Shown in pieces: positions 1-64,000 of a stretch of DNA of 64,000 nt. Made by a program: the position numbers and the translations under genes. Origin of the DNA: Methanomassiliicoccaceae archaeon. Lineage in GTDB: Archaea > Thermoplasmatota > Thermoplasmata > Methanomassiliicoccales > Methanomethylophilaceae. Location of the stretch: assembly GCA_034928305.1 (NCBI GenBank), contig JAYFOZ010000002.1, positions 496,001-560,000 on the forward strand, given 5' to 3'. Position 1 is the first letter of the stretch, and each line of letters opens with the position of its first letter. The notes below the pieces were generated by a model. That model ran no database searches and had not been told where the DNA came from. It saw only the letters and a list, made by a program, of their open reading frames with translations.

Positions 1-1058
1 TGTCTGAAAAGAGTAATTGTACAAAATTTGAGCGTGGCGTTTATTCTAAACTCGGTGAAAACAAGATACGTGAATATGCAATCGACATCACTCCATCAAG
101 GCTTGATGAGCTCGATGCAGATAGAGGTGAATTGGATAAATTTACAAAAGATAAATTTTCCAAATTGAGAAATAGTAATGAAATGAACATGATGGTATTT
201 CGTGTTGATGTTTCGAAGGAAAAGTTGGAAGAGCGGCACATATCTATGCTTTCAAATCTTTTGCAATTATCTGGAAATGATATCATTGTACCGCCGTTTG
301 TGAAGATATCAAAAGAATCCAAGTTTGATGTTGATCAGTATTTGAGTTACTACAGGACATTTGAAGACTATTTAGGATCGACAATCTCTTCAATAGCATG
401 TCCGATTCCTGGGCAATCTAGTACAAAAGATATTAGGCAAATCATGAACGAATTAGGTGGTAAACATTGTCAGATTTTTGTTGTTGATTTTGATGGGCAA
501 AAGGTGATAAGCCCTTCAAATGAGATTTCGTTACGTACGGTTATGGGCGGTATTCGTAATCTTGAAAAAGAATATGGTGAGGGTAGTTTTTTCTACGGTT
601 TCGATGCACGCCCTAATCCTAAAAATGGTACAGACAAGGATTTTATCGAATCACAGATACTAGCATCTGTTGGATTAAATGCAGTGGGACCTAAAAGGAA
701 AAGGACTGTACTCCCGCCAAATATAGCAAAATTATTGGGTGAATCCGATCCATTGGACGTTTGCAAGTTATTTTGTGAAGATGACTATCGTCAATACTCT
801 ATTCGTAGCGGTCGTGTCACCGAAGATTTTTCAACATTTGTTGATGATATGTGGGGGATAGATTATTCTACACTAAAATATGATAAAATGCGGGAATTAA
901 CAGCCGCATTCAATCATAATGCAAGATCAGAAAATATTCCTAATATCAATCAATCCATTTCTGAAAATACACTTGTTGATTTAATTCAATCCAAGAATAC
1001 ACCCGAATATGTAATGAAAGTAGCGAAGAAGGTTGCTAAGAAAGTTACTGGCGTGTAA
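1..1058 (+). CDS. Uncharacterised protein, 5' edge cut by window
   Basis: The reading frame is open from the first base. The first two bases are TG followed by TCT GAA AAG, so if the preceding base is A or G the start codon lies exactly at the window edge and the protein is about 352 residues. I do not recognise the family. The middle alternates hydrophobic strands and helices in a barrel-like pattern (for example IFVVDFDGQKVI near residue 160) and the C-terminus is Lys-rich. Base composition is clearly more AT-rich than the housekeeping genes further right, which suggests accessory DNA. Its 3' end overlaps the convergent minus-strand gene by 14 bases. Confidence 0.6.
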   Translation, partial: SEKSNCTKFERGVYSKLGENKIREYAIDITPSRLDELDADRGELDKFTKDKFSKLRNSNEMNMMVFRVDVSKEKLEERHISMLSNLLQLSGNDIIVPPFVKISKESKFDVDQYLSYYRTFEDYLGSTISSIACPIPGQSSTKDIRQIMNELGGKHCQIFVVDFDGQKVISPSNEISLRTVMGGIRNLEKEYGEGSFFYGFDARPNPKNGTDKDFIESQILASVGLNAVGPKRKRTVLPPNIAKLLGESDPLDVCKLFCEDDYRQYSIRSGRVTEDFSTFVDDMWGIDYSTLKYDKMRELTAAFNHNARSENIPNINQSISENTLVDLIQSKNTPEYVMKVAKKVAKKVTGV

Positions 1059-1245
1059 CTTCGCCTGTTTTTGGATCCACGATAGTAATGTAGATCCTTT
1101 TTCCGTCGAAGTGTGCATAAACAATTTTTTTATTTATGAGGCCCGATTCAGTTGTAGATACAGTACATTTTTTAAACTGATTTAATTCGAGGTTCAGTTT
1201 CTTTTTTTCCAGCTTTATCGGAGATTCTAATTGCACGTCAAACAT
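1045..1245 (-). CDS. Small partner protein of SocA-like gene (66 aa)
   Basis: A 66-residue, basic, beta-rich protein. The ATG at 1245 is chosen because a GGAGG lies six bases upstream and the start overlaps the end of the preceding gene by 8 bases, a typical translationally coupled pair; a longer reading to 1341 is open but has no ribosome-binding site. No family recognised. The position directly behind an antitoxin-like regulator suggests it is the second member of a two-gene module, possibly the toxin. That role is inferred from context only. Its 3' end overlaps the convergent unknown gene. Confidence 0.55.
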   Translation of the reverse strand: MFDVQLESPIKLEKKKLNLELNQFKKCTVSTTESGLINKKIVYAHFDGKRIYITIVDPKTGEVTRQ

Positions 1246-1849
1246 GTCGGGCCTCCGTAATCGTAGCTTTACCGTTTTTATATACAACTGTGTACTCGAC
1301 TCCGTTTTCCGACACGATATGTATTTCACTATTCGATTCAATGGGAATTGAAAAAGAATCGACTCTTTCTGTTTTGACTAATTTGTCTTTAATGAGGGAT
1401 TTACTAGTTAAACTGGGGTACAGTCTGTATACAAGTTTGATTATCTCATCTGTACTCAAATTACGTAAATTCGAATTCAATTCAGAACAAATGGAAAAAA
1501 TACCTTTGTATTTTTTAGATGCAGCTTCAAGTATTTTTTCTCCTTCTAACGTCAATTTAGATCCTTTTGAAGATGATGAAACAGGTTTAATCAGGCCCCA
1601 ATTTCTCAATTCAGTAAGAGAATCATCTAAGTTTTCTGAAAATGGACCAAAATGATTGGCATCAAAATCAAAATCATCATCAAGGTCAGAATCTGCAATT
1701 ATCTTGTCTGCGAGAAATGCTAATTTATGGATACGTAGTGCGTGATCGATTTTATACTGACTCGAAGTGCCAATTAACATTATTGCAATAAGGGTAACAT
1801 CCGAGTAATCATCGAGTTCCACATCCTCATCCATGCGGTTGTGATACAT
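1238..1849 (-). CDS. SocA/Panacea-like (DUF4065-type) helical regulator
   Basis: A 203-residue protein. Residues 40-100 have the pattern HKLAFLADKI, then NHFGPFSENLDD, then LRNWGLI. This resembles the SocA/Panacea (DUF4065) fold, in which a KL-x-aa-D-x helix is followed by a YGPxs turn and a GLI winged-helix-like end. Family members are antitoxins or proteolytic adaptors of toxin-antitoxin pairs, often phage- or island-borne. It is followed by a small overlapping gene, consistent with a two-gene module. The family match is from pattern memory and should be treated as tentative; a generic winged-helix DNA-binding protein is the alternative. The sequence is AT-rich like its neighbours. Confidence 0.5.
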   Translation of the reverse strand: MYHNRMDEDVELDDYSDVTLIAIMLIGTSSQYKIDHALRIHKLAFLADKIIADSDLDDDFDFDANHFGPFSENLDDSLTELRNWGLIKPVSSSSKGSKLTLEGEKILEAASKKYKGIFSICSELNSNLRNLSTDEIIKLVYRLYPSLTSKSLIKDKLVKTERVDSFSIPIESNSEIHIVSENGVEYTVVYKNGKATITEARHV

Positions 1850-2063
1850 TTCAAATAAATATTACCTGTGGTAATTTTTTGTTTCATGTTATTTCAATGT
1901 TTGTATTTCTTAGAAGTTATTTTTCTATGGAAAAAATGTGCTGGATATTTATGATAATGAGATTTTCAAAATCACATTATTGTCATCGTTCATAATCATA
2001 TGACACCTCATGACATTCACCCGATCTTTCGATCTCTATCGGAAAGGTCCGGGAGGAATATCA

Positions 2064-2300
2064 ATGTTAGACCAATTGATTTCTGATCTGAGCTGCGTGA
2101 CAGGCTATCTTGCCGTCGCATTGCTCGTTATCGGGATTGCAATCCTGGCGTATGGAATATTCTCCGGAACCATACTCTCCTTGGAGGTCGCGATCCCGGC
2201 GCTAGTGCTTCTGACCGCCGGTGTTCTTGTCACCTTCATCGCGACAGGTTACATCGTATTGGAATGGTGGCCGCTCGGCCTTTCGAACGGGGCCGCATGA
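2064..2300 (+). CDS. Small two-helix membrane protein
   Basis: A 78-residue protein with two strongly hydrophobic segments (about residues 13-36 and 40-64), so probably a small integral membrane protein. The ATG at 2064 is preferred over an upstream in-frame start because GGGAGG sits seven bases before it. The stop TGA overlaps the ATG of the next secreted protein in an ATGA arrangement, so the two are co-translated. No family recognised. Confidence 0.6.
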   Translation: MLDQLISDLSCVTGYLAVALLVIGIAILAYGIFSGTILSLEVAIPALVLLTAGVLVTFIATGYIVLEWWPLGLSNGAA

Positions 2301-2956
2301 TGTCATACGAGATTAAACGCAGCAGGTTTCTTGCGTTGCCGATAATGGCGTTGATAGTTCTCTCGACAATGTTCGCCGTTGTCGTTCCCGACTCTTCGGA
2401 TGCAGCGGGATTCGATGATTACGGCACAGCCGCCAATGTCAACATCGCTCCGGGTTACTCATGGACGTACACACCGTCGTATCCTTCCGATATCTCATCG
2501 TATGTGACAACGACGATTCAGACACAGGGAACATCCTACGGCACATCGGGAACCTGGGTAAGCATCACTTCGTCCGGTCTGACGACCGTAACTATCCCCA
2601 CAACTGCGGCAGCAGGAACCGTTTATCATCTCGTCCTTAAAGCAACGATGAGTCAGCCTGTTTCTCAGACTGCTTATCAGCACATCACATTCACCGTCAC
2701 AGCAGGATTGTCAGTTTCCGGAACGATAGACAACATCGTCAAGGGAACGCAGGTAGCATTGATGTATTTTCAGTATGCAGGTCTCATCAACAGGGAGGAT
2801 TGCCGTAGAAGGCTTCTCAAGATGTGCAACGATGGCCAATGCACTGATAAGGACGGACGTATGAAATCTGATATCAGATGCGCTATAACGTATCTGGACA
2901 TGAAAGAATACATAGAGAAGATTAATCGCGCGGAACCCCGTACTCTCTCACACTGA
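2297..2956 (+). CDS. Chimeric surface protein: adhesin-like N-terminus, foreign C-terminus
   Basis: A 219-residue protein starting at ATG 2297, overlapping the previous stop. Residues 1-40 form a signal peptide with the hydrophobic core ALPIMALIVLSTMFAVVV. Residues 40-145 are a Thr/Ser-rich Ig-like segment of the sort found at the start of large archaeal adhesin-like proteins. After GTIDNIVKGTQVA the composition changes abruptly to a charged, Cys-containing helical tail (REDCRRRLLKMCND onwards) that looks cytoplasmic. The simplest reading is a surface-protein gene truncated and fused by deletion to the end of an unrelated gene. It may be non-functional. Confidence 0.5.
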   Translation: MMSYEIKRSRFLALPIMALIVLSTMFAVVVPDSSDAAGFDDYGTAANVNIAPGYSWTYTPSYPSDISSYVTTTIQTQGTSYGTSGTWVSITSSGLTTVTIPTTAAAGTVYHLVLKATMSQPVSQTAYQHITFTVTAGLSVSGTIDNIVKGTQVALMYFQYAGLINREDCRRRLLKMCNDGQCTDKDGRMKSDIRCAITYLDMKEYIEKINRAEPRTLSH

Positions 2957-3060
2957 TTGCGAGGTCGCGGTCTCCGCGCTGAACACTACAGTATCGCAGT
3001 GTCATATATAAGATGAGCAGTACCTACAATTAAGGAATTGTTTTGGACAGATATTAGAAA

Positions 3061-3204
3061 ATGACGAATCTGTCCAAGGTTGATTTGTTGTGTCTTGAGT
3101 GCGTAATATCAGATATGAAGAGAAAAGGTTTGCTCGTTAGAACAGGAAGCACCCGCAATGGTCGCTGGATAGTGAAAAACGATCTATTCATATCTGTATT
3201 TTGA
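3061..3204 (+). pseudogene. Remnant of winged-helix C-terminus (AAA_4/RecG-like regulator)
   Basis: A 47-codon open frame. Its second half, from DMKRKGLLVRTGS to NGRWIVK, matches the 'GLIERxGSxxxGxW' wing found at the C-terminus of AlbA_2/AAA_4-type (RecG-like) transcriptional regulators. The remaining ~400 residues of such proteins are absent upstream, so this is read as a decayed gene fragment. It lies in the accessory region between other broken genes. The family guess rests on a short motif. Confidence 0.4.
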
Positions 3205-3230
3205 GAGGATAAATGAGAGGATAAAACCGA

Positions 3231-3326
3231 TCATTCGTCTGCAGATTTCATCATCAACCCTCCACAAAGCGGACAAATCGATATCTGGCAGTTGTCGATG
3301 ATCTTGTTGCATGAGGGGCAGAACAT
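3231..3326 (-). CDS. 31-residue zinc-ribbon peptide or fragment
   Basis: A short frame encoding two knuckles, CPSC at residues 3-6 and CPLC at 18-21, separated by 11 residues: a complete zinc-ribbon of the kind that begins many archaeal membrane or regulatory proteins. It ends at TGA ten residues later, so it is either a free-standing mini zinc ribbon or what is left after truncation. The ATG has a GGG run five bases upstream (AGAGGGAAT). Given the surrounding broken genes, a remnant is more likely. Confidence 0.4.
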   Translation of the reverse strand: MFCPSCNKIIDNCQISICPLCGGLMMKSADE

Positions 3327-3393
3327 ATTCCCTCTGGAATCGGGGAGAGCGTAAAAATCTTATCGAGCAACAGTCCGTTGCACTTGGGTATCG

Positions 3394-4238
3394 TCAACCC
3401 GTCTTCTTGATCCCGATCTCGAAGTACTCCGATAGGAAGAGTTCGATCTCGGTGTTGCGCACCCACCTCATATCTCCCAGATTCTGCGGGGTGCATTCAA
3501 GTGCCTTCGCGGTGAATCCGTAAGCTTCGTCGATGTGTTTCACATAGCTGAGTTCCGGAGATTCATACTTCCATTCGAATCCTATAGCGAACAGCTGATC
3601 ATCGGAACGTACCGCCCTCTCGTGTGTCAGAGATTTGAAGAGTCTATCGAACAGTTCGGCGTACATGATGCATATGGCCTGACCCCTGTTGCCGGCATCG
3701 GTGTCGATATATTCTTTGCCAAGTCTTTCGCATCTGTTCCGGGAATCCTCGCAGAATCTCGTCATGTCCCTGCACATGGTACAGAGCACATCGGAATGTG
3801 CTTCGATATGGAACTCGATCTGTGAAAGATATATCGTCACAAGAAGGACATCGATGCCGTATTCGATGTACTTCATATCATCCGCATGCTTCATCGTCCT
3901 CGCGATGAGGTCTGGTATGAAGTCATATAGATCTGGGCCATGACGGCCATCTCCTCGATACCGGGGAGATCGATGTCCTCTGCGGATCTCCATGTCTTAT
4001 GGGTGATGTAACATTCCATGGCATCGAGCACTCTGCCATAGTATGCGTCGAACTCCTCTTCCAGCACGAGTTCGAATCCGTCGCTCCACAGCATCATGGC
4101 AGCAGAGAAGTCCTCTTCGAGGACCGATACTCCGCGTTCGAACGCTTCGGTGTGATTATGCGACCTGTCGTATTCGACCTCGTTGACGAAACGTTCGAAG
4201 TTCTCTGCTATCTCCTTAGTGACCTTCGTTCCCTTCAC
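3394..4238 (-). pseudogene. Frameshifted helical protein of unknown family
   Basis: Two overlapping minus-strand frames read as one protein. The first (from ATG 4238) runs through GFELVLEEEFDAYYGRVLDA to about residue 105. The second, in another frame, continues from YDFIPDLIARTMKHAD to the stop at 3394. The overlap, about 3891-3993, contains the junction. Together they would give an all-helical, acidic protein of about 260 residues. I recognise no family. A single-base indel near 3925-3940 is the simplest explanation; programmed frameshifting cannot be excluded, but no slippery run is obvious. Confidence 0.5.
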
Positions 4239-4286
4239 ATCCGTTCTATTATCTTCAAGATATTATTCATTTCATGACAATACGCG

Positions 4287-4376
4287 CGAGGCCCCCGGAA
4301 TCGGGTGATTTTCAACCTGCTTACGTTAATATTGTTTAGGGAGATTGGGAAAATTGGGGGCTTTTTGGGGGCCTCG
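4287..4376. repeat. 10-bp perfect inverted repeat with 70-base spacer
   Basis: CGAGGCCCCC at 4287-4296 is exactly inverted at 4367-4376. The interval is AT-rich apart from two GGGGG runs. It lies between the broken gene to the left and the 3' end of tRNA-Thr, so it could be a scar of a mobile element or a long-loop hairpin. No transposase is present. Confidence 0.4.
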
Positions 4377-4456
4377 TCATTTTACAAAGTGTCGGATAAA
4401 CCGAAAAAACAGCAGTTCTTTATAAGCTTCAAAGGTAATTGTATATAAAGATATGG

Positions 4457-4530
4457 AGCCACCTCAGAGATTCGAACTCTGGACCTGCTGATTACAAGTC
4501 AGCCGCACTACCGGGCTATGCAAAGGTGGC
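4457..4530 (-). tRNA. tRNA-Thr (TGT anticodon)
   Basis: A complete cloverleaf: acceptor GCCACCT/AGGTGGC, D-arm GCAT/GTGC, anticodon stem GCTGA/TCAGC with loop CTTGTAA (anticodon TGT), and T-arm CAGAG-TTCGAAT-CTCTG. The base after the discriminator T is CC, not a full CCA. The accessory genes lie on the side of the tRNA 3' end, the usual side for integrated elements. Confidence 0.93.
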
Positions 4531-4650
4531 CTTGTCTTTCCGGACAGATATCTTGCTTTTAAGGGTTTCTGGTGGTTGGACGTAATCAGTAATCAATTAT
4601 TTGTTTTCAACATCGAAAACGATGGTATAGGGATCAATAAATTGTTATAA

Positions 4651-5142
4651 TTTTTTATCATACGGGAGGGCACATATCATACCGAAAGCGACACCTTTGA
4701 TGGTAACTTGAGAATGGTCGATTCGCAGCTCCCCCGCATCATCGCGGAAATGCTGAAAATTTTCTACCTCGAGGGCATCTCGGATATATCGAAACAGGTT
4801 GGAATTTTAAATGAAAGAGATCCTCTGGAGTATGGCAAGAACACCGGACAACCGTTTTACTCCTACAAGGTAAAGAAATTCCTTACTTCCTCCGCCATTG
4901 GTATGAATCCGGGAAGTGTCTGGGATGGCATGGGTCAGGCTAACGGAGGATACATAGTCGTACGCGAGGATGGAGAAGTGCTGTGTTATCACCTTTACAA
5001 CAGAAATGATTTTGAAGACTATCTTCTGAATAATACCAAGATGGATAAGGCATCCGTATCGCGTTACGGTTTCGGTTCGATCGAGAAAGATCTGTATGGA
5101 AAGTACACGATGAAGCTTAATCTTCAGGTCAGATTTAAATAA
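4651..5142 (+). pseudogene. 3' fragment of HpaII-family type II restriction endonuclease
   Basis: The frame is open from 4651, where a stop lies just upstream. It carries the features I recall of the C-terminal half of the HpaII restriction endonuclease family (CCGG cutters): TFDGNLRMVDSQLP, then FYSYKVKKFLT, NGGYIVVREDGEVLCYH, and a final LKLNLQVRFK. Family members are about 350 residues. Here only about 160 remain and the catalytic N-terminal part is missing, so the enzyme should be inactive. In-frame ATG 4714 and TTG 4708 are internal to the conserved block and are not native starts. No cognate cytosine methylase is present nearby. Its location beside a tRNA gene fits loss from a mobile defence island. 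Confidence 0.6.
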
Positions 5143-5372
5143 GTCAAAAATCAAGGTTTTATCCGTTACCGGATATGATTTCGGTCAACGAATGCAGATA
5201 AATGCATAACTGGGGAGCGGGAGCATCTATAAGCCGGCCGACGCATATTGTTGTCATTCCGCTTCTCTTATCTGATAAGACATACTGCACCGCGTGCATG
5301 ACCGACATATTTAATACGGGTTATGTAATCGCGAAGGCGTTGCATTCCAACGTTACCGTTTGGTGATATAAA

Positions 5373-6152
5373 ATGGCAGAAACTGACGCTAAACCCAAGG
5401 CAGAGAAGAAGACCGCTGACAAAGCACCCAAGGACAAGAAAGACGGAAAGAAGATCGTCAACCTGAGATATTGCGCATATTTCGCCGAGGACATGAAGCT
5501 CTTCGACACCACCGAGGAAGACAAGGCCAAAGAGGCCGGAGCCTTCGACGAGAAGTTCACTTACAAGCCGATGGTCTACATCACCGGTTCCAACATGCTC
5601 TTCCCCGCCCTCGAAAAGGCGATCGAAGACGCGGCGCCCGGAAAGGTCACGGAGATATCCATCCCCTGCGAAGAGGCCGCCGGCCCAAGAGACCCCAAGC
5701 TCATCGAGATGTACCGCGACAAGGAGTTCTACAAGCAGGAGATCAACCCGTACCCCGGGCTCAGGGTGACGCTCGGCGACCGCACCGGAACCGTTCTCAC
5801 GGCCGCCGCCGGACGTGTCAAGGTGGATTTCAACAGCCCCCTCGCGGGACACGACCTGACCTACAGGTTCTCCGTATCGGACCCGATCGAAGACCCGACC
5901 GAGAAGGCTAAAGCGATCCTGGAGACCGAGTTCGGAACCTCCGAGGGATTCGAGTTCGATATCTCCAAGGACAAAGTTTCCGTGACGGTCTCCGACATGG
6001 CGAAGTTCAACCAGAACTGGACGATGGCCAGGTTCAAGATCGTCAGCGACATGAGGTCCGTCTTCGGCGTCGACAGGGTCGAGTTCGTCGAGGTATGGGC
6101 GTCCGCCAAGAAAGAGGACAAGGAAGAGAAGGAAGCTCCCGCAGAGGAGTGA
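5373..6152 (+). CDS. Archaeal long-type FKBP peptidyl-prolyl isomerase
   Basis: A 259-residue protein of the SlyD-like long FKBP class of archaea, which isomerises X-Pro bonds and acts as a folding chaperone. It has a Lys-rich hydrophilic N-terminus (residues 1-28), an FKBP core interrupted by an insert-in-flap region (around ITGSNMLFPALEKAIED), the conserved NPYPGLRVTLGDRTGTV segment near residue 128, and a C-terminal alpha/beta domain ending in an acidic tail. The ATG at 5373 has GGTGAT eight bases upstream, and a TATA-like ATATTTAAT lies about 60 bases before the start. It has no signal peptide and so is cytoplasmic. Confidence 0.82.
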   Translation: MAETDAKPKAEKKTADKAPKDKKDGKKIVNLRYCAYFAEDMKLFDTTEEDKAKEAGAFDEKFTYKPMVYITGSNMLFPALEKAIEDAAPGKVTEISIPCEEAAGPRDPKLIEMYRDKEFYKQEINPYPGLRVTLGDRTGTVLTAAAGRVKVDFNSPLAGHDLTYRFSVSDPIEDPTEKAKAILETEFGTSEGFEFDISKDKVSVTVSDMAKFNQNWTMARFKIVSDMRSVFGVDRVEFVEVWASAKKEDKEEKEAPAEE

Positions 6153-6301
6153 ACTTCTTTTCAAACCTCTTCTTAAATCATTTACTTTCTTTCGATCTTC
6201 GTTTCTCATCCTCATGCGCTCTCGGAACTGCGTTTTTCACGCTGGCTCCTTTTTCCCGCATCACAAAACTTATTAACCGCATCCATATATCGAGCCCTTA
6301 C

Positions 6302-6379
6302 GGACGGGTGGCCTAGTCAGGATATGGCAGCAGCCTCCTAAGCTGCAGGCCGAGGGTTCGAATCCCTCCCCGTTCGCCA
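6302..6379 (+). tRNA. tRNA-Arg (CCT anticodon), CCA encoded
   Basis: Acceptor GGACGGG pairs with CCCGTTC (one G-T). The anticodon stem GCAGC/GCTGC carries loop CTCCTAA (anticodon CCT), the T-arm is GAGGG-TTCGAAT-CCCTC, and the discriminator G is followed by an encoded CCA. A TATA-like CTTATTAACC lies about 30 bases upstream. Confidence 0.93.
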
Positions 6380-6453
6380 CTTGTTATTGCCAGCGTTCTG
6401 AAATTGAAAATCAATTTTTCAGACCCAGGCATTTTTGGATCGGACCCGAGAGT

Positions 6454-6478
6454 TCGTCGAAATAAAGGGAGGATACCC
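6454..6478 (+). other. GGAGG/CCTCC hairpin in the 200-base gap after tRNA-Arg
   Basis: Between tRNA-Arg and the next gene (6380-6585) the only visible structure is the stem GGAGG-ATAC-CCTCC, extended by a G-T and an A-T pair. It could be a transcription end for either strand. No coding frame is evident in this gap. Confidence 0.3.
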
Positions 6479-6585
6479 TCCTTATGGTTCCGACATTATT
6501 TGGGGATGTCGTGTTCGGATGGGAGATAGAAGATCAAATTGAAATTAAGAGGTTTGGATCTTGCGAAAAATAATCATCCGCGCGA

Positions 6586-7530
6586 TTATTTCGCAACCAC
6601 CAGGTCGGTGTGCTCCCAGTAGATCTTCGCCATGCCGCCCGAAATGCCGCCGATCATAACCAATACATCGTTCGAGACGTAGTATGTGATCTCGATACCG
6701 GGACCGTCTTCGCATGTATATGCAAGGCACTTGACCCTTCCCAAGGAGGTGTCCACGTTCTCTATTCTGACATCGACCGCGCTGTCCCTGATACTTTCAG
6801 GTAAGAAAAGGACCGTCGCTTGGATCATCTCGTCGCGGGTCAGAGGCTCCTCCAATGAAGACCCGAATACCCGCACATCGTAGGTTACGGTACCGTCTCC
6901 CTCCGGGAGGTTGACCCCCTCGATCGCGAAAGTGTACATGTACATGATCTTGAACGAACAGGAGTCGCCCTCCTCTATATCTTCGGCATTCTTCAGACCG
7001 ATCGCCGTGTTCGATTCGATCAGCAGATCCGACTTCTGCAAAGTATAGGTTGCTAATACCATACCGTTGACTAGCTGTTCGTCTCTGTATACTACGTTGT
7101 TATTTTTTCCGACGTAATAAACGTCCTCCAGGCCCTCCCCCATATCTTCGGTGTAAACTATGCAGTCCCTTTCGCCGAAGGGCGTGGATATACGTTCTTC
7201 GTCACCCGCCGTGGCATCGCTCTCCGTTTCATCGAAGACAATCCCGCCGATGATGTAATCGGTCAGGTCTTCGTATGTCTGGTCCGATGAATCGAGGCTC
7301 CCGTCCTCATAGACGTCGAATATCAGGTTTCCGCCGACCGTTCTGATGTTGGATATCTCCAACACGATGTCTAATTCCATCACTCTCGTATGCTCGTCTC
7401 CGACCTCGAAAAGGTCTTTGATCTCGATCTCCACCGTATCGTTTTCGTTCGGGGTGAAATAAATCCCTGCGCCGGCACCTACCAATGCTACGACCACTGC
7501 GAAGGCCAGAATAATGCCTGATTTCGACAT
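6586..7530 (-). CDS. Membrane-anchored extracellular protein, tandem paralogue A
   Basis: A 314-residue protein. Residues 5-25 are a single hydrophobic N-terminal segment (IILAFAVVVALVGAGAGIYF) that anchors or exports it; the rest is acidic and beta-rich. The next gene upstream (7977-8927) is a clear paralogue, sharing FTPNENDTVEIEIKDLFEVG directly after the membrane segment, ERISTPFGERDCIVYTED in the middle, GVNLPEGDGTVTYDVR and a YWEHTDLV ending. Two Cys (in RDCIVY and VKCLAY) are conserved in both and could form a disulfide. I recognise no named family. The promoter region is the long gap 7531-7976 to its right. Confidence 0.7.
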   Translation of the reverse strand: MSKSGIILAFAVVVALVGAGAGIYFTPNENDTVEIEIKDLFEVGDEHTRVMELDIVLEISNIRTVGGNLIFDVYEDGSLDSSDQTYEDLTDYIIGGIVFDETESDATAGDEERISTPFGERDCIVYTEDMGEGLEDVYYVGKNNNVVYRDEQLVNGMVLATYTLQKSDLLIESNTAIGLKNAEDIEEGDSCSFKIMYMYTFAIEGVNLPEGDGTVTYDVRVFGSSLEEPLTRDEMIQATVLFLPESIRDSAVDVRIENVDTSLGRVKCLAYTCEDGPGIEITYYVSNDVLVMIGGISGGMAKIYWEHTDLVVAK

Positions 7531-7580
7531 ATATATTGAAACCGTTTTTTATTATATATACACGTATTTTTCACTCGGCC

Positions 7581-7637
7581 GACCGGGCGGTACCTCAAGA
7601 TGGGAGACGGCCCAACGGCCTGCGCAGGGCACCGGTC
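7581..7637. other. GC-rich 440-base gap between the paralogues, with inverted repeats
   Basis: The gap 7531-7976 has no convincing gene. GACCGG at 7581-7586 is complemented by CCGGTC at 7632-7637, with smaller GGCC pairings inside. Next to gene A the sequence turns to AT-rich TATATATAAT, its likely promoter. It may be a long structured leader, or simply spacer. Confidence 0.25.
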
Positions 7638-7976
7638 GTCGTGATACCAGGAGGCGTTCAATGGACGGTCCTCATCCCCTGTAGCATACTGACGCGGGAT
7701 GGCCCCTTCATCGAGGCTAAGGCTTCAGCCTATGACGCGCTGTCCGTCCGCCTCCCATGGAAAATACATAAGATCTTCGATCTTCAATATCATATGCGCG
7801 ACAGGAAAAGCACCCTGGCCTGCGTTTCATGATTTCGGTCTGAGTATTTGCAGCGTGCTTACGTCATGGGCCCCACCATGGTCATGCGTGATACGAACGT
7901 CAGGCCGGGATAGGAGACGGAATAATAAATGGGGGTTAAGAGGTTTCGATTTCGCGAATGATCGCGGCCCGCAAGA

Positions 7977-8927
7977 TTATTTCACGATCACCAGGTCTGT
8001 GTGCTCCCAGTACATTTTCAGTGTGATGCCCAAAATGATGCCGGCGTTCTGTACCAACACATCTTTGGAAACATAGTACGTCATTTCTAAAACCGGAAAG
8101 ACCGCGTTTTTGTAAACATCGCACTTTACTTTTCCCAAAGGCGTATCAATAATTTCTATTCCGGCGTCAATTAAGTCGTTTTCGAGGTCTCCGGAGAAGA
8201 CAAGGCCTGCTTCTTCGATCACCTCGTCGCGGGTCAGAGGCTCCCCGTATGCTAATCCCGATATCCGCACATCGTATGTTACGGTACCGTCTCCCTCCGG
8301 GAGGTTGACCCCTTCGATAACGAGAGTGGACATATACGCGATCTTAAACGATACGGAATCGCCCTCTGCTATATCCTCGGCATTCTTCAGACCGATCGCC
8401 GTGTTCGATTCGACCATCAGACTCGACTTCTGCAGGATAATGGCCATGGTGACAACATCGTTCACCAGATGTTCCTGTCTGTAGACAACATCGTTATTTT
8501 TCCCGACGTAATAAACGTCCTCTGAGCCCTCTCCCAGATCTTCGGTGTAAACTATGCAGTCCCTTTCGCCGAAGGGCGTGGATATACGTTCTTCGTCACC
8601 CGCCGTGGCATCGCTCTCCGTTTCATCGAAGGCGATCTCGCCGAGGAGGACATCACTCAACTCTTCATATGTCACATCCGATATAACGGGGCCCCCGTTC
8701 GCAACGATGTCGAATCTCAGATCGCCGCCGACCGTCTTTACATCGGATATCCAGTATTCCGTGGTGCCTAGTTCCACCACCATCGTATGTTTATCTCCGA
8801 CCTCGAAAAGGTCTTTGATCTCAATCTCCACCGTATCGTTCTCGTTCGGAGTAAAATAAACCCCGGCACCGGCGCCGATCAAAGCAATGGCCACGGCGGC
8901 CGCCATGAATATGCCTGTTTTTGACAT
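7977..8927 (-). CDS. Membrane-anchored extracellular protein, tandem paralogue B
   Basis: A 316-residue paralogue of the protein encoded at 6586-7530, with the same layout: N-terminal hydrophobic segment (IFMAAAVAIALIGAGAGVYF), then an acidic beta-rich ectodomain ending YWEHTDLVIVK. The ATG at 8927 (MSKTGIF) matches the start of its partner (MSKSGII); a TTG three codons earlier is open but less likely. A 93-base stretch is identical in DNA to paralogue A although the flanks have diverged, which points to recent gene conversion. Function unknown. A surface role is inferred from the export signal. Confidence 0.7.
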   Translation of the reverse strand: MSKTGIFMAAAVAIALIGAGAGVYFTPNENDTVEIEIKDLFEVGDKHTMVVELGTTEYWISDVKTVGGDLRFDIVANGGPVISDVTYEELSDVLLGEIAFDETESDATAGDEERISTPFGERDCIVYTEDLGEGSEDVYYVGKNNDVVYRQEHLVNDVVTMAIILQKSSLMVESNTAIGLKNAEDIAEGDSVSFKIAYMSTLVIEGVNLPEGDGTVTYDVRISGLAYGEPLTRDEVIEEAGLVFSGDLENDLIDAGIEIIDTPLGKVKCDVYKNAVFPVLEMTYYVSKDVLVQNAGIILGITLKMYWEHTDLVIVK

Positions 8928-9065
8928 GTTCAGCAATACCGGTTCTGGCTATATACATAGGCATTTTCGTTCTTCCTTTCAACTGATCGCGCGGTCGGTC
9001 CTTCTGTAGATCATCTCCTTCCGAATCGGCGCACATTCGGTGACGCTTACGGTTCTCCCAGGTCA

Positions 9066-9240
9066 TCCGAGCCCGGCTGATGTTACACGGGGCCGGGCGA
9101 GGACCGGACCGTCCGGTAGCGAGTCGGGAGGTCCCTGACGAACGGGCTCGGTTGCTGAAGAAAGCAACTTTGGATCAGGATGTCCGTCACGTGGTCTGAA
9201 AACAACACTCGGCCACCTGCCGGCAACGTTGCGGCAGATG
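9066..9240. ncRNA. Candidate structured RNA in GC-rich intergenic region
   Basis: The gap 8928-9347 contains several well-formed helices. CCGAGCCCG (9066-9074) pairs perfectly with CGGGCTCGG (9142-9150) around an ACCGGAC/GTCCGGT hairpin. GGTTGCT/AGCAACT follows at about 9149-9168, and a CCACCTGCC/GGCAGATGG arm lies at 9212-9240. There is no coding frame with a plausible composition. It does not show the conserved boxes of RNase P or SRP RNA that I know. The strand is undetermined; this is a candidate only. Confidence 0.35.
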
Positions 9241-9347
9241 GACCGGTGTTCCAACGTCACCCGGACCGCGGTCCGAGGAAGCGGTATCGTATATCACGGG
9301 CGATCGTCAGACGCGGGGGTTAATAACCATCGTATCAATACCGGAAT

Positions 9348-9878
9348 GTGAAAAACATATGGCATGACATCAGCCCGGACAGGATCTCCCCCGATGATTT
9401 CATCGTAGTGGTGGAGATACCCAAGGGCAGCAAGAACAAATACGAACTGGACAAGGAGACGGGCCTGATGATGCTCGACAGAGTTCTCTACACTTCTACG
9501 CATTATCCTGCCAACTACGGCTTCATCCCGAGGACTTTCGCCGACGACGGCGACCCGTTGGACGCACTGGTCCTGTGCTCCGAGCCCATCGCCCCCATGA
9601 CGCTGGTCAGATGCTACCCCATAGGAGCTATAAAGATGATCGACAGCGGCGAGAACGACGAAAAGGTGATAGCGATACCTTTCGGGGACCCTATGTACAA
9701 TTCTTTCAGGGACATATCCGAACTTCCGGAGCACATATTCAACGAGATGGCCCACTTCTTCACGGTCTACAAGACTCTGGAGAACAAAGAGACCGCCGTG
9801 GACGAGGTCATCGGGTCGGAAGACGTCAGGGCGATAATCGAGCACACCCTGGAGAGATACGATAAGCGTTTCTGCTGA
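9348..9878 (+). CDS. ppa: Inorganic pyrophosphatase, class I
   Basis: A 176-residue soluble class I pyrophosphatase that hydrolyses PPi to phosphate and so pulls biosynthetic reactions forward. Visible hallmarks are [16 protein letters not shown] (residues 24-39), [12 protein letters not shown] (52-63), the metal-binding signature DGDPLDALV (66-74) and the later acidic pair in [16 protein letters not shown]. The length is typical. The GTG at 9348 is used: a TATA-like GTTAATAACC lies about 30 bases upstream and there is no ribosome-binding site, consistent with a leaderless mRNA. It stands alone, with divergent GC-rich DNA to its left. Confidence 0.93.
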
Positions 9879-10132
9879 CCCCCCCGTCCCGGGCCGGCAT
9901 GTCATAGTATAAAAGGAAGCAGGGTGTGCAAATACAGCTGGCCTCGCAGTAAGGATGTACGTTCCCGGGGTGGAGCGCATTCGGTATTTAATCATTATTA
10001 ACGGTTCTTAAATCCGGTCATGGAAGAGCGTCATTTCCGGTCCGGAAACGCGCATATTTTTATTAAAATCTGCCATAAAAATACTGGCGAAATATCATTA
10101 ATAACGGGCAAAAAAATCTTCGCAAAGATAAC

Positions 10133-13100
10133 ATGTCCCCGCTCCCAGCCATATCCGATAACAAAGGAAAATTCGCCGCCGCGGCCGCTCTGGCGTTCGC
10201 AGTTATATTGGTCTCGTCCTTCGCGGTTCTTTACGGGACCGATGAAGCATACGCGACATCTTACGACAACGTCACTGTAGGCGACCTTGTCTACTATCTT
10301 GACGACATGGGCGATTCCGACCCCGACAACAACACCGCCGCCGTGACCGGCGTGAGCGGTGCCGGTCTGCTGCTGTCCGAGATCTCGATCCCCGCCACGG
10401 TCACATACGAAAGCGTATCGTACAGCGTCACGGAGATAGGCTCCGATGCATTCTACGGATGCGCGTCCCTTACATCGATAACGATGCCCGGAAGCTTGAC
10501 CGGCATAGGCAACTATGCGTTCGAAGGGTGCTCGTCCCTCACGTCCGTCACGATACCCGGCGGCGTGACGGCCATGGGGTACCGCGTGTTCGCGGGATGC
10601 ACCTCGCTGTCCGAGATCGTCGTCGAAGATTCCAATACCGTTTTCAGTAGCGACGAGGGCATCCTTTACTCGGAGGACGGCGAATGGCTGCTGATCTGCC
10701 CGTCAGGGAAGACGGGGGCCGTCACGGTGCCCGAAGGGGTCGAGAATATATCCGGGGGGGCGTTCGACGCCTGCATGTCAGTCACGTCGGTCACGATGCC
10801 CGACAGCCTGACGTCGATCGGATACGGGGCCTTCTACGGCTGCGTATCTCTGGCGTCCGTCACAATTCCCGAAAACGTTACGTCCATCGACGGCTACGCC
10901 TTTTTCGAATGCTTTTCCCTCAGGACCGTCACAATACCCGCCGGTGTCGCATCGATACAGCCGGACTCGTTCCGCGAATGCGTGAGCCTGATAAGCATAA
11001 CCGTCGACGAAGACAATTCCAATTACAAGTCTGTCGACGGGGTCGTCTATTCGAAGGACGGCACGCAGCTGGTCTGCTGTCCCGCCGGCAAGACCGGAGC
11101 TTTCTCCGTACCCGACGGCGTGACAGGCATAGGGGACGAAGCGTTCTACTTCTGCATGTTCGTCACGTCCGTGACGATACCCGACAGCGTTACGTCGATA
11201 GGAGACGATGCGTTCGAGCTCTGCGTGTCCCTCACGTCCGTGACGATACCCGACAGCGTGACAGGCATAGGGGAAGATGCGTTCAAAGGATGCAGGTCCC
11301 TGAAGTCGGTGACGATACCCGACAGCGTCACGACAATAGGGGAATACGCGTTTGAAGACTGCACGTCCCTCACGTCCGTGACGATACCGGGCAGCGTGAC
11401 CACGATCGAAGAAGGCCTGTTCTACTATTGCGTCTCCCTCGGATCTGTGACAATTTCCGAAGGCGTGACGGTCATAGGCGACGAGGCCTTCCGTCACTGC
11501 GCATCTCTAACGTCCGTCACTATTCCGGAAAGCGTGACACTGATAGGCGATTATGCTTTCCAGGACTGCTCTTCGCTCACGTCTTTCACCATACCCTCGG
11601 GCGTGGTCCTGATCGAGTACGGGACGTTCAAGGGTTGCACGTCCCTCGCGTCCGTGGCCATTCCCGACGGCGTCACGGTCATAATGGACTATGCGTTCGA
11701 CGGATGCTCTTCGCTCACGTCGGTGACGATACCCGACGGCGTCACGACCATCGAGTACGGCACGTTCCGCGGATGCACCTCCCTCGCGTCGGTCACGATA
11801 CCGGCCGGCGTCACGACGGTAAGGACCAGCGCTTTCGACGGCTGCACCTCCCTCGCGGCATTCGACGTAGACGATTCGAACTCCGATTACAAGAGCATGG
11901 ACGGGATACTGTACACCAAGGACGGAACGGAACTGATAAGGTGCCCCCAGGCCAAGACCGGAGCGGTGGAAGTGCCGAGCGGAGTGTATTTCTTATCTCC
12001 CGAATCCTTTTCGGGATGCAGGAACATCACGTCGGTGAGCATCGGCGAAGGTCTGCAGGACATGAACAACTACGTGTTCTACGGCTGCACCTCCCTGGTC
12101 TCCGTCGACGTGCCAGCAAGCGTAGTTTTCATCGGATACGACGTGTTCTCGGGATGCACCTCTCTGACGGACATAAACGTCGACGAAGCGAACACGATAT
12201 ACATGAGCTCCGACGGCGTGCTCTACAATGATAGCGGAACCATACTGATGCAGTGCCCCGCCGGCAAGACCGGCGAGTTATCGGTGCCTGACGGGGTCAC
12301 CAGGATATACTACCACTCGTTCAACGGATGCTCCTCCCTCACGTCGGTGACGATGCCCGACAGCGTCACGACGATCGAATACGAGGCGTTCGTCGGTTGC
12401 TCCTCCCTCACGTCGGTGACGATGCCCGACGGGGTATCCAGCATATCCGACGGCGCATTCCGCGACTGCACGTCCCTCGGGTCGGTGACGATACCGGAAA
12501 GCGTGACCGAGATAAACAATGATGTGTTCTTAGGATGCACATCCCTGACGTACGTCACTATCCATGACGATGTAACGGACATAAGGGAATATGCCTTTGG
12601 CGGATGCACATCCCTATCATCTATCAATATACCCGAGAGCGTCACGTACATCAATAACTGCGCCTTCGAGGAATGTACTTCCCTGTCCGCCATAAACGTG
12701 GACGAGGGGAACAACACATTCAGGAGCATAGACGGACTGCTTTATTCCAAGGACGGCAGAAACCTCATCCTCTGCCCGGCGGGCAAGACGGGCGAGGTGA
12801 CGATATCCGATGTCGTCACACAGATCGACGATGACGCCTTCGAAGAGTGCCAGTACGTTACGGCCATAAACGTGGACGAGGAGAACAACACGTTCAGGAG
12901 CATAGACGGACTGCTGTATCTGAAGAACGGTAAGGAACTTCTGATATGCCCCGCCGGCAAGGCTGGCGAGGTGAACATACTCCAGGGCGTCAACCACATA
13001 CGCAACGGATTCAACGGCTGTGCGTCGATTACTTCCGTGACGATACCCGACAGCGTGTTCGACATCAACGGGTCTTTCAACGAATGCACGTCTCTGACCT

Positions 13101-13699
13101 CCGTGACGATACCCGACAGCACATTCATGGTGCTATTCTCGTTCAACGGCTGCGATTCGCTGAGGTCGGTCACGATGTCCGGAGAGCTCATGATCGTCGG
13201 AGAGTCCTTCGGCGGCTGCGGTTCACTGAAATCTCTGACAATATCGGACAGGACCGGATTCGCCTACGACTGCTTCACGGAAGGAACATCGCTCGACTCG
13301 GTGACCGTGCAGGGCCGGTCCGATCCGGAGATCATCGATTACGAGGCGTTGCTGATGAGCATGCCGGGCATAATCACTTTCACTGTCGATAGCGCGTCGA
13401 CCGTAGAGCTGGACAAGATCGCGGGCTCCGAGACGGTGAACAAGATGATCTTCACCTCCGTCTCTGTCAATTCGGACATGGAAGGGCTGACATTCAAGGA
13501 CTCCTCCGGCATGGTGATATCCGATTCCTCTTCTCTTGCCGGGAAGACCTTCGTAGTGGACCCGGATGACCGCACGGTATGGAACCAGGTATCATCTCCC
13601 GCTCAGGGCAACGAAGACCTCGTTTTATACGGAGGAATAATCGCGGCTGTTATCGCCATTGTCGGAGCCCTAGCGATATTTCTGGTCAGGAGGCATTGA
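10133..13699 (+). CDS. Giant BspA-type leucine-rich-repeat surface protein
   Basis: A 1188-residue exported protein with an N-terminal signal/anchor (residues 14-40) and a C-terminal membrane helix (GGIIAAVIAIVGALAIFLVRR). Between them lie about 30 LRR_5 (BspA/TpLRR) units of 23 residues with consensus AFxGCtSLtSVTIPdsVTsIG. Six times the array is interrupted by a conserved module of the form DGxLYSKDGxxLxxCPxGKTG. BspA-like repeats are known from host-associated bacteria, protists and archaea and mediate adhesion. The gene is a dense tandem repeat at DNA level too, so recombination may vary the copy number. A TATA-like AT-rich stretch about 35 bases before the ATG suggests a short leader. 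It stands alone and ends at a strong terminator. Confidence 0.88.
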   Translation: MSPLPAISDNKGKFAAAAALAFAVILVSSFAVLYGTDEAYATSYDNVTVGDLVYYLDDMGDSDPDNNTAAVTGVSGAGLLLSEISIPATVTYESVSYSVTEIGSDAFYGCASLTSITMPGSLTGIGNYAFEGCSSLTSVTIPGGVTAMGYRVFAGCTSLSEIVVEDSNTVFSSDEGILYSEDGEWLLICPSGKTGAVTVPEGVENISGGAFDACMSVTSVTMPDSLTSIGYGAFYGCVSLASVTIPENVTSIDGYAFFECFSLRTVTIPAGVASIQPDSFRECVSLISITVDEDNSNYKSVDGVVYSKDGTQLVCCPAGKTGAFSVPDGVTGIGDEAFYFCMFVTSVTIPDSVTSIGDDAFELCVSLTSVTIPDSVTGIGEDAFKGCRSLKSVTIPDSVTTIGEYAFEDCTSLTSVTIPGSVTTIEEGLFYYCVSLGSVTISEGVTVIGDEAFRHCASLTSVTIPESVTLIGDYAFQDCSSLTSFTIPSGVVLIEYGTFKGCTSLASVAIPDGVTVIMDYAFDGCSSLTSVTIPDGVTTIEYGTFRGCTSLASVTIPAGVTTVRTSAFDGCTSLAAFDVDDSNSDYKSMDGILYTKDGTELIRCPQAKTGAVEVPSGVYFLSPESFSGCRNITSVSIGEGLQDMNNYVFYGCTSLVSVDVPASVVFIGYDVFSGCTSLTDINVDEANTIYMSSDGVLYNDSGTILMQCPAGKTGELSVPDGVTRIYYHSFNGCSSLTSVTMPDSVTTIEYEAFVGCSSLTSVTMPDGVSSISDGAFRDCTSLGSVTIPESVTEINNDVFLGCTSLTYVTIHDDVTDIREYAFGGCTSLSSINIPESVTYINNCAFEECTSLSAINVDEGNNTFRSIDGLLYSKDGRNLILCPAGKTGEVTISDVVTQIDDDAFEECQYVTAINVDEENNTFRSIDGLLYLKNGKELLICPAGKAGEVNILQGVNHIRNGFNGCASITSVTIPDSVFDINGSFNECTSLTSVTIPDSTFMVLFSFNGCDSLRSVTMSGELMIVGESFGGCGSLKSLTISDRTGFAYDCFTEGTSLDSVTVQGRSDPEIIDYEALLMSMPGIITFTVDSASTVELDKIAGSETVNKMIFTSVSVNSDMEGLTFKDSSGMVISDSSSLAGKTFVVDPDDRTVWNQVSSPAQGNEDLVLYGGIIAAVIAIVGALAIFLVRRH

Positions 13700-13726
13700 G
13701 GCCGGAAAAATCTCTCCGGAACGGAT

Positions 13727-13756
13727 CGCCCCCGTCGTGGCAACTCGGCGGGGGCG
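13727..13756 (+). terminator. Hairpin terminator after the LRR gene
   Basis: CGCCCCCG (13727-13734) pairs with CGGGGGCG (13749-13756) and is followed by an AT-rich GATATTTAT stretch, 28 bases after the LRR stop codon. The rest of the 304-base gap holds a smaller AACGCA/TGCGTT hairpin (13793-13810) and no gene. Confidence 0.55.
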
Positions 13757-14003
13757 GATATTTATCTGCATATTACAGAGGATTTTCTAATCAACGCAAA
13801 AACATGCGTTTCTGAGATATGGGCCGGCCCCTAAACGGGAGTATATGAGTCGACGGGCCGATCGAGGCCGATAATATGGTATGTCATGAACGGCCAGGAA
13901 ATCGCGCCGTCGATTAGTCCGGCCTTCGTAAAAGATTTGTATTGCCGATATCGGCCTAAGAAACGATTAATTAGAGAGAAGCGCGTATTCGACCCGTGAG
14001 GAA

Positions 14004-14609
14004 ATGGAACTGAGGGAGATCGTATCGGCACGCAGGTCATATTACTATTTGGGACGTGGCGTGGAAGCAAGCGACGAAGATATAGTCAGTGCTATAGAAG
14101 ACGCGGTCAAATATACGCCATCAGCTTATAATTCACAGAGCCAGCGCGTCGCTGTCATGCTCGGTTCGGAGCACGAGGAGCTATGGGGGATAGTAGAGGC
14201 GGCCCTCAGGAAGAAAATCGGGGACCAGCGTTATCAAGGATCCACCGAGGAGAAGATCTCACGCTTCAGGTCTGCTTATGGAACCGTGCTGTTTTTCGAT
14301 AACATGACAAGGACATGCGAGATGGGCGACAGTCATCCTTCCAATGTGGGAAATTTCCCCGTTTGGGCGCAGCAGTCATCCGGAATGCTCCAGTATGTTG
14401 TCTGGACCATCCTGGAGGACATGGGGCTCGGAGCATCGGTCCAGCATTACAATCCGCTGATCGACAAGCAAATCAGGGAGAGATGGAGCCTGCCGTCGGA
14501 TTGGAAGCTGATCGCACAGATGCCTTTCGGGAGCATCGAGTCCCCTGCAGAAGAAAAGACCTTCGAACCTATCGGGGAGAGGTTGAAGGTTTTCAAAGGC
14601 AGGGAATAA
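14004..14609 (+). CDS. Nitroreductase-family flavoprotein (Frm2/HBN1-like)
   Basis: A 201-residue single-domain nitroreductase, expected to bind FMN as a dimer and reduce nitro or related compounds with NAD(P)H. It shows the family start REIVSARRSYYYLG, the YTPSAYNSQSQR FMN-contact segment (residues 37-48), the VLFFDN strand, and WTILEDMGLGASVQHYNPLID towards the end. The short form with PSAYNSQS and QHYNP resembles the fatty-acid-repression Frm2/HBN1 subgroup. The start ATG is preceded by GTGAGGAA. Monocistronic; the physiological substrate is not visible from the sequence. Confidence 0.8.
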   Translation: MELREIVSARRSYYYLGRGVEASDEDIVSAIEDAVKYTPSAYNSQSQRVAVMLGSEHEELWGIVEAALRKKIGDQRYQGSTEEKISRFRSAYGTVLFFDNMTRTCEMGDSHPSNVGNFPVWAQQSSGMLQYVVWTILEDMGLGASVQHYNPLIDKQIRERWSLPSDWKLIAQMPFGSIESPAEEKTFEPIGERLKVFKGRE

Positions 14610-14910
14610 ACGGAAAAGATGATCGGGGCTGGGCACTGGAGTAATCGCACTTAAACTTTTTTCAATGAGCCCGCCATTCGGCAGGTTGGCTTATTTATGG
14701 ACACATACTTTTTTACCGGCCGAAGCCCCAGTCCTTGGATTATCATAGCATCCAGCCGCCCAAATGAGCAAACGGCTTCGCAATGAAAAGAGCCAGGTGT
14801 TTTATTCAAAATAATATTTAAATTCGTGTCCTTAACGTACCTTCAATATGCTTTAAGTACAGTTAATTCACTATTATATCAAAACACTTATTGTGTTTGG
14901 GGGGAAGACA

Positions 14911-16908
14911 TTGAACTTGAAAGTAATAATCGCGGTTCTGATCGCGGTCACCATGGTAGTGCCATGTGCCGCGGCAATGGAATCTACAACTGCTGGTGCG
15001 GTGGAAGAACCATCAGGTCTGGCTTTGGGCGATGCCTGGGGAATCGAGTACTCGGGCGACAAAGACGATCTGATCGAACTACTGCTTGACGGCGAAGAAG
15101 TACCTGCGGAATATCTGGAGATGTACAACGCAATCCACAGTTCCATAGAAAAAGCAAATATGGACGCAGCACTGATAATCGAGGTTATCCGTGCCGATGA
15201 AAGCGGATACACTATCTCAGTCGACGGCGGGATTCTCATCGAGGTATCCGTCGAATTCGATGACGAAATCGAAATCGGCGATGGAACGTATGGTTTGAAT
15301 GCCGATGCATCCTTGAAGGCTGTCATCGTTTTCCAGGGCCTGGTAAACCTTGATGCGGAATACAATATAACGAGCGTCGACGTAACGATAGATGCTTACA
15401 TAGATGCGAAATTGACGACGAACTTCAGTATAATGAATTATATTGAACTTATGAACGATGAAACGGGAGAGATAGGACCCGCATACGTCTTCACCGAAAC
15501 CGACAACACTTCGGAACTGATGGCGGGCGCGTCCATCGGATACAGCATGTACTCTGCCGGCGAATCGGGAGTTACCACCATCGAAGACCTTGGAGATGTG
15601 GCATATGTGCTCACTCTTGACGGTAAGCACTCTGTGAATGCCTCGGTGTTCGCCAACATCGATGGGGAAATAGCCGAGGCGCTTATCTATATGATGCCCG
15701 AGGATTCCGATTATGGGGACTTCATAATCGACGAAGATACGATCCAGGCCAGCATGACAATGGGTGACACTGTTATGACGGACATGGAGATCTCGTTGGA
15801 CGCTGAACAAAATGGTGTAGAGAATGAAGACGGAACGTTCGAGTACGCTTTCGATATCGAAGGCCTGCACCTTGGAACTGAGACCCTGTTGCCATCAGAT
15901 CTGCCTTACTTCGAAACCCTTGCTGACGTAGACGTAGACCCGGAATTCGAGTACTACCTCGACAGCACGGAGAAGAGTGAAGTACGTGGCACTTTCAACA
16001 AGATACTGTCCGCCTACAACGGATCCGCGTCTGATCTGAAGTTCACTGTCACGTACGTTGTCGACGAAGTCGAGACGACCCAGACGGTAGGTTTCAACAA
16101 ATTTGTAAACCCTCCGGCGGTTCCGGACAAGACAGTCGGAGAAAACACCATGAAGTGCGTGGGATGGATGACAGAGGACGGCCTTGAGTGGAATGCCGGT
16201 TGGGGAGTGAAGGGAGACCTCACTCTGTATCCGGTGTACGCCGAGGAGTTCACGAACGTAAGTGATCTGATCGCATACATGAAGTCGGACCCGACCGTGC
16301 CCGCATACGGGTACATCAGAATCGACGGCGTTGCAGATCTTGCTGATTTCCTCGGTTCTGGAAATTTCGAGTTCAACGGAACAATGTATGTTGATGTATA
16401 CGACGACGACGGCAAATACCTCTTCTCGTGGACGATATACAACGACGGAACGCCACTTGATCCCAGCACGGTAATGGACCTGAACATAGCCGGAGGAGAA
16501 CTTACCGACGAAGAGTTGGAAAAGTTGTCCGAAAGTCTGATTTCCGGAGAGACCAGCTTCATGTACATCGACTTCGCGGCATCCGGACTGATGCCCGGCA
16601 AGACCACGGTGACCTATAACGTCGGCGATAAGTTCGCAGACGGAACGGTCCTTCAGATCTACTACGTCATAACCGACGGAGACGGCAACATCATAGGCCT
16701 CGAGCCTGTAAGGAATGCTACTGTCGTAGACGGAAAGGTGACCTTCGATCTCGACCACTGCTCGAGCTACGTGCTCTCTGCAATATCGGTGCCGGACTCA
16801 GAAGATGACAACACGATGCTCTACATCGGAATAGCGGTCGCTGCGATTATCATAATCGCCGTGGCAGCTGTACTGTTGCTGCGTCGCAGCAGGTCAGGAA
16901 GCGCTTAA
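14911..16908 (+). CDS. Exported surface protein with InlB-type repeat and C-terminal anchor
   Basis: An approximately 665-residue exported protein: signal peptide (VIIAVLIAVTMVVPCAAA), a long acidic beta-rich region, one Listeria-Bacteroides/InlB B-repeat-like module (FTVTYVVDEVETTQTVGFNK to TLYPVYAE), then a C-terminal membrane helix followed by LLLRRSRSG. The architecture is that of a cell-surface protein anchored at its C-terminus with the bulk outside. TTG 14911 is chosen because GGGGGGAAG lies six bases upstream; an in-frame GTG at 14893 overlaps that purine run and is less likely. No enzyme motif is seen. The 283-base gap before it is AT-rich with no gene. Confidence 0.75.
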   Translation: MNLKVIIAVLIAVTMVVPCAAAMESTTAGAVEEPSGLALGDAWGIEYSGDKDDLIELLLDGEEVPAEYLEMYNAIHSSIEKANMDAALIIEVIRADESGYTISVDGGILIEVSVEFDDEIEIGDGTYGLNADASLKAVIVFQGLVNLDAEYNITSVDVTIDAYIDAKLTTNFSIMNYIELMNDETGEIGPAYVFTETDNTSELMAGASIGYSMYSAGESGVTTIEDLGDVAYVLTLDGKHSVNASVFANIDGEIAEALIYMMPEDSDYGDFIIDEDTIQASMTMGDTVMTDMEISLDAEQNGVENEDGTFEYAFDIEGLHLGTETLLPSDLPYFETLADVDVDPEFEYYLDSTEKSEVRGTFNKILSAYNGSASDLKFTVTYVVDEVETTQTVGFNKFVNPPAVPDKTVGENTMKCVGWMTEDGLEWNAGWGVKGDLTLYPVYAEEFTNVSDLIAYMKSDPTVPAYGYIRIDGVADLADFLGSGNFEFNGTMYVDVYDDDGKYLFSWTIYNDGTPLDPSTVMDLNIAGGELTDEELEKLSESLISGETSFMYIDFAASGLMPGKTTVTYNVGDKFADGTVLQIYYVITDGDGNIIGLEPVRNATVVDGKVTFDLDHCSSYVLSAISVPDSEDDNTMLYIGIAVAAIIIIAVAAVLLLRRSRSGSA

Positions 16909-16918
16909 ACCCTAAAAA

Positions 16919-16936
16919 CCGGGGCTCAGGCCCCGG
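16919..16936 (+). terminator. Strong hairpin terminator
   Basis: CCGGGGC-TCAG-GCCCCGG directly after the surface-protein stop codon, followed by ATCTTTATTTT. It also covers the TGA that would end a read-through form of the convergent gene. Confidence 0.75.
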
Positions 16937-17027
16937 TATCATCTTTATTTTCGATTTTACAGATTTTTCTTATCAATCCTCGGTACAGCTCGTACTCCCT
17001 GTTGGCTTTCCGGTGCAGGGAGTTCAC

Positions 17028-17426
17028 CTAGATCTTTATGTCATAGGCCCTCTTCTTGCATTCTTCCGCTTCCTTTTCCAGATTTATGCGTTCCGACTCG
17101 GCGCGTTTTTCTCTTACGCGCATTCCTTTCGCAGCCTGAGAATGCATATGGATCTGGTTCCTTTCGTTGCTGAGGTCCAGTGCATCCCTGCTCTTCCTGT
17201 CGTCATGGCGTGATTTCCAGGAGTTCGCCTTTTCTTCCGAATTGGCGGCCTCCCGTGCGCATTCGTCTCTCATCTTTATCGAGTTAGATGATCTGGAGGC
17301 TAGATTCTTGCCCCTTTTTACGAGTGCAGAGTGTTCTTTCATGAGGCGATCGGCTTCTTTTGAAAGATCGTCGGCGGATGCTCTGTGCCTATCCGCTTCT
17401 TTTTTCAGGTCTGCAAGCTCGTCCAT
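17028..17426 (-). CDS. Coiled-coil protein ending in TAG; possible amber read-through
   Basis: A 132-residue, highly charged, almost entirely helical protein (heptads of Glu/Lys/Arg/Ala, for example ADLKKEADRHRASADDLSKE), predicted to form a long coiled coil in the cytoplasm. ATG 17426 (MDELADLKK) is preferred over an ATG five codons upstream. It is the only gene I find in the window with a TAG stop. Beyond the TAG the frame stays open for 33 codons of similar charged helical composition, ending at TGA at 16926-16928. If this organism inserts pyrrolysine at TAG, a 166-residue form is possible. No family recognised. Confidence 0.6.
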   Translation of the reverse strand: MDELADLKKEADRHRASADDLSKEADRLMKEHSALVKRGKNLASRSSNSIKMRDECAREAANSEEKANSWKSRHDDRKSRDALDLSNERNQIHMHSQAAKGMRVREKRAESERINLEKEAEECKKRAYDIKI

Positions 17427-17498
17427 GGTCCAAGATAACAATATCGGATTTAACTTTGACCGGGAAATGGTTTATCTGAAATAGCATATACGGGCCAC

Positions 17499-17750
17499 AT
17501 GACAGACGATAGCTACAAAAGGTGCAAATCGTGCCGCTTCTGCATTCATTCCGACAGTATCTGGAAATGTCATTTCACAGGAATGGACAGTGGCCCCGAA
17601 GGAACATGTGCCAGATATAGGCCTGGGATATGCGAGAGCTGCAATTACTACAGTATAACGGACGGAAAGGAATTCTGCAATGCCACTTCGAGGGAGACCA
17701 TATGTTTCGATGTATGTTCCCTCTATGAGCCGGACTTCAGGTCAGGATGA
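17499..17750 (+). CDS. Cys-rich small protein (83 aa), probable metal binder
   Basis: Contains 12 Cys in 83 residues, arranged as CKSC, then C-x8-C, then C-x6-C-x2-C, followed by further Cys near FCNATS and ICFDVCSLY. The pattern suggests two or more zinc or iron-sulfur knuckles. No signal peptide or membrane segment. The start lies shortly after a TATA-like stretch, so it may be leaderless. Its 3' end overlaps the convergent DUF5685 gene by 9 bases, placing it at the edge of the Cys-rich-peptide/radical-SAM locus. Family not recognised. Confidence 0.6.
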   Translation: MTDDSYKRCKSCRFCIHSDSIWKCHFTGMDSGPEGTCARYRPGICESCNYYSITDGKEFCNATSRETICFDVCSLYEPDFRSG

Positions 17751-18713
17751 ACGGTTACGCTCCTTATGGCTGTCCATAAGGTCTTTTACGCCGGTCTTGG
17801 CGGAGCTTCTTCCGGTGACAACGTTCTTCGCAGACTCGGGAATGCCGTGCATGACTATATTGTCGGTCACTCCCACAGAGGACCTCATACTCTTTCTCAC
17901 GAACGAGTAGGAAGTCTGAAGGTCCGTTATCACGGAGTTCATCATGTCCGTGATCTCATAAAGATTCTCATTGACGAAAGAGTTGCGATTTGTGTAAGTG
18001 TTCGAGCACCGGCACTCTATATTTTCATATTCCGTTCCCCGTTTCTCCATAAAATCAGAGTAACGTGCCAGGAAAGGATTGTACGTATTGTCCATATAGT
18101 CTTTGTCGAGGTCGTCGACGGCATCCATAAGATATACGATGGAAGTCAGATTGACAAAAAGTTCTCGGAGGTGCCTATCTGATGGATTTCCTGCTATATC
18201 CTCTAAAGATTTTGAAAGTGCCAGACCGAACTCCGACCCCATCCGTACAGGGTCCGTGCAACCATCCAGCTCCATCTGTCGCAATCTCGTGTATCCTTCC
18301 CCTACTGTCCCGTCGTATTCAGGATAAAGCGATTCCGCCTTTCTGATGGCACGGTTAAGTGCCAGAGATATGAACTTATTCCTTTTTGAGGGCTTGTCGT
18401 AAGTATCGTCGACGAGTTCCCACTTGGTAAGAAGAATCGTATATCCGGCCATTTTCCTCATCACGTCGGACTCCGCATACGGCCCGCGAAAAACGCATGC
18501 GGGACCGTTCTTAGTGGGAATGAAGTCGAGCACGTCTCCGGAGAGCGAGTTCAATAGGACCGTGTTGAAAGTCATGTCGTAGTTCACGGCAGCGGTGGAG
18601 AAAAGACCGAAACCGCGCCTCAGCTCGTGGCACGTTTCGCAGTAATATCTGCGGTAATCTGCCAGGTCAGGTGCCGACATGCGGCTGTAGAGAGGCGTGG
18701 TGTATCCCAACAT
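17742..18713 (-). CDS. DUF5685-family protein
   Basis: A 323-residue, mostly helical cytoplasmic protein. The start MLGYTTPLYSRMS, followed by YRRYYCETCHELRRGFGLFS and YDMTFNTVLLNSL, is the characteristic DUF5685 opening (a YRxxYCxxC motif and a YDxTF motif). Further on are VYLMDAVDDLDKDYMDNTYNPFLARY, with an Asp-rich helix reminiscent of isoprenoid-synthase-like folds, and a late CRC. The biochemical role of DUF5685 is not established. It is divergently transcribed from the Cys-rich peptide and radical SAM genes across a 93-base promoter gap, which suggests shared regulation. Confidence 0.65.
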   Translation of the reverse strand: MLGYTTPLYSRMSAPDLADYRRYYCETCHELRRGFGLFSTAAVNYDMTFNTVLLNSLSGDVLDFIPTKNGPACVFRGPYAESDVMRKMAGYTILLTKWELVDDTYDKPSKRNKFISLALNRAIRKAESLYPEYDGTVGEGYTRLRQMELDGCTDPVRMGSEFGLALSKSLEDIAGNPSDRHLRELFVNLTSIVYLMDAVDDLDKDYMDNTYNPFLARYSDFMEKRGTEYENIECRCSNTYTNRNSFVNENLYEITDMMNSVITDLQTSYSFVRKSMRSSVGVTDNIVMHGIPESAKNVVTGRSSAKTGVKDLMDSHKERNRSS

Positions 18714-18806
18714 ATTCCATCAGCCTTAGAAGGGTCAAACCTTTAATATATTCGTACGAGGTTCGAGAGCAACATTCCCGATACATTATATCGGTTGGTG
18801 AAAATC

Positions 18807-19178
18807 ATGTCAAGTGCCTCTAAATCCGAGAATAAGGTCGCGAACGAAGCGGCAAAGGCAGAGAAAGCAGCTGTCGATTCCAAGCCAGAAGGTAAAAAAA
18901 ACTCCTCCGGTGAATGCAAGGGCGACGGCGCAAGGGCCATGATGGCCAACAAGCTCTACATGCGCCAGCTCCCCGACGTTCTTCCCGAGGACTACAACGA
19001 AGCCATGACGGAGAAAGCACACCACGGGAACAAACCGTGCTACGATTGCTGCACCGAGAAGGGCTGTTGCAGCCCCGGATGCACTGTATGCCTCATAGCG
19101 GCCGCCGCATGCTGCTGCCTGCTCTGCTGCTACACGACCGATGGATTCAACGGTGTATGGACCTATTGGCCCAACTGA
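18807..19178 (+). CDS. Cys-rich peptide, candidate substrate of the adjacent radical SAM enzyme
   Basis: A 123-residue protein. Residues 1-70 are hydrophilic, Lys/Ala/Glu-rich and leader-like, ending in PEDYNEAMTEKAHHGNK. Residues 78-108 contain twelve Cys in 31 positions, as CYDCC, GCCSPGCTVC, then CCC and CC around LIAAAA and LL, followed by a Trp/Tyr-rich tail. The ATG at 18807 has the archaeal-type ribosome-binding site GGTG six bases upstream. The gene ends 32 bases before a SPASM radical SAM gene on the same strand. A precursor with a conserved leader and Cys core next to a SPASM enzyme is the layout of thioether RiPPs. An alternative is a Cys-rich membrane-associated module. Confidence 0.65.
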   Translation: MSSASKSENKVANEAAKAEKAAVDSKPEGKKNSSGECKGDGARAMMANKLYMRQLPDVLPEDYNEAMTEKAHHGNKPCYDCCTEKGCCSPGCTVCLIAAAACCCLLCCYTTDGFNGVWTYWPN

Positions 19179-19210
19179 TCCCGATCCGGACGGTTTGAAA
19201 CGGTGATGCC

Positions 19211-20353
19211 GTGAAACCGTATATTGCGATACTCATAAAGCCTACCTTGGAGTGCAACCGTTCTTGCCGCCACTGTTACCACCTCCCCGAGGAGAGGAAT
19301 TCCGGTAACATTTCGTTCCAGACTCTGGAGAAGATCTTCAAGCTGGCTTCCGAAGAGTACCAGTCGGTTTGGTTCATCTGGCACGGCGGAGATCCCCTGC
19401 TTATGCCGTTCTCTTTCTATCGCAGGGCGTTAGATTTTCAGGACAAGTATTTTGGAAAGGATTCACATAGGGTCGGCAATACGATCCAGACAAACGGGAT
19501 CAACATCGACCGCAGGCTTCTGAGGCTATGCGAGGACAGGAGCATCAATGTCGGGATTTCTTATGAGGGTCCGTATAACGACATTCTGAGGAACATGACC
19601 GCGGAGACCGGAAGGTCCATAGAGGTCATGCAGAAACACGGTTCCAAGTTCTCTGTCAGTTGCACGTTATCGACAGAAACAGCAGACAAGCAACCGGAAA
19701 TTTACCGTTACTTCAGGGACTTGGGGATCGCCCCGTCCTTCTCTCCAGTGTTGCCGAAGGGATGCGCGGCCGTAGACCCGTCTATGATACCGGATACCGA
19801 CGTATATATCAAAGGCTGCATCGATGCGTTCGACGAGTGGCTGTTCGACAAGGACGCCGAGGTCCCCCTTCTCCCGTATTATCTGTATGTTTTGAACGCC
19901 TTGGGCAAACCGGCGTTCGCCGACTGCCCCCACACATCTTGCATGGGCAGGTGGCTGTGCGTCTATCCCAACGGGGACCTGTATCCATGCGCCAAAGGCT
20001 GCCCTTCCAAATACCGTATGGGCAACGTGAGCGAGATCGAATCCATATCGGATGTATTTTCCACCGACGGTTTCGCCGACATCCTCGAAGGTACAGTAGC
20101 CCGGAGGAACGAGTGTTCTTCATGCGAGATATACCGTTACTGCGCCGGAGGCTGCAGCATCGATGCCGAATGCGAGACCGGTATCGAGAAGAACGGCGGA
20201 CCTTCGTGCAAGATCTTCAAGGCGGTATTCCTTCACGTAAAGGAAGAGGTCGACAGGATACTCTCGGAGAGGCCCGACATGTCCCAGTATAACATGTTCG
20301 TTCGCGATGCCGTGCTGGGCAAGCTCATCAACCCCGGAATAGTGAACTTCTGA
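19211..20353 (+). CDS. Radical SAM/SPASM protein, candidate peptide maturase
   Basis: A 380-residue radical SAM enzyme. The SAM-cluster motif is C15-x3-C19-x2-C22 (ECNRSCRHC), followed by the WHGGDPLL motif that contacts SAM (about residue 58). A C-terminal SPASM region binds auxiliary [4Fe-4S] clusters: C-x-GRWLCVYPNGDLYPC, then CSSCEIYRYCAGGC and a final PSCKIF. This architecture is shared by anaerobic sulfatase-maturating enzymes and by peptide maturases that build thioether or C-C links. The GTG start has GGTG five bases upstream. Being 32 bases behind the Cys-rich peptide gene, it most likely modifies that peptide; no sulfatase gene is nearby. Confidence 0.85.
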   Translation: MKPYIAILIKPTLECNRSCRHCYHLPEERNSGNISFQTLEKIFKLASEEYQSVWFIWHGGDPLLMPFSFYRRALDFQDKYFGKDSHRVGNTIQTNGINIDRRLLRLCEDRSINVGISYEGPYNDILRNMTAETGRSIEVMQKHGSKFSVSCTLSTETADKQPEIYRYFRDLGIAPSFSPVLPKGCAAVDPSMIPDTDVYIKGCIDAFDEWLFDKDAEVPLLPYYLYVLNALGKPAFADCPHTSCMGRWLCVYPNGDLYPCAKGCPSKYRMGNVSEIESISDVFSTDGFADILEGTVARRNECSSCEIYRYCAGGCSIDAECETGIEKNGGPSCKIFKAVFLHVKEEVDRILSERPDMSQYNMFVRDAVLGKLINPGIVNF

Positions 20354-20356
20354 AGC

Positions 20357-21286
20357 TTATTTCTTCTCGGAGCCTATCTGAGATATATCGTACGGTGTTA
20401 CCTGATAGACGTAATAGTTCAGCCAGTTGGTCATGAAAAGTGTTGCGTGACCCCTCCATCTCATGACCGGGTCGTTACGCGGATCGTCGTCCGGGAAATA
20501 ATTCTCGGGAATGTTCGGTCCTATACCCTTTTTCAGATCCCTTTCGTATTCGTATGCCAGCGTCCCGCGGTCGTATTCCATGTGCCCCGTGACGAACACC
20601 TGTCCGGCCGCCTCCGAGATAACGACCGATACGCCCGCCTCGGCCGAAGACGCAATGATGTGAAGATGCGGGTTCTTGACTATGTCATCGGCCCGGACCT
20701 CCGTGTAACGGGAGTGCGGCATATTGTATACGTCGTCGAACCCGTTGAAAAGGCGCTCGCCATTGGTCATAACTTTGACAGGAAATATTCCGGACAGTTT
20801 CGATTTCAGAGGATGTTTCGGAATGCCGTAAAGATGGTACAGGCCAGCCTGGGCGCCCCAGCAGATGAAGAGGGTGGATACCACGTGGTCCTTTGTCCAC
20901 TCCATGATCTCGCACAGCTCGTCCCAGTAGTCCACATCTTCGAATGCAAGGTTCTCCACCGGCGCACCCGTTATGATCATTCCGTCGAACTTTCTGTCTT
21001 TTATGTCGTCGAACCTGGTGTAGAAGCGGTCCAGGTACTCCTGGGATATGTTCTTCGACTCGTGGGTCGCCGCCTGCAGCAGATTTATGTTGACCTGCAG
21101 AGGGCTGTTGCTCAGAAGACGCAGTATCTGCGTTTCCGTCTCGACCTTGGTGGGCATCAGGTTCATGATGAGGATATCCAGAGGCCTTATGTCCTGTGAC
21201 ACCGCACGCTTTTCGGTCATTACAAAAACGTTCTCCGACTCCAGGGTGGAGGCGGCTGGCAGGTCGTCGGGGATTTTTATCGGCAA
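20357..21286 (-). CDS. metA: Homoserine O-acyltransferase (MetA type, Glu111 = acetyl)
   Basis: A 309-residue MetA-family enzyme that acylates homoserine for methionine synthesis. The TTG at 21286 gives [20 protein letters not shown], the standard MetA beginning, with GGAAGG upstream and only one base after the cysK stop; longer frames run into cysK. The catalytic Cys is C142 in [11 protein letters not shown], with the later His and Glu in [12 protein letters not shown]. Residue 111 is Glu (GAPVE), which in studied MetA proteins goes with acetyl-CoA rather than succinyl-CoA (Gly111). O-acetylhomoserine would then be sulfhydrylated. It forms an operon with the preceding cysteine synthase. Confidence 0.92.
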
Positions 21287-21287
21287 T

Positions 21288-22199
21288 TCAATACCTTCCG
21301 TAGATGCCCGTACTGAGGTATTTTTCCCCACCGTCGGGTAAGATTGCAAGTAGCTTCCTACCTTTATTAGCTTTGCCGAATTCCAGCATGGCCGCGACGG
21401 CCGCACCGGAGGAAATCCCTGCAAAGATGCCCTCTTCCCTTGCCAGTCTGACGGCCGTCCTTTCCGCGTCCTCGGTCGAAACCCTGACGACTTTCCATAT
21501 CATGTCGATGTCGAGGCAGCCCGGGACGAAATTCGCCCCTATGCCCTGGATGCCGTGCGGCCCCGCCGCTCCTTCGGTCAGGAGGGGGCTCTCTTCAGGC
21601 TCCACTCCTATCACCTTTGCATCCGAGCCCGCATCGGCGAAAGCCTGAGCAATTCCCGTTGCGGTCCCTGCGGTACCTATGCCGGAGAAAACGAAATCCA
21701 CATCGGGAAGGTCCCTGAGGATCTCTTTTCCCGTGCCGACCCTGTGAGCCAAAGTATTGGCGGGGTTATCGAACTGTCCGGGAACGAACGCGCTCCTTTC
21801 TTTGGCGATCTCGCGCGCTCTGTCGACCGCCCCCCTCATGCCCTCGGCCCCGGGAGTGAGGACGATATCGGCGCCGTATGCCCTCATATACGCCATGCGT
21901 TCCTCGGACATCGTGTCCGGAATGACTATCACCGTACGATATCCCTTGGCCGCGGCCACCATGCAGAGGGCGATGCCCGTGTTGCCCGAAGTCGGTTCTA
22001 CGATGGTTCCGCCCTCTTTAAGAAATCCCTTGGCTTCGGCGTCCGCTATCATAGATGCCGCCGCCCTGTCCTTTACGGACCCTCCGGGGTTGCCGCGTTC
22101 CATCTTAACATAGATGTGCGATTTATCCGGGGCCATCTTCCTCAGCCTTATAATGGGCGTCTCGCCGATGCATTCGAGAACGCTGTCATATACTGTCAT
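21288..22199 (-). CDS. cysK: Cysteine synthase (O-acetylserine sulfhydrylase)
   Basis: A 303-residue PLP enzyme that makes cysteine from O-acetylserine and sulfide. The PLP lysine is K43 in GGSVKDRAA. The substrate loop TSGNTG is at about 70-75, the phosphate-binding [10 protein letters not shown] loop near 172, and the C-terminal [10 protein letters not shown] segment is intact. The length is typical. Its stop is one base before the MetA start, so sulfur assimilation into cysteine and homocysteine precursors is co-expressed. A homologue using O-acetylhomoserine cannot be excluded, given its partner. Confidence 0.92.
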
Positions 22200-22238
22200 A
22201 ATGTCTCACCGCACCTACTATCGGCAACTTAATGTTTT

Positions 22239-22784
22239 TCAGAACTCCACGCCGCGACGTGCCGGAATTCCTTTGTCGAAAGGGTGCTTTATAAGGACCA
22301 TCTCGGTCACCAGGTCGGCATAATCTTTGATCTTGTCCGGTGCGCCTCTCCCGGTCAGGACCACTTCCGTAAAGGGGGCCCTTTTGTCCAACACATCGAT
22401 GACCTCTTCGGGCTTAAGAAGCTCCCACGACATCGCTACGTTTATCTCGTCGGCGATTACCAGATCGTACTTACCGGAGGAGAGGATATCCGAAAGACGG
22501 TCAAGCGCCTCGTGTGCCAGGCGTATATCTTCGGGACGTGTTACATCCGAACACATATGGTCAAGGCCCATGGACAGGATCTCGAATCCTTCAAACCTTT
22601 TCGCGGCCAGCTGCTCGCCGTATTCCTCCGATGGCTTCAGGAACTGGATCATTATCGCTTTGAGGCCGCAACCGGCCGCCCTGAAGGCCAGCCCCAGGGC
22701 GGCCGTGGTCTTTCCCTTCCCGTTACCGGTATAAACGTGTACAAGGCCCAGTTCGTCTTTCTTGCAGCAGTTTTTCACGTCCAT
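22239..22784 (-). CDS. cobO: Cob(I)yrinic acid a,c-diamide adenosyltransferase
   Basis: A 181-residue CobO/BtuR-type ATP:corrinoid adenosyltransferase that places the 5'-deoxyadenosyl ligand on cobalt during corrinoid synthesis. It shows the Walker A motif YTGNGKGKTTAALG (residues 18-31), IQFLKP, the DxxxADEINVAM Walker B-like segment, and VVLTGRGAPDKI near the end. The N-terminal extension contains a CC pair. Corrinoid supply is central to this organism because its methyltransferase MtaC is a corrinoid protein. The gene lies 39 bases upstream of cysK on the same strand and may share its transcript. Confidence 0.9.
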   Translation of the reverse strand: MDVKNCCKKDELGLVHVYTGNGKGKTTAALGLAFRAAGCGLKAIMIQFLKPSEEYGEQLAAKRFEGFEILSMGLDHMCSDVTRPEDIRLAHEALDRLSDILSSGKYDLVIADEINVAMSWELLKPEEVIDVLDKRAPFTEVVLTGRGAPDKIKDYADLVTEMVLIKHPFDKGIPARRGVEF

Positions 22785-22863
22785 GTTTGCAGTATCGGCG
22801 TCTCCGAATTAATAATACCGCACCGGCAATGGTTAAAATAAACGCCGAACAATCGACAGGGCA

Positions 22864-24273
22864 ATGGAGGAGATGTCGAAGGCGCAGAAGAGGACGTTGC
22901 TAATTGCATCATGCATAGCATCGGCGATAACTCCTCTTACGGGCACGATGATGAATCTGAGCCTTGTGAGCATCGGTCTGACCTTCGGCGTCGGTGCGCA
23001 TGCACTCGCTTACGTCAACACGGCGTTCCTGCTTTCTTCGGCGGTGTTCATGGTGCCGATCGCGAAGATCGCCGACATATACGGGAGGAGGAAGCTTTTC
23101 ATATTCGGCCTCATCCTTTTCACGATCGCATCCATAGTTGCGTATTTCTCCGTGTCTTTCGAGATGCTGCTGATATTGAGAGCAGTAATGGGACTGGCGA
23201 CCGCGGCCATAGCCGGAACTGCGATATCGATGCTTACCGATGCTTTCGGCCCGTCCGAAAGGGGGGCCGCTATCGGACTGAATACCGCAAGCGTCTACTT
23301 GGGGGCGGCAATGGGGCCGGTCGTCGGAGGAATCATAAACGACGCTCTGGGTTGGAGGTCCGTCTTCCTGGTCACGATACCTCTGGCGATAATCTCATCC
23401 TTCACAATATTGAGTGTGAGAAGTAACAACGAAATGCATCACGGCAAGACCTTCGACCTTACGGGAACGGTCCTGTGCTCCCTGGCAATAACGCTGACGA
23501 TGATAGGCCTGATAAACATGCCCCGCCTCCTGTCCGCAGTTTCGATGATCGTGGGATTGCTACTGCTGTGGGCTTTCGTGAAATACGAGAAGCGCGTCGA
23601 GGAACCTGTTCTCGATGTCCGCATATTTTCGAACAAGACCTTCTCCCGGTCCTGCCTGGCCTCGTTCATGATGAACTCAGCGAACTATGCCGTGTCGTTC
23701 TTCGTTGCGATCTATCTTCAGACCATCGGCGCCCTCACGTCCTCCGAAGCGGGAATCGTAATGCTCTCCCAGCCCCTCGTACAGGCAGCCCTCACCGCTT
23801 ATTTCGGAAAACTGTACGACAGGATGGAAGACAAGAGACTTCTGCCGACGGTCGGCGTGGCCGTGAGCGGGATAGGTATAATTCTCATAATGGCGCTGTC
23901 GATAGACCTAAACCTCCAATTGGTGATCGCGGCACTGTTATTCTTCGGACTGGGCAACGCGATCTTCAATGCCCCCAACACCACGGCGATAATGTCTTCC
24001 GTCTCCCCCGTCGACCGCGGCGCGGCATCGGCCATGGTTGCCGTCGTAAGACAGACGGGCATGATGGCGTCCATGGGGATAGCGATGTTCGCAATAGCCG
24101 TCATAATGGGGGGACTCGACACATTGGGCCCGAGCACATATGGAAATTTCGTCATGGTGATACGTATTTCCTTCTTTGTATCGGCCGTGATGTGCCTGTT
24201 CGCCATGTTGGTTTCATGGTTCAGAGGAGCCCCGCCCGAGAGAAGAGCCAGCATAACGCGAAAAGTTAATTGA
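22864..24273 (+). CDS. MFS drug-efflux-type transporter (EmrB/QacA-like)
   Basis: A 469-residue major-facilitator protein with about 14 hydrophobic segments, the size of the DHA2 (EmrB/QacA) drug:H+ antiporters. The loop motif A is visible as KIADIYGRRKLFIFG (about residue 68), and motif C-like GPVVGGIINDALGWRSVF near 149. The C-terminus is short and basic. Transported compound unknown; export of toxic amphiphiles is typical of the family. The start ATG is followed by a second in-frame ATG three codons later. It is divergent from cobO. Confidence 0.85.
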   Translation: MEEMSKAQKRTLLIASCIASAITPLTGTMMNLSLVSIGLTFGVGAHALAYVNTAFLLSSAVFMVPIAKIADIYGRRKLFIFGLILFTIASIVAYFSVSFEMLLILRAVMGLATAAIAGTAISMLTDAFGPSERGAAIGLNTASVYLGAAMGPVVGGIINDALGWRSVFLVTIPLAIISSFTILSVRSNNEMHHGKTFDLTGTVLCSLAITLTMIGLINMPRLLSAVSMIVGLLLLWAFVKYEKRVEEPVLDVRIFSNKTFSRSCLASFMMNSANYAVSFFVAIYLQTIGALTSSEAGIVMLSQPLVQAALTAYFGKLYDRMEDKRLLPTVGVAVSGIGIILIMALSIDLNLQLVIAALLFFGLGNAIFNAPNTTAIMSSVSPVDRGAASAMVAVVRQTGMMASMGIAMFAIAVIMGGLDTLGPSTYGNFVMVIRISFFVSAVMCLFAMLVSWFRGAPPERRASITRKVN

Positions 24274-24330
24274 GCCTAACTCGGATAACCTTGGCAAACC
24301 CCTATATACCCGCTTTCCGCTAAACGATTT

Positions 24331-25347
24331 ATGGCCGACATGATCTCTGGTTCCAGAGAGAACTTCCGCTTCCAGGTAGTGGTAGTCACAGTCGGTACAA
24401 TCCTGATGGTCACAAAGTTCGTGGCGTATTTCATGACGAATTCGGTGGCCATTTTCACCGATGCGATGGAGAGCATCGTAAACGTCATCGCAGGGCTCGT
24501 AGGCCTTTATGCGTTGTTCATTTCACCCAAGCCCCCTGATAAGGACCACCCTTTCGGGCACGGGCGCGTGGAGGTCGTATCTGCGGCCTTCGAAGGACTG
24601 ATGATCCTCGGAGCAGGCCTGATAATCATATTCTCGGCAGTGGAGTCGCTGTACAATCCAGAGCCTTTACAGCAGATGGATTACGGTCTGATAATAATAT
24701 TCATTGCTGCCCTGGTCAATCTGGCAATGGGAAGGACCGCGATAAAGATAGCCAGAAAGAACCGTTCCCAGGCTTTGGAGGCGAGCGGCAAGCATCTTTG
24801 CACCGATACACTGGACTCCATGGGAATAATAGCGGGCCTGGTCGTCGTGGTCGTCGGCATGCATTACGGCTATAACGTCGCCTGGCTGGACCCGGTGATG
24901 GCCATCCTCTTCGGTGCTTTCATAATGACCACGGGCGCAAGGGTCCTGAAAGGATGCATCGACACCGTCATGGAACGCGCGGAGGAGGAGACAGTCAACA
25001 CGATCGTGGAATGCCTGCGCGAACACAGGCATGACGACTGGGTGGACATCCACGCCCTCAGAGTGATGAAGTTCGGCACCAGGTACGTGGTGGAGCTCCA
25101 TGCCACATTCCCGAGGAACATGACCGTCGGACAGATAGACGACGAGACAAACGAGCTCGAAGAATGTATAATGGAAAAGTTCGGGGACTGCGTCGAGCTG
25201 ACCGTCAAGTCCGAACCCTGCCGGGACTTTTCATGCAGGATATGCAATAGGGACTGCGATATCCGCGATTCGAAATTCGTCAGGATAATCGAGTGGGACG
25301 AAGACAATATGGTGGCTAAAAAACAGCATTCGCCAAATGATGAATGA
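24331..25347 (+). CDS. Cation diffusion facilitator (CDF) metal exporter with Cys tail
   Basis: A 338-residue CDF protein that exports divalent metal (Zn, Fe, Mn, Co or Ni) in exchange for protons. Six membrane helices occupy residues 18-215, with the metal site residues in FTDAMESIVN (helix 2) and CTDTLDSMG (helix 5) and the HPFGHGRVE loop between. A cytoplasmic ferredoxin-like domain follows (DWVDIHALRVMKFG). Beyond it lies an unusual tail with PCRDFSCRICNRDC, four closely spaced Cys suited to metal sensing. CTATATA lies about 27 bases before the ATG and there is no ribosome-binding site, so the gene is probably leaderless. Confidence 0.88.
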   Translation: MADMISGSRENFRFQVVVVTVGTILMVTKFVAYFMTNSVAIFTDAMESIVNVIAGLVGLYALFISPKPPDKDHPFGHGRVEVVSAAFEGLMILGAGLIIIFSAVESLYNPEPLQQMDYGLIIIFIAALVNLAMGRTAIKIARKNRSQALEASGKHLCTDTLDSMGIIAGLVVVVVGMHYGYNVAWLDPVMAILFGAFIMTTGARVLKGCIDTVMERAEEETVNTIVECLREHRHDDWVDIHALRVMKFGTRYVVELHATFPRNMTVGQIDDETNELEECIMEKFGDCVELTVKSEPCRDFSCRICNRDCDIRDSKFVRIIEWDEDNMVAKKQHSPNDE

Positions 25348-25374
25348 TTTATACGGGCCGGCCGATTACGCCCC

Positions 25375-25956
25375 ATGATTTTCAAGAAGGACGTTCCCAA
25401 AGAGATATCTGCGGTCAAATTGTCCAAGTGGTACGACGCCCTGGACGAGAGGGAGAAGATCAGGCTCTCCAGATACGTGGGGGGCGCGGACACTTCTTCC
25501 AAGGCGGCCGTCCTCAAAGACATGATGTCGAAGGCGAACGCGGAAGGTAACAACTCCGCCACTATCACTTTGGGAGAGTTTGCGGAAACCCAGAAATTCA
25601 CTGCCATGGAGCGTTTCCAACTTAGAGAAGAGTATATACTGGCACTTTTTGAGAAAGAGGATTATGCCAAGGCAAAGGAGATGTGCCTCTTAAACCTCGG
25701 ACTCGTTCCCGACATCCTCCCGAACATACTTGGAAAAGACGGTCAGGTACCCGAGAACATATCTTGTCGCAACAGGCTCATCGATATAATGGTCGGAGTG
25801 GAGAACGACTATGACGGCGCCACGGAGATGCTGGAGAAGTTCAACAGCATGGGCATACTTTCCGATGAGGACCTGGTCTTCAGAAAGCAGAGCCTCAAGG
25901 TCCGCAGGCTGCAGATAACTTTCGATTCGATATATTCGTACAAGTTCACCGAATGA
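25375..25956 (+). CDS. Conserved-looking hypothetical helical protein
   Basis: A 193-residue soluble, almost entirely helical protein, with TPR-like stretches (EEYILALFEKEDYAKAKEMC and DYDGATEMLEKFNSMG). No catalytic motif or known family recognised. TTTATACGGG lies about 28 bases before the ATG and there is no ribosome-binding site, so it is leaderless. Its 3' end overlaps the convergent YqfO/NIF3-like gene by 11 bases. Confidence 0.65.
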   Translation: MIFKKDVPKEISAVKLSKWYDALDEREKIRLSRYVGGADTSSKAAVLKDMMSKANAEGNNSATITLGEFAETQKFTAMERFQLREEYILALFEKEDYAKAKEMCLLNLGLVPDILPNILGKDGQVPENISCRNRLIDIMVGVENDYDGATEMLEKFNSMGILSDEDLVFRKQSLKVRRLQITFDSIYSYKFTE

Positions 25957-26281
25957 AGCTCTTCCAGGCGTACATAGGGATCACATCTATCGCCGGCTCT
26001 TCGTAGGGGTGGACGCTGATTATCGATTCTATGACGGATTTCAGGTCGTCTTCCCTTGCGGCGAATTCGACTCTGATCTCGTCGGCAGTTGTCAACTTGC
26101 CCGTTTCACCGTTGTAAGGATCGGAACCCTGAAGCGGTCTCCAGATGCCGGTGACCTTTGTCAGGGAGAAAACCATGTCGTAGCCCGGATATACCTGGGT
26201 CATCGAAGAGTTGATCTTCTCGGTAAGATCTTTTAAAAATTCTTCGGGAATGTTGACGGCTATTTTGAAGATACGGTCCAT
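25946..26281 (-). CDS. Stand-alone NIF3/YqfO CutA-like domain protein
   Basis: A 111-residue protein matching the CutA-like insert domain of NIF3/YqfO proteins. It starts with FKIAVNIPEEFLKDLTEKIN and carries VTGIWRPLQGSDPYNGETGK in the middle and HPYEEPAIDVIPM at the end, which is the domain's signature. In YqfO the domain is inserted in a metal-binding GTP-cyclohydrolase-like fold; here it is free-standing. It is probably trimeric like CutA/PII proteins. Ligand and role are unknown. Confidence 0.75.
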   Translation of the reverse strand: MDRIFKIAVNIPEEFLKDLTEKINSSMTQVYPGYDMVFSLTKVTGIWRPLQGSDPYNGETGKLTTADEIRVEFAAREDDLKSVIESIISVHPYEEPAIDVIPMYAWKSFIR

Positions 26282-26355
26282 GGTACATGACAGGTTCCGA
26301 AAGATAAAACAATATCATCTTATGGATACATCGGCACAATAAGGGGCCCTACGCG

Positions 26356-27324
26356 TCAGTGGATTATTTTGATCACATCGGATGGAGGCTGAGATACCAT
26401 CCAATCTATGTTGTTCAATCTTTTTTCCATTCCTTTATTCATCTTCCTGGCGTTCAGGTTGAGATAGGATGTGCTCAGCCATGTTGCAATAAAGCATGCA
26501 GGCGGTACCACATAGGCGAAACCAGAGATTATGCCCGTAGCTTTTTTCAATCTGGTAAGGCTGTTTATTTTCTTTACCAGTGGTTTTTCGTCATCGTCCG
26601 GAAGGCGGTGTATCATCGAGCGGTACATCATTTTCTGTCCTCCCCAGACAACTTCCGCGCTCCACTGGAGCACTCCGAAGACAGGGGTCGGTCGCCCTGC
26701 CGCAGACGTTTTCTTCTGAAGGACGGCCTTTCTGAAATCGTCGGCCGTGTTCCCTTCGAACTCCGTCCAATTGTAACCTACGGTGTGTACGGAATGGCCG
26801 TCGCTACCCGAAATCGCCGCCCATCTGCCGGGATACTTGTCCATCACCGCGCCTGCGAATGCGTTGGAATATGAATCTACATGCCCGCCGTTCAGAACCT
26901 CGAACCCATCGAGGTCCAGGGAGAATATTTTTTCCTGGAGCCCTGCAACGTGGAAACTGAAAGGATGGGGCGCCATCGTCAGCCCGCCCTGAGACCTTAT
27001 GATATCCACGGTCTCTTCGACTGATAAGTTGTCGGGAATACGTTCGTTAAGAAAAAGACCTATGATCTCTCCGTCGGCCGTCGTAACTTCCTCTCCGACG
27101 ACCACTTCTATGTCATCGTATTTTCTTGCGTATTCCTGCGCCTTGAAAGCACCCACGGTTTCATCGTGGTCTGTGATGCAGAGAACATCCATTCCGTTCT
27201 TCCTGGCACGTTCGACCTGGTCTGCGGGGGCCGACACGGATTCAGGGAATTTCATGACGCCCAGTCTTGCGATGCCGGAATATTCTGTGTGCACGTGGGT
27301 GTCTGCTTTTCCCATCTCGGGCAT
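26356..27324 (-). CDS. PHP-domain phosphoesterase with C-terminal hydrophobic segment
   Basis: A 322-residue protein. The N-terminal PHP domain carries its metal ligands in the order DTHVHTEYSG (about residues 8-17), CITDHDET (49-56), GEEVTTADGEIIG, MAPHPFSFH and ISGSDGHS. These fit a metal-dependent phosphatase or phosphodiesterase (family PF02811). Residues 260-290 include a hydrophobic stretch (GIISGFAYVVPPACFIATWL) that may attach it to the membrane, followed by a basic tail. Substrate unknown. Not obviously in an operon; the next gene rightwards is divergent. Confidence 0.8.
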   Translation of the reverse strand: MPEMGKADTHVHTEYSGIARLGVMKFPESVSAPADQVERARKNGMDVLCITDHDETVGAFKAQEYARKYDDIEVVVGEEVTTADGEIIGLFLNERIPDNLSVEETVDIIRSQGGLTMAPHPFSFHVAGLQEKIFSLDLDGFEVLNGGHVDSYSNAFAGAVMDKYPGRWAAISGSDGHSVHTVGYNWTEFEGNTADDFRKAVLQKKTSAAGRPTPVFGVLQWSAEVVWGGQKMMYRSMIHRLPDDDEKPLVKKINSLTRLKKATGIISGFAYVVPPACFIATWLSTSYLNLNARKMNKGMEKRLNNIDWMVSQPPSDVIKIIH

Positions 27325-27436
27325 GATGTAACCGCAATATCACCTGCATATAAGAGGTAATCGGAACATGCATTGCAGGCGGATCACAGATCGTTGCGAT
27401 GGACAGGCTTATAGATATATTCGTATTCGGCCGAAC

Positions 27437-28396
27437 ATGATTGAATGGGCCCTTCTAGGCATACCGATCGGCATAGTGCTCCTGTACATAGGTTCGGAGG
27501 CGATGGTCGACGGAGCTAAGAAGCTGGCGATCCGCCTCGGCGTAACTCCCTTCGTGGTGGGGCTTACGATCGTTGCTATAGGTTCCTCCGCTCCTGAGGC
27601 GATAACTTCTCTTGTCAGCAGCGAGAACCCCGAGATCATAATAGGCAACATCATCGGAAGCAATTCGGCCAATGCCGGGATCGCAGTAGGTCTGGCGGCC
27701 ATTATAAGCCCGATAGCATGTAAGTTCGCCCAGATCAGGTTCGAGATGTCCGCGATGATCATAGCGGTACTTGTAATATTGGCGCTTTCTCTCAACGGAG
27801 TGCTCGGATTCATCGATGGAATAATATTGCTGGCACTGTTGATGGTCTTCATATTCTCCGTATATAAGGTGAAGGTGAAAGAGGGCCGTACGGAAGAGGC
27901 GCCGGATGTCGATGTTTCCAAGACCTCTGTGCCCATATGTTCGTTAATGATTATAATCGGAATGGCCGCGCTGTATTTCGGTGCCAGCTGGTTCATCGAC
28001 GGTGCGGTCCGCCTCGCCGAGATATTCGGAGTATCGGACCTGATGATCGGACTGATACTGGTCGCCGTAGGCTCTGCGCTTCCGGAAATATGCATCTGCC
28101 TGATGGCGGCCTACCGTCACGAGGACGAGCTGGTCGTGAGCAACATAGTCGGAAGCATAGTTTTCAACAGCTTCTTCGCACTGGGCATCGGAGCGCTGTT
28201 CACAAACATCCCGATAGGCGATACAACTTTGGCCTTCCACATACCGGTAATGATAATACTGGCACTTTTGGTTTTCCTGTTTGTAAGGACTCACGACCGC
28301 GTCAACAGGAGAGAAGGTGTCTTCCTGTTCCTGGTATATGCCGCCTATATAGCACTCATGATGATATTCCCGCAGCTGACCAGCGGAGTCCTGTGA
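27437..28396 (+). CDS. Sodium/calcium exchanger family protein (YrbG-like)
   Basis: A 319-residue CaCA-family exchanger with about ten membrane helices and the two inverted alpha-repeats that form the ion site. The first is VVGLTIVAIGSSAPEAITSL followed by IIGNIIGSNSAN; the second is MIGLILVAVGSALPEICICL followed by VVSNIVGSIVFN. It exchanges Ca2+ (or another cation) for Na+ across the membrane. ATG 27437 is chosen because the upstream frame is non-coding in character and CTTATAGATATA lies about 25 bases before it, implying a leaderless mRNA. Its stop abuts the convergent RLI gene. Confidence 0.88.
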   Translation: MIEWALLGIPIGIVLLYIGSEAMVDGAKKLAIRLGVTPFVVGLTIVAIGSSAPEAITSLVSSENPEIIIGNIIGSNSANAGIAVGLAAIISPIACKFAQIRFEMSAMIIAVLVILALSLNGVLGFIDGIILLALLMVFIFSVYKVKVKEGRTEEAPDVDVSKTSVPICSLMIIIGMAALYFGASWFIDGAVRLAEIFGVSDLMIGLILVAVGSALPEICICLMAAYRHEDELVVSNIVGSIVFNSFFALGIGALFTNIPIGDTTLAFHIPVMIILALLVFLFVRTHDRVNRREGVFLFLVYAAYIALMMIFPQLTSGVL

Positions 28397-30163
28397 TCAC
28401 GAGTAATAGTACTCGCCGTTGGACTTCTGTTCCCTGTCGAGCCTGGAGTCCGGCTTGTTTATTCTGGGCCTGTGGCTTTCGGCGTCCCTTCTGAACGTAA
28501 TGTCAACCGCCGAAAGGAATCTGTTCATGCCGTCCCTCATATCGAACGGGCCTTCTCCGATTCCGTGGTGCCCAGGCTCCCCGCCGAAGACCATCATTGA
28601 ATCCGAGACCATGTCGAGGAAGTAGATGTCGTGGTCCACTATCATTCCGCTGCGTCCCGATTTTTCCATCATCCTGCGTATGGTCTTCGCCGCGTTCATC
28701 CTCTGGTTCGAGTCTAAATATGCCGAAGGCTCGTCGAACAGGTAGATGTCTGCGTCCGAAAGCAGGCACATCGCGATGGCTACCCTCTGAAGTTCTCCTC
28801 CCGAAAGGTTGGAGACCTGTTTGTCCATCAGATATTTTACGCTCAGAGGTTCGATGACCTCGCCCTCGAAGAAGCTCGAAGTGACCCTGTCGTAATCTTT
28901 GCGGTAAAACATGTCCCTTACCGTGCCGTCGAAGTCCCCGGTTATGTATTGGGGCTTGTATGCGACCCTCACCTTCGCGTCGATATTCCCGCCATCCGGC
29001 GATATTTCTCCGGCCAGCATCTTGACGAACGTCGTCTTGCCCGTGGCGTTGGGACCAACGACCCCTACCGATTCGCCCATCTTGATGGAACCTCCGACGA
29101 CGTCGAGCGTGAACTCGCCGAAGTCTTTGTTTAAACCTTCGAAGGACAGCAGGTCTGCCGTTACCCAGTCGCTCCTGGGAGGCGAGGCGAAGAATTCTAT
29201 CGGCCTGTCCCTGAAACGTATGTTCTCTTCGGGAAGGTAACCGTCCAAGTATACGTTGATGGCCGTCCTCACCTGTCTGGCCAGGGTGAATACGCCGTAA
29301 GCTCCCTCGGTACCGTAGACGACGCTGACGATATCGGCCAGGAAATCAAGGATAGCAAGGTCGTGCTCGATGACGACCACCTGCTTATCCACGCTCAAGG
29401 CCTTGATGATACGGGCGATTTTTATCCTCTGGTATATGTCCAGATACGAGGTCGGCTCGTCGAAGAAGTAGACGTCCGCATCCTTCATGATCGTTGCAGC
29501 CATGGCCACTCTCTGCAGCTCTCCGCCTGAGAGCTTCTTGATATCTCTGTCAAGCAGCTCCGTAAGCTCGAACATGACCGCCGCCTCGTCCAAGGTGAGG
29601 CGGCCCCTGATCCCTGAAAGAAAGCCCCTTACGGGTCCCGAGAAAGCCTTCGGGATGAGGTCGACGTACTGTGGTTTGATGGCCGTTCGGACCTTTCCCG
29701 CGTAGACGTCGGTGAGATATGTCTTGACCTCGGTGCCGTCGTAGTGCTGAAGCACCTCCTCCTTGGAGGGAGGATCCCTGTAGTCGCCGAGGTTGGGAAC
29801 AAGTTCGCCGGAAAGTATCTTTATCGCCGTCGATTTTCCTATTCCGTTAGGGCCCAGTATTCCGGTCACCATCCCCTTCTTCGGTACGGGAAGCCTGTAC
29901 AGGCGGAAAGTATTCTCGCCGTACTGATGAACCATCTCGGTCTTGAGCTCGTCTGCGAGCCCGATGATCTTGATCGCGTCGAACTGGCACTTGTTTACGC
30001 ATATTCCGCATCCCTGACATAGGGCTTCGGAGATCAGGGGTTTGCCGCGTTCCCCGAAAACTATGCATTCCACTCCGGTTCTGACAAGTGGGCAGAATTT
30101 GTAGCATTCTTTGTTGCATTTTCTGTTCTGGCATCTGTCCTGCAGGACGGCCGCTATACGCAT
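28397..30163 (-). CDS. rli: ABCE1/RLI ribosome-recycling ATPase
   Basis: A 588-residue ABCE1 (RLI) protein, which splits ribosomes after termination with aRF1. The N-terminal iron-sulfur domain has RCQNRKCNKECYKFCPLVR and a second cluster CQGCGICVNKC. Two nucleotide-binding domains follow, with Walker A GPNGIGKST and GPNATGKTT and the signature LSGGELQRVA in each. The start MRIAAVLQDRC at 30163 is the standard beginning, preceded by GGCGGAGGC; the longer open frame upstream is not coding. A C-terminal extension ends in SNGEYYYS. Essential in archaea. Confidence 0.95.
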   Translation of the reverse strand: MRIAAVLQDRCQNRKCNKECYKFCPLVRTGVECIVFGERGKPLISEALCQGCGICVNKCQFDAIKIIGLADELKTEMVHQYGENTFRLYRLPVPKKGMVTGILGPNGIGKSTAIKILSGELVPNLGDYRDPPSKEEVLQHYDGTEVKTYLTDVYAGKVRTAIKPQYVDLIPKAFSGPVRGFLSGIRGRLTLDEAAVMFELTELLDRDIKKLSGGELQRVAMAATIMKDADVYFFDEPTSYLDIYQRIKIARIIKALSVDKQVVVIEHDLAILDFLADIVSVVYGTEGAYGVFTLARQVRTAINVYLDGYLPEENIRFRDRPIEFFASPPRSDWVTADLLSFEGLNKDFGEFTLDVVGGSIKMGESVGVVGPNATGKTTFVKMLAGEISPDGGNIDAKVRVAYKPQYITGDFDGTVRDMFYRKDYDRVTSSFFEGEVIEPLSVKYLMDKQVSNLSGGELQRVAIAMCLLSDADIYLFDEPSAYLDSNQRMNAAKTIRRMMEKSGRSGMIVDHDIYFLDMVSDSMMVFGGEPGHHGIGEGPFDMRDGMNRFLSAVDITFRRDAESHRPRINKPDSRLDREQKSNGEYYYS

Positions 30164-30247
30164 GCCTCCGCCTAGACCTATTAAAGATATAACCTTTAAG
30201 GATGGTACCACAGATAAACAAATAAAGTACTGCGGGAAGTAATAATC

Positions 30248-31630
30248 ATGGCCGAAGCGGATGGGACCTCCGAGGATGTCAAAATACTGACGGGCGATTA
30301 CAAAAGGGCGATTTGGCACCTTTCTATTCCGATAGCTGTGGCTTTGGCGATCCAGCATATCAATATCCTGGTGGATACGTTCTGGGTCGCAGGGCTCGGA
30401 GCGGACCCGATGGCCTCCATCAGCATAGTCTATCCGGTTTTCGCCACTGTCATGGGCATCGGAAGCGGACTGGGCATCGGAGCTTCTGCCGCGATAGCAC
30501 GCAGCATAGGCCAGAATAATAGGAAGGAGGCGGGAAGAAAGGCCGGGCAGTCCCTTTTGCTTTCGGTCTTGGTATCGGTGGCCCTTACGCCGATTCTTTT
30601 GATAACCATGGAGCCGTCGATAATCCTCTTCGGAGGATCCGATATCCTGGGACTGTGCAAAGACTATGCCACGCCGCTCTATCTTGCCACGTTCGTAATC
30701 ATACTGAACGCGATAATCACAGGAATTATCCGTGGGGAGGGCGCCGCTAAACGTTCGATGTACATTCAGCTTCTTTCCGCAGCGGTCAACATAATTATGG
30801 ATCCCATCCTCATCTACGGACTGGGGATGGGGGTCGCCGGAGCGGCCTGGGCGACAGTCATCGCATTCGGCTCCTCCATCATACTGGCATTTTACTGGTA
30901 TTTCATCAAAAAGGATATGTATCTAAAGATCGGGAGAAAAGAAGTAAAATACAGCCCTAAAGAGATGAAGGGAGTCCTCAAGGTAGGTCTACCGGAAGCT
31001 ACCGAACTTTCAGTGATGAACATATTCAATGTTTTCCTGAATTTATCCGTCATAATGGTCGCCGGAACCGTGGGAGTTGCGATGTACTCCACGGGCTGGA
31101 GGGTCGTTTACCTGCTCATGATACCGGCCCAGGCCGTCGGAGGAGCGATAGTTTCGATCTGTTCGGCGCAGTACGGAGCAGAACAATACGGCAAGATCAG
31201 GAAGACATACTATTACGGTGTGAGGAAAACAGTCGAAACACTGATAGTACTGGCCATAATATTGTTCATCACTGCCGATCTGGCATCGGCCGCGTTCACT
31301 TACGAGGGGGAACTTGCGGCCAAAAGAGATGAGATGACCTACATCATCCGTGTATTCTGCATCATGGTGCCTGTGATGTCCCTTATATTCACAGGCTCGT
31401 CTCTGCTTCAGTCGCTCGAGAACGCGAACATAGCACTTGCATCATCGTTCATGCGCAACTTGATGCTGGCCATATTGTTCGCCGTCGCAGCGTACCTGAT
31501 AGGTACGCCCCATTCTCTTTGGTGGTCCCTCACCCTGGGAGAGATAGTAGGAGGACTCCTGATGCTCGGACTGGCACTGTGGAGGTTGGGTCTGTTCGAA
31601 CGTTCGAAGGGAATATCCCGAAAGTTATAA
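30248..31630 (+). CDS. MATE-family exporter 1
   Basis: A 460-residue MATE protein with 12 hydrophobic segments in two homologous halves. It shows the family start LTGDYKRAIWHLSIPIAVAL, AGLGADPMASISIVYPVF (helix 2), the IIRGEGAAKRSMYIQ loop and the AGAAWATVIAF region. MATE exporters expel cationic drugs or metabolites using Na+ or H+. First of three tandem paralogues on the same strand, with 15 bases to the next; divergent from rli across an 84-base promoter gap. Transported substrate unknown. Confidence 0.88.
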   Translation: MAEADGTSEDVKILTGDYKRAIWHLSIPIAVALAIQHINILVDTFWVAGLGADPMASISIVYPVFATVMGIGSGLGIGASAAIARSIGQNNRKEAGRKAGQSLLLSVLVSVALTPILLITMEPSIILFGGSDILGLCKDYATPLYLATFVIILNAIITGIIRGEGAAKRSMYIQLLSAAVNIIMDPILIYGLGMGVAGAAWATVIAFGSSIILAFYWYFIKKDMYLKIGRKEVKYSPKEMKGVLKVGLPEATELSVMNIFNVFLNLSVIMVAGTVGVAMYSTGWRVVYLLMIPAQAVGGAIVSICSAQYGAEQYGKIRKTYYYGVRKTVETLIVLAIILFITADLASAAFTYEGELAAKRDEMTYIIRVFCIMVPVMSLIFTGSSLLQSLENANIALASSFMRNLMLAILFAVAAYLIGTPHSLWWSLTLGEIVGGLLMLGLALWRLGLFERSKGISRKL

Positions 31631-31645
31631 TCTGTCAGAGCGATA

Positions 31646-33037
31646 ATGGCCCATGACCGGAAGGAGGAGCCGCATCTGACTGATTCTTCGGAAAATATAC
31701 TCGGTGACCCCCGAAAAGCAGTTCTTAGGATGTCGGCACCTATAGCGCTGGCACTGTTGGTCCAATACCTCAACAGCGTGGCGGACATGTTCTGGGTATC
31801 CGGGCTGGGGGCAGATGCCCTCGCGGCCGTAAGCATCGTCACGCCGATCTACATGGCGATCATCAGCATCGGGAACGGGATAGGCATAGGCGCATCCTAT
31901 GCAATATCCAAACGGATAGGTGCCGGGGACCGGAGGTCCGCTTCTTCCGCTGCGGTTCAGTCGGTCGTGATCACCCTGATCGCCGGAGTGGTATCCCTTG
32001 TCCTGCTGGCAGTAATGGTCGAGCCAATCATGCGGTACATGGGGGCCGGAAGTATAATCGGACTCTGTACCGATTACGCATATCCCGTGATCCTCTTCGC
32101 TCCCCTTTTGATGATGGGAGGGGTGCTTTCAGGATGTCTGAGGGGCGAAGGCGCAGCGAAAAGGTCCACGTTCATCCTGGTGGTGGCCGCGGTATTCAAC
32201 ATAATACTGGACCCGGTGTTCATTTACTGGCTGGACATGGGAATCGCCGGAGCGGCCTACGCTACGGTGGTATCGGCCGCGATATCCATGATACCCGCAA
32301 TATACTGGTACTCGGTGAAGAAGGACGTGCTTACGCCGATCTCCTTCAAATTTTTCAGGTTCACCCGTTCGGAAGTGAGATCGATCTCCGAGGTCGGCGT
32401 CCCCCAGACGGTGGAACTGGTGATCATGTCCTTGATGTCGGTTTTCTTCGTGCGCTCGATATCCTTTACCGGAGGTACCGACCTCGTCGCGGTTTTCGAG
32501 ATAACGTGGAGGATCGCAATGATAATGATGGTCCCGGCACAGGCAATAGGTTTTGCTCTGGTACCTATATTGTCGGCATCGTTTGGGATGAAAGACCCAG
32601 ACAGAGCGAATGTCAGTTTTATACACGGCATTAAACTGTCTATTGCGATAATGGTGGCGATCGCGGCACTCACGGCGCTGCTCGCCCCCCACCTGACAGA
32701 GCTCATGACGCTCTCCGACGACTCCGCCAGGCTGAGGCCGTACATGGCCGACATGCTGGTGGTCTGCACCCTTTTCTTCCCTGCTTTCTCACTGATCAAC
32801 GCATCGTCGGCGCTGATGCAGTCTATGGGATTGGGGACGGCATCTCTGTTTCTGACGGTGGTGAGGAATCTGTTCATAGCCGCGGTCTACGCGTGGCTTT
32901 CCTCATTCAGGGTGGCATCATACATGTGGTGGGGAATGACCATCTGCGAGATCGCTTTCGGAATCGTTACTCTGGTAGTCGCCATCGTTCTTTTCAGGCA
33001 CATTTCCCATATTGGAAAACCAATCTCGCAACTCTAA
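31646..33037 (+). CDS. MATE-family exporter 2
   Basis: A 463-residue MATE protein homologous to its two neighbours: LGDPRKAVLRMSAPIALALL at the start, WVSGLGADALAAVSIVTPIY in helix 2, LRGEGAAKRSTFIL after helix 4, and AGAAYATVVSA in the middle. Twelve membrane segments are expected. It begins 15 bases after the stop of exporter 1, so the genes are almost certainly cotranscribed. A GGAAGGAGGAG purine run lies just inside the frame after the ATG, so a slightly later start cannot be excluded. Substrate unknown. Confidence 0.87.
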   Translation: MAHDRKEEPHLTDSSENILGDPRKAVLRMSAPIALALLVQYLNSVADMFWVSGLGADALAAVSIVTPIYMAIISIGNGIGIGASYAISKRIGAGDRRSASSAAVQSVVITLIAGVVSLVLLAVMVEPIMRYMGAGSIIGLCTDYAYPVILFAPLLMMGGVLSGCLRGEGAAKRSTFILVVAAVFNIILDPVFIYWLDMGIAGAAYATVVSAAISMIPAIYWYSVKKDVLTPISFKFFRFTRSEVRSISEVGVPQTVELVIMSLMSVFFVRSISFTGGTDLVAVFEITWRIAMIMMVPAQAIGFALVPILSASFGMKDPDRANVSFIHGIKLSIAIMVAIAALTALLAPHLTELMTLSDDSARLRPYMADMLVVCTLFFPAFSLINASSALMQSMGLGTASLFLTVVRNLFIAAVYAWLSSFRVASYMWWGMTICEIAFGIVTLVVAIVLFRHISHIGKPISQL

Positions 33038-33063
33038 TATACAACATCGAATTAGCCCGCCTT

Positions 33064-34470
33064 ATGGGCGAAGCAATGACAAAAGATGTGGAAAAGCTTC
33101 TCGGCGACCCTAAAAGGGCCATTGTCCTGATGATGATACCCGTCATCATAGCGATGACATTCCAGAGTCTCAACAGCATCATCAACTCGGTCTGGGTAGC
33201 CGGCCTTGGTCCGAGCGCCCTGGCCGCCGTCGGCCTGGTCTTTCCCGTTTTCTTCATAATCCTAGCGGTCGGAAACGGTATCGGTGTCGGTGCTTCGCAG
33301 ACCGTCGCATTGCACATAGGCATGGGCGATAAGCAGGGGGCCGACAGGTCTGCCGTCCAGGCAATAGTGCTGACGATCATCGCGTCGCTTATGATAGCGG
33401 CCATCCTGGGCGTATTCCTGCGCCCGCTCCTCATGTTGATGGGCGGAGGAAACATCATCGATGAGTGTTATCAGTATGCTCTGCCGATAGTCATCTTTTC
33501 ACCGATACTGATGCTCAGCAGCCTGTTTTCGAACCTCCTCAGGTCCGAAGGCGCCGCAAAAAGATCGATGATGATCCAGATACTGACGGCGTGCATCAAC
33601 CTTGCCATCGATCCGTTCCTGATATACCAGCCGTTCGGATTCGGACTGGGATGGGGCATAGCCGGTGCGGCCGTCGGTACGGTCATCTCGATGTTGATAG
33701 GCCTGAGCGTGGCTATTTACTGGTTCAAGGTAAAGAACGATACATACCTCACGCTCTCGCTTAAGGGATTCAAATTCGACAGAAAGATCGACAGGATGAT
33801 CTTCAGGGTCGGAATCCCCGCAAGCCTGGAGATGATGATCATATCTCTCGTTTCGATAGTGATGAACATCATATTGATAGGGGCGGGAGGCGACGATGCG
33901 GTTGCAATCTACACCAGCAGCTGGCGTATCATCAGCATATTGATGATTCCCCTCATGGCCACCGGAAGTGCGATGGTCCCGGTCTGCGCCGCGGCGTTCG
34001 GAGCCCGGCGTTTCGACCGCGTAAACGAAGCATACCGCTACACCCTGAAGCTGGTCGTGGTGATCATGCTTGCGATCAGCATAATAACGGCGATCGCCGC
34101 ACAGTACATGGTGATGATATTCACCTATACGGAATCGACGCTCTATCTACGCGAAGATATGGTCATGCTCCTGCATGTGGGATGCATATTCCTGCCGTTC
34201 GCCAGCTGGGGTGCCACAGCTTCCGCGTTCTTCCAGTCGTTGGGGATGGGCACGAAGTCCCTGATATCCACATTGGTCAGAAATCTGGTGCAGATCCCCG
34301 TATGCATATTCCTTTTCGGAATAGGCGGCACCCTGGACTACATCTGGTGGGGAGTGGCGTTCGGCGAGATCGTTGGTTCTCTGCTTGCCGGCATATGGGG
34401 AGAAAGCATTCTGAGGAACTTCCTGAAGCATGCGGAAAAATATCATCCCAAAGAAGGACAGGCGGCCTGA
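33064..34470 (+). CDS. MATE-family exporter 3
   Basis: An approximately 468-residue MATE protein, third in the tandem set. It shows the same landmarks: LLGDPKRAIVLMMIPVIIAM, WVAGLGPSALAAVGLVFPVF, LRSEGAAKRSMMIQ, and a Pro-containing FGFGLGWGIAGAAVGTV loop that is longer than in its neighbours. The frame is open upstream to 32893, but that part overlaps exporter 2 and is not MATE-like; ATG 33064 (or 33076, MTKDVEKLL) fits the family start. It lies 26 bases after exporter 2. Substrate unknown. Confidence 0.86.
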   Translation: MGEAMTKDVEKLLGDPKRAIVLMMIPVIIAMTFQSLNSIINSVWVAGLGPSALAAVGLVFPVFFIILAVGNGIGVGASQTVALHIGMGDKQGADRSAVQAIVLTIIASLMIAAILGVFLRPLLMLMGGGNIIDECYQYALPIVIFSPILMLSSLFSNLLRSEGAAKRSMMIQILTACINLAIDPFLIYQPFGFGLGWGIAGAAVGTVISMLIGLSVAIYWFKVKNDTYLTLSLKGFKFDRKIDRMIFRVGIPASLEMMIISLVSIVMNIILIGAGGDDAVAIYTSSWRIISILMIPLMATGSAMVPVCAAAFGARRFDRVNEAYRYTLKLVVVIMLAISIITAIAAQYMVMIFTYTESTLYLREDMVMLLHVGCIFLPFASWGATASAFFQSLGMGTKSLISTLVRNLVQIPVCIFLFGIGGTLDYIWWGVAFGEIVGSLLAGIWGESILRNFLKHAEKYHPKEGQAA

Positions 34471-34527
34471 AATTGCCGTCCTTCTATCGATTTATTTATA
34501 GGTAACAGAACATTGTGAGGCCATATC

Positions 34528-36777
34528 ATGTCAAAAGTTTGCATCAACATCGCCTGGCCGTATGCCAACGGGAAGATACACCTGGGACACGTGGCGGGGT
34601 CCCTTCTGCCGCCAGACATCTTCAGCAGATACAACCGCCTCGCCGGTAACGAGGTTTTGATGGTAGGCGGGTCCGATCAGCACGGGACCCCCATAACCGT
34701 CACCGCCGAGAAGGAGCACACCACGCCCGAGTCCGTGGCCGAGAGATACCACGAGATCAACAAGAAGGCGATCGAGGACCTCGACATAGAATATTCGCTA
34801 TTCAACAAGACCCACTGCGATACCCATTACGAGGTGGTGCAGAAGCTGTTCCTCGACCTTCTCGACAGAGGATATCTTTATACAAAGCAGACAGACCAGT
34901 ATTACTGCGGAGACTGCGGAAGGTTCCTCCCCGACAGGTATGTCGAGGGAGTCTGCCCTACCTGCGGGGCGGTAGACGTCAGGAGCGACCAGTGCGACAC
35001 CTGCGGAACCACTTTCGAGCCGGGCGACCTTAAGGAGCCCCATTGCATCCAGTGCGGCAACGTGCCGGAGGTCAGGCAGACCGAGCATTATTTCCTGAAG
35101 CTGAGCGCTTTCAGGGAAAGACTTCTCGATTTTATCGCCGATAAGGGCCACTGGAGATCTAACGTGAAAACGTTCACGCAGAACTGGCTCAACGAGGGCC
35201 TCAACGACAGGGCGATCACCAGGGACATGACCTGGGGCGTCCCTGTGCCCGTGGACGGTTGGGACGGGAAGGTCATCTATGTGTGGTTCGACGCGGTCAT
35301 CGGATATCTCAGCGCATCCATAGAATATTCGAAGATGATCGGCAAGCCCGACTACTGGAGAGAGTTCTGGCAGGACCCGGAGGTCAAGCACTACTATTTC
35401 ATCGGTAAGGACAACATTCCTTTCCATTCGATAATCTGGCCCGCCATCTTGATGGGCGAGGGCGGTCTGAACCTGCCTTACGACATACCGGCTAACGAGT
35501 ACCTGATGTTCGGCGGCGGAAAACTTTCAAAGAGCCGCGGAGGCGCAATAGATGTGCCCAGCGTCCTTAACGAATACGACGCGGACCTCGTCAGATATTA
35601 TCTGTCGATCAACATGCCGGACACGCACGATTCTGATTTTTCTTGGGAGGACTTTAAGATAAAGATCAACAACGAACTCGTCTCCGACCTCGGGAACTAT
35701 TATCACAGGTGTCTAAGCTTCACGCAGAAGAATTACGGAAGCATACCCGAAGCGGCCCTCCCCGAGGAGTCGGCGGAGGTCATGGGGAGGATCGGATCGG
35801 CCTTCAAAGAATACGACGAGTATCTTTCGAAATGCGATTTCAAGAAGGCTCTGAAGGCGGTCATGGACCTGGCCCATTTTGCGAACAAGTATTTTGACCA
35901 GTCCAAGCCATGGGCGCTTTTGAAGAGCGACAAGGAAGCGTGCGGAAGGGTCATGAACACAAACCTCCGCATAGTCAAAGCCCTCGCGGTCATGTCATGG
36001 CCGTACATGCCCCGCTCGTCGGAGAAGATATGGGAGTATCTGGCGATCGGCGGCACGATAGAGGAATGCGGATACGAAGGAATGACCGGGCCGCTTCCCA
36101 GCGGCGCCGCCATGCCCGAACCCGTGCCTGTCTACAAGAAGGTCGAGTTCGAGGACAAAAAGGAGAAAGAGAACAAGGTGCCAGCTGTTGAACCGGACAT
36201 CTCCGGGCCGTTCGCGGACTTCAGGAAGCTCGATCTCAGGGCCGGAAGCGTGATCAGCGTTCAGGACCACCCGGATGCCGACAAGCTCTACCTGCTGAGC
36301 GTGGATATCGGGGAAGAATCCCCCAGGCAGATAGTTGCAGGTCTCAAGGCCTACTATCCGAGGGAAAAGATGCTCGGCCGCAAGGTCCTCGTGGTTTCCA
36401 ACCTCAAGCCCGCCAAGCTCCGCGGTATAATGTCTTCGGGAATGCTGCTCGCGGCGGACGACGAGGACATAGGCGGAAGCGCCGTGCTACTGCTAACTCC
36501 CTCGAAGGAGGTTCCAAACGGGACGAAGTTCTCGTCCGGGATGGATTCGTCATCCTCTCGTATCGAGTACAAGGATTTCCAGAAGGCGGTCCTCAAGGTC
36601 TCCACGGTCAGAGACGGTATGTTCGTCGCCGGGTCCAGGAAGCTGGAGCCGTCGGAAGGATGCCCCACCCGTGCCGCGGCCGTGATAGATGGCGATAGAA
36701 CAGTTCTGCTCAGCGACGGCAACGGCAGCGTTGCAACCGTCGAAAGCGAGATCAAGGACGGTGCTGGCGTAAGATGA
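34528..36777 (+). CDS. metG: Methionyl-tRNA synthetase with C-terminal tRNA-binding domain
   Basis: A 749-residue MetRS that charges tRNA-Met. Class I motifs are present: HLGH (residues 18-21) after NIAWPYANGKI, and KLSKS (KMSKS-type) near residue 332. Zinc knuckles lie between (CGDCGRFLPDRYVEGVCPTC and CDTCGTT ... CIQC). After the anticodon-binding helical domain comes a Trbp111/EMAPII-like OB domain (FADFRKLDLRAGSVISVQDH to GMLLAADDED), followed by about 90 further residues that look like a diverged partial repeat of unknown use. The ATG has GTGAGG upstream. Its stop overlaps the next start (ATGA). Confidence 0.95.
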   Translation: MSKVCINIAWPYANGKIHLGHVAGSLLPPDIFSRYNRLAGNEVLMVGGSDQHGTPITVTAEKEHTTPESVAERYHEINKKAIEDLDIEYSLFNKTHCDTHYEVVQKLFLDLLDRGYLYTKQTDQYYCGDCGRFLPDRYVEGVCPTCGAVDVRSDQCDTCGTTFEPGDLKEPHCIQCGNVPEVRQTEHYFLKLSAFRERLLDFIADKGHWRSNVKTFTQNWLNEGLNDRAITRDMTWGVPVPVDGWDGKVIYVWFDAVIGYLSASIEYSKMIGKPDYWREFWQDPEVKHYYFIGKDNIPFHSIIWPAILMGEGGLNLPYDIPANEYLMFGGGKLSKSRGGAIDVPSVLNEYDADLVRYYLSINMPDTHDSDFSWEDFKIKINNELVSDLGNYYHRCLSFTQKNYGSIPEAALPEESAEVMGRIGSAFKEYDEYLSKCDFKKALKAVMDLAHFANKYFDQSKPWALLKSDKEACGRVMNTNLRIVKALAVMSWPYMPRSSEKIWEYLAIGGTIEECGYEGMTGPLPSGAAMPEPVPVYKKVEFEDKKEKENKVPAVEPDISGPFADFRKLDLRAGSVISVQDHPDADKLYLLSVDIGEESPRQIVAGLKAYYPREKMLGRKVLVVSNLKPAKLRGIMSSGMLLAADDEDIGGSAVLLLTPSKEVPNGTKFSSGMDSSSSRIEYKDFQKAVLKVSTVRDGMFVAGSRKLEPSEGCPTRAAAVIDGDRTVLLSDGNGSVATVESEIKDGAGVR

Positions 36778-37430
36778 AGGCGGACCTGCACATTCACTCT
36801 TCGTTCTCTTTGGACGGGCGCACAGACCCCGTCACGATAGTGGACGTCGCGGTCGAGAGGGGCATCGGTTGCATAGCGATAACGGATCACAACAGTTTCG
36901 AGGCATACGACCTGATCAAAGACGACGGCCGCCTCATAGTAATACCGGGGGAGGAAGTATCCTCGAAGGGAGGGCATATCCTCGCTTACGGCATCGACAG
37001 ACAGATACAGAAGGGGCTTTCGATCATCGAAACCATAGAGGCCATCCACGATGCGGGAGGGATCGCCTTTGCGGCACACCCGTACAGATGGTGGTCGGGG
37101 CTCGGAGAGCAGGCCGTGCTCGACAATCCCTTCGACGGCATAGAGGCGGCGAACTCCAGATCGTACAATAAAGACAATTTGGGTTCTGCGGCGCTCGCCG
37201 CAAAGGTCGGATGTCCGGTATCGGCGGGGAGCGATGCGCACACCACGCGCCACATCGGATTCGGATATGTCACGCTGCCCGACGGGCTCACGTCATGGTC
37301 GGAAGTTCTGAGAGAGATGATGTCGGGACCTTTGTCGGCAATCAGCTCGAACAGGCACACGGGGAGCACTTTGCGCTACGGTATCAGATCGATTGGGCTC
37401 TGGATGTCCAGAGGTTTCAGGAAAATGTGA
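36774..37430 (+). CDS. PHP-domain phosphoesterase, short form
   Basis: A 218-residue PHP-domain protein with metal-ligand motifs DLHIHSSFSLDG (residues 4-15), AITDHNSFEA, PGEEVSSKGGHILAYG, FAAHPYRWW and SAGSDAHTTRH. This arrangement resembles YciV/TrpH-like phosphatases and nucleases acting on phosphoester bonds. It overlaps metG by four bases, so translation is coupled, although a functional link to MetRS is not established. No membrane segment. It ends at a hairpin shared with the convergent TBP gene. Confidence 0.82.
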   Translation: MKADLHIHSSFSLDGRTDPVTIVDVAVERGIGCIAITDHNSFEAYDLIKDDGRLIVIPGEEVSSKGGHILAYGIDRQIQKGLSIIETIEAIHDAGGIAFAAHPYRWWSGLGEQAVLDNPFDGIEAANSRSYNKDNLGSAALAAKVGCPVSAGSDAHTTRHIGFGYVTLPDGLTSWSEVLREMMSGPLSAISSNRHTGSTLRYGIRSIGLWMSRGFRKM

Positions 37431-37431
37431 T

Positions 37432-37451
37432 CCGGCGGGAACCCCCGCCGG
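37432..37451. terminator. Bidirectional hairpin between PHP gene and TBP
   Basis: CCGGCGGG-AAC-CCCCGCCGG sits in the 31-base gap between the two convergent stop codons and would fold in either transcript. Confidence 0.55.
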
Positions 37452-37461
37452 AGTTAAGCGT

Positions 37462-38010
37462 TTATTTCATCAGTCCGACGGACCTGAGCTCGGCGGCGAT
37501 CTTGTCGACCGCGCGGGTGACGTCCGGGGGGACCTTCGCTCCCGTGCATACCATCTTGCCGCTGCTGAATAGAAGCACTACGACCTTGGGGTCGTCCAGC
37601 CTGTAAACCAGGCCGGGGAACTGCTCGGGCTCGTACTCGACCCTCTCAAGTCCCAAAGTTATGGCCACGGTGTTCAGGTTTATCTCCTGTTCCAGGTCGG
37701 AAGAGGCGACGATGTTCTGAACTTCGATCTTGGGCACGATGGTTATTGTAATGCCCGCCTTCTCCAGGTCCTTGGCGACGGTGGTAACGGCCCTGACCAC
37801 ATCGTCATAGCACTTGGCGCCCGTGCATACGACCTTGCCGCTCCTGAAGAGCAGCGTGGCCGTCTTGGGGTCCTTGAGCCTGTACACAAGCCCCGGGAAC
37901 TGCTGAGGGTTGTACTCCGCACCTTCGAGCGCGGCCTCTATCGCGTTGAGGTCGAGTTCCTGTCCCAGGTAGCTCGAGGCGACAACATTCTCTATTTTCA
38001 TTTTTGCCAT
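37462..38010 (-). CDS. tbp: TATA-box-binding protein
   Basis: A 182-residue archaeal TBP, the saddle-shaped general transcription factor that binds the TATA box and recruits TFB and RNA polymerase. Two direct repeats of about 90 residues are plain: IENVVASSYLGQELDLNAIE ... FPGLVYRLKDPKTATLLF and VQNIVASSDLEQEINLNTVA ... FPGLVYRLDDPKVVVLLF, each followed by SGKxVCTGAK. It lacks the long acidic C-terminal tail found in some archaea. It starts at MAKMKIEN; a TATA-like stretch precedes it on the minus strand. It marks the genome as archaeal. Confidence 0.97.
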   Translation of the reverse strand: MAKMKIENVVASSYLGQELDLNAIEAALEGAEYNPQQFPGLVYRLKDPKTATLLFRSGKVVCTGAKCYDDVVRAVTTVAKDLEKAGITITIVPKIEVQNIVASSDLEQEINLNTVAITLGLERVEYEPEQFPGLVYRLDDPKVVVLLFSSGKMVCTGAKVPPDVTRAVDKIAAELRSVGLMK

Positions 38011-38087
38011 TTTTGTACCTTATATAGGCTATTTAAAGCCTATTTAAATAGATTACGCAAAACCCGACGTTAAAAGGAAAAATAAAA

Positions 38088-38161
38088 TGGGGTCGGGAGG
38101 GAGAATTGAACTCCCGTATGCGGATCTGCAGTCCGCCACATAGCCACTGTGTTACCCCGAC
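38088..38161 (-). tRNA. tRNA-Cys (GCA anticodon), CCA encoded
   Basis: Acceptor GTCGGGG/TCCCGAC, anticodon stem GCGGA/TCCGC with loop CTGCAGA (anticodon GCA), T-arm GGGAG-TTCAATT-CTCCC. The discriminator base reads C, followed by an encoded CCA; most tRNA-Cys have U73. A TATA-like GATTTAATACG lies upstream on the minus strand. Confidence 0.9.
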
Positions 38162-38249
38162 AGCCAGTCACTTCATCGGTTGAACGTATTAAATCATTTC
38201 GTCATCGGACGGGATAACGGTTATAGGTCTGTTAGTCTGATACACGGGC

Positions 38250-39080
38250 ATGCATTGCAAGGACATTTCCATATTGGAAGCGGATTTCCCTCTCACCGAG
38301 GAAGGGATCCGCAAAGGATTGATGGGGCACAAGGCCTATGTCAGGGCACAGTATGTGGTCATGTCCAGGGATGGCAGGTACGCGGTCGCCGAGCTGCACA
38401 AGTCGGAGGGGGCGGGGCTGTTCAGGACAGTCGAGTCGGTGGACATAATATCTCTGCCCGAAGATACCGTGTTCGTGGACATGCCCGGGGCGGACGTCCT
38501 CAACCTTCCGGAAAGGGCGCAGATCCAGAAGGAGCATCCCGGGAAGACCGTGGTCGTCCGCGGGATGTTCTACCATATCAGTTTCGTCACCGGGATCGAG
38601 CCTATGACGCTGAGGGTCGTAGACAGCGTTCCTCCGTACCCGTCCAAGACGGAGATACTGGTCAACAAGGCCTTGGAGTCAGGATATATCGACCTTCCGA
38701 TAGTGACCGAAAATCTGACCATCGATATCCAGGACATGGTATCGAAGGTCAGGACCGGAGGAGTCATGTTCCCCTGCAAGGTATCCGGCCTCAGGGCCGA
38801 TAAACCGTTCTATTTCCTGGACGAGAGCCCCGAGCTGAATCACGAGGTCACATTGCTGGGGTGCGATACTTCCCGCAGGATATTCAGGGAACTCTACGGG
38901 AGGGACACCGCTACGATCGATATATGCCCCAGGGACTTCTGCCCCAAGGACGGGGTAAAAACCATCGTAAGGTGCTGCAAGGTCAGAGAGGGCCATGTGA
39001 TAGAGGGCGACACGGCGGTCGTGCCCTGGGGAGCCACGGTTCCGGAAGTGGTCGCGGCGATAAAGGCGCTGTTCCGCTGA
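38250..39080 (+). CDS. Conserved-looking archaeal hypothetical protein
   Basis: A 276-residue soluble alpha/beta protein without signal peptide or membrane segment. The C-terminal half has Cys in LGCDTSRR, DICPRDFCPKDG and VRCCKVREG, a grouping that could bind metal. I do not recognise a functionally characterised family. It stands alone between tRNA-Cys and a convergent TPR gene, and its stop abuts that gene's stop. A TTATAGG-like element about 25 bases before the ATG suggests a leaderless mRNA. Confidence 0.65.
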   Translation: MHCKDISILEADFPLTEEGIRKGLMGHKAYVRAQYVVMSRDGRYAVAELHKSEGAGLFRTVESVDIISLPEDTVFVDMPGADVLNLPERAQIQKEHPGKTVVVRGMFYHISFVTGIEPMTLRVVDSVPPYPSKTEILVNKALESGYIDLPIVTENLTIDIQDMVSKVRTGGVMFPCKVSGLRADKPFYFLDESPELNHEVTLLGCDTSRRIFRELYGRDTATIDICPRDFCPKDGVKTIVRCCKVREGHVIEGDTAVVPWGATVPEVVAAIKALFR

Positions 39081-39494
39081 TCAGAAACGCTTCCTTCCCT
39101 CTGCGAACGCTTTGTATCCTTCATCGGTACGTCCGACTCTGCATAGCAGTTCCCCGAGAAGATACCAGGAATCGGCATCGTCGGGGTTGCGTTCCAGACT
39201 TTTGGTCAGATGGTCTATGGCCTCGCCGACGCGGCCGCCCTCCGCAAGGACGCGGCTGACGGAACGTCCCGCCGTCTCTTCGTCGAGGACCTGTCTCATC
39301 TCTTTGATGGCGCGCTCCATAAGGACGTTCACGGAGTTGGCGGTAAGCCAAGGGTATCTCCCCATGACCATCTCTCTGAACGGTGCCGCGCGTTCGGGAA
39401 CGATCTCCGCGGTTCCCGCTTTGAAAATGCCTCTGGGAACATGCACGGTAAGGTTCCCGTGATGCACCTCGATATGTCCGCTTGGAACCGGCAA
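39081..39494 (-). CDS. Small TPR-repeat protein
   Basis: A 137-residue protein. Residues 10-40 are a beta-rich segment (LTVHVPRGIFKAGTAEIVPE) and the C-terminal 60 residues hold about one and a half tetratricopeptide repeats (GEAIDHLTKSLERNPDDADS followed by WYLLGELLCRVGRTDEGYKA). TPRs mediate protein-protein contacts. It begins four bases after the pyrK stop on the same strand, so it is probably the last gene of the pyrD-pyrK operon. Partner unknown. Confidence 0.7.
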   Translation of the reverse strand: MPVPSGHIEVHHGNLTVHVPRGIFKAGTAEIVPERAAPFREMVMGRYPWLTANSVNVLMERAIKEMRQVLDEETAGRSVSRVLAEGGRVGEAIDHLTKSLERNPDDADSWYLLGELLCRVGRTDEGYKAFAEGRKRF

Positions 39495-39498
39495 GCTC

Positions 39499-40266
39499 TC
39501 ACCTTAGATTTATGATGCGTCCGCACTCGTCCCTTTTCCTGGTCCCGAAGTCGGAAAGGCCGTCGAGCTCCTCTGTGCCGAACACAGGCCCGTCCTTGCA
39601 AACTCTGAGCTCGTCCATCATGCAGCACCCGCATACGCCGGCGCCGCATTTCATGAACCTCTCCAGGGAAAGCTGGCATTCGACATTGTTCTCTTTGCAC
39701 GCCCTGTGAAGGAAATAAAGCATGACCTCGGGCCCGCAACCGATCACCAGATCATAGTCCCTGAGGGCCATCTTCTCCTTTGCAAGCTGTACCGCGTTTC
39801 CGTGGAAACCGCGACTGCCGTCATCGGTGGATATCCAGACGCTCTTGCTGTATTTCCTCGCTACATCGTCCAGAATGATCTCGCCTTCGGACCTGGCGCC
39901 TATGATGGTATCGCAGCCTGTCTCCTTTATTGCGGGGATCAGCGCCGCGGCGCCTACACCGCCCGCGACCGCCAGGATCCTTTTGGCCTTCTTTATGGAA
40001 AATCCGTTGCCGTAGGGGCCCCTGAGCCTGACGTAGTCCCCGACCTGCAGACCGTGTATAGCATTGGAGGCCTCCCCTATGCCTTTGACGGTTATCGCTT
40101 TGATCTTCCCTATGCGGGAGAGCGACATAGGGACCTCGTCGACGCCCGGTATCCAGACCATGACGAACTGTCCGGGCATCGCGGGAGCGTCCCATTTGAA
40201 TTCCAGAGTGTACGTGTCTTTGCTTTCCTTCATCTTTCCGATGATCTTGACGGTCTCACTCACGCG
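39499..40266 (-). CDS. pyrK: Dihydroorotate dehydrogenase electron-transfer subunit
   Basis: A 255-residue PyrK that passes electrons from PyrD to NAD+ or another acceptor through FAD and a [2Fe-2S] cluster. The FAD-binding beta-barrel (MPGQFVMVWIPG, PMSLSRIG, LRGPYGNGFSI) is followed by the nucleotide-binding GGVGAAALIPAI and the C-terminal cluster Cys in KCGAGVCGCCMMDELRVCKDG. GTG 40266 is chosen since GGTG lies six bases upstream; a TTG two codons earlier is also open. It overlaps pyrD by 11 bases, indicating coupling. Confidence 0.9.
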   Translation of the reverse strand, partial: RVSETVKIIGKMKESKDTYTLEFKWDAPAMPGQFVMVWIPGVDEVPMSLSRIGKIKAITVKGIGEASNAIHGLQVGDYVRLRGPYGNGFSIKKAKRILAVAGGVGAAALIPAIKETGCDTIIGARSEGEIILDDVARKYSKSVWISTDDGSRGFHGNAVQLAKEKMALRDYDLVIGCGPEVMLYFLHRACKENNVECQLSLERFMKCGAGVCGCCMMDELRVCKDGPVFGTEELDGLSDFGTRKRDECGRIINLR

Positions 40267-41161
40267 CAACACCTACCATTTCCGCGATGGACCCGTAACC
40301 GTGGTCCGACATGAACATCTCCAGGCCCCTGTTGATCTCTCCGAACACTTTCGGCCCCTTCGTGCCCACGGCGCTTCCGACCTGGAATGCGCTGGCCCCT
40401 GCAAGGAGATATTCGGCGGCGTCCCTCCAGTTAGAGATGCCCCCGACGCCTACGACCGGGATGCTGAGCGCGCCCCTAAGATCATAGACCGCCCTGACGC
40501 CCACAGGCTTTATCGCGGGCCCGGAGAGGCCTCCGAACTTGTTGCTCAGGACGGGTTTTCGCAGTTCTGCCGAAATGACCATGGCCTTCAGGGTGTTGAT
40601 CGCCACCACGGCCTCGGCGCCGCCGTCCTCCGCGGCCCTGCCCAGTTCCACTATCGAAGAGGTATTGGGCGTCAGCTTTGCCCATACGGGGATATCGACG
40701 GACGAACTTACCGCCGAAACGATCGAGCGTACGTTCTTCGGGTCGGAACCTATCTCCGCCCCGTATCCTTCGGCATGGGGGCACGAGAGGTTCAGCTCGA
40801 TGGCGGATGCCCCATAGTCCTCCATCTTGGCCGACAGCATTGCAAAATCCTTGGCATTGGAGCCGAACACGGAACCGACAACGGGCCCCGCACGCAAAGC
40901 TATCTCCATCTCCTCGGCGAAAAGTTTTATTCCCGGGTTCGGAAGGCCCATAGCGTTGACATAACCTCCCTCGACCTCGGTGAAGGTGGGATTTCTGTGC
41001 CCCGGCCTCGGCTCGAGGCCTATGGACTTTGTGACCACGGCGCCCGCTCCCGATCTTATCATGCGCGCCATCGAGTCCCCTGTCTCATCCATTATTCCCG
41101 ATGCGACCATCCCGGGACGTTCCAGCCTCAGCCGTCCGAAGGTAATTTCCAGTCTACCCAT
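40256..41161 (-). CDS. pyrD: Dihydroorotate dehydrogenase catalytic subunit, class 1B
   Basis: A 301-residue FMN-dependent TIM-barrel enzyme that oxidises dihydroorotate to orotate in pyrimidine synthesis. The class 1B active-site Cys is in LNLSCPHAEG, and the FMN contacts include ASGIMDETG, NKFGGLSGPAIKP, GVGGISNWRDA and ASAFQVGSA. ATG 41161 (MGRLEITFGRLRLERPGMVA) gives the family start; an upstream extension to 41209 is not conserved in character. It precedes and overlaps pyrK. Confidence 0.92.
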   Translation of the reverse strand: MGRLEITFGRLRLERPGMVASGIMDETGDSMARMIRSGAGAVVTKSIGLEPRPGHRNPTFTEVEGGYVNAMGLPNPGIKLFAEEMEIALRAGPVVGSVFGSNAKDFAMLSAKMEDYGASAIELNLSCPHAEGYGAEIGSDPKNVRSIVSAVSSSVDIPVWAKLTPNTSSIVELGRAAEDGGAEAVVAINTLKAMVISAELRKPVLSNKFGGLSGPAIKPVGVRAVYDLRGALSIPVVGVGGISNWRDAAEYLLAGASAFQVGSAVGTKGPKVFGEINRGLEMFMSDHGYGSIAEMVGVARE

Positions 41162-41240
41162 CGCTACCGCATGCAGGTCTCTTAATAAAAACCCCTTTCG
41201 AATGCGCAAGCGTAATGAACAAGGAAATCATGGCCTTTCC

Positions 41241-42446
41241 ATGGACATATCGTCTCTGCGGAACGATTTTCCCACGATGAGGAACAACCGCGGCGTATAC
41301 CTGGACAGCTCATGTCAATCGCTCCGCCCCGACAGCGTCATCGAGGCGATACTCAGATATTATAATGAATATCCGTCGTGCGGAGGCCGCAGCGTCCACG
41401 CAATGGGCGCAAAGGTCTCCATGGCAGTGGACGAGGCCCGTGAATCCTTGGCCGAATTCTTCGGCACGGACGATCCGGACTGCTATGTGTTCTGCAAGAA
41501 CGCGACCGAGGCGCTCAACACCGTCGCGTTCGGCCTTTCGCTGAAGAAAGAAGATACGGTGGTTACAACCGATTCCGAACATAACTCCAATCACGTCCCC
41601 TGGCTGATCATTTCGGAGGAGAAAGGGACGAAGAGGCGCTATGCCAAGACGACGGAAGAAGGGGAACTGGACATCGAGTCGTTCAAAGAATGCATGGAAA
41701 AGCGCGTCAAGGTCGTTTCCGTGATACACGCGAGCAACGTCACAGGGTGCATAATGCCTGTCGCAGAGATATCGGAGATAGCCCACGACGCCGGCGCGAA
41801 AGTCGTGATCGACGGTGCGCAGGCCGCACCGCACATCAAGGTGGACCTGGACAAGATCAATCCGGACTTCTACTGTCTGTCGGTGCACAAGATGCTCGGC
41901 CCCTCGGGAATGGGCGTACTGTACGGAAGGTCCGAGGAACTGGCAAAGCTCAGGCCCCTCTCCTACGGCGGAGGGACGGTCGGCCTTGCGACATACGATT
42001 CGGTCAGACTGGCGCCGCCGCCCGACAGGTTCGAGGCGGGGCTTCAGGACTATGCGGGCATAGCGGGGACCAAGGCGGCCCTCGACTATCTGTCGAAGGC
42101 GGGTATGGACAATGTCGAGGCATGGGACAAAAAGCTCATGAGGCAGATGGTAAGGGAGACGGAGGACATCAGGGGGCTGAAGCTCGTCGGCCCAACGGAC
42201 CCGGACAGGCGCGGCAGCGTATTCTCGTTCAATGTCGAAGGGTTGTCGCCCCATGACATAGCCATGATGCTGGACAACATCGATGGCATAATGATCCGCT
42301 CGGGGCTGCATTGCGCCCATCCCTTCTTCGAGGGGAAGAAGATAGAGGGGAGTGCCAGAGCTTCAGTTTACCTCTACAATAATGAGGAAGATGTAAGTCG
42401 TTTCTCCGCGGCTCTCAGGAAAGCGGCCGACGCTTTCGGAAAATGA
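41241..42446 (+). CDS. Cysteine desulfurase, class V aminotransferase (SufS-like)
   Basis: A 401-residue PLP enzyme that takes sulfur from cysteine as a persulfide for Fe-S clusters or tRNA thiolation. The PLP lysine is in CLSVHKMLGPSG; other landmarks are FCKNATEALN, TTDSEHNSNHVPW and VVIDGAQAAPHIKVDL. The persulfide Cys is in RSGLHCAHPF. The C-terminal pattern and length match the SufS/CsdA group. ATG 41241 fits the family start; the longer open frame overlaps divergent pyrD. No scaffold gene (sufBC) is adjacent in this window. Confidence 0.88.
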   Translation: MDISSLRNDFPTMRNNRGVYLDSSCQSLRPDSVIEAILRYYNEYPSCGGRSVHAMGAKVSMAVDEARESLAEFFGTDDPDCYVFCKNATEALNTVAFGLSLKKEDTVVTTDSEHNSNHVPWLIISEEKGTKRRYAKTTEEGELDIESFKECMEKRVKVVSVIHASNVTGCIMPVAEISEIAHDAGAKVVIDGAQAAPHIKVDLDKINPDFYCLSVHKMLGPSGMGVLYGRSEELAKLRPLSYGGGTVGLATYDSVRLAPPPDRFEAGLQDYAGIAGTKAALDYLSKAGMDNVEAWDKKLMRQMVRETEDIRGLKLVGPTDPDRRGSVFSFNVEGLSPHDIAMMLDNIDGIMIRSGLHCAHPFFEGKKIEGSARASVYLYNNEEDVSRFSAALRKAADAFGK

Positions 42447-42800
42447 TCACACTGCGACGATCCCGGCATCAGATTTTTCCAATGTGACCGTTCCGTTGTA
42501 AGAAAGTGAAAAACCCTCGGATATACAGGAGATCAGCGAACGATATTCCTTTCCATCGTTTTCCAATATCAGGATGTGGCCCTCCGCCCGCATCGAGCAT
42601 CCCGGGTCCGGAAGAATGTCCCATCCTCTGAGCGTCATCTCATCAGCCTCCGAACGGTAGAAAGAGTCGACCATCTCCGCTATGGAGTCCGCGGTCTCGG
42701 TCATCTGCACGTCTTCGTTGGACGAGCAGATTCCTGAAAACGGTATGGCTACGGCCCCTAGAAGGACGGCCCCGCAAATGCACAGGACGACCCTGGACAT
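42447..42800 (-). CDS. Small exported protein, third gene of pseudopilin-like operon
   Basis: An approximately 117-residue protein with an N-terminal hydrophobic segment (VVLCICGAVLLGAVAIPFSG) and a short extracellular domain with a CSM...SCI Cys pair that could form a disulfide. The ATG at 42800 follows a GAG-containing site; a TTG at 42815 overlapping the previous stop is an alternative. It follows two pilin-like genes with overlapping junctions, so it is likely part of the same surface structure. No family recognised. Confidence 0.55.
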   Translation of the reverse strand: MSRVVLCICGAVLLGAVAIPFSGICSSNEDVQMTETADSIAEMVDSFYRSEADEMTLRGWDILPDPGCSMRAEGHILILENDGKEYRSLISCISEGFSLSYNGTVTLEKSDAGIVAV

Positions 42801-42807
42801 CGTGAAC

Positions 42808-43245
42808 TCAAGCAATCACGCTCACCTCCACCGCATATCCTCTGCCGTCGTTCACGCATTCGAACAACAGCGTCCTTTCGCCCGAAATCGATATTCCGTC
42901 GCCGGCGATCCTTACTGCAGGGCGGTCCATCACCAAACGGCCGATGCTGTCGTCCCCGCAGAATATATTTATCATGTAGGCGTCGGCGCCTTCGCCGCCG
43001 ATAACGATCCTGTTGTAATGTCCGATCGAAACCTCTGCCGTGAAAGCTCCCCCCTCGCCGGCATAATAAGCTTTTTCCGCGGTATCGGAGACGATGCCCG
43101 CCTGGGCCCTCAGTCCGGAAGCTTCGGCATCGCTCCGATAATCATCCACGGCCCCCATCAGGAGCGGCACGGTAAGGGCCAGGATCAGGAAGGTGACGGC
43201 AAGCCTGACGGGCATGCCTATGGTCCCCCTCCTGTCCATCTTCAT
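42808..43245 (-). CDS. Archaeal pilin-like (pseudopilin) protein B
   Basis: A 145-residue protein beginning KMDRRGTIGMPVRLAVTFLI: a short basic stretch, then G-x-x-G, then a hydrophobic helix. This resembles the class III (type IV pilin) signal cleaved by the archaeal prepilin peptidase. A beta-rich ectodomain (IGHYNRIVIGGEGADAYMIN) follows. Its ATG overlaps the previous stop (ATGA). The family assignment rests on the signal layout; a simple membrane-anchored protein is the alternative. Confidence 0.55.
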   Translation of the reverse strand: MKMDRRGTIGMPVRLAVTFLILALTVPLLMGAVDDYRSDAEASGLRAQAGIVSDTAEKAYYAGEGGAFTAEVSIGHYNRIVIGGEGADAYMINIFCGDDSIGRLVMDRPAVRIAGDGISISGERTLLFECVNDGRGYAVEVSVIA

Positions 43246-43721
43246 GCTATCACGGTGACCCTTGCAGTGTTGTTCTCGCCGTATCCGGACGCCGAGACGT
43301 TTACGGTTATGAATCCGACAGAACTGTTGTCCATCGTGATATTGAGGCCCGTGAATACAGCAAGTCCGTTGGAATCTGTGCTGTCATAAGCGGTCTTACC
43401 GTTCAAGTCTGTTATTCCGAGGCCCGAGAGCACGACCGCGGCGCCTTCGATCGGTTCGCCGTCCTGGTCCGTTACGCGCACCTCGATGATGCCGTCGGAT
43501 GTGCTTCCGTTTACGAGCACGATGTCGTCGGACGTCACGTCCACGGAACCGATGGACTGCGGGCTCTCTATATTGCCCATCCATCCCAGTATGATGCCGG
43601 TACCGAGTGTCGCCACCAGTATCACGATCATCAGTTGCAGCGGGAGGCCTTCTATTCCTCCGCGGCGGTTGTTCGAAATCCTGATCCTATTATTTCTCAT
43701 GAGACGCTTTGTTATTCTCAT
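43242..43721 (-). CDS. Archaeal pilin-like protein A with Ig-like domain
   Basis: A 159-residue protein with a very basic N-terminus, then RRGGIEGLPLQLMIVILVAT, a class III pilin-type signal with Gly before a Glu-containing hydrophobic helix. The ectodomain (about residues 60-159) is Ig/Big-1-like: IIEVRVTDQDGEPIEGAAVV, then TDLNGKTAYDSTDSNGLAVF, ending VNVSASGYGENNTARVTV. It is the first gene of a three-gene overlapping operon. No assembly ATPase or platform protein is in the window, so the secretion machinery must be elsewhere. A second in-frame ATG seven codons in is possible. Confidence 0.6.
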   Translation of the reverse strand: MRITKRLMRNNRIRISNNRRGGIEGLPLQLMIVILVATLGTGIILGWMGNIESPQSIGSVDVTSDDIVLVNGSTSDGIIEVRVTDQDGEPIEGAAVVLSGLGITDLNGKTAYDSTDSNGLAVFTGLNITMDNSSVGFITVNVSASGYGENNTARVTVIA

Positions 43722-43786
43722 GATATCTTATTCGGATCTGCAGAGTATAAGGGGCGAAAGCTACAGTTAACCTTAAGAAACATACA

Positions 43787-44329
43787 TCAGAGGAAAATCT
43801 CAGATACGGGGGTATGGACGGCGCCCGACGGGCCAAGCTCGCTGCTGAATATCGTTATATTTTTGCAGGTGAAAGTGAAGGAATCCCCTCCTTCGTATCT
43901 TTCGATGACGGACGATGCGGATGGCGCGCCCCTCCCGTCCCGAAATCTTGCCAATGTTATGTGGGGAACGAATTTTTTCCTGTCGTGCCCGATCCCTTTC
44001 TTATCAAGCTCCTCGGAGATCCTTTCGGCAAGCTTCTCCAGGTTTCCTCCCGACCCTGCGCCGGCCCAGACGGTCCTGGGCCCCCACCTTCCCTGGAACG
44101 ACCCGAGCCCTCCGACCTCGATCTCGAACGGGCCTATGCCACGGGCCGCCCTTTCAACGGCCTCGGTAACATCGGAGAGCCGTCCGTCCTCTATCTCTCC
44201 GATGAAGCTGAGGGTGATATGCAGGTCCCCGGTGCCGTAGATCTTCATTCCACCGTCCGCAGACAGGCCTTTGAACGGCCGGATCAACGACGGTCTGTCA
44301 GGTATCTTAACGGCAACAAATGCCCGCAT
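43787..44329 (-). CDS. thpR: RNA 2',3'-cyclic phosphodiesterase
   Basis: A 180-residue 2H phosphoesterase (LigT/ThpR) with the two catalytic H-x-T-x motifs HITLSFIGEI (residue 38 onwards) and HITLARFRDG (about 125). It starts MRAFVAVKIPD, as is typical. It hydrolyses 2',3'-cyclic phosphate at RNA ends, a by-product of tRNA splicing. It lies four bases after the DUF362 gene on the same strand, so the two are probably cotranscribed. Length and motifs are complete. Confidence 0.9.
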   Translation of the reverse strand: MRAFVAVKIPDRPSLIRPFKGLSADGGMKIYGTGDLHITLSFIGEIEDGRLSDVTEAVERAARGIGPFEIEVGGLGSFQGRWGPRTVWAGAGSGGNLEKLAERISEELDKKGIGHDRKKFVPHITLARFRDGRGAPSASSVIERYEGGDSFTFTCKNITIFSSELGPSGAVHTPVSEIFL

Positions 44330-44333
44330 GATA

Positions 44334-45443
44334 TCACTTGATATTCACTATGACGTAGTCGGAAGAGCCGAACCCCATCTTATCCGCGTGTTCGAAGGTG
44401 CTCTGCCATCTCGTGGTCGGATGTATACAGGCAAACATGTCTTCCGGTATTTCACCGGCGCATTTTTCGTAAAGTTCGCTGCCTTCGATGGGCGTTTGTC
44501 GCATCGCGATATCTATGCAGGCTCTGTCCAAAGCGACAGGATCGAAGGATGCGAGCATCCCCACATCGGGTATGACCGGGACGTCGTTCTCGGCATGGCA
44601 GTCGCAGTTCGGAGATATATCCGTCATTACGGTCACGTGGAAGTTCGGTTTGCCCTTGATGGCGGCCATAGCGTACTCCACGATCTTGGCATTTAGCACG
44701 CCTGCATCCTGGTCGTTCTCGGCGGTTATGGCATCGTAGAGGCAGGAGCCGATGCATCTTCCGCATCCGACGCACTTTTCCTTATCGATGGCGGCCTTTC
44801 TCCGTGTTAAGGCGATCGCGGACTCCGCGCACTGCCTGGCGCACGTGCCGCACCCGACACACTTATCGCGGTCCACGGAGGGTTTTCCCGCCGAATGCAT
44901 CTCCATCTTACCGCGGCGGGACGCGCACCCCATCGCCAGGTTCTTCAGGGCCCCTCCGTATCCGGTGAGCTCGTGACATTTGAAATGCGTGACCGTTACG
45001 ATAACATCCGCGTCGTAAATCGCACGGCCTATCTTGGCCGTCTCCACATATTCGCCGTTTATCGGGACCTCGACGTCGTCGGTCCCCTTAAGGCCGTCGG
45101 CTATTATTATCTGACATCCTGCCGACATGCGGTTGAATCCGTTGTAGTTCGCGGTATCCAGGTGCTCGGGGGCGCTCTTTCTGCGACCCACGTACAGCGT
45201 GTTGCAGTCTGTCAGGAAAGGGATCCCTCCGAGCTCCCTGGTCTTCTCGGCCAGAACCCTGGGTATTCCCGGCCTGAGGTACGCAAGGTTCCCCAGTTCG
45301 CCGAAGTGCATCTTGATGGCCACGAACTTCCTGTCGCAGTCCATCCTGCCGATCCCTGCCTTCTCTACGAGCCTTAGCAGTTTGTCAGGTATGGAATCTC
45401 CCGTCCCGGTGCGCATGTCTGTGAAGAAAACCTCGGATGCCAT
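44334..45443 (-). CDS. DUF362 protein with two [4Fe-4S] ferredoxin clusters
   Basis: A 369-residue protein: a DUF362 core (VAIKMHFGELGNLAYLRPG, TDCNTLYVGRRKS, THFKCHELTGYGGALKNLAM) interrupted by a bacterial-type ferredoxin module with two full motifs, CVGCGTCARQCAES and CVGCGRCIGSCLYD. DUF362 proteins are thought to be redox proteins of anaerobes, but no single reaction is established. Cytoplasmic; the minus-strand promoter ATATAAATCGGG lies about 25 bases before the ATG, suggesting a leaderless mRNA. First gene of an operon with thpR. Confidence 0.85.
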   Translation of the reverse strand: MASEVFFTDMRTGTGDSIPDKLLRLVEKAGIGRMDCDRKFVAIKMHFGELGNLAYLRPGIPRVLAEKTRELGGIPFLTDCNTLYVGRRKSAPEHLDTANYNGFNRMSAGCQIIIADGLKGTDDVEVPINGEYVETAKIGRAIYDADVIVTVTHFKCHELTGYGGALKNLAMGCASRRGKMEMHSAGKPSVDRDKCVGCGTCARQCAESAIALTRRKAAIDKEKCVGCGRCIGSCLYDAITAENDQDAGVLNAKIVEYAMAAIKGKPNFHVTVMTDISPNCDCHAENDVPVIPDVGMLASFDPVALDRACIDIAMRQTPIEGSELYEKCAGEIPEDMFACIHPTTRWQSTFEHADKMGFGSSDYVIVNIK

Positions 45444-45673
45444 GATGCATAAGCCATGACGTTCCCTATATAAATCGGGTTTTTTTCACGTGGCGGGAGC
45501 GGACGTACGAAGGGGTCAAAATCTGCTGTTTTTGTTACAAACAGTGTTATTTTGTCTCCTTGGACTTTGAGTGTTCCTCACTCGACAATTCGTTGTGCTG
45601 GGTGTAAAAAATTAATTGACCGGAATTTATAAGGTCGGGCATTGTTTGAAATACAGAAAGTATTTACACTGTT

Positions 45674-45696
45674 CAACGGGAAAACAATCCCCGTTG
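45674..45696 (+). promoter_or_regulatory. Leader hairpin before the SpeD-like gene
   Basis: CAACGGG (45674-45680) pairs with CCCGTTG (45690-45696) and is followed by the GTGAGG ribosome-binding site and the ATG at 45709. A TATA-like AATTTATAAGG lies at about 45625. The layout (TATA, hairpin, ribosome-binding site, ATG) parallels that of the mtaC leaders. Confidence 0.45.
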
Positions 45697-45708
45697 TGAG
45701 GAATTACA

Positions 45709-46134
45709 ATGTACACAATGAGTCCCTATTCCGGCAAACTCCTCAGCGACGAGGAGGCAATGAAAAAATACAATGGTGAGAAGCTTTGGGGTCTGCTCGT
45801 CTCGATCGACCTCGGAGAGTGCGACCATTCCAAGATCGCAAGCAAAGAGCACATCACACAGTATGCAATCGACCTCGCCAAGCACATCAACATGAAAAGA
45901 TACGGTGAACCTCAGGTAGTTTTCTTCGGAGACGAACCCAAGGTCCAGGGATATTCCCTCGTACAGCTCATAGAGACGTCTTTGATCTCCGGCCACTTCG
46001 CCGAGGACACTGACCGCGCATTCGTCGACATATTCTCATGCAGGGAGTTCGGTCCCGAAAATGCCGCCAAGTACACACAGGAATACTTTGGCGCCAAGAA
46101 GATGCAGTACTCGGTGTCCTTCAGGGACATCTAA
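45709..46134 (+). CDS. Divergent AdoMet-decarboxylase-like (SpeD-fold) pyruvoyl protein
   Basis: A 141-residue protein with the SpeD layout. WGLLVSIDLGECD resembles the first strand. The processing region usually written ESHISIHTWPE is here E89-T-S91-L-I-S-G-H96-F-A-E, keeping a Ser, the following His and the Glu but losing the His after Ser and gaining one residue. The conserved Cys is C111 in DIFSCREFGPENAA. SpeD self-cleaves to make a pyruvoyl group and decarboxylates AdoMet; homologues with altered sites can use other amino acids, so the substrate is uncertain. It has its own promoter and terminator. Confidence 0.6.
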   Translation: MYTMSPYSGKLLSDEEAMKKYNGEKLWGLLVSIDLGECDHSKIASKEHITQYAIDLAKHINMKRYGEPQVVFFGDEPKVQGYSLVQLIETSLISGHFAEDTDRAFVDIFSCREFGPENAAKYTQEYFGAKKMQYSVSFRDI

Positions 46135-46142
46135 ACCCCTTT

Positions 46143-46168
46143 TCTCTCATACAGAGAGATATTTTTTT
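46143..46168 (+). terminator. Hairpin plus T-run after the SpeD-like gene
   Basis: TCTCT-CATAC-AGAGA followed by TATTTTTTT, nine bases after the stop codon. The remaining gap to 46334 is AT-rich and contains the TATA-like TTTATATTTG at about 46305 for the next operon. Confidence 0.55.
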
Positions 46169-46334
46169 CCATTTTGTACCATTTTCATGCCGATATCTTT
46201 TTCGATATCCCAATTAGGCCAGCGTTTTGTTTCATCAGAGGAACATAACATATTTGATTATCCTAATTGTATCATTGTATCCAAAATGTGTTAAAATTAC
46301 AAACATTTATATTTGAAAAATCCCAGTTACATGT

Positions 46335-47528
46335 GTGAGCTCGAACTGGAATTACAAAATGTGGGGGTCAGTGGGAGTCGTAATAGTGCTCCTCTCCGCA
46401 TCCGGCTTGATACTGTCGATGGAAGATTCCGAGAAAGAATCTGTTTCGATACTTGCCAGGGTGAACAACGACGGGTCTGGAATTTTTATCAGGGCCGATA
46501 CCGAGAATGTAGATGATATGACCGAGATGGTCGACGGGGTATTGACAGCGGTCAATCCCGAACTGTGGGAGGGACTGGTGTTCATGACGCCCGGCCCGTC
46601 TTCGATCCAACACATGATCCTCATGGACATAGTGCAGGAAGATCTGGGCCTGAAGTTCGTACAATACGGTACGGAGAGCGAAGGTGCCGTGTTCTGGACG
46701 CAGGTCGGTCCGGGCCTTATGCTCAGCACCATGAATGCAAAAAGCGATATCGACGGGGGAATCGCATGGGAGCCCCATTATTCGGTTGCGGTCAATGACG
46801 GCCTGTGCATCGAACTTATGACGACCAGCGACTATTGGCAAGGCCACCCTTGCTGTGTAATAGCGGCGAACAACTCGTTCCTTTCAGGCAACGTGAATGC
46901 AACAGAAAGATTCCTTGCGGCATACATAAAGTCCGTTCTATGGGTGACCGAGGCGACGTCCGAAATATCTGAAGATCACGATGCCCTTCTGGACATAACC
47001 AAGAGGATCGGCACCCCTGCGTCTTCTTCGGCCACTCCGATGTCCGATGAGGTAGCGGAGGCCGCGCTGGCGAACATCACCTATGCATATGAGATAGGAA
47101 ACCTCGCCCAACAGCTTGCTGATGTCGTGGATACGTACAAATCGCTCAATATCGTGCAGCAGAGCACGTTGAGCGATGCCGGATACGGATCATCGCTGGA
47201 ATTCACCGAACATTTGGTACAGGGGCAGTACATCGCCGATGCGCTCGATGATGAAGGGAATGTCAAATCGGCGGAAGAGCTGGGTTATTACGGCGGAGCC
47301 GTCACCCACATAGGGGTGGCGTACCTGGCGGCCGACATACACCAGATCGCCCTGCATGTGGGGATCGAACAGGGATTCTTTGCTGAATACGGGATCGAAA
47401 TAGAGCTGATAGGGCCTTTCGCGTCCGGTGGCGACGTCATGAACGCGCTGCTTTCCGGCCACGCGAGCATCGGATTCGTCGGTTCCCCGCCAGTAGTTTC
47501 TTCATCCATCAACGCGCTGAGGAGCTGA
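46335..47528 (+). CDS. ABC-importer binding protein, apparently circularly permuted NMT1/SsuA type
   Basis: A 397-residue exported protein with an N-terminal hydrophobic segment (SVGVVIVLLSASGLIL). It contains both parts of an NMT1/SsuA-like (nitrate, sulfonate or taurine type) binding protein, but in swapped order. The usual second part comes first (SILARVNNDGSGIFI, TPGPSSIQHMILMDI, GGIAWEPHYSVAV, WQGHPCCVIAANNSFL). The usual first part comes last (HIGVAYLAADIHQIALHVGI to IGFVGSPPVVSSSINALRS) and stops where the first part normally continues. GTG 46335 is used; ATG 46359 is an alternative. It lies in an operon with intact permease and ATPase genes. Ligand unknown. Confidence 0.75.
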   Translation: MSSNWNYKMWGSVGVVIVLLSASGLILSMEDSEKESVSILARVNNDGSGIFIRADTENVDDMTEMVDGVLTAVNPELWEGLVFMTPGPSSIQHMILMDIVQEDLGLKFVQYGTESEGAVFWTQVGPGLMLSTMNAKSDIDGGIAWEPHYSVAVNDGLCIELMTTSDYWQGHPCCVIAANNSFLSGNVNATERFLAAYIKSVLWVTEATSEISEDHDALLDITKRIGTPASSSATPMSDEVAEAALANITYAYEIGNLAQQLADVVDTYKSLNIVQQSTLSDAGYGSSLEFTEHLVQGQYIADALDDEGNVKSAEELGYYGGAVTHIGVAYLAADIHQIALHVGIEQGFFAEYGIEIELIGPFASGGDVMNALLSGHASIGFVGSPPVVSSSINALRS

Positions 47529-47532
47529 GAAC

Positions 47533-48351
47533 ATGGGAGTATCACTGAAAGACATCCGCTACGACGAGGACAAAAAGAGTCACCGCATGGTGCGGAAGGG
47601 CATAATCACCGTCGTATCGCTCGTCGTGTTCGTCCTGATATGGTGGAACCTGTCGCTGATACTGAACAATCCGGCGATCCCCACGCCCAAGATGACGTGG
47701 GACGCGCTGGTGTTCCTGTTCCAGAACGGCGATGCGGTCTCCGGAATGACCATGTGGGGCCATATGGGGATAAGCCTCGAGAGGTTCTTCGCCGGACTGT
47801 TGATTGCGCTCGCGCTCGCAGTGCCGTTCGGACTGCTTCTCGGATACTCGGATACTCTGAAGGAGTTCTCGTCCCCGACCTTGGAAGCTCTCAGGCCCAT
47901 CGCGCCGATCGCATGGGCGCCGATCTTCCTTTTCACCGTCGGTTACACCTGGGGGCCGGTCCTCGTGGTGTTCGTGGGGATATTCTTCCCGATACTGACG
48001 AACACGATATTCGGTGTTAAAAAGATAGACCCGAACTGGTTGGACGCCGCCAAAACGCTTGGAGCGTCCAAGGTCCAGACGTTCGTGAAGGTAATGCTTC
48101 CCGCAGCGGTGCCGTACATAATGAACGGCCTCCGCATAGGTATGGGAGTAGGATGGATGTGTATCGTCGCGTCCGAACTGTACGCATCGTTCGGCGGAGG
48201 CGTGGGATACTTCATCAGCATCCAGGCGCAGATGGGATACTGGCCTAACGTTTACGCTGGCATAGTGATCATCGCGATACTCGGTATACTGACAACCAGC
48301 CTTGCTGATTATGTGCATAAGGTCATCACCAGAAGGATGGGGATAGAATGA
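47533..48351 (+). CDS. ABC-importer permease (SsuC/TauC-like)
   Basis: A 272-residue inner-membrane permease of the nitrate/sulfonate/taurine class with about six helices. The EAA-type coupling loop that contacts the ATPase is DAAKTLGASKVQTFVKVMLPAAVPYI. The start lies five bases after the binding-protein stop, and its end overlaps the ATPase start by four bases (ATGA), so the three form a compact operon. The transported compound cannot be told from the sequence; the location beside methanol-utilisation genes is suggestive only. Confidence 0.88.
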   Translation: MGVSLKDIRYDEDKKSHRMVRKGIITVVSLVVFVLIWWNLSLILNNPAIPTPKMTWDALVFLFQNGDAVSGMTMWGHMGISLERFFAGLLIALALAVPFGLLLGYSDTLKEFSSPTLEALRPIAPIAWAPIFLFTVGYTWGPVLVVFVGIFFPILTNTIFGVKKIDPNWLDAAKTLGASKVQTFVKVMLPAAVPYIMNGLRIGMGVGWMCIVASELYASFGGGVGYFISIQAQMGYWPNVYAGIVIIAILGILTTSLADYVHKVITRRMGIE

Positions 48352-49139
48352 GCGAAAAAATTGTGATAAACCATCTGAGGAAGGTCTACAAGACAGACGA
48401 ACAGGAAACGGTGGCGCTGGAAGATTTCTCCCTCGAGATCGATAAAGGGGAGCTCGTCTCGATCGTCGGGCCGTCGGGGTGCGGAAAGACGACCCTGCTG
48501 AGGCTGGTAGCGGGCCTGATGGAGCCATCCTCGGGCGAGGTCGTCATCGGCGGCAGTAAGTGCACCGGGCCGGGCCCGGACAGGGGCATGGTGTTCCAGG
48601 AGTTCGCACTGTTCCCGTGGCGCTCGGTAAGGAAAAACGTAGAGTTCGGCCTGGAGATCGCCGGTGTTCCTGCGGAAGAGCGCAGGATGACCGCGGAACG
48701 TTACATCAAGGCGGTGGGCCTCGAAGGGTTCGAGGACCACAGAGTGCACGAGCTATCGGGAGGAATGAAGCAGCGCGTGGGCATCGCAAGGGCGCTTGTG
48801 ACCAAACCCGACGTGCTGCTGATGGACGAGCCGTTCGGCGCATTGGACGCCCAGACCCGCAACATCATGCAGGGGGAGCTTCTCAGGATAGTCGAAAAGA
48901 CGGACACGACGATATTATTCGTCACGCATTCGGTGGACGAGGCCGTTTACCTTTCCGACAGGATAGTGGTTCTGACCAAACGCCCGGCAAGCATCAAGGA
49001 TATTGTCGAAATAGATATTCCGAGGCCCAGGGACCGCGCCTCGCCCGAGTTCATCAAACTGCGCAAGCACATATTGAACCAACTGGAGGACGAGAACGTC
49101 AGACCCATCGTGCACACGGAGGCTCTGAACGGGCAATAA
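48348..49139 (+). CDS. ABC-importer ATPase (SsuB/TauB-like)
   Basis: A 263-residue ATP-binding subunit with Walker A GPSGCGKTTLLRLVAG (about residues 43-58), Q-loop FQEFALFPWRSV, signature LSGGMKQRVGIARAL, Walker B VLLMDEPFGALDA and switch His in FVTHSVDEAVYLSDR. This pattern is typical of the nitrate/sulfonate/taurine importers. It starts at ATG 48348 inside the permease stop and energises that permease. A bidirectional terminator follows. Confidence 0.93.
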   Translation: MSEKIVINHLRKVYKTDEQETVALEDFSLEIDKGELVSIVGPSGCGKTTLLRLVAGLMEPSSGEVVIGGSKCTGPGPDRGMVFQEFALFPWRSVRKNVEFGLEIAGVPAEERRMTAERYIKAVGLEGFEDHRVHELSGGMKQRVGIARALVTKPDVLLMDEPFGALDAQTRNIMQGELLRIVEKTDTTILFVTHSVDEAVYLSDRIVVLTKRPASIKDIVEIDIPRPRDRASPEFIKLRKHILNQLEDENVRPIVHTEALNGQ

Positions 49140-49148
49140 ACAAAAAAA

Positions 49149-49169
49149 GGGCGGGGAACGACCCCGCCC
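49149..49169. terminator. Bidirectional terminator between ABC operon and ramA
   Basis: GGGCGGGG-AACGA-CCCCGCCC lies between the convergent ends, with an A-run on its left (a T-run for the minus-strand ramA transcript) and TAGTTTTC on its right. Confidence 0.75.
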
Positions 49170-49181
49170 AAATAGTTTTCT

Positions 49182-50795
49182 TCAAGACAGCCTGAGGGTG
49201 TCGAACTGCATGACTTTTTCAGGACATACGTACTGACATCTGTAGCACGCCGTTCCAAGGCAGTTCTTGGTCTTCACGGTGATCGTCTTGTCTTTGCTGA
49301 CGGTCAGTGCGTTCTCGGGGCATTCGCGCTCGCACTTCTTACACCCGGTGCAACCGGCCATCTTTCCCGTCAGGTCGGTACCTAGGTCGTGAAGGATGAA
49401 CAGGCCCCTTTCGCCGAGGTCGGCGATGTCACGCATGGATATGCGCGTGACCTTCGGGTGCCCGGTCGGCTTGGGCAGCGCCTGGAGACCGGCGGCAACG
49501 TTGTTATCGTTGTACTTGGTCATGCTCATGCCCTCTTCGCAGTAAGCCAGCTCCTGGACGTAGATCTGCTCGAATATGGAGTCCCCGGCGAACATTATGT
49601 GGTTGGCGCGGATGCTGTTCGCGGTCTCCTGCAGTTCATCCAGGATCTCGGGGTTCATCAGGATGTCCGTGGAAAGCGCCAGGGACGTGTTCCCGTACTG
49701 ATAGATATCGTCGCATGTCGGGGGTATCAGGCCTATGTCTCTTCCTTTCAAAGCATCTACGTATGTACCGGACGCGCCGCACATGTACATCGTCCTAAGG
49801 TCTTTGAAATCGATGCCCGCGTGCTCCACCAGTGTGAAATGGCCGGCCCTCATTGCACCGATGGCCTTCATGGCCTCCGATATGTCGTTGCTGGTGATGA
49901 AGACGCCATCCTGAAGATGCATCTTTCCGTCATCGGTGGTCAGTTTACCTTTCTTCCAGAGGTCGCTTTCTATCGCCACGGCGACGGCCGCTATGACGCC
50001 GGTACCGGTTATTCCGGCGGCCTTTCCGTGCATGGGGCCCTCCTCCGACATGATGCCGAGGCTGAAGTCGAACCGGTCTCCGTTCTGGGGGATCAGATTA
50101 TCGTCGAGGACCTTGCAGATCCATTGGAAATCATACTCCAGGTCGCTTATCGCTCCCGGGGCCGCGAGCATCCCGCACTCTATGGACTGCCCCTCCATTG
50201 CCGGACCGGCCGCGGCCGACCCGGTGTATATGTCATCTCCTACCTTCAGGGCCATCTCGGCGTTGGTGCCGTAGTCGGTGACAAGGCAGTTCTTCTTCTG
50301 TTCCAGGAAACCGCTCTTGTACATCATCGCCAGCGCATCGGCGCCTATCTCGTGCCTTATGGCGGGCGGCACATAGAGCTCGGTCTTGTCCGGGACGTCG
50401 AACCCGCAGGCTACAGCGCTGAACACGCCCGCATCCCTCTTCTGTTCCTTGATCCCCCTGACCCTTTTGGCGTTCTCGCCCGCAAAAGCGAGGTCTTCCA
50501 CGGGAATGTTCTGCGCCAGCGAAAGCTGGATGGGGTTCCCGCAGATGCTGAGCCTGACTACATCCTTCAGGTCTATCCCCAGGGTCCTGATGAGCTTGTT
50601 CACAGTGTCGATGACGATGTTATGCGCCACATCCTGTCCGACCCTGATGCTGAATGTCAGGTGGTCCATGATATTGGCGCCGGGCAAAGGATGGCATTCC
50701 GTTATCGATGTCGATAGGATCTTTTTTGCCTTCAGGTCGACCGCATGGGCCCTGAAGCCGCTTGTTCCCAAATCTAGAGATATTCCATATTCCAT
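49182..50795 (-). CDS. ramA: RamA-type corrinoid protein reductive activase
   Basis: A 537-residue protein of the RamA/RACE family, which uses ATP to reduce inactive Co(II) corrinoid proteins to Co(I). The N-terminal ASKHA-like ATPase fold starts GISLDLGTSGFRAHAVDLKA, with VTDYGTNAEMAL, GSAAAGPAMEG and MCGASGTYVDALKG further on. The C-terminal ferredoxin part has CTGCKKCERECPEN and CLGTACYRCQYVCPEK for two [4Fe-4S] clusters. The gene follows the CobW/His-rich pair on the same strand with a 27-base gap. Its target here is very likely MtaC, encoded by the operons to the right. Confidence 0.9.
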   Translation of the reverse strand: MEYGISLDLGTSGFRAHAVDLKAKKILSTSITECHPLPGANIMDHLTFSIRVGQDVAHNIVIDTVNKLIRTLGIDLKDVVRLSICGNPIQLSLAQNIPVEDLAFAGENAKRVRGIKEQKRDAGVFSAVACGFDVPDKTELYVPPAIRHEIGADALAMMYKSGFLEQKKNCLVTDYGTNAEMALKVGDDIYTGSAAAGPAMEGQSIECGMLAAPGAISDLEYDFQWICKVLDDNLIPQNGDRFDFSLGIMSEEGPMHGKAAGITGTGVIAAVAVAIESDLWKKGKLTTDDGKMHLQDGVFITSNDISEAMKAIGAMRAGHFTLVEHAGIDFKDLRTMYMCGASGTYVDALKGRDIGLIPPTCDDIYQYGNTSLALSTDILMNPEILDELQETANSIRANHIMFAGDSIFEQIYVQELAYCEEGMSMTKYNDNNVAAGLQALPKPTGHPKVTRISMRDIADLGERGLFILHDLGTDLTGKMAGCTGCKKCERECPENALTVSKDKTITVKTKNCLGTACYRCQYVCPEKVMQFDTLRLS

Positions 50796-50822
50796 TGTTT
50801 TTCCTCCGCTTGTTAATACGTT

Positions 50823-51458
50823 TCAATAACGGTGACTTCGACGGCCGCAACACCCTCCGCGGTGTTCGCTGCCGTCGTCATCGTCATCATCGTGATGATG
50901 CTGACCTTCGTGGGCATTCTCGTGCTCGTGACCGTGGCATTTGCAGTCGTGCGCTCCATGTTCGTGATGATCCCCCTCTTCATGGTCATGCCCGTGCCCA
51001 TGTTCGTGCCCATGTTCGTGGTGGTGCCCGTGCCCGTGGCATTTGCAGTCGTGATGATCGAGCTCGATGTCCAGATTGGTGTCTTCCAGAACATGGTGCA
51101 TGGTATGGTCGAGCTCGCCCTCGTCGACATCGAGGACGGCGCACATGAGAGTGAACGACACCTTTTCGGAAGGCTCGATCGTGCCGTGTATCTCGACCCC
51201 GTTCTCCATATCGATGAGGTTCAGCGTTATTCCGGAGCCGTCCTCCAGATAGATTGCGCACTTGATGTGGCCCAGGAGCACGCCGGACTCGCCGCCGACC
51301 CATTTGCCGATCTCGTAGAGCGCGTCCACCATCCTTGCCTGGGCGTCTGCATTGAATCCTATGATGCGCCCTGTGAAACCGACGGCGGCCCCGCCGGCCT
51401 CCTCTATGGAGTTCTCCGGTTCCGCATCATCGTGTTCTGTGTGGTCGTGCTGTTTCAT
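50823..51458 (-). CDS. His-rich metal-binding protein of the ramA operon
   Basis: A 211-residue protein. Residues 20-140 form an ordinary folded domain (VGFTGRIIGFNADAQARMVD, LLGHIKCAIYLEDGSGITLN, VSFTLMCAVLDVDEGELDHT). From about residue 145 it becomes almost pure His/Asp/Glu/Gly with two HDCKCHGH units and a final GGCCGRRSHRY, an evident reservoir for Zn, Ni or Co. Its ATG overlaps the stop of the CobW GTPase and ramA follows, so the three are coexpressed. No family name recognised for the folded part. Handling of metal for MtaB (zinc) or the corrinoid (cobalt) is inferred from context. Confidence 0.7.
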   Translation of the reverse strand: MKQHDHTEHDDAEPENSIEEAGGAAVGFTGRIIGFNADAQARMVDALYEIGKWVGGESGVLLGHIKCAIYLEDGSGITLNLIDMENGVEIHGTIEPSEKVSFTLMCAVLDVDEGELDHTMHHVLEDTNLDIELDHHDCKCHGHGHHHEHGHEHGHGHDHEEGDHHEHGAHDCKCHGHEHENAHEGQHHHDDDDDDGSEHRGGCCGRRSHRY

Positions 51459-52042
51459 TTCATCATCTCGTATACTTTATCCAAGTTCTCGCCGGTCTTT
51501 ACAGATATAGGTAATAAGGGCTTGCTCGGGAATTCGGAAGCCATCCATTCTTTGATTTCTTTCATTTTCTCAGGAGTGGCAAGGTCGCTCTTGTTGATCA
51601 GTATGAAGTCGCTTCCGTGCATCTGCCTCCTGAAGAACTCTTCTTTCTTCTTTATCAGGTCGTCAAATCTCTGCACATCTACAATTCCGATTATGAATGT
51701 CCCGTCTGGGTCGATCATAGATATGCGAACCAGCTCCTTCACTTTGTGCGGTAAGGCGAGCCCGGTGGGTTCCACGATTATTATGTCGGGATCTATGTCT
51801 CTCTTAATATTCTGTAATGCATTTTGAAGCGTTCCTGAAAGCGAGCAGCATATGCACCCGTTGGGGAGTTCGATCGCATCGTATCCCTCGGCCTTGAGGG
51901 TCGCGCCGTCCACGCCGACCTCGCCGGATTCGTTCACAAGAAGCGCCACACGTAATTTTCTCTCGATGTACATTGACGCGAGCTTCATCAACAGGCTGGT
52001 TTTTCCGCTTCCGAGGAAACCGCCCAGAATATAAACATACAT
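51455..52042 (-). CDS. CobW/COG0523-family metallochaperone GTPase
   Basis: A 195-residue G3E GTPase. Walker A is GGFLGSGKTSLLM (residues 7-19), switch ESGEVGVDG, the metal-binding C-x-C-C motif of COG0523 is NGCICCSLSG (about 63-72), Walker B-like IIVEPTGLALP, and the base-specificity loop ILINKSDL. It is shorter than classical CobW because the C-terminal CobW_C domain is missing, like HypB/UreG-sized members. COG0523 proteins deliver Zn2+, Co2+ or other metals. First gene of the operon with the His-rich protein and ramA. Confidence 0.85.
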   Translation of the reverse strand: MYVYILGGFLGSGKTSLLMKLASMYIERKLRVALLVNESGEVGVDGATLKAEGYDAIELPNGCICCSLSGTLQNALQNIKRDIDPDIIIVEPTGLALPHKVKELVRISMIDPDGTFIIGIVDVQRFDDLIKKKEEFFRRQMHGSDFILINKSDLATPEKMKEIKEWMASEFPSKPLLPISVKTGENLDKVYEMMK

Positions 52043-52399
52043 GACTAGTGAACTGAGGAGATGTTATTTATGCATTTACCAACGACATTCGGAAATAACA
52101 AACCGACCCACAATGATCGCAATACAGTAACACAAATATCATTTCTGTGTTAAAAAAATCTTTATATATGTATGAATCGCCAAGATGTCTGATTATTATA
52201 ATGGATAAGTGGTAAAAGGCTTGTTTTTTATCGATTGGACCATCATTGACCTTTGTCATGATGGATGTAAATATAATACATACAAAAACAGCTGGCTGTT
52301 GTATCTTATGGCAAATGTTTATAAAGTAAATCTTAACACCGATATTAAATATATATGTATCAGTAGGCATTTTTGATAGATATAGATGAGGACCTATCA

Positions 52400-52423
52400 T
52401 CCATCCACGAAACGACATTTATA
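52400..52423 (+). promoter_or_regulatory. mtaC1 promoter: shared box plus TATA
   Basis: TCCATCCACGAAACG (52400-52414) followed by TTTATA (52418-52423). The same 15 bases and TATA arrangement precede mtaC2 at 55401-55424, while the DNA further upstream differs. It covers the position of the BRE and a possible regulator site. The remaining 350 bases to the cobW-like gene are AT-rich with no credible gene. Confidence 0.65.
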
Positions 52424-52446
52424 CCCTCAAGTAGAATACCAATTCA

Positions 52447-52465
52447 CAGGCGCAAGCCTGGGAGG
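52447..52465 (+). promoter_or_regulatory. mtaC1 leader hairpin (GCAA tetraloop) abutting the ribosome-binding site
   Basis: CAGGC-GCAA-GCCTG followed at once by GGAGG and nine bases later by the ATG at 52475. It begins about 29 bases after the TATA box, so it should be at the very 5' end of the mRNA. The mtaC2 leader has CAGGT-GCAA-ACCTG in the same place, a compensatory C-G to T-A change. Confidence 0.65.
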
Positions 52466-52474
52466 AAAAACACT

Positions 52475-53260
52475 ATGCTTAGCAGCAAAGGAGTAGACTT
52501 CAGCAAGATACTGAGGCGCTATGATGTCGACCAGCAGGTCGCAGCCACCCCGCAAGAGATGGCGAAAGAGATGCTCCCGCATGACCCAGTTTTTAAAAAG
52601 GTCGCGGAAGAGGTACTCTACATGAGGTTTAAGACCGTGGGCCCCGTTGTCAACGAAGCCCTCAAGGAGAAGAAACCGCTCGATGTTATCAACGAGGGGC
52701 TTGTTGCAGGAATGGAAATCGTCGCAAAGCTTTACGCAGAGCACGTTTACTACCTGCCCGAAATCATGTTGGCCGCAAAGACCATGGAGATCGGAATCGC
52801 CCTTGCAGAGAAGAAGCTCGAGGGTGGAAAGATGAAGGCCAAGGCCACCGTGATAATGCACGCTGCCGAGGGAGACCCCCACGACATCGGGAAGAACATC
52901 GCGGCAATCATGACCAAGGCGGCCGGTTACGATGTCATCGACATGGGAAGAGACGTCCCTGTCACCGAGGTTATAGCCAAGACCGTCGAGGTAAAGCCGC
53001 TGTTCGTTTCCGGAACCGCGCTCATGACCACGACGATGTCCGCGTTCCCCAGGATCGCAGCGGGATTCATGGCGAAAGGCATGAACATCCCGTTCATGGG
53101 ATGCGGCGGCGCAGTCAACAGGGAGTACGCCAACTCGTACGACCTCGGAATTTATTCCGACAAGGCCGCGCAGACGCCCCCGATCGCCGACAAGATCCTT
53201 GCCGGATATGACTGGAAGAAAGTCAGGGAAGAGTGGGACAACATTGTAAGGGGTGATTAA
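52475..53260 (+). CDS. mtaC: Methanol-specific corrinoid protein, copy 1
   Basis: A 261-residue MtaC: it accepts the methyl group of methanol on its cobalt and passes it to the CoM methyltransferase. A helical cap domain (residues 1-120) is followed by the B12-binding domain with the D-x-H-x-x-G motif GDPHDIGKN; His136 is the lower cobalt ligand. GTALMTTTMSAFPRI and FMGCGGAVN line the cofactor pocket. ATG 52475 has GGAGG upstream; an earlier in-frame ATG lies before the promoter and is not used. mtaB1 follows after two bases. Very similar to copy 2. Confidence 0.96.
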   Translation: MLSSKGVDFSKILRRYDVDQQVAATPQEMAKEMLPHDPVFKKVAEEVLYMRFKTVGPVVNEALKEKKPLDVINEGLVAGMEIVAKLYAEHVYYLPEIMLAAKTMEIGIALAEKKLEGGKMKAKATVIMHAAEGDPHDIGKNIAAIMTKAAGYDVIDMGRDVPVTEVIAKTVEVKPLFVSGTALMTTTMSAFPRIAAGFMAKGMNIPFMGCGGAVNREYANSYDLGIYSDKAAQTPPIADKILAGYDWKKVREEWDNIVRGD

Positions 53261-53262
53261 AA

Positions 53263-54660
53263 ATGGCAGTAACCAGATACACAAAAGTAGCATACAAGGA
53301 CGCTGACGAGCTTATTTTCGGACGCGCACAGCACCCCGTCTCGTACGGATTCGGCATAAAAGTCGGAGCCGGAAGGGTCATACCCGAACTCAACTACGCC
53401 CCCCGCCCGGGAACGGAGAGGGATGTCGAGAAGTTCAGGAGAGAATACGTCGACTACATATGCAAAGATGCTCTCGACAGGGCCATCACCGCAGGTATGC
53501 CCGACCTCCAGATGGAGACCGAGTGGGTCTCGCAGATGAACCAGAAGAAACTGGCCGTGCCGGTCGTTTCGGGACAGGCGGAAATATGCGAGAAGTACCA
53601 CGAGGAGTACGGAATCAACACAGCTATGAGGCAGACCATTCCTGACCAGCGTGAGGCCGACCACGGACTCCGCCCCGGAATGGACAAGAAGTTCTCCTAC
53701 CCCGAGAAGCTCATCGAATGCGCTGAGATGGCTTGCGAGAACGGTGCACACGTCTTCTCCGTCGAATCGATGGGTGGAAAAGAGCTGGCGGACAACGCGG
53801 TCACCCAGGGTGACATCGTTTCCTTCCTCTTCGGTGTAGGATACCTCGGATCCATAGACATGACCTACATCTGGCAGCAGTTTGTGGACATATGCAAGAA
53901 GAACAAGGTGACCCCCGGAGGAGACACGAACTGTTCCGGAGCCAACACGTCCATGTTCATGGCGGGCGGATTCCTGGACAACGATGTTCAGAGGACGTTC
54001 TCCGCGATCACCAGGGCCATCGCATCCGCGAGGACCCTGTGCGCATGGGAGTGCGGAGCCACAGGTCCCGACAAGGACTGCGGCTACGAAGGACCCATAT
54101 GCAAAGCGGTCGCCGGAAAGCCAACGGCCCAGGAAGGAAAGAACTGCCAGTGCGCGCACTGCGACCTGCAGGGCAACCTGATGGCATCCACCTGTGACCT
54201 GTGGTCCAACGAGTCCGTCGAGTACCACCCCGAATTCGGAGGATCCTCAGTCGCATGCTGGCTCGGGTCCCTCGGATACGAGGTCGCTCTGATGAACACC
54301 TCGATCCAGCTGGGACAGGACAAGACCCTCAGGGACTTGTACATGTACACCGACAGGACCAGGGGGCCCGAGGGATACATCCTCGCCTACGACCATGCGT
54401 TCATGATCGGAAAAGCCATCGCCGAGCACGGAAACGACCTGTACCTCAGGTCCAAGGCCGCCGGTGAGACCGCAGCGAAGATCATCCTTGACGGATACAA
54501 CTCCAAGGAGCTGCCGCTGACCAAGAAGCAACTGGAAGTCCTTCAGGAATGCCAGAAGCAGATGGCCGCGCTGCCCGACAACGAGGCGAAGTTCGTCGAG
54601 TACTGCACCAAGTTGTACAAGGACGTCCCTGCGTTCAACATAAAGAACTACGGGCTCTGA
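53263..54660 (+). CDS. mtaB: Methanol:corrinoid methyltransferase, copy 1
   Basis: A 465-residue zinc-dependent TIM-barrel enzyme that cleaves the C-O bond of methanol and methylates Co(I) in MtaC. The zinc ligands known from Methanosarcina MtaB (Glu164, Cys220, Cys269) correspond here to Glu168 (FSVESMGG), Cys224 (DTNCSGAN) and Cys273 (PDKDCGYEG), all shifted by four. Length and start (MAVTRYTKVAYKDADELIFG) are typical. It begins two bases after mtaC1 and ends with a hairpin terminator. The central part (about 101-190) differs most from copy 2. Confidence 0.97.
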   Translation: MAVTRYTKVAYKDADELIFGRAQHPVSYGFGIKVGAGRVIPELNYAPRPGTERDVEKFRREYVDYICKDALDRAITAGMPDLQMETEWVSQMNQKKLAVPVVSGQAEICEKYHEEYGINTAMRQTIPDQREADHGLRPGMDKKFSYPEKLIECAEMACENGAHVFSVESMGGKELADNAVTQGDIVSFLFGVGYLGSIDMTYIWQQFVDICKKNKVTPGGDTNCSGANTSMFMAGGFLDNDVQRTFSAITRAIASARTLCAWECGATGPDKDCGYEGPICKAVAGKPTAQEGKNCQCAHCDLQGNLMASTCDLWSNESVEYHPEFGGSSVACWLGSLGYEVALMNTSIQLGQDKTLRDLYMYTDRTRGPEGYILAYDHAFMIGKAIAEHGNDLYLRSKAAGETAAKIILDGYNSKELPLTKKQLEVLQECQKQMAALPDNEAKFVEYCTKLYKDVPAFNIKNYGL

Positions 54661-54696
54661 GAAATCAGGCAAACCTCTTAAACAAACCATTTAAGC

Positions 54697-54711
54697 CCCC
54701 GTAGCACGGGG
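54697..54711 (+). terminator. Terminator of the first mtaCB operon
   Basis: CCCCGT-AGC-ACGGGG, 36 bases after the mtaB1 stop, followed by a pyrimidine-rich CTTCTTTCTCTTTC stretch. Confidence 0.65.
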
Positions 54712-54712
54712 C

Positions 54713-55400
54713 ACCCTTCTTTCTCTTTCTGCAATTTCCACGTCAGATCTCACTTTCTTAAGATTGCCCGTCCTCCCGCAAATCGCAGGCCTCAGGGCAA
54801 GGCTCAAATAGATAATGGAAGGAAATCATGAGATGAAGAAACCCCTCGGCACCGTGTGATGTTAATCCCGCCTGTCTCCCGCCCCCGATGCGATAAATGA
54901 GAGCTCGAGCATTCGGTCGTTTGTAGGTCGTTTCGTGAGGCGAAATCTGTTTTCAACGTAAGTATATACAGATTTCTTTTCGTCGGCCTTATTCGCGCGA
55001 ATATTTGACCCGTATACGCGACTGAGATTCGTATAAGGTAGGCTTTTTGGCAATAGGTCTAGAATACGATAATATGGTCAGCGAATGCAGTGGCGATAGC
55101 CACTTATTCATCGGTTAAGTTCGTAAAAACAAATTTTCTAACTGCAGTCGCGGAATGGTTTCATTACATTTTTACTGCGGGTATCAGTTTTTACATCATA
55201 TAATCGATAAATTTCATTATTCATTTCACAATGTTAATCACAATGCATAGTTTTTTATTTGAATAAAAAATAATAACGATTCCAAAATTAATGATATTTA
55301 TAATAAGTTATTGATATTATATACTGCATTTTTTTTTGATTGGTACCAGAAGCATAAATTTTAATATTATTACATATTTGAAATATTATTGGATACATCG
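54713..55400. other. Long AT-rich gap between the mta operons
   Basis: About 690 bases without a credible gene. The right half is extremely AT-rich. One neat hairpin stands out: AGTGGC-GATA-GCCACT at 55089-55104. A 63-codon minus-strand frame at 54862-55053 has no ribosome-binding site and no recognisable features. The length suggests regulatory sequence or an unrecognised small RNA. Confidence 0.4.
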
Positions 55401-55424
55401 TCCATCCACGAAACGGAATTTATA
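55401..55424 (+). promoter_or_regulatory. mtaC2 promoter: shared box plus TATA
   Basis: TCCATCCACGAAACG (55401-55415), then TTTATA (55419-55424), matching the mtaC1 promoter. Homology to the first copy starts only about here, so the box marks the upstream edge of the duplicated and conserved unit. Confidence 0.65.
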
Positions 55425-55446
55425 GCATCGATTTATTGCCAACTCG

Positions 55447-55465
55447 CAGGTGCAAACCTGGGAGG
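55447..55465 (+). promoter_or_regulatory. mtaC2 leader hairpin (GCAA tetraloop) abutting the ribosome-binding site
   Basis: CAGGT-GCAA-ACCTG followed by GGAGG and the ATG at 55475. Relative to the mtaC1 leader the closing pair next to the loop is T-A instead of C-G, so pairing is kept although both bases changed. Confidence 0.65.
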
Positions 55466-55474
55466 AAAAATAAT

Positions 55475-56260
55475 ATGCTTAGCAGCAAAGGAGTAGACTT
55501 CAGTGGAATACTGAGGCGCTATGATGTCGACCAGCAGGTCGCGGCCACCCCGCAAGAGATGGCTAAAGAGATGCTCCCGCATGACCCCGTTTTTAAAAAG
55601 GTCGCGGAAGAGGTACTCTACATGAGGTTTAAGACCGTAGGGCCCGTCGTCAACGACGCCCTGAAGGAGAAGAAACCGCTCGATGTTATCAACGAGGGGC
55701 TTGTTGCAGGAATGGAGATCGTCGCGAAGCTTTACGCAGAGCACGTGTACTACCTGCCCGAGATCATGATGGCCGCAAAGACCATGGAGATCGGAATAGC
55801 CCTTGCGGAGAAGAAGCTCGAGGGCGGAAAGATGAAGGCCAAGGCCACCGTGATAATGCACGCTGCCGAGGGAGACCCCCACGACATCGGAAAGAACATC
55901 GCGGCCATCATGACCAAGGCGGCCGGTTACGACGTTATCGACATGGGAAGAGATGTCCCTGTCGAAGATGTAGTGGCCAAGACCATGGAGGTCAAGCCCC
56001 TGTTCGTCTCCGGAACCGCGCTCATGACCACGACGATGTCCGCTTTCCCGAGGATTGCAGAAAAATTCATTGCGAAAGGCCTCAACACCCCCCTCATGGG
56101 ATGCGGCGGTGCGGTCAACAGGGAGTACGCCAACTCGTACGACCTCGGAATTTATTCCGACAAGGCTGCCCAGACACCCCCGATCGCCGACAAGATCCTT
56201 GCCGGATACGACTGGAAGAAGGTAAGGGAAGAGTGGGACAATATCATTAGAGGTGAGTAA
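55475..56260 (+). CDS. mtaC: Methanol-specific corrinoid protein, copy 2
   Basis: A 261-residue MtaC nearly identical to copy 1. The same D-x-H-x-x-G motif (GDPHDIGKN, lower ligand His136) and cap domain are present. Most differences fall in residues 155-195 (PVEDVVAKTMEV, EKFIAKGLNTPLMG). Silent differences are scattered, so the copies are not a very recent exact duplication. The start ATG has GGAGG upstream. It forms an operon with mtaB2, one base after its stop. Two copies allow separate regulation, or pairing with different partners. Confidence 0.96.
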   Translation: MLSSKGVDFSGILRRYDVDQQVAATPQEMAKEMLPHDPVFKKVAEEVLYMRFKTVGPVVNDALKEKKPLDVINEGLVAGMEIVAKLYAEHVYYLPEIMMAAKTMEIGIALAEKKLEGGKMKAKATVIMHAAEGDPHDIGKNIAAIMTKAAGYDVIDMGRDVPVEDVVAKTMEVKPLFVSGTALMTTTMSAFPRIAEKFIAKGLNTPLMGCGGAVNREYANSYDLGIYSDKAAQTPPIADKILAGYDWKKVREEWDNIIRGE

Positions 56261-56261
56261 G

Positions 56262-57659
56262 ATGGCAGTTAGCAGATACACAAAGATGGCATACAAAGAT
56301 GCTGACGAACTGATCTTCGGACGCGCGCAGCACCCCGTTTCGTATGGATTCGGAATAAAGGTCGGAGCCGGCCGTGTCATTCCCGAAATAAACTACGCGC
56401 CCCGCCCGGGAACGGAGAGGGACGTAGAGAAGTTCAGAAGGGAGTACGTTGATTACATAACGAAGGACGCCCTCGACAGGGCCGTAACCGCGGGAATGCC
56501 CGACCTCCAGCTGGAGACCGAGTGGGTCTCTCAGATGAACCAGAAGAAGCTGGCAGTGCCTGTCATCGCCGGACAGACCGAGATGTGCGAGAAGTACCAC
56601 GAGGAATACGGTATCAATGCCGCCGTCAGGCACACAGTGCCAGACCAACGTGAGGCAGACCACGGACTCCGCCCCGGAATGGACAAGGAGCGCACCTATC
56701 CCGAGAAGCTCATCGAATGTACCGAGATGGCATGCGAGAACGGTGCCCACGTCTTCTCCGTCGAATCAGTAGGCGGAAAAGAGCTGGCTGACCACGCGGT
56801 CACCCAGGGTGACATCGTAGCCTTCCTCTTCGGTGTCGGTTACCTCGGATCCATAGACATGACCTACATCTGGCAGCAGTTCGTGGACATATGCAAGAAG
56901 AACAAGGTGACCCCCGGAGGAGACACCAACTGTTCCGGAGCCAACACGTCCATGTTCATGGCCGGCGGATTCCTGGACAACGATGTTCAGAGGACGTTCT
57001 CCGCGATCACCAGGGCCATCTCGGCAGCGAGGACCCTGTGCGCATGGGAGTGCGGAGCCACCGGTCCCGACAAGGACTGCGGCTACGAGGGACCCATATG
57101 CAAGGCGGTCGCCGGAAAGCCCACTTCTCAGGAAGGAAAGAACTGCCAGTGCGCCCACTGCGATCTGCAGGGCAACCTGATGGCGTCCACCTGTGACATG
57201 TGGTCCAACGAGTCCGTCGAGTACCACCCCGAATTCGGAGGATCCTCTGTCGCATGCTGGCTCGGAGCCCTCGGATACGAGGTCGCTCTGATGAACACCT
57301 CGATCCAGATGGGACAGGACAAGACCCTCAGGGACTTGTACATGTACACCGACAGAATCAGGGGACCGGAAGCATACATCCTCGCCTACGACCATGCCTT
57401 CATGATCGGAAAGGCCATCGCCGACAACGGAAACAACCTGTACCTCAGGTCCAAGGCCGCCGGTGAGACCGCAGCGAAGATCATCCTTGACGGATACAAC
57501 TCCAAGGAGCTGCCGCTGACCAAGAAGCAGCTGGAAGTCCTTCAGGAATGCCAGAAGCAGATGGCCGCGCTGCCCGACGACGAGGCGAAGTTCGTCGAGT
57601 ACTGCACCAAGTTGTACAAGGACGTCCCTGCGTTCAACATAAAGAACTACGGGCTCTGA
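56262..57659 (+). CDS. mtaB: Methanol:corrinoid methyltransferase, copy 2
   Basis: A 465-residue MtaB with the same zinc ligands (Glu168, Cys224, Cys273). ATG 56262 (MAVSRYTKMAYKDADE) is chosen by alignment with copy 1 and by GAGGTGAG upstream; an in-frame ATG three codons earlier overlaps mtaC2. The C-terminal 250 residues are almost the same as copy 1, also at DNA level, while residues 100-185 carry most of the changes (VIAGQTEMCEKYHEEYGINA). It functions with MtaC in methanol-dependent methanogenesis; the CoM methyltransferase (MtaA/MtbA) is not in the window. Confidence 0.97.
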   Translation: MAVSRYTKMAYKDADELIFGRAQHPVSYGFGIKVGAGRVIPEINYAPRPGTERDVEKFRREYVDYITKDALDRAVTAGMPDLQLETEWVSQMNQKKLAVPVIAGQTEMCEKYHEEYGINAAVRHTVPDQREADHGLRPGMDKERTYPEKLIECTEMACENGAHVFSVESVGGKELADHAVTQGDIVAFLFGVGYLGSIDMTYIWQQFVDICKKNKVTPGGDTNCSGANTSMFMAGGFLDNDVQRTFSAITRAISAARTLCAWECGATGPDKDCGYEGPICKAVAGKPTSQEGKNCQCAHCDLQGNLMASTCDMWSNESVEYHPEFGGSSVACWLGALGYEVALMNTSIQMGQDKTLRDLYMYTDRIRGPEAYILAYDHAFMIGKAIADNGNNLYLRSKAAGETAAKIILDGYNSKELPLTKKQLEVLQECQKQMAALPDDEAKFVEYCTKLYKDVPAFNIKNYGL

Positions 57660-57690
57660 GGCATCGGAAAAACTTCAAACAAACCTTTTA

Positions 57691-57708
57691 GGCCCCCATC
57701 CGGGGGCC
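57691..57708 (+). terminator. Terminator of the second mtaCB operon
   Basis: GGCCCCC-ATCC-GGGGGCC, 31 bases after the mtaB2 stop. Confidence 0.65.
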
Positions 57709-58502
57709 GCCCCTCCTCTATGATCGCGGCAGGCACAGAGGCTCATTTTTCATGTCTGTATTCGTCTGAATATATTTGCACAACAATCTGTGACATCAGA
57801 ATGCGTTCTTTCCAAAGCAATAAAAATAGGGGGGGGAAGAAGAAAGCCCGAGGGCTTGGAAGGTGTGAAACGCACCCGTCCCACGCCACATGGCGAGGAC
57901 CTATACCGGGTACCCGGCTTCCGCCGCTCACAACTTCTATCCATACATTGTTCGACATATATTTAAAACTAATTTAGGTAGTATATATATGAAACAGAGC
58001 ATAGATATATATTTATAAATATATGTATAATAAAAAATAAAATTATTCAGACATATTCTATTGATTTTCTTATAATGAATACGATTGAACTTCAAAAAGA
58101 GCCAGTTAATAGATGCATAGGATATTAAAACGGATCTAATGTCGACAGTTTTGTCATGTCAATATCATTCTATCATCAGTACAGTCAACAAATGCATGAT
58201 AAAATATGCCGATCCATTTCCAAATGTATTTTTCATGTCGAATTAATCAGAGGTCGCAACGGGAATAAATCCGATCTGGCACATCGAAGAGATATGGACC
58301 CTACACAGAAAAAGACGCCTGAAAGGCGAGACGCTCATCTGTCGGAGGCATCTCACGGGAGAATTGTCCGATGGAATGGATATATATCCATAGGATAGGA
58401 ATTACGGCCCGAAATCGGGCCAGTTCTCGAATGCAAAAGAAGGGATTCAGAAAACTCCACGGAAACAGATAGGGTTTTTACGGATGATTCCGTTGACACA
58501 AT
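57709..58502. other. 800-base gap after mtaB2
   Basis: No credible gene seen. It starts mixed in composition, becomes very AT-rich from about 57950 to 58130, and ends with a hairpin GGCCCG-AAAT-CGGGCC at 58406-58421. Short frames at 57743-57958 (minus) and 58156-58398 (plus) have neither ribosome-binding sites nor protein-like composition. Confidence 0.4.
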
Positions 58503-59168
58503 ATGGTCATGCGGCTTACCGGGAAGTTAATATCCAATACGGGGCCGGGGCTGGCCATACAGGAAGCTCTCTATGGTTTCATAATGGCGATGATCTTTGT
58601 CAACGCCGCACAGGCCGGAATATTCACCTTTGATTCCAACGTCCATCTGGCCTTCATCATATTCTCTATGAACTTCACGTGGGGTGTCATCGATGCGCTG
58701 ATAATCATTCTGGTCGGGAGCCTGGAGAGGAAGAGGGACATACAGATACTGTCCAAGAGCAGAGATAACGATTGCGAGGAATGCGAGGCCATAGTAGAGG
58801 ACGATCTGTCCGGTACCATTCTGGGCGCCATAGATCCAAAAGACGAGCGGCAGATAGTGCGGCAGATATTATCTTCGAGGATAGAATCCGAAGAAGAGTT
58901 GCGCAAGGACCGGGCCGACCTCCTTAAGACAGGCATATCTAGTTTCGTGATAACTATTCTCGCGGCCCTTCCGGCGCTGATCCCTCTGCTTCTGATACCC
59001 GATCTTACAACGGCCCTCTTTATTGCTTCTGCTCTGGGCGCCGTGGCTTTATTTTTTGTAGGCTATACCATGAGCAAATACATAGGCGCAAATAAGTGGA
59101 AGATGGCCATTATTCTGACCCTGGTGGGGTGGTCTGTTACTATCATGGCAACCTTTATGGGCGGATGA
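58503..59168 (+). CDS. VIT1/CCC1-like membrane protein
   Basis: A 221-residue membrane protein: two N-terminal helices (ALYGFIMAMIFVNAAQAGIF and a second containing WGVIDALIIILVGSLERKRD), a hydrophilic middle with CEEC and many Asp/Glu (residues 80-140), then three C-terminal helices. This split arrangement with an acidic metal-binding-like middle resembles the VIT1/CCC1 iron/manganese transporter superfamily and related archaeal proteins. The match is by layout and is tentative. It has its own promoter region and is followed by a universal stress gene. Confidence 0.5.
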   Translation: MVMRLTGKLISNTGPGLAIQEALYGFIMAMIFVNAAQAGIFTFDSNVHLAFIIFSMNFTWGVIDALIIILVGSLERKRDIQILSKSRDNDCEECEAIVEDDLSGTILGAIDPKDERQIVRQILSSRIESEEELRKDRADLLKTGISSFVITILAALPALIPLLLIPDLTTALFIASALGAVALFFVGYTMSKYIGANKWKMAIILTLVGWSVTIMATFMGG

Positions 59169-59233
59169 CCGCACGTCGCTTAATTTCCCGGAGCGATAAA
59201 AGATATTTAATCAAAGCAACAGATTACGTTACC

Positions 59234-59623
59234 ATGTCTATTATCCTGGCATATGACGGGAGGCCGGGGACGCGGAGAGCTTTGGATTTTGCGATAAACT
59301 ATTCCAAGATTTCCAAAATGCCTCTTTACATCTATTCCTCCATAGTTTCACGCGACGTTGTGGAGCATGAAAAAGAGTTCGCCAAGGTCAAAACGTATAT
59401 GAAAGAGGCGGAGGACGCCGCAAGAGAGGAGGGCATAGAGGTCCATTCGGTAATAGAGCCGGGGCCTGCCGCCGAAAACGTTCTTGCCGCTGCGTCAAGA
59501 TTCAAGTGCGATATGATCGTGGTCGGAAGGTCGGATAAGACATTTATCGACCGGGTCGTCCTGGGAAGCGTTTCACAGTATGTTGTGAGCCATGCCAAAT
59601 GCAACGTGGTCGTGGTGCATTAA
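59234..59623 (+). CDS. Universal stress protein family (UspA)
   Basis: A 129-residue single-domain UspA fold: IILAYDGRPGTRRALDFAIN at the start, VIEPGPAAENVLAAASRFKC in the middle, then DMIVVGRSDKTFIDRVVLGSVSQYVV. The last part is the ATP-binding G-x2-G-x9-G(S) region, here as GR-S-DK...GS-VS, so the ATP loop is partly kept. ATG 59234 lies about 25 bases after AGATATTTAATC and lacks a ribosome-binding site, so the mRNA is leaderless. Its 3' end overlaps the convergent Fe-S subunit gene by four bases. Confidence 0.85.
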   Translation: MSIILAYDGRPGTRRALDFAINYSKISKMPLYIYSSIVSRDVVEHEKEFAKVKTYMKEAEDAAREEGIEVHSVIEPGPAAENVLAAASRFKCDMIVVGRSDKTFIDRVVLGSVSQYVVSHAKCNVVVVH

Positions 59624-60369
59624 TTCCGTCCGAAAGCTCTAAGGAGGGCCAGGACCACCCTTTCAGGGGAAGGTGGGCATCCGGGTATGTACAAGTCCAC
59701 TTCCAGGGTGTCCTTTATGCCCTCTCCGGAGACGTCCCCTTCGACAAAAATGCCCCCGGATATGGCGCACGTCCCCATGGCTACAACGACCTTCGGGGAG
59801 GGCATGGCATCGAATGTCTCCAGGGCCGCTTCCCTCATATTTCTGGCCATCGGCCCGGTGACAAGAAGCACGTCCGCATGTCTAGGGGATGCGACTATCT
59901 TCATCCCGAACCTGCTCATGTCGTAGTATGGGTTGGACATGCAGTTGACCTCCACCTCGCAAGCATTGCAAGATCCAGTATCCAGCTCTCTAAAGGCTAT
60001 GGATTCGCCCAATATCTCCGCCTTGGCTCTGTCTATCGTGCCATCCGATTCCTTCGGAGGTTTTGAACCGCTGAACAGAAGCCCGTCCCTGGATGTGGCG
60101 TACAGGGGCGCTGGAATCTCTTCTATGACGGATGCGGGGCACGATCCGATGCAGTCCATGCAGAATATACATCTTCCCAGATCCACGGTCCATTCCATGG
60201 AGACGTCGATGGCATCGGTGGGGCAGACGTCCGCGCATTTGCCGCATTTTCTGCACTTCCCGTGTACAACATTCGCGAACGGCATCAGGAGCAGCCTGGC
60301 ACCCATCTCATCTTGGGGCTCGGCCGGCCTTTTCTGCGATATAAAATTCAATAGGCTTCTTCTTATCAT
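59620..60369 (-). CDS. Fused ferredoxin/small subunit of Ehr-type complex (HycF-HycG-like)
   Basis: A 249-residue fusion. Residues 35-80 form a two-cluster ferredoxin module (CRKCGKCADVCPTDA and CIFCMDCIGSCPAS), as in HycF/HyfH. Residues 120-249 are a NuoB/HycG-type small subunit that keeps all four Cys of the proximal [4Fe-4S] cluster (SCNACEVEVN, GTCAISGG and IPGCPPSPERV). In E. coli Hyc/Hyf these are separate proteins. It lies last in the minus-strand operon, nine bases after the large subunit. It would relay electrons to a large subunit that lacks the NiFe centre. Confidence 0.85.
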   Translation of the reverse strand: MIRRSLLNFISQKRPAEPQDEMGARLLLMPFANVVHGKCRKCGKCADVCPTDAIDVSMEWTVDLGRCIFCMDCIGSCPASVIEEIPAPLYATSRDGLLFSGSKPPKESDGTIDRAKAEILGESIAFRELDTGSCNACEVEVNCMSNPYYDMSRFGMKIVASPRHADVLLVTGPMARNMREAALETFDAMPSPKVVVAMGTCAISGGIFVEGDVSGEGIKDTLEVDLYIPGCPPSPERVVLALLRAFGRN

Positions 60370-60378
60370 GTCCGCACC

Positions 60379-61836
60379 TCAAACATCATTCCCGCTGTAG
60401 GACAGCCCAAAGCTCTTGTTGATCATAGGGAAATCGGGCACTATATTTCCCATAACGGCCAGCTCCAAGGCGGGCCAGTTGACAAAGGACGGGTCCCTTA
60501 TGCTGTATCTCCAGATATCTCCGTTCCTTATATCGGCGCAGTGGAGAAGCTCTCCCCTCGGAGACTCGACCATGCCGCAGGAGAAGCCGTCCGGTATTTC
60601 CGGTTCTGTTCTGATCTCCCCCTCCTCCATGTCTTTTAAACATTGCAGAATGAGGCTAACGGATTCCGATACCTCTTCCACCCTGACGGCCGCACGGGAC
60701 ATCACGTCGCCGTTCTTCTTGTATATGGTATTGAACGACAGGTCCCCGTAAGCATCGTAGGGCAGTTCGGCCCTGACATCGGAAACGATACCGCTGGCTC
60801 TTGCCAAGACGCCGACAGTGCCCAATCTCGCGGCATCTTCGGCCCTCAATACACCGGTCGTCTCTAGGCGGTCCACTTCGGAAGGTGAGCGCCTCATATA
60901 GCTGTCAACTTTCATGGTTGCGAAACCGGCCCGCATCACGGCGTTTTCCAGTTTGGGCATGTTCTCGGGAGGTATGTCCTTCTTCACTCCTCCGGGAATT
61001 ATGTTGCCCATGAGCATCCTGCTGCCGAAGATCTCCCTGTTTGCCCTAAGCAGCTCCTCGCGGGCCTCTGTCCCGAGCGCCGCTGCTACGCTGAAGGCCG
61101 TGTCCGTGCACAGGCCCGCTATAATATCCAGGTGATTGTGTATGCGCTCCAGTTCCGAGAGTATGACGCGTATGTACCGTGCCCTGGCGGGTATATCGGT
61201 ATCTCCCTCCATGGTATGGGCATGGGCAAGGCCATGGGCCACCGCGTTGTCTCCGGATATCCTTTCTGCCAGGTATGAGCGGTTATAGGATACGGGCCCC
61301 TCCATGAGCTTCTCGATACCCTTGTGGGCATATCCCAGATGTATTTTCAGACGGATTATCGGCTCCCCCGCTACACTGAATCTGAAATGTCCCGGCTCGA
61401 TGACACCTGCATGGACCGGCCCCACGGGTATCTCGAACACTCCCGGTCCGGACACATGGTTTTTTGGTATGGGGGCCCTGACCTCGCCGTCTGTGATGTA
61501 CACACCCTTCTGGAGCGGATGGCCGTTGCCCTTCCTCCAATATATGGCAGGTATCAAATTGTCGTGACCCTCGGGAATTATCCCGTTCATCTCCCAGATC
61601 GCCCTCTCGAATACGGAGGCGGACGGCACGCGCGGAGCAACGGCCGGATACGACCCCTCCACATCTGAAGTTATCCTGACGATATCTTTTCCTCTTCTGA
61701 GGAGTATGTTCAATTCGGCTCCCGGCGAAGACTCCGAGGCGAACATCGACATGATCCTCCACCCGTCGTCAAAATACGTTCTGAGATACTGTCCCAGAAT
61801 GCTGGATTCACAGAGCGTTGGGTCTTTTATTATCAT
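60379..61836 (-). CDS. Large-subunit homologue of group 4 hydrogenase without NiFe ligands (Ehr)
   Basis: A 485-residue HycE/HyfG-type protein: an N-terminal NuoC-like region (residues 1-100) and a NuoD-like region with HLGYAHKGIEKLMEG and ERIHNHLDIIAGLCTD. Where hydrogenases have R-x-C-G-x-C it reads R192-I-S-G-D-N197, and at the C-terminus D-P-C-x-x-C is G-L-S479-Y-S-G482. All four NiFe cysteines are therefore replaced. This matches the energy-converting-hydrogenase-related (Ehr) complexes described from comparative genomics, whose substrate is unknown. It overlaps the membrane-subunit gene by four bases. Confidence 0.87.
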   Translation of the reverse strand: MIIKDPTLCESSILGQYLRTYFDDGWRIMSMFASESSPGAELNILLRRGKDIVRITSDVEGSYPAVAPRVPSASVFERAIWEMNGIIPEGHDNLIPAIYWRKGNGHPLQKGVYITDGEVRAPIPKNHVSGPGVFEIPVGPVHAGVIEPGHFRFSVAGEPIIRLKIHLGYAHKGIEKLMEGPVSYNRSYLAERISGDNAVAHGLAHAHTMEGDTDIPARARYIRVILSELERIHNHLDIIAGLCTDTAFSVAAALGTEAREELLRANREIFGSRMLMGNIIPGGVKKDIPPENMPKLENAVMRAGFATMKVDSYMRRSPSEVDRLETTGVLRAEDAARLGTVGVLARASGIVSDVRAELPYDAYGDLSFNTIYKKNGDVMSRAAVRVEEVSESVSLILQCLKDMEEGEIRTEPEIPDGFSCGMVESPRGELLHCADIRNGDIWRYSIRDPSFVNWPALELAVMGNIVPDFPMINKSFGLSYSGNDV

Positions 61837-63290
61837 ACGGAACCTCCTGAGAGTATGAGGACCATGCTGTCAAAGACATCTCTTACCATTTCCGGCATGA
61901 AAAGACCGAAGAAAAGGGCGAATATCATCAGTAGGACCATAGATCCCGCTCTGAGACGCGATACAGGTTCCGATACATCTTTGTCGGTCGTTCCGGACAG
62001 CATCGGGAATATGTGCAGGACAAGGCCGGCGAATACGAATGCCAGCAGAATAGCCAGAGCTCCTGCGAGATAATACATTCCGGCACCTATGGCGCCGCCA
62101 ATAATGAGCAGCTCGCCAATGAAAAGAGGAAAAGGCGGGGCTCCTGCCACTGCAAGTCCTCCTGCGGCAGTGGCGAATCCCGAAAATCTCATCTTCTGAG
62201 ATACGCCCTTTATTTCGGACATGATCCTGGTTTTGTAGATTTGGGTTATATTGCCGGCGCAGAAGAATACCAGGGGCTTGCATATGGAATGGGCCATAAC
62301 CTGGAACATAGCTCCGAAAAGAGCCAGGGGCGTACCTATTCCCAGACCTATGGCTATGAGGCCCATATTCTCCACGCTGGAATATGCCAGCATCCTCTTG
62401 AAGTCCTTGGATACCAGTATGAAGGCCGCCGCTACCAGAAGAGACGTGATACCGAACAAAAGCAGAATGTGCCGGGCGAAGTCCGGGTTCACGATCTCCG
62501 ATACGGAGTAGAACCGCATTATCCCGTACATGGCGCAGTTTAGAAGCGCTCCCGACATTATTCCGCTCACGGGACTGGGCGCCTGGCTGTGGGCGTCCGG
62601 CAACCAGTTATGGAGGGGAGCAAGGCCCGCCTTCATTCCAAGGCCTATTATGAAGAGTATGGCCGCGAATTTCATAAAAATCGGATTCAGATTTGCGGCG
62701 TTGGCCACGAGGGCCGGCCAATCCAGTGCTCTGTCGTCCGGTATGAATCCGGAGGATGCGGCGTAAAGCATGGCGATCCCAAAGAGTGCCAGTGTTATGC
62801 CCACTGAACAGAGCATTATGTATTTCCATGATGCCTCGGTGGCACTTTTATCCTTATATAGGCCCACAAGGAAAGCCGATACTAGCGTGGTGGATCCGAT
62901 GCCTATCCAAGTTAGCGCCGCCGAACGTACGGCGAAGGTTATCAGCATCGTGGAGATGAATACGAACATGGTGAAGTAGAACCATCTCATCTCCCTCGCG
63001 TTAAGGCGGCCCTCGTCCCATTCGGTCTTCAGATAATCCTTCGAATACAGCAGCGTTGCAAAGGAAACGAATGCAGTGATCAGAAGGAAGAATGCGGAAA
63101 GGCTGTCTATATACCATATCGATGTGTCCAGGACATTTCCTGTTATCGGGGAGATGCAGCAGTAGATCGCAGCGGCCAGCGAGGCGAATGCCCCCATTAT
63201 GGATATGCGGAACAGGCCCTTGGTGCCAAACGGCAGGAGGCAGAGCAGACCGGCCAAGAGGGGTACTAGGATCATTATCGTTACGATCAT
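61833..63290 (-). CDS. Ion-translocating membrane subunit of Ehr-type complex (HyfF/NuoN-like)
   Basis: A 485-residue antiporter-like subunit with about 14 helices. It shows the proton/sodium-channel residues of the Mrp/NuoLMN family: KAGLAPLHNWLPDAHSQAPSPVSGIMSG with its helix-8-like Lys and His, AYSSVENMGLIAIGLG, and FMKFAAILFIIGLGMKAG. It probably pumps H+ or Na+ as electrons move through the peripheral arm. Start at ATG 63290 overlaps the previous gene's stop by four bases. Confidence 0.87.
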   Translation of the reverse strand: MIVTIMILVPLLAGLLCLLPFGTKGLFRISIMGAFASLAAAIYCCISPITGNVLDTSIWYIDSLSAFFLLITAFVSFATLLYSKDYLKTEWDEGRLNAREMRWFYFTMFVFISTMLITFAVRSAALTWIGIGSTTLVSAFLVGLYKDKSATEASWKYIMLCSVGITLALFGIAMLYAASSGFIPDDRALDWPALVANAANLNPIFMKFAAILFIIGLGMKAGLAPLHNWLPDAHSQAPSPVSGIMSGALLNCAMYGIMRFYSVSEIVNPDFARHILLLFGITSLLVAAAFILVSKDFKRMLAYSSVENMGLIAIGLGIGTPLALFGAMFQVMAHSICKPLVFFCAGNITQIYKTRIMSEIKGVSQKMRFSGFATAAGGLAVAGAPPFPLFIGELLIIGGAIGAGMYYLAGALAILLAFVFAGLVLHIFPMLSGTTDKDVSEPVSRLRAGSMVLLMIFALFFGLFMPEMVRDVFDSMVLILSGGSV

Positions 63291-63949
63291 TCTTCTTTCA
63301 GCCTCCGCAGTAAAGTGGTATCCACCGAATCAAAGGATTTGTTGATCCTGAATGCGAATATTCCGATAATTATCATGGCCATGAGCACATCGAAGAAGGC
63401 CCCCAGCTCGACTATGAAGGGCATTCCGTTGGAGAGGGCTATAGCTCCAAGGAAAAGACCGTTCTCGACCATCAGCAGACCCACGACCTCGCTTATGGCT
63501 TTGCGGCGGGTCGCCATCATGAGCATCCCTATCAGCATTATAGAGAAGGAGAGCACCAGGGAGTTCCTCTCTGCGGTATCTAAAGTTATTATCAGCGGCT
63601 CCGACACATAATATGAAAATATTATGAGGGCGGCGGAAAGGAGAATAGACCCGGGTATTCCCAGGGACAGGGACATCTCGTCATCCGCCTTTATGCGGGA
63701 CATGATGTATTTCAGCATCCTCGGTATCAGAAGGACCTTGATCCCGAAGGTCATGGCCGCCATGATGTAAATGTGAGGCTCGTTCTGAGAATATGCGACC
63801 GTGAACTCGAAGGCCGCAAGGAACAGGGACTGCAATATGAACAACCTGATGAGAGGTTGCATCCTTACGCTTGCCATTGCCAGCACTGATGCCAGCAGCA
63901 TGCATACGGCGAAGATGTCAATGAGATTGTTGGTCAATATCTGGTCCAT
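63287..63949 (-). CDS. HyfE-like membrane subunit of Ehr-type complex
   Basis: A 220-residue membrane protein with six or seven helices in the HyfE layout, including a NuoK-like end (LLMVENGLFLGAIALSNGMP followed by FIVELGAFFDVLMAMIIIGI) in which VEN and ELG carry the conserved buried Glu residues. ATG 63949 (MDQILTNNLI) is preferred over an ATG seven codons earlier that overlaps the preceding gene. The order HyfC-like, HyfE, HyfF, large subunit, Fe-S subunit matches Hyf/Ehr operons. Confidence 0.82.
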   Translation of the reverse strand: MDQILTNNLIDIFAVCMLLASVLAMASVRMQPLIRLFILQSLFLAAFEFTVAYSQNEPHIYIMAAMTFGIKVLLIPRMLKYIMSRIKADDEMSLSLGIPGSILLSAALIIFSYYVSEPLIITLDTAERNSLVLSFSIMLIGMLMMATRRKAISEVVGLLMVENGLFLGAIALSNGMPFIVELGAFFDVLMAMIIIGIFAFRINKSFDSVDTTLLRRLKEE

Positions 63950-63959
63950 AAAATATACC

Positions 63960-64000
63960 TCACAGAACATACAGCGATATCATTGCCATCAGGGACAGTG
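63960..64000 (-). CDS. 3' end of a membrane subunit gene (HyfC/NuoH-like), cut by window
   Basis: The last 12 codons before TGA at 63960-63962 read LSLMAMISLYVL, a hydrophobic helix end. By position in the operon this should be the HyfC/NuoH-type quinone-site or membrane-anchor subunit. Too little is present to prove it. Confidence 0.4.
   Translation of the reverse strand, partial: LSLMAMISLYVL

Follow-up and report, generated by a model that had tools for sequence, protein, structure and literature searches.

A conserved substrate-binding protein of an archaeal ABC importer, very likely a circular permutant, and the circular orders of its relatives

The window, a stretch of 64,000 nucleotides from a methane-producing Methanomassiliicoccaceae archaeon, carries a gene that very likely encodes a genuine, conserved and membrane-anchored substrate-binding protein (SBP) of an ABC importer, with the ordinary two-lobed fold of the type II class in a circularly permuted sequence. 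The degree of confidence given here covers the best explanation as a whole, namely a genuine permuted SBP, an origin by tandem duplication, and repeated moves of the chain ends. The order of the parts, the conservation, the purifying selection, the synteny and a confident fold model are shown directly. The fold itself is predicted by a model, and there are no experimental structure or binding data.

Order of parts and predicted fold of the window protein

The canonical linear order of this class is S1-S2-S3, with the three parts defined on the window residues given in Table 1. The window protein does not have this order, and is instead arranged as S2-S3-S1 (form P1). Positions 75-241 of the Pfam profile NMT1_2 (PF13379) are matched to residues 31-207 (E 2.2e-20; 74 bits against a cut-off of 24.7), and positions 6-54 of the profile NMT1 (PF09084) to residues 339-388 (E 8.2e-06; 26.3 bits against a cut-off of 20.5). 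The start of the family profile is therefore located at the end of the protein. The same swapped pair is found with phmmer against NrtA (2g29), where residues 339-384 of the query align with chain residues 47-92, and residues 115-209 with chain residues 181-275.

Table 1. Features of the window gene and its neighbors (parts of the SBP are given with their residue numbers)
Feature	Coordinates	Strand	Basis or remark
Permuted NMT1/SsuA-type SBP, form P1, order S2-S3-S1	46335..47528	+	397 aa, GTG start; Pfam, phmmer, AlphaFold
N-terminal membrane anchor helix, residues 7-34	46353..46436	+	AlphaFold/DSSP helix; hydrophobic stretch N-terminal in every circular form
S2, canonical second part, residues 37-110 (ILARVN..GSG to SIQHMILMDIV)	46443..46664	+	Segment HMM; DSSP
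Inserted hairpin within S2, residues 63-72			DSSP
S3, canonical third part, residues 111-302, with WEP and HPCC motifs	46665..47240	+	Segment HMM; conserved residues
Linker from old C-terminus to old N-terminus, residues 303-323	47241..47303	+	Least constrained part by pN/pS
S1, canonical first part, now C-terminal, residues 324-397, with DIHQ and GSPP motifs	47304..47525	+	Pfam; segment HMM; pN/pS
ABC importer permease (BPD_transp_1), TauC/SaoP-like	47533..48351	+	Intact
ABC importer ATPase	48348..49139	+	Intact; nearest NCBIfam SaoA, ntrCD and TauB-type models, all below cut-offs
AdoMet decarboxylase-like gene	45709..46134	+	Conserved upstream neighbor at P1, P3 and canonical L187 loci
RamA-type corrinoid reductive activase	49182..50795	-	Convergent, downstream; TIGR04270, E 2.5e-215; also at some P1 and P3 loci

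The AlphaFold model of the window protein, from an alignment of 30 sequences with the same order of parts, has a pLDDT of 90.2 and a pTM of 0.85 and begins with the anchor helix. The model of a canonical relative (L039, from genome G036) has values of 92.4 and 0.86, respectively. Their secondary structures were compared as strings of elements, from which the anchor was excluded. The 30 elements of the window protein differ from the 28 of L039 by only 2 edits once the last 7 window elements are moved to the front, compared to 8 edits without rotation and 4-14 for other rotations. Both of the remaining edits correspond to a single inserted hairpin in the window protein (strands 63-66 and 69-72). 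The cut points of the various forms fall between secondary structure elements.

The best matches of the window model in the Protein Data Bank, found with Foldseek, are 3un6, NrtA, CmpA and SsuA. The canonical model matches 3un6 with a TM score of 0.82 (target-normalised; E 6.7e-18), and the window model matches it with a score of 0.61 (E 2.7e-6). Foldseek aligns sequentially, and the lower score of the window model is what permutation would be expected to produce. This comparison rests on predicted models, without a structural alignment that allows for circular permutation.

The first-pass annotation, made from the sequence alone, had quoted motifs of the second part ahead of those of the first, and had proposed a circular permutation beside an intact permease and ATPase. 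The motifs are present in the order it gave, both partner genes are intact, and the permutation is supported by the swapped profile matches and the rotated fold model. The structure prediction that it had called for returned a confident model with a closed, two-lobed fold. The first-pass annotation understated the case, however, as the relatives described below show.

The size of the insert in the hairpin region of S2 varies widely among P1 proteins, and two of them (L185 from G058 and L186 from G059) have an enlarged insertion in the same region as the window hairpin.

Circular orders and gene neighborhoods among relatives

Of the 147 genomes of the order, 133 have the SBP family of the window, with the same permease and ATPase next to it. 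Assignment by segment HMMs on the ORFs of about 200 loci shows that the orthologous locus occurs in four circular orders (canonical, P1, P2 and P3) as well as in two tandem fusions (P1x2 and P2x2). P1 is the order of the family of the window (f1) and is common to all six genomes of the genus and to single-contig genomes such as G009 and G015. P2 (S3-S1-S2) is found in families f2-f6 of the order and in further families of the class, and also, by hit coordinates only, in one genome elsewhere in the phylum. In P3 the cut lies inside S3: the start of the protein immediately precedes the HxCC strand, and its end immediately follows the WEP helix; there are seven such genes, including one in the single-contig genome G057. 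P1x2 consists of two complete P1 domains fused together, and is found in four genomes (G094, G099, G104 and G097; loci L075-L078), the first of which is a single-contig assembly. P2x2 is found in one genome only (L042, G145; the locus L136 is the same contig, recorded as JAKPZB010000063.1). Every form checked begins with one hydrophobic anchor: the membrane anchor stays in place and the domain behind it rotates.

The first-pass annotation had asked whether relatives keep the same order. P1 is common to the whole family of the window, and the rest of the order uses another cut point (P2). Beyond what it had claimed, there is a third cut point (P3), with two separate origins, and the canonical order recurs at the same locus.

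The protein is under constraint within the genus. The pN/pS ratio is 0.17-0.20 for the whole protein, 0.07-0.09 for the moved part S1, the lowest of all parts, and 0.34-0.37 for the linker joining the old ends, the highest of all parts. The moved part is thus under strong purifying selection. No NMT1-type SBP other than that of the window was found in the genome.

Two conserved neighborhoods were observed. Neighborhood A has genes for an Elp3-like protein, an HTH protein, the SBP, permease and ATPase, an HTH/PrpR_N-like protein, thioredoxin reductase and thioredoxin, and holds P2, canonical (G036, G140 and G045), P2x2 and some P1 genes. Neighborhood B has a homologue of the window ORF at 44334-45443, the AdoMet decarboxylase, the SBP, permease and ATPase, and in some cases RamA, and contains P1 genes (that of the window among them), P3 (L087-L090) and the canonical gene L187. 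As each neighborhood contains several orders, the rearrangements most likely occurred in place. The same observation gives no support to an entry of permuted genes from foreign sources at scattered sites. A scan for promoters and terminators was uninformative.

Other features were seen at these loci. A regulator with HTH_3 and a weak PrpR_N-like C-terminal part is located downstream of the ATPase, on the opposite strand, in many genomes of the order (L131-L161); beside this ABC operon, it is a possible candidate for a ligand sensor. In L155 (G029) the operon is interrupted by a 405-aa exported-looking ORF without a Pfam match and a further ORF, both between the P2 SBP and the permease. In L043 (G131, 922 aa) and L044 (G132, 900 aa), a P2-type SBP domain is fused to long C-terminal domains of extracellular type, with fibronectin-III-like repeats and a C-terminal hydrophobic helix in the former and another repeat-rich sequence in the latter. 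The HPCC motif is degraded in both, and the flanking sequence examined shows neither a permease nor an ATPase. The P2 gene L066 (G038) is split by a frame change, and L191 (G005) is a damaged second P1 copy spread over two frames, with an intact P1 gene elsewhere in that genome. In the window, at 50823-52042 (- strand) and next to the RamA gene, a histidine-rich protein overlaps the start of a P-loop GTPase, which we take to be metallochaperone-like (CobW/HypB/UreG-like) by eye.

Number of moves and their probable route

In a tree built from 131 domains after re-ordering (309 columns; canonical actinobacterial homologues as the root), P1 arises once inside P2 and P3 twice inside P1, and the canonical gene L187 is nested in a P3 clade. 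The clade of P1, P3 and L187 has a support of 100/96 in a 90-row subset without the longest branches. AU tests, with groups named after architectures and not after the tree, reject a single clade of P3 (p 1.6e-5) as well as a single clade of all canonical copies (p 4.8e-8). The tests do not reject a single permuted origin with the canonical order retained in G036, G140, G045 and G210 (p 0.095); they assume the LG+G4 model. In the best trees the order changes 7-8 times. The floor relied on here is five moves: canonical to P2, P2 to P1, P1 to P3 twice, and the return of L187 to canonical. L187 comes from a MAG that is 61% complete, on a contig of 7 kb.

The moves are most likely explained by duplication and trimming. 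In this scheme, the SBP gene would be duplicated in tandem and in frame within its operon. A deletion in the first copy would then bring a new start point up to the N-terminal anchor, which is kept, and the second copy would be cut at the matching point. The process would be repeated at the locus. The change from canonical to P2 is placed in an ancestor belonging to Thermoplasmata or to its phylum, and that from P2 to P1 in the family of the window; P3 would have arisen from P1 on two occasions, and the canonical order would have returned once.

Several observations bear on this scheme. Within a tandem of any given order, the other orders can all be found. The anchors of canonical L187 (MDGKILAVLAVAIIAIAGIAAFVLLNNN) and of the P3 gene L089 (MDKKILAVLIVAIVAIAGAAAFVLLNNN) are nearly the same, and the domain starts behind them differ; like anchors before different starts are the residue expected of a deletion from anchor to new start in the first copy together with truncation of the second. 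In the P1x2 gene L075, both copies have the same S1 segment (65/65 identical), a sign of recent duplication or of recombination between the copies. The first copy of P2x2 (copy a) lacks Ser48, Pro86, Gln92, Trp145, Cys173, Cys174 and His336 (window numbering), which are kept in all other forms and in the bacterial outgroup. One copy is therefore decaying at the putative ligand site. The proposal of duplication and trimming in the first-pass annotation is thereby supported by extant tandem genes of both kinds (P1x2 and P2x2), but this origin remains an inference. None of the tandems observed is the P2x2 gene that would have preceded P1 in an ancestor of the family of the window. Those observed arose later and independently: the P1x2 genes are younger than P1, and the P2x2 gene is in a family of the order other than that of the sister of P1.

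Three other explanations were weighed. An assembly artefact, a truncated tandem or a pseudogene, the first two of which the first-pass annotation had named as possible refutations, can be put aside with hardly any reservation. Many of the relatives are indeed MAGs, and a damaged (L191) and a frameshifted (L066) copy do exist; however, the frame of the window gene is intact, its order is kept throughout the genus and in single-contig genomes, and the part that moved is the most constrained of the protein. We reject this explanation on the conservation in single-contig genomes and the purifying selection. An origin without any tandem intermediate, through gene fission and re-fusion in another order or through recombination between paralogues, with the tandems as unrelated later duplications, is unlikely. 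It draws on the missing ancestral tandem behind P1 and the late date of the P1x2 genes. Against it, apart from the broken copy L066, none of the loci retrieved has a split gene with S1 or S2 encoded separately; P1 and P2 both occur as tandem fusions; and the retained anchor before different domain starts fits an internal deletion.

The third alternative concerns the number of moves, and is more evenly balanced. The canonical genes of G036, G140, G045 and G210 could be reversions from P2, giving seven or eight moves rather than five. These archaeal genes fall among permuted ones in the best trees, and those of G036, G140 and G045 share their syntenic locus with P2 genes. On the other hand, retention of the canonical order is not rejected by the AU test, and the deep branches are weak or long; we lean slightly against reversion here. 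Duplication and trimming, with a floor of five moves, is the reading we prefer. In a bolder form, which we regard as likely, the ends of one syntenic gene have wandered at least five times, with at least one full return to canonical, by repeated tandem duplication in place and trimming behind a fixed anchor, and the extant tandems could in principle fold in either register.

Function and relation to known systems

By analogy with SBPs of the SsuA/TauA/NrtA type, the window protein is most likely an ordinary anchored SBP that would capture a small ligand and deliver it to the neighboring permease; no binding data support this. It is encoded with its cognate permease and ATPase, and is exported and anchored as judged from the sequence and the model. 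The residues kept in every order (DxHQ, GS, PG...QH, WEP and HxCC) are inferred to line the binding cleft, again without binding data.

The ligands of its neighbors in fold and sequence are sulfonates, taurine, nitrate or bicarbonate. The ligand of the window family is unidentified, and the invariant His/Cys set (DxHQ, QH and HxCC) suggests at most a possible soft-metal or thiol-type ligand, a guess to be used only as a lead. Among the neighboring genes (Elp3-like, HTH, thioredoxin and thioredoxin reductase; AdoMet decarboxylase and RamA), no clue to the substrate is consistent across both neighborhoods. Coenzyme M (CoM) was considered because SsuA/TauA-like importers carry sulfonates, and it is not excluded. 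CoM biosynthesis genes have been reported in three Methanomassiliicoccales genomes (PMC4153887), and by analogy a special need for CoM uptake would therefore not be expected here. Membership in SaoX (NCBIfam NF040735) is rejected, with 24.6 bits against a curated cut-off of 300. The permuted order lowers this score too, yet the canonical L039 reaches just 69.7 bits.

As in SsuA, TauA, NrtA and CmpA (2x26, 6ssy, 2g29 and 2i48), the window family has a type II fold, homologous sequence, and a permease and ATPase of the same type. These proteins have the canonical order, however, and the window family has the residues of a distinct subfamily at the putative ligand site (HxCC and DxHQ). A natural circular permutant is known in TpMglB-2 (Tp0684) of Treponema pallidum, a 'Type Ic / Cluster Bc' ligand-binding protein (PMC4990184). 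It is likewise a permuted, membrane-tethered SBP of an ABC importer, common to a set of relatives. In comparison, TpMglB-2 is a type I (cluster B) sugar binder with one permuted topology, for which no series of cut points or tandem intermediates was described, and the paper leaves open whether its moved part came from another gene. The window family is of the type II NMT1/SsuA class and has three cut points and tandems. In the open literature searched, no permuted type II SBP was found, the only permuted SBP being the type I TpMglB-2; subscription papers were outside this search, and an unseen report is possible.

Natural permutation of an SBP is thus already known, and what is new here is a permuted SBP of another class, with repeated moves and surviving intermediates. 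A route by duplication, with tandem fusion followed by trimming at both ends, has been reviewed (PMC3320104). Here, by comparison, a single syntenic gene has gone through several such rounds, and both intermediates and products are found together within one archaeal class.

The permutation explains the scores below cut-off that these SBPs have against named families, and the natural permutants are on offer for the design of biosensors. A natural circular permutation is usually regarded as a single ancient event whose steps have been erased. Here a single archaeal class has, at conserved chromosomal loci, the canonical form together with three permuted ones and fused tandems, and the order of the steps, the tolerance of a two-lobed SBP to moved ends, and the fate of the tandems are therefore directly testable.
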